A DNA stretch of 7,810 nucleotides from assembly GCA_027019885.1 (NCBI GenBank), contig JALUWC010000440.1, positions 1 through 7,810 of the forward strand, read 5' to 3'. The DNA is from Geoglobus sp. (GTDB taxonomy: Archaea; Halobacteriota; Archaeoglobi; Archaeoglobales; Archaeoglobaceae). Positions 1 through 7,810 of the stretch are shown here, in pieces (the stretch's first letter is position 1; each line of letters opens with the position of its first letter). Position numbers and translations under genes: made by a program. The notes beneath the pieces were generated by a model. The model was not told the origin of the DNA, made no database searches, and saw only the letters and a program-made list of their open reading frames with translations.

Positions 1-68
1 ATTCTTTCAACTATCTTTAATATTATAATACTGTCTTCAATAGCCTTTTTTAAAAAATTCAAACTCAT
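1..68 (-). CDS. 5' end of an unidentified gene, cut by the window edge
   Basis: Reading leftwards from an ATG at 68-66, 22 sense codons stay open to the window edge, giving MSLNFLKKAIEDSIIILKIV followed by E and R. The peptide has the look of an amphipathic helix. The start is preceded by a short AGGGT and, about 30 bases upstream, by a TATA-like TTTTTAAA (96-105 region), the right distance for an archaeal promoter with a very short leader. Too little is visible to name a function. It points the same way as the long gene array but is separated from it by about 170 bases and appears to have its own promoter. A chance open frame in AT-rich DNA is a real alternative. Confidence 0.4.
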   Translation of the reverse strand, partial: MSLNFLKKAIEDSIIILKIVER

Positions 69-94
69 ACCCTATTTTAAAAAGCTGAAAAAGG

Positions 95-106
95 CCTTTA
101 AAAAGT
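95..106 (-). promoter_or_regulatory. Candidate TATA box for the gene at the left edge
   Basis: On the minus strand an AT-rich CTTTTTAAAG lies about 30 bases before the ATG at 68. A start of transcription about 25 bases downstream would leave a leader of only a few bases. A second TTTTTAAAA (near 76-84) is too close to the ATG to serve the same gene. Judged by eye only. Confidence 0.3.
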
Positions 107-177
107 GCCCATCTCAGCCATCCAGCCAACCTGCAAGCTGCAAATCCCAGCAGTATTCAATTAATTCTTAGTATATA

Positions 178-193
178 GGGGGAGGGAGGGGGG
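178..193 (+). other. G-run with possible G-quadruplex potential
   Basis: The plus strand reads five G, A, three G, A, six G. The rest of the noncoding stretch 69-236 holds a small inverted repeat, CCATAT (198-203) with ATATGG (214-219), separated by 10 bases, just downstream of the nucleotidyltransferase stop. On the minus strand, the transcribed direction, the run is C-rich, so it is not a normal archaeal T-rich terminator. No RNA gene or tRNA fragment is seen here. Confidence 0.35.
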
Positions 194-236
194 TTACCCA
201 TATACTTAACAACATATGGATAAGGAGTGGAGCGGG

Positions 237-887
237 TCAATATTTCTTTACTTCCTCTCTCACCTTTCTGACATAACGTCTAACAGCTCTGATTAATCTT
301 TTAAGCCTGTGATTTGGTAGTGTTATGTTCAGCTTGTCATCTCTTGCAAGCCGATAGTAGTCGTAATATTCTGGCTTTATTCCAATCTTTTTCAGCTCTT
401 CGATGAAACCTTTCTTGGTCATTTTTTCTTTCCTTATGAGGCACTTTATGATGTATGCCTGCCTTGCTCTGAGAATGCAGGAGTATATGATCGTACTTGT
501 TGCTTCTTCTCCGATTTCGTTGAGTAAACCTTCATTTATCTCGAAAATTTTGAGGGCTTCATTGATTTCTCTCAGAAAATCTTCCTTTCTTGGTTCGGGT
601 ATCTCAGGCAGGGTTCCATAGAGAAGGACTGCTTCTTTGAGCATTACAATTGTTGACGGGTAAAGCTTTATGGTTTCAGCAATACCGTTTACTGTGGTGA
701 TGGTTGGATTGAGTTCCTTCAGTTCTTCTTTTATAGATTCTTTAATTTCAGGATTGTCGATGATGACCATTATGTCGACATCAGATAAAGAGTCCTCCTC
801 ACCTCTGGCGAAAGAGCCATAGAGCAGAATAGCCTTAACACCTTCCAGCTTCTCCACATTTCTGATTATGTCCGATTGGATTACCAT
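237..887 (-). CDS. Nucleotidyltransferase fused to a HEPN-like helical domain
   Basis: A 216-aa protein. Residues about 1-95 form a minimal nucleotidyltransferase (MNT, pol beta superfamily) domain: the signature GSFARG (24-29) is followed by SDVDIMV with the two metal-binding aspartates D36 and D38. The stretch ending LKEAVLLYG (83-91) is usual for the archaeal members. No clear third carboxylate is visible. Residues about 105-215 are helical and resemble the HEPN domains commonly fused to or paired with MNT domains, but I do not find a canonical RX4-6H RNase motif; the nearest piece is RLARDDK (179-185). In the family, MNT-HEPN pairs act as toxin-antitoxin modules in which the MNT enzyme transfers nucleotides to the HEPN toxin; fused forms are less understood. 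A GAGGAG site lies 9 bases before the ATG, and the start overlaps the end of the preceding frame as ATGGTAA. It is the last gene of the array. Stabilising or defence roles are inference. Confidence 0.85.
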   Translation of the reverse strand: MVIQSDIIRNVEKLEGVKAILLYGSFARGEEDSLSDVDIMVIIDNPEIKESIKEELKELNPTITTVNGIAETIKLYPSTIVMLKEAVLLYGTLPEIPEPRKEDFLREINEALKIFEINEGLLNEIGEEATSTIIYSCILRARQAYIIKCLIRKEKMTKKGFIEELKKIGIKPEYYDYYRLARDDKLNITLPNHRLKRLIRAVRRYVRKVREEVKKY

Positions 888-1199
888 TTTTCAAGTCTCC
901 TCTTTTTCTTTTCGTAATCTCTCCAGAGCTGGGCTATTTCCTTATCATAGTATTCTGCAAGGAATTTATCACCTTTTTCCTCTGCCGTCCTTCTCTTTTC
1001 TTTATGTTCTTGAATTACATCAGTAGACGATAATTCTCAGCTTATACCTTTTACTCAAGCGTGAGATTGCCTCGATTGTTACATAGGATGCAGTGTTCGC
1101 TTTACAGATCTGCTTAGCCAATTCTTCAGCTTCTAAGAGTGTGAATCGTCTTTTTTCTTTCAGGATCTCCATCAGGGTTTCAATTTTCTCAGCCTTCAT
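881..1199 (-). pseudogene. Small gene interrupted by an apparent +1 frameshift
   Basis: From the ATG at 1199-1197, which overlaps the previous stop as ATGA, a 59-aa frame runs to a TGA at 1022-1020. The next frame over is then open from 1036 to a TAA at 883-881 that overlaps the start of the nucleotidyltransferase gene (ATGGTAA). This second frame (51 codons, K/E-rich, ending in a charged helix) contains no ATG, GTG or TTG, so it could not be translated on its own. Skipping one base near 1037 joins the two into a protein of 105 aa, with KRYKL running into ELSSTDVIQEHKEK. Overlaps at both outer ends match the spacing of every other gene in the array, which argues that 881-1199 was one gene. 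The N-terminal half looks like a small helical, possibly winged-helix, domain; the C-terminal half is probably a long charged helix. The family is not recognised. Sequencing error, real decay and programmed frameshifting all fit. Confidence 0.6.
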
Positions 1200-1537
1200 T
1201 TATCTCTCAGATCCGCATACACTCCAATGTTCTCTCGCTCAATAATTATCCTCACAGGGATCTTTTTGACGTCGGAGAGCAAATGGTTGTAACTTCTGGG
1301 AAGTCTAAACCTGAGAGTAACACCTCCTGAACCACTTCTCCACAGTTTGCCTTCTTTTCTTGTTATCATCTCTCTGTTTTTTGTGATGATGATTTCAATG
1401 GATGTGCTATTGCTAATTGAATAGGAGACTCTTGCTGGGAGATCAACAAGAATATCATATCTGCTGGTTTTTCGGTTTATGACTATCCTTCCTTCTTTCC
1501 TGATCTCCAATGGAATCTCACCCAATTCAGTATGCAA
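1196..1537 (-). CDS. Unidentified 113-aa beta-rich protein, TTG start
   Basis: I do not recognise the family. The protein has no signal peptide or membrane segment and alternates charged and hydrophobic residues in a way that suggests beta strands throughout, for example RYDILVDL, TSIEIIITK, GVTLRFRLP and VRIIIERENIGVY. The stretch KLWRSGSGGVTLRFRLP faintly recalls AbrB-like swapped-hairpin proteins, which is not enough for a call. The start is a TTG directly after the TAG of the upstream gene, supported by GAGGTG 6 bases ahead. Its TGA overlaps the ATG of the next gene (ATGA), so translational coupling on both sides is likely. No cysteines or obvious catalytic motif. Confidence 0.7.
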   Translation of the reverse strand: MHTELGEIPLEIRKEGRIVINRKTSRYDILVDLPARVSYSISNSTSIEIIITKNREMITRKEGKLWRSGSGGVTLRFRLPRSYNHLLSDVKKIPVRIIIERENIGVYADLRDK

Positions 1538-1747
1538 CTACACCACCTCTCTCATATCATCATTCTCATTCTCCTTTCCTCTCACCATCCCGATAAGTTT
1601 CATAGAAACTTCCAAGACTTTTTCAGGCTCAACCCCATCAAGCCTTACCTCCACCTTTACTCCTCCACCATCCTCATGATTCGAGAATCCAATTGAGATG
1701 TATCTCACTGGAAACCCATAACTCTCCAATTCCTCAGCATCAGCCAT
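1538..1747 (-). CDS. Unidentified 69-aa protein
   Basis: A small acidic protein beginning MADAEELESYGFPV. I do not recognise it. A possible strand pair (VRYISIGFSN and GVKVEVRLDG) is followed by a helix (EPEKVLEVSMKLIGMV) and a charged tail. I prefer the ATG at 1747 to an in-frame GTG at 1783: the ATG has GAGGTG exactly 6 bases ahead, sits 10 bases after the upstream stop, and avoids a 26-base overlap with the upstream gene, while the GTG has only a weak site. Its stop is followed at once by the TTG of the next gene. Confidence 0.65.
   Translation of the reverse strand: MADAEELESYGFPVRYISIGFSNHEDGGGVKVEVRLDGVEPEKVLEVSMKLIGMVRGKENENDDMREVV
1544..1549 (-). promoter_or_regulatory. Ribosome binding site deciding the TTG start at 1537
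   Basis: GAGGTG lies 6 bases before TTG, inside the last codons of the upstream gene. It matches the anti-Shine-Dalgarno end of archaeal 16S rRNA and is the main reason for accepting a TTG start directly abutting the previous stop. Confidence 0.65.
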
Positions 1748-1753
1748 GCTCAC

Positions 1754-1759
1754 CACCTC
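1754..1759 (-). promoter_or_regulatory. Ribosome binding site deciding the ATG start at 1747
   Basis: GAGGTG, again 6 bases from the start codon, overlaps the TGA stop of the upstream gene. The same sequence and spacing recur before the TTG at 1537, which supports the shorter form of the 69-aa protein over the GTG-initiated longer one. Confidence 0.65.
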
Positions 1760-2174
1760 AATACCACAAAACTGGATTTTCACCTCTCATAACCTTCATC
1801 TTAGCATAATAGCGAAACACATCCACCACCCTTAGCTTTGAAGCAACAAGATAAATTGTGCTGTGATCAGGCTCTTTCTTGATGTTGAAGCTCAGCTCTT
1901 TCAAATACTCCCAGTTATCTCCTGCAAACTCCTGAATCTGTCTGAAACTCCACTCCCTTTTAAGTCCATACAGAATCAGGGAGATTATAAGGAACCGGTT
2001 GTATGATTTCCTCCCAGCTCTCCTAATGGGTTTCACCAAGGGTGGTGGTAGTGGAACAGATCTCACAGCCTCAAACATCTCAATGATCTCTTGGACTTCT
2101 TCAGAGATTTTCTCAGAATCACTCCAACCATGTTTAAAAATTGGAGAGTCACTCAAAGCTTTCCTCTCCTTCAT
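1758..2174 (-). CDS. Orphan transposase-type N-terminal domain protein (DUF772-like)
   Basis: A 138-aa protein whose residues about 52-119 resemble the N-terminal domain of IS5/IS1182-like DDE transposases (DUF772 type). It has a basic entry (RRAGRKSYNR), a hydrophobic helix (FLIISLILYGL), the S-x-R segment (WSFRQIQEF) and the characteristic PDHSTI motif (102-107). In transposases this domain precedes the catalytic core; here the frame ends about 30 residues after PDHSTI and no DDE core follows, because the next gene is unrelated. The frame is open and tightly packed in the array, so it looks like a retained stand-alone domain rather than debris. Residues 1-50 are acidic and proline-rich. DNA binding is a reasonable inference. 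The start is uncertain: ATG at 2174 has GAGGAGG 10 bases ahead but overlaps the upstream gene by 26 bases; an in-frame TTG at 2156 has GGAGAGG 6 bases ahead and only 8 bases of overlap. Confidence 0.75.
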   Translation of the reverse strand: MKERKALSDSPIFKHGWSDSEKISEEVQEIIEMFEAVRSVPLPPPLVKPIRRAGRKSYNRFLIISLILYGLKREWSFRQIQEFAGDNWEYLKELSFNIKKEPDHSTIYLVASKLRVVDVFRYYAKMKVMRGENPVLWY

Positions 2175-2349
2175 AAGGTTTGAGCCTCCTCATCACAGTC
2201 CACTTTGAAACATCATAACCCATCTGCTGGAGTTTCCAAGCTATGAACTCATAGCTGTATCCCTTGGCTCTCAGTTCAAGAGCTAAAGAAAGAGGGAAGG
2301 GTTTTGGCTTCCTTCCAACTCCTTCCCTGATGTAAAGAACCTCAGCCAC
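2149..2349 (-). CDS. Small helix-turn-helix DNA-binding protein
   Basis: A 66-aa protein that is almost entirely one helix-turn-helix domain of the resolvase/transposase kind. A basic arm with GRKPKPFP (12-19) is followed by helices at about 20-29 (LSLALELRAK), 32-42 (SYEFIAWKLQQ) and a recognition helix at about 48-57 (SKWTVMRRLK). The pattern of helix, G-Y-S turn, helix, then G-Y-D-V-S before a T-V-x-R-R-L helix is typical. It starts with GTG at 2349, 4 bases after the upstream stop, with GGTGA 5 bases ahead. A DNA-binding role is well supported. Whether it is a repressor of the element, a partner of the replication protein or a helper of the transposase-like neighbour cannot be read from the sequence. 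Confidence 0.75.
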   Translation of the reverse strand: MAEVLYIREGVGRKPKPFPLSLALELRAKGYSYEFIAWKLQQMGYDVSKWTVMRRLKPYEGEESFE

Positions 2350-2353
2350 ATTC

Positions 2354-2572
2354 TCACCCTGTCATGTCAAAGACTTCCTCTTCAGGCTCTTTCTGTTTGA
2401 CTTCTCTAACCCAGAAAACTCCAACTTCCTTCCATGTGCCATTGTCCTTGATCATCAGTCTGAATGATGGCTGGCTCTCTTTCTCCTTCTTATCATTCTT
2501 GAACAGATAGGCTTCCTTTCTTCCTAAAATTCCGAAATCAATAAAGCCAGAGAGGTATTTCTTACCTGCCAT
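2354..2572 (-). CDS. Unidentified 72-aa protein, possibly a single small beta domain
   Basis: Not recognised with confidence. The likely start is the ATG at 2572, whose GAGG lies just upstream and which overlaps the end of the four-cysteine gene by 11 bases; an ATG at 2629 in the same frame would give 91 aa but a much larger overlap. The N-terminal part (YLSGFIDFGILGRKEAYLFKN) suggests strands, followed by a lysine/glutamate turn, then PSFRLMIKDNG and KEVGVFWVREVK. The overall shape, a charged loop, a P-x-F-R strand and an E-x-G-x-x-W strand, recalls the small DUF736-like proteins of plasmids, but that is a weak resemblance. The C-terminus is acidic (EPEEEVFDMTG). Confidence 0.65.
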   Translation of the reverse strand: MAGKKYLSGFIDFGILGRKEAYLFKNDKKEKESQPSFRLMIKDNGTWKEVGVFWVREVKQKEPEEEVFDMTG

Positions 2573-2786
2573 CTTCCTCAACCTCCCCGAAAAGTCTGAC
2601 AACAGGAACTCCCTCAACAAAAGCATCAAGCCTTATGGCAATCCTTGAAACCGCACATATCCTGTCAGAGAGGAACCACATGCACACCTCTTTCAGACAC
2701 TTCCTTTTCATCAGAGGACAGAACCTGGGAATTTCCAGATCACCCATTTTAAGATCTGGGACCTCCAAAACTTCCAGTTTTACCAC
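2562..2786 (-). CDS. Small four-cysteine, probably metal-binding protein
   Basis: A 74-aa protein with four cysteines spaced C23-x6-C30-x4-C35-x8-C44, in FCPLMKRKC, LKEVCMWFL and DRICAVSRIA. The arrangement CP..., C-x4-C-x-W and C-A is one I associate with small plasmid and phage proteins that probably bind zinc or an iron-sulfur cluster; I cannot name a family. The N-terminal 20 residues are acidic-hydrophobic and the C-terminal part (VVRLFGEVEEDG) looks like a strand. The start is GTG at 2786 within GAGGTGGTAA, so it overlaps the upstream stop by 7 bases; the upstream GGAGGAGAGGAG provides the binding site. A second in-frame ATG at codon 14 would leave all four cysteines intact. Confidence 0.7.
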   Translation of the reverse strand: MVKLEVLEVPDLKMGDLEIPRFCPLMKRKCLKEVCMWFLSDRICAVSRIAIRLDAFVEGVPVVRLFGEVEEDGR

Positions 2787-3202
2787 CTCCTCTCCTCCTT
2801 ATCTAAGGGAGGAGCCTGAAGGATGAACTTCCTGTAAATCCAGTCTCCCAGCTCTTCAACACTTCCAGAAAACACAGGGAGAAGCTGATCAGCCCTCAGA
2901 AAATGATCGGAATGAACCATCTGTTTTGGATCGAACTCATAGAGATTAACCAGCTCAGCTCTCCTCTCTATGTAATAAAGGGGGACTCTCAGAGCTTTGG
3001 CAACCTTCTTGAGAGTAACGGCCTGATAACCTCTTATCTTCAGCTTTCCATTCTTCTCCTCGAAAATCGCTCTGATTCTTGATCCTACCTCTAAGATGGT
3101 ATCAATATTTGTTACCACAACTTTATCAGTTAATTCTCTGTAAGGTTTCAAAGCCTCCCAGAGTGTGTTCTCGATATACTGACCACAATGAGGACATTTC
3201 AT
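2780..3202 (-). CDS. 140-aa protein with N-terminal CPHC motif, partner of the replication gene
   Basis: The protein opens MKCPHCGQYI, half a zinc ribbon, but contains no other cysteine, so a complete metal site would need histidines or dimerisation. Residues about 12-60 look mixed alpha/beta. Residues about 62-84 (VTLKKVAKALRVPLYYIERRAEL) could be a helix-turn-helix, with K-K-V-A-K-A-L and a following helix. The C-terminal third is helical. I do not recognise a family. Its ATG overlaps the stop of the primase-helicase gene (ATGA), and GAGGAGGTG lies 8 bases upstream inside that gene, so the two are probably translationally coupled. An accessory role in replication or DNA binding is inference from this position. 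Confidence 0.7.
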   Translation of the reverse strand: MKCPHCGQYIENTLWEALKPYRELTDKVVVTNIDTILEVGSRIRAIFEEKNGKLKIRGYQAVTLKKVAKALRVPLYYIERRAELVNLYEFDPKQMVHSDHFLRADQLLPVFSGSVEELGDWIYRKFILQAPPLDKEERRW

Positions 3203-5874
3203 AAGCCCAACACCTCCTCATAATGCTCAAATTCATTAAAATCCTCATGAATCTCCTCAGAATCTTCCTGAACTTCAGAACCTTCCAGGAATCTTATGAA
3301 TTCATCCAAATTTACTTTTACACCTTTGGAAAATCTCCCGTTTGTTCTGATAGACTTATACTCCCACCCAAACCTTTCAGCTAAGGATTTGAGAGAGTCC
3401 ACAGCCAAACCATCCAGAACCTTCAAAACAGAATTCGTGATGACCACATCATCTCCTTTCAGAGAAGCCCAGGGAACGAAATTCCCTTCCAGCAAAGCCT
3501 TAACCCTGTGTTTCAGCTCTGAAGTGTAAACGGAATTACCTTCTATCAATGCTTCAACCTTAGAAATGTGTCTGGAGTATCTCTGATTGAGATCATCCAG
3601 AATTCTGGCTCTTATCTCCTCATTGATGATCTCAGTAATCTCCTCAAGACTCTCTCCCTCATGAAGTTCATCAATCCAGGAAGGGACTTCCATTCCAGTA
3701 TACTCATAAGCCTCTCTAAGGAGGGATGTTGAAACTTCTTTCCAGTCCTTTTTCAGCAATTCTGGACTTCCAGCTATTCTCTGGAAGACAAAATAACCCA
3801 AGAACCTCAGGTCGTAAATTCTTGGAAGAATTCCAGATTCAAACTGTCTTGCTTTCTTCTCCGAAATTCTGTCAGAGAGAGTGAAAAGAATCCCTATGAA
3901 TCTCCTCAAAAGAGCATCATCTGATGGGTAGGTTTTGTTTGTGGTAAAGATCATTGGGCTTAATGCTGGCTCTTCAACATAAACACCTTGGACGTATCTA
4001 CCTCTTGCAAACAGGGTTTCGATTGATGATTTCAGGACTTCTCTCATAGAGTCCTTGGCGAGAACATCGGCAACCTCATTAATCAGGATGGGGAACGTGC
4101 TTTCAGAAACAACCTTTCCAAATCTCGGTATTGTATCAATGTGGGAACCTCCCTTTTCCTCTGGTGGAAGGTTCCACATCGCCCTGATTATCTTCCCTAA
4201 GGTGGATTTGCCTGTTGAAGCAGAACCATGGAGTAAAAGCCAAGGGAAGTGGATCCCATAAGTCCCCCTGATCTGCTTTATTGCATAGCTGAAAGGTGCC
4301 AGAATTCCCCATTTGATTATGGTTGTGAATCTCTCAGACAGATGCTGATACCATTTCTCTCTCAGCTCATTGAGGAGAATAAGGGAAGTTTTCAGATCTT
4401 CCCTGGTGAATTCTTCAGGTTCCCATTTAACAGCTTTAATATTTCCCTCAATGAAGTAAAAACCAGGTTTTTCAAGCTCTCTCCTGATTTCTGCCTTCCC
4501 ATTCCTGATGAACGCAATTATAAGGGAATTTAAGGCATCCTCAATGAGTCTCTTGTGTTTCACAACAGCCTCAGCCCTTAACCTCTGAGCTATGGTATCA
4601 ACATCAGCAGGACCTATAACTTTCTTTAACAGCCCATCAAATTCTATCTCGAACTTTCTCACACCCCCAAGGGGATCCTCAAAAACAACAACTCTGACAG
4701 GACAGCACTCAGCTATTAATTCCCTGTAAACAATTCCTCCATTCTTGTGATCCTCATAAGCTCTGGCAATTATCCCCTTTTTGGGATTGGCAACATAATA
4801 TAACTTCCTGGAAAAATCAATCAGGCTGAAGATTGAATCCCTGAAGGGTGAAGCTTTCCCAAGCTTCTCCTCAAGTCTCCTTATCAGTTCTAAGGATTTT
4901 TCCTCTCCCAATTGCCTTTCAGCTATTTCCTGTAGCCCTGATTTCCCTTTAAGCTCTTCCTCTGTTGGAGGATTACCCTTAAGTCCGTATGTCCGATCAA
5001 GGACGTAAAACCTGAGATCCTTCTCCTCATCCCCCTCAGCCAGAATCTCAACAACTCTTTTGGCAGAGCTGTAATCAATCCCTGCCTTTCTCAGCCATCC
5101 ACTAAGAAAGAGGATAATGTAATTCCTGTATCCCTGCCTATATATTGGTTTAATCAGATTGACAATCTCCAGAATTTTACTCTCTGAGAGTATCTCACCA
5201 TCCTTGGATGTCGAAAAATCTTTAGACTTCCTGGGAGTGGGATCCTGTTCTAAGGATCTTTCGAACCTGCTTTCAAGTCCTTCATTCCTCTCCAGAATTC
5301 TAAGGAGGGTGGAATATTCCTCCCATGTCAGCTCTGCAATTCTCTCAGGCTTATTGACAAACCTGTAAAGCTTTCCTGAGGGATGAGGAGAGGGAGGACA
5401 GACAACGAAACCACCTTCAGCCCTGATGTCTATGCCTTCTCTGATTCCGATCCTGTTGTGGAAAAGTTTTGGATCCGGATCCTTCACCCTGAAATAATAA
5501 TGGAATCCCTTACCTGTTTCAACCACCCAGGTATTGATGAACTTCTCATAAAGCTTGGGACTTGCTTCATACAGCTCTCCCAGAAATTCCCCAGCCATTT
5601 CCTTAGAATCAAAATCTATAACAGCCAGATTTCCAGAAACTCTCCCTGTTATTATGGCAATCCCCAGCTTATGACCGTTTCTTATTGGCTCAAACTGTTC
5701 AGGGTTTGAGAACCAGCTATTAACCGCTTCTAAGGTGGGGGGAGAATGCTGGTATTTCTTCCAATCAACAAGAGCAGGTTTTCTGGATTTACCATTGGGT
5801 AACTTTATCAGAGCAACCGGGATTATGCTGAATCCTTCTTGGAGGTATCGTTTAGCAGATTCTAACAAAGACAT
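3199..5874 (-). CDS. Prim-Pol primase/polymerase fused to an AAA+ helicase (plasmid/virus replication protein)
   Basis: An 891-aa replication protein. Residues about 5-185 are a bifunctional primase-polymerase (Prim-Pol) domain: AVIDFDS with metal ligands D87 and D89, GKGFHYYF with H125, and GIDIRAEGG (D149) followed by PPSPHPSGKLY (160-170), which together form the nucleotide site. Residues about 246-297 (GYRNYIILFLSGWLRKAGI onward to DRTYG) match a PriCT-type helical domain. After a middle region of unclear fold comes an AAA+/SF3-like ATPase at about 540-670: Walker A GSASTGKST (550-558), Walker B-like FPILINE (594-600), sensor-1 FTTN (643-646) and the arginine pair R657-R658. The C-terminal 780-862 could be a winged helix; the last 30 residues are acidic. 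The layout parallels pRN1-type Rep proteins, which prime, extend and unwind at the element's origin. The Walker B has N599 where Asp is usual, with E600 kept. ATG has GGAG 6 bases ahead. First gene of the array. Confidence 0.92.
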   Translation of the reverse strand: MSLLESAKRYLQEGFSIIPVALIKLPNGKSRKPALVDWKKYQHSPPTLEAVNSWFSNPEQFEPIRNGHKLGIAIITGRVSGNLAVIDFDSKEMAGEFLGELYEASPKLYEKFINTWVVETGKGFHYYFRVKDPDPKLFHNRIGIREGIDIRAEGGFVVCPPSPHPSGKLYRFVNKPERIAELTWEEYSTLLRILERNEGLESRFERSLEQDPTPRKSKDFSTSKDGEILSESKILEIVNLIKPIYRQGYRNYIILFLSGWLRKAGIDYSSAKRVVEILAEGDEEKDLRFYVLDRTYGLKGNPPTEEELKGKSGLQEIAERQLGEEKSLELIRRLEEKLGKASPFRDSIFSLIDFSRKLYYVANPKKGIIARAYEDHKNGGIVYRELIAECCPVRVVVFEDPLGGVRKFEIEFDGLLKKVIGPADVDTIAQRLRAEAVVKHKRLIEDALNSLIIAFIRNGKAEIRRELEKPGFYFIEGNIKAVKWEPEEFTREDLKTSLILLNELREKWYQHLSERFTTIIKWGILAPFSYAIKQIRGTYGIHFPWLLLHGSASTGKSTLGKIIRAMWNLPPEEKGGSHIDTIPRFGKVVSESTFPILINEVADVLAKDSMREVLKSSIETLFARGRYVQGVYVEEPALSPMIFTTNKTYPSDDALLRRFIGILFTLSDRISEKKARQFESGILPRIYDLRFLGYFVFQRIAGSPELLKKDWKEVSTSLLREAYEYTGMEVPSWIDELHEGESLEEITEIINEEIRARILDDLNQRYSRHISKVEALIEGNSVYTSELKHRVKALLEGNFVPWASLKGDDVVITNSVLKVLDGLAVDSLKSLAERFGWEYKSIRTNGRFSKGVKVNLDEFIRFLEGSEVQEDSEEIHEDFNEFEHYEEVLGL

Positions 5875-5989
5875 TTTTATCTCCTCTCATGAAAATGCAG
5901 AACAAATATCCAAGAGGACAGGGAGATTTTGTAAGAAAATGACCACAGAAGTGATCAAAGTCTCTGTTGGTGCAGAATTTCGGAATTTT

Positions 5990-5999
5990 GATATATTTT
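5990..5999 (-). promoter_or_regulatory. Candidate TATA box for the long gene array
   Basis: On the minus strand AAAATATATC lies about 120 bases before the primase-helicase ATG, in the 172-base gap that follows the ribbon-helix-helix gene. Just downstream is an imperfect palindrome AATTTCGGAATT (plus strand, about 5977-5988), a possible operator. It implies a leader of roughly 90 bases, longer than usual for archaea. Read-through from the ribbon-helix-helix promoter is an alternative. No convincing gene was found in 5875-6046. Confidence 0.3.
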
Positions 6000-6046
6000 G
6001 AGGTTCTAACTCTCCTTAGGGCTGTGTGGGCGCTGGAAAGCATTTC

Positions 6047-6253
6047 TTATCCCTCCGATTTAATTTTTTCAAAATCAACACCTAAGAACATGGCATAATG
6101 TTCTATTGCCCTTCTGACAATTTCAGAGGCTGATTTGTGGGCAATAGGCTTTGAGTATTCTCTATTTAGGATTTTCTCAATTATCTTGGTGTGTTCAGGA
6201 TAAACTGTAACGTTCAGCTGAATCATTCCGTAATCTCTTGGTGTGCCGACCAC
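6047..6253 (-). CDS. Ribbon-helix-helix DNA-binding regulator
   Basis: A 68-aa protein with the ribbon-helix-helix plan. A DNA-contacting strand at about 11-17 (IQLNVTV) is followed by helix A at about 19-31 (PEHTKIIEKILN) and, after a short insert, helix B at about 42-57 (ASEIVRRAIEHYAMFL). Proteins of this fold dimerise through the strand, which enters the major groove of palindromic operators, and act as repressors, plasmid copy-number regulators or antitoxins. The start is GTG at 6253, with GAGGTG 7 bases ahead; the internal ATG at codon 10 has no binding site and would leave no residues before the strand. It is divergent from the winged-helix gene across a palindrome it may bind, which would make it autoregulatory. 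No toxin gene is adjacent, so a simple regulator is more likely than an antitoxin. Confidence 0.75.
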   Translation of the reverse strand: MVGTPRDYGMIQLNVTVYPEHTKIIEKILNREYSKPIAHKSASEIVRRAIEHYAMFLGVDFEKIKSEG

Positions 6254-6260
6254 TTAATAC

Positions 6261-6266
6261 CACCTC
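6261..6266 (-). promoter_or_regulatory. Ribosome binding site deciding the GTG start at 6253
   Basis: GAGGTG lies 7 bases before GTG, the same hexamer that precedes two starts in the downstream array. It favours the 68-aa form over initiation at the internal ATG. Confidence 0.6.
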
Positions 6267-6296
6267 TTTAACTTATCCCATTACTAAGTAAAGTAT

Positions 6297-6320
6297 ACCA
6301 AAACATTTAAATGTTTCGGT
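6297..6320. promoter_or_regulatory. Palindromic operator and shared TATA region of two divergent regulators
   Basis: The core AAACATTTAAATGTTT (6301-6316) is a perfect 16-bp palindrome. One mismatched pair (A6300/C6317) separates it from flanking ACC (6297-6299) and GGT (6318-6320), which are also complementary. The centre, ATTTAAAT, reads as a TATA box on both strands, each preceded by an A-rich BRE-like stretch. Placement fits both genes: transcription starting about 25 bases away would leave leaders of roughly 10-15 bases before the ATG at 6347 and about 30 before the GTG at 6253. Binding of a dimeric repressor here would block both promoters. The ribbon-helix-helix and winged-helix products are both candidates. 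Confidence 0.65.
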
Positions 6321-6346
6321 CATGATAAGATACTTAGGGTGGTGGT

Positions 6347-7147
6347 ATGGAAAAGAATATCAGTGAATCAAAGAGAAAGATTCTAAATTTGATTTTTATA
6401 AAGGAGAGAGACTGGCAAGAATTAAAAAATGAAACAGGTCTTTCAGATCCTGTTTTAGCAAAACATATAAGAGATCTCATCAAATTAGGATTAATAACTG
6501 AGGAAATAAACCCAAAAGACCGCAGAAAGAAAATCTACAAAATTCGACACAAAGAATTACCTACTGCCGTCCTCGTTGATGCTCTTAGTATTTACATTTT
6601 ATATGAACTTTCGAACGAAATTAAGAATTTAGATATTTCAGGAGAGGGAGGGGATGAAATCGCTAAAAGAATCGGAAAGTATTACGCACTCTACAGCTTG
6701 GATGATAGGGGAAAAGAAGCCATTTTAAAAGCGCTCGATTATCTGGCAACTGGTTGGGACTATATTCTTGAAAAATGCATAGATAAAGAACACTATACAA
6801 GATTCGAAAAAGACTTTCCTAAAGAGAGGAAAGAGTTACTGGATAAGGCCACAAAAGCAGTTATAGAGATCTATGAAGGCTACAATATTTACAGATGGAT
6901 TTTGGATAACCCGGAAAAATTCCGAGAGATTGCAGAAAAAAAGGGATTGGGTAAAGAAGCCACCGAAAACATTCTAAAGAGGGTAGGGGGGGTATCTCAA
7001 AATTATGAAAAAGTTTTAACTGTTTTAAGAGAAAAAAACCCGTTTTTCAGTTCTATTGTCTTATCAAAGCTTGAAGAAAAGTATGAATTGACTGAGGATA
7101 AAATTATTAAAATTCTTGATAAAATATTATCAGAATCAAATCAATAA
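6347..7147 (+). CDS. Winged-helix transcriptional regulator with a helical C-terminal domain
   Basis: A 266-aa protein, the only intact plus-strand gene found. Residues about 8-67 are an ArsR/MarR-like winged helix: helix 1 SKRKILNLIF, then DWQELKNETGL, recognition helix DPVLAKHIRDLIKLGL (34-49), and a wing TEEINPKDRRKKIYKI. The remaining 200 residues are predicted helical, with no recognised ligand or effector motif; two Y-rich segments (YYALYSL and YEGYNIYRW) stand out. It lies between the palindromic promoter and the repeat region proposed as origin, so it may control the element's replication or switch to excision; this is inference from position. GGTGGT directly precedes the ATG. The gene is visibly richer in A and T (AAA, ATT, GAA codons) than the minus-strand array, which suggests a different history. 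A small inverted repeat GTATG-CTAA-CATAC (7157-7170) follows the stop. Confidence 0.85.
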   Translation: MEKNISESKRKILNLIFIKERDWQELKNETGLSDPVLAKHIRDLIKLGLITEEINPKDRRKKIYKIRHKELPTAVLVDALSIYILYELSNEIKNLDISGEGGDEIAKRIGKYYALYSLDDRGKEAILKALDYLATGWDYILEKCIDKEHYTRFEKDFPKERKELLDKATKAVIEIYEGYNIYRWILDNPEKFREIAEKKGLGKEATENILKRVGGVSQNYEKVLTVLREKNPFFSSIVLSKLEEKYELTEDKIIKILDKILSESNQ

Positions 7148-7156
7148 CACTGTGCT

Positions 7157-7170
7157 GTATGCTAACATAC
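7157..7170. repeat. Small inverted repeat after the winged-helix gene
   Basis: GTATG and CATAC are separated by CTAA, ten bases after the stop of the winged-helix gene. The stem is short and the T-rich stretch after it is weak, so it could be a minor terminator, an operator, or chance. Confidence 0.25.
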
Positions 7171-7187
7171 TTAACCTTTATTTCCAC

Positions 7188-7417
7188 TGTGTCCTGCGTG
7201 TCCTGACATGGTCATTTTTCAGGTCACGCCTCTGAGAGCTTATTTTCTTGAAAAAAGCTTTCTCCTCCATTTTTCTAAGGGTGTGTCCTGGCCTATATAG
7301 ATGCACTCCTTATTTTTTTCTGGCAACTTTACGAGATCTCAGGACACACGGACACATGGACACACAAACAACACAAAATTTTCAAGACACTTAAGACACA
7401 AGGACACAAAGACACAA
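7188..7417. repeat. Iteron-like GGACACA repeats, candidate replication origin
   Basis: The 355-base gap 7148-7502 has no convincing gene but carries many copies of one short motif. On the plus strand GGACACA stands at 7342, 7350 and 7358 with exact 8-bp spacing, and degenerate copies with GACAC at 7386, 7395, 7403 and 7411 continue at 9, 8 and 8 bp. In the opposite orientation TGTGTCC or CGTGTCC occurs at 7188, 7197 and 7282. GTGTGTCCTG (7281-7290) and CAGGACACAC (7340-7349) form a perfect 10-bp inverted repeat around a stretch that includes CCTATATAG and a T-rich run, and GAGATCTC (7333-7340) abuts the tandem copies. An AT-rich segment follows at 7417-7431. Tandem short repeats beside an AT-rich unwinding segment are typical of iteron origins bound by plasmid or viral replication proteins. 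A cluster of regulator operators is the main alternative. Confidence 0.6.
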
Positions 7418-7597
7418 AAATAATTTTTTTCCTCCATCCTTAGAAAATGTAATCTCTCAGCTTCCGCTAACTTTTTTTAGCTAATACTTCCAATATATGT
7501 ATATGAGTCCAATTGCCCCAGTTAAGCAAAAAATAACCCTGAGTGTGGATAAAAATCTGGTTCAGGAAGCTAAGGAAATGGGGATAAACCTGTCTGC

Positions 7598-7605
7598 TTT
7601 TTTTT
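7598..7605 (+). other. Run of eight T at the frame break
   Basis: The homopolymer lies exactly where the two halves of the ribbon-helix-helix frame fall out of phase; seven T would restore one frame. It may be a sequencing or replication slip, or a site of transcriptional slippage. Confidence 0.55.
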
Positions 7606-7665
7606 GAAATCAAACTCAGGGAATACCTCAGCCTTGTAAAAAATGGACTCACACACGATAACGTA

Positions 7666-7739
7666 TGGGGCCGCCGAGACTTGAACTCGGGTCACGGGCT
7701 CCCAAAGCCCGAAGGATAACCAGGCTACCCTACGGCCCC
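7666..7739 (-). tRNA. tRNA-Pro (anticodon TGG)
   Basis: Reading the minus strand, a complete cloverleaf can be folded by hand. The acceptor stem GGGGCCG (7739-7733) pairs with CGGCCCC (7673-7667) and is followed by discriminator A (7666). The D arm is GGGTAGCCTGGTTATCC. The anticodon stem CGGGC/GCCCG holds the loop TTTGGGA, with anticodon TGG reading proline codons CCN/CCA. The T arm is CCGAG, TTCAAGT, CTCGG. No intron is present, and CCA is not encoded (the bases after the discriminator are TACG). The gene is intact, and its 3' end faces the mobile element, the usual arrangement when an integrase uses the 3' part of a tRNA as attachment site. Confidence 0.95.
7667..7716. other. Probable attachment site within the 3' part of tRNA-Pro
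   Basis: Inferred, not observed. The integrase-like frame passes from 7664 through the T arm and anticodon region of the tRNA and meets a stop in the D-arm sequence (7717-7719). If the frame was open in the free element, the shared att core should lie within the T arm to anticodon arm. The second copy would be at the left border, outside this window; no copy was found in 1-236. Confidence 0.4.
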
Positions 7740-7761
7740 TGGCTTGAGCAAAACAGTTGGG

Positions 7762-7771
7762 TTTAAAAAAT
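7762..7771 (-). promoter_or_regulatory. TATA box of the tRNA-Pro gene
   Basis: On the minus strand a TTTTTTAAAC stretch is centred about 27 bases before the first tRNA nucleotide (7739), the standard archaeal spacing. Confidence 0.6.
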
Positions 7772-7810
7772 CTGCGATAAACTTAGTTTTGTATGAAAAA
7801 TGGTAAGCTG

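What the first reader, a model, noticed from the sequence alone, without database searches (positions are those of the whole stretch)
7503..7739. Integrase N-terminal fragment reading into tRNA-Pro marks the right border of an integrated element
A ribbon-helix-helix frame continues, apart from one break in a T run, into the antisense strand of an intact tRNA-Pro(TGG) gene, and the tRNA 3' end faces the replication genes. This combination is the footprint of an SSV-type integrase split at attP. It explains why a Prim-Pol operon, an origin-like repeat region and paired regulators sit beside a tRNA, and predicts a left border with int(C) and a partial tRNA-Pro.
Basis: partly seen in the sequence, partly recalled or inferred. 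Interest (0 to 1): 0.75.

Follow-up and report, generated by a model that had tools for sequence, protein, structure and literature searches.

The report
Self-split archaeal integrase at tRNA-Pro
A short DNA-binding gene that runs into the reverse strand of a proline tRNA gene is likely the front half of an integrating enzyme which a mobile element would have cut in two by inserting itself; complete relatives in other archaea show both halves, and their cutting domain does not match the family of the known self-splitting viral enzymes.

Summary
A CcdA-like ribbon-helix-helix (RHH) frame (7503-7604), broken once at a T run, continues (7606-7719) 51 coding bases into the antisense of tRNA-Pro(TGG) (7666-7739). 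The window is a whole contig; its own left border is not assembled. Relatives supply it. A same-genus complete genome (G025) carries a syntenic 9.8-kb element with RHH int(N) at tRNA-Arg on the right and a partial tRNA-Arg fused to int(C) on the left. G008 (JAPDIT010000045.1) has five of the window's genes next to int(C) fused to a partial tRNA-Pro(TGG), in the frame of the window's second piece. Of the 72 best RHH matches in 57 genomes of the order, 59 face an intact tRNA gene within 150 nt; 53 read into it. New: the int(C) of these relatives (family A) matches no PF16795, the catalytic domain of SSV-type integrases (0 of 13), and the RHH stands where SSV integrases have PF07935. A second Archaeoglobi set pairs a similar RHH with PF16795. 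So two catalytic families share one kind of N-module, with the tRNA-derived att at the seam. Mechanism known; protein family a variant.

The parts
7666..7739 (-). intact tRNA-Pro(TGG), target gene; 3' end faces the element
   Evidence: ARAGORN
7503..7604 (+). int(N) piece 1: RHH (CcdA-like) module, 34 aa
   Evidence: 85% identical to G025 int(N)
7598..7605 (+). run of eight T where the frame breaks (stop TGA 7605-7607)
7606..7719 (+). int(N) piece 2: rest of the RHH module, linker and 51 coding bases of tRNA antisense, stop at 7717-7719
   Evidence: same tRNA frame as the int(C) of G008
7666..7709 (.). predicted att core (tRNA 3' half to the anticodon loop)
   Evidence: inferred from 42-45 nt direct repeats of four complete relatives
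7740..7810 (.). host flank (5' side of the tRNA); with the tRNA 95% identical to contig C179 of the same bin and 99% to G029
7338..7423 (+). iteron-like GGACACA repeats, about 9-nt period, origin-like; inverted copies at 7188-7205 and 7281-7290
6347..7147 (+). winged-HTH protein, possible iteron binder (inferred)
6047..6253 (-). small regulator, weak RHH_1 match (E 0.061)
   Evidence: 84% identical in G025
3199..5874 (-). Prim-Pol replication protein, 891 aa; a P-loop-like GSASTGKST in its C-terminal half by eye
   Evidence: PF09250 E 1.9e-26; 82% identical in G025
1758..3202 (-). small-gene operon (o2780, o2562, o2354, o2149, o1758), homologues in the G025 and/or G008 elements
237..1783 (-). 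left genes: nucleotidyltransferase (PF01909) and small ORFs, no match in the G025 or G008 elements; element or host side not settled

Best explanation
The stretch 7503-7719 is likely the N-terminal half, int(N), of a self-splitting integrase, and with the intact tRNA-Pro(TGG) it would mark the right border of an integrated plasmid- or virus-like element that likely fills most of the window. In the free circle the integrase gene is predicted to read RHH module, then the antisense of the tRNA 3' half (the att site), then the catalytic domain (seen as one open frame in the relatives L283 and G017). Recombination at the chromosomal tRNA would split the gene: int(N) stays beside the rebuilt tRNA, int(C) goes to the far end behind a partial tRNA (both borders seen in four relatives). 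Inferred: the RHH half binds DNA and holds the multimer, the catalytic half alone is weak or silent, so the element is trapped until an intact integrase arrives. From the relatives with the same genes, the missing int(C) is predicted to be of family A, a tyrosine recombinase outside PF16795, lying roughly 0.6-2.3 kb left of the window if the element is as long as theirs.
For: Frame and tRNA geometry. G025: window 2185-6210 is 74-81% and 7464-7739 77.6% identical in DNA and in the same order; its far end is a partial tRNA-Arg fused in frame to int(C), 9.8 kb away. G008: homologues of Prim-Pol (cut by the contig end), o2780, o2354, o2149 and o1758, then int(C) fused to partial tRNA-Pro(TGG) (40 of 42 bases as in the window's tRNA) in the frame WGRRDLNSGH, as in the window. 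G020: a 9.9-kb element at tRNA-Pro(TGG) with both borders, N and C in one tRNA frame. RHH-tRNA adjacency 59 of 72, 53 of 59 read in, 15 tRNA isotypes. A second RHH of the same bin reads into tRNA-Thr. Full-length single frames (stop to stop): L283 (family A), G017 (family B). Similarity around tRNA-Pro(TGG) begins within 7 nt of the tRNA 3' end in 20 of 21 pairs of seven sites. The family-A model has a tyrosine-recombinase fold.
Against: The window's own int(C) and partial tRNA-Pro are not seen: the contig ends first, and the clearest other int(C) of the bin, C359, sits at a tRNA-Val-like fragment. The int(N) frame is broken (real decay or homopolymer error, not decidable here). Window 1-2148 has no counterpart in the G025 element, 1-1757 none in G008 either. 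In G004 and G021:C44 RHH and family-A int(C) stand side by side across a partial tRNA but not in one frame. Recombination is not tested for any family-A enzyme. No true empty site was shown: left flanks differ at nearly every tRNA-Pro(TGG) site compared (G025 and G026 share about 92 nt).
Confidence: 0.92

Rival explanations
1. A CcdA/RHH antitoxin or regulator gene whose frame runs into the tRNA by chance.
For: Pfam's name for the match is CcdA, a post-segregation antitoxin. A few of the 72 RHH matches show no tRNA at all (G014, G026:1179881, G055:C15).
Against: 59 of 72 relatives face a tRNA, 53 of those read 38 nt or more into it; RHH, tRNA segment and catalytic domain form one frame in L283 and G017; no toxin-like ORF follows in the window.
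Confidence: 0.02
2. The border is real, but the missing int(C) is of the classical PF16795 (SSV) family, as in Archaeoglobi family B.
For: RHH also pairs with PF16795 in G017, and RHH modules of three family-A loci are 50-53% identical to that of G017.
Against: The four elements that share genes with the window and show an int(C), namely G025, G008, G026 and G020, have family A.
Confidence: 0.09
3. The int(N) is a leftover of an older insertion at the same tRNA, and the Prim-Pol genes belong to another element beside it.
For: The frame is broken; two insertions at one tRNA are seen in G017 and suspected in G026; the left genes differ from G025.
Against: G025 has the same order from Prim-Pol through regulators and repeats to int(N) at 74-81% DNA identity, inside one pair of att repeats.
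Confidence: 0.06

Closest known systems
SSV-type (suicidal, type I) integrases of fuselloviruses
   Same: att is a tRNA 3' half inside the integrase gene, gene split on integration (review PMC8371274: sections 29-31, section 9 part 1 and passages read; SSV1 record X07234 marks a 44-base integration site inside ORF D-335).
   Different: N-domain is PF07935 in 5 of 5 scanned, no RHH family at E<=1; catalytic domain PF16795 in 5 of 5, in 0 of 13 family-A rows. RHH profile against the SSV N-domains: hhalign probability 0.1.
pT26-2-like and pTN3-like suicidal integrases (Thermococcales; pT26-2 type also listed for Archaeoglobales)
   Same: Self-splitting at tRNA genes with wide target range (14 tRNA genes reported; PMC8371274).
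   Different: The review assigns them PF16795 and a single origin; family A lacks it. Their N-domains were not compared here; the key paper PMC7253208 is not held.
Split integrase of ArcVen-P3 and integrases of Archaeoglobus pleomorphic (pro)viruses
   Same: Archaeoglobi elements at tRNA genes; family B matches BK065154 (53%) and BK065155 (31%) (passages of PMC4158269 and PMC10919331 read).
   Different: The family-A full-length query L283 has no match in the phage or plasmid collections. PMC10919331 says Archaeoglobus and Geoglobus viruses have at least two non-orthologous integrase groups; whether one is family A was not tested.
Archaeal XerA and lambda-type tyrosine recombinases
   Different: Not self-splitting; no RHH module (recalled).

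Membership tests
Self-splitting (SSV-type in mechanism) integrase | int(N) frame enters the 3' end of an intact tRNA gene, antisense | tested here: met
   one frame break at 7598-7605
Self-splitting (SSV-type in mechanism) integrase | int(C) behind a partial copy of the same tRNA at the other border | tested here: inconclusive
   window contig ends; no second tRNA-Pro(TGG) fragment found in the bin; met in G025, G020, G019, G026 and, one border, G008
Self-splitting (SSV-type in mechanism) integrase | whole gene as one frame across the tRNA segment when unsplit | tested here: met
   in relatives only: L283 family A, G017 family B, G026 junction; not in one frame in G004
SSV/pTN3/pT26-2 protein family | catalytic domain PF16795 | tested here: not met
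   0 of 13 family-A rows at E<=0.1; the window's own int(C) is not available
SSV integrase (fuselloviral) | N-domain PF07935 | tested here: not met
   window piece 1 and the C516 relative match CcdA best and no PF07935 at E<=1; PF07935 in 5 of 5 viral integrases
Tyrosine recombinase superfamily | fold and catalytic residues (Arg, Lys, Arg, His, Tyr) | tested here: met
   for relatives: fold; invariant R166, K198, R264, H288, Y298 in A2; their roles are assigned from recall, and the usual first His of the second box is Ser or Gly here
CcdA antitoxin | adjacent toxin gene | tested here: not met
   no ORF of 50 aa or more starts between 7607 and the contig end; upstream is the repeat region; the host side beyond 7810 was not seen

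The most novel reading that the evidence does not exclude
A second catalytic lineage of self-splitting integrases exists in Archaeoglobi and allies: a tyrosine recombinase outside PF16795 has the tRNA att inside its own gene and shares its RHH front half with the PF16795 lineage. The att is the seam: tandem or successive insertions at one tRNA join int(N) of one element to int(C) of another in frame, so the splitting reaction itself builds chimeric integrases with new target tRNAs. This contradicts a single origin tied to PF16795.
Probability: 0.55. Interest if true: 0.72.

Novelty: new variant of a known kind. Interest (0 to 1): 0.6.

Why it matters
[quoted passage not shown] Family A shows the same design with another catalytic family and a shared kind of DNA-binding module, so the question of how such enzymes change target tRNA becomes testable by comparing halves joined at the att seam. 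It also gives a simple genome signature (RHH frame into an antisense tRNA) for borders that are easily missed: a search of 5.8 billion proteins with the short int(N) of G025 returned only two proteins, both RHH plus tRNA antisense (that search needs shared 5-residue words).

Full report
1. Observation. The window is contig C440 of a 574-contig bin (2.77 Mb, 8.75% contamination). tRNA-Pro(TGG) lies at 7666-7739 on the minus strand. The RHH frame starts at 7503, stops at a run of eight T (7598-7605), and goes on in the next frame from 7606 to 7716 with the tRNA read antisense as WGRRDLNSGHGLPKPEG. The 34-aa first piece matches PF07362 at E 6e-7.

2. Not a chance overlap. In the same bin a second RHH, 79% identical in DNA over 70 nt, reads unbroken 60 nt into tRNA-Thr. 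A profile of 11 RHH pieces without tRNA letters was run on 57 genomes of the order; 40 of 57 match at E<=0.001. I examined the 72 best rows (E<=5.6e-9) and not the weaker ones. 59 of 72 have an intact tRNA gene on the opposite strand within 150 nt (gap 0-61 nt), in 28 genomes; 53 of the 59 keep the frame open at least 38 nt into it; 6 of 59, the window included, are broken. Without the 11 seed loci it is 48 of 61. The tRNAs are of 15 isotypes. Of the other 13, some are contig ends or RHH joined to partial tRNAs, three are RHH-catalytic fusions without a tRNA part (G038:C45, G015:735889, G038:C44), and three show nothing (G014, G026:1179881, G055:C15). In 392 genomes of the phylum, 34 match at E<=1e-8: 29 in the order (own genome included), two more in the class, three elsewhere.

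3. The other half. In G025, complete and of the same genus, the tRNA-Arg 3' half is repeated 9.8 kb to the left, where it opens a frame of 360 aa: partial tRNA, then a tyrosine recombinase, int(C). The window matches this element over 2185-6210 at 74-81% DNA identity, in the same order, and over 7464-7739 at 77.6%; proteins: Prim-Pol 82%, o2780 89%, small regulator 84%, int(N) piece 85%, but the wHTH only 38% over 117 residues. The int(C) protein query finds a match in 29 of 57 genomes at E<=0.01. Of 30 fetched loci, 11 match at 45% or more from within the first 31 residues; 10 of these 11 show a tRNA 3' half just upstream, some seen by eye because the motif scan missed them, and L130 shows none.

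4. The same tRNA. G020, complete, has a 9.9-kb element at tRNA-Pro(TGG) with both borders, both halves in a third frame, VGPPRFELGS. Four family-A elements with both borders span 8304, 9131, 9802 and 9905 bases; their att repeats are 42, 44 and 45 identical bases (G025, G020, G019) and 43 of 45 (G026), ending in the anticodon loop. The window reaches 7665 bases left of its tRNA, so the missing border is expected roughly 0.6-2.3 kb further left, more if the left genes are extra.

5. The site. Seven tRNA-Pro(TGG) sites were compared (C179 of the bin, G025-G029, G020). Similarity begins within 7 nt of the tRNA 3' end and extends to its 5' side in 20 of 21 pairs; G025 and G026 share about 92 nt more. 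The 5' side is alike over 1.4 kb or more in C179, G025, G026, G028 and G029, interrupted in G027 and short in G020. G029 is 99% identical to the window over tRNA and 5' flank. This fits an integration hotspot, but no ancestral empty site was shown.

6. Which family. Thirteen family-A rows (8 close, 5 distant) give 0 matches to PF16795 at E<=0.1, weak PF00589 in 6 of 13 (best 3.4e-6), PHROG_1 integrase in 11 of 13, XerD of NCBIfam in one (8e-7), and no PDB sequence match. Family B (6 rows) matches PF16795 (1e-44 and 2e-58 in the two scanned) and the SSV1 integrase structures at 2e-17. Both carry the RHH: L283 (Ca. Mnemosynella, family A) and G017 (family B) read RHH, tRNA segment and catalytic domain in one stop-to-stop frame. 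RHH modules of three family-A loci and of G017 are 50-53% identical, whereas the catalytic domains show no BLASTP match at 1e-3 and hhalign probability 9.6. Five fuselloviral integrases have PF07935 and PF16795 and no RHH. The family-A model (pLDDT 81.6; RHH and linker poor) has a tyrosine-recombinase fold; SSV1 Int is neither the best match nor excluded. Distant relatives occur in Methanoregula and other euryarchaeal MAGs, a few with tRNA-like letters upstream (L296, L299, L304).

7. Tandem insertions. In G017 two copies of 8723 bases, 100% identical, stand in tandem at tRNA-Lys, and the middle junction holds an intact integrase frame; an assembly effect cannot be excluded. In G026 an RHH unlike the element's own int(N) (41% against 69% identity to the G020 RHH) is fused in frame, across a partial tRNA-Val, to a family-A int(C) (408-aa frame), which is what a chimera made at the att seam would look like; no second int(C) or tRNA-Val copy was found beyond it. 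In G004 and G021:C44 RHH and int(C) also adjoin, but not in one frame. The review proposes chimeras by homologous recombination between integrated elements and notes tandem integration (PMC8371274, section 31 and passages); making chimeras by site-specific tandem insertion, across catalytic families, is my inference.

8. Verdict. Shown: int(N)-like frame at an intact tRNA-Pro; synteny with a two-border element; int(C) with partial tRNA-Pro beside five of the window's genes in a relative; absence of PF16795 in family A. Inferred: the window's own left border, its catalytic family, the role of the RHH, and trapping of the element.

Noticed in passing
7188-7423; L114:11900-12197; L268:2442-2533; L272:9963-10034: Iteron-like arrays sit upstream of int(N): between the wHTH gene and int(N) in the window (GGACACA, about 9 nt), G025 (GGAACA, 8 nt) and G026 (TTGGACACA, 9 nt), and just upstream of int(N) in G019 (TGACAAAAA, 9 nt; its wHTH was not looked for); G020 shows only a two-copy repeat. 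The window's wHTH is closer to that of G026 (58% over 69 aa) than of G025 (38%), as is its iteron, so the wHTH may be the iteron-binding initiator.
   Followed up: partly
L267 (G017:C8) 86-17607: Two identical 8.7-kb family-B elements in tandem at tRNA-Lys; the middle junction holds an intact integrase frame.
   Followed up: partly
L268 (G026) 9425-10591: Possible natural chimera: a foreign-looking RHH fused across a partial tRNA-Val to a family-A int(C).
   Followed up: partly
L277 (G000:C534) 5521-5766: In the window's own bin an RHH frame crosses a tRNA 3' half (read by eye as tRNA-Glu) and continues open into non-tRNA sequence at the contig end: an unsplit integrase of unknown catalytic family.
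   Followed up: partly
L145 (G000:C359) 1874-2628: Decayed family-A int(C) with an internal deletion behind a tRNA-Val-like fragment: left border of another, old insertion in the same bin.
   Followed up: partly
L253, L254, L255: Full-length RHH-catalytic integrases without a tRNA motif between the halves (319-329 aa; PF16795 scanned in L254), perhaps a non-splitting state.
   Followed up: partly
L025 (G000:C179) 3727-3871: A second tRNA-Pro(TGG) site with a 95% identical 5' flank in the same bin, which suggests that the bin holds two related strains or species.
   Followed up: partly
int(N) loci: All three reading frames of the tRNA antisense are used as the linker in different integrases (for example GFEPG, RDLNPG, IRTG).
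   Followed up: no
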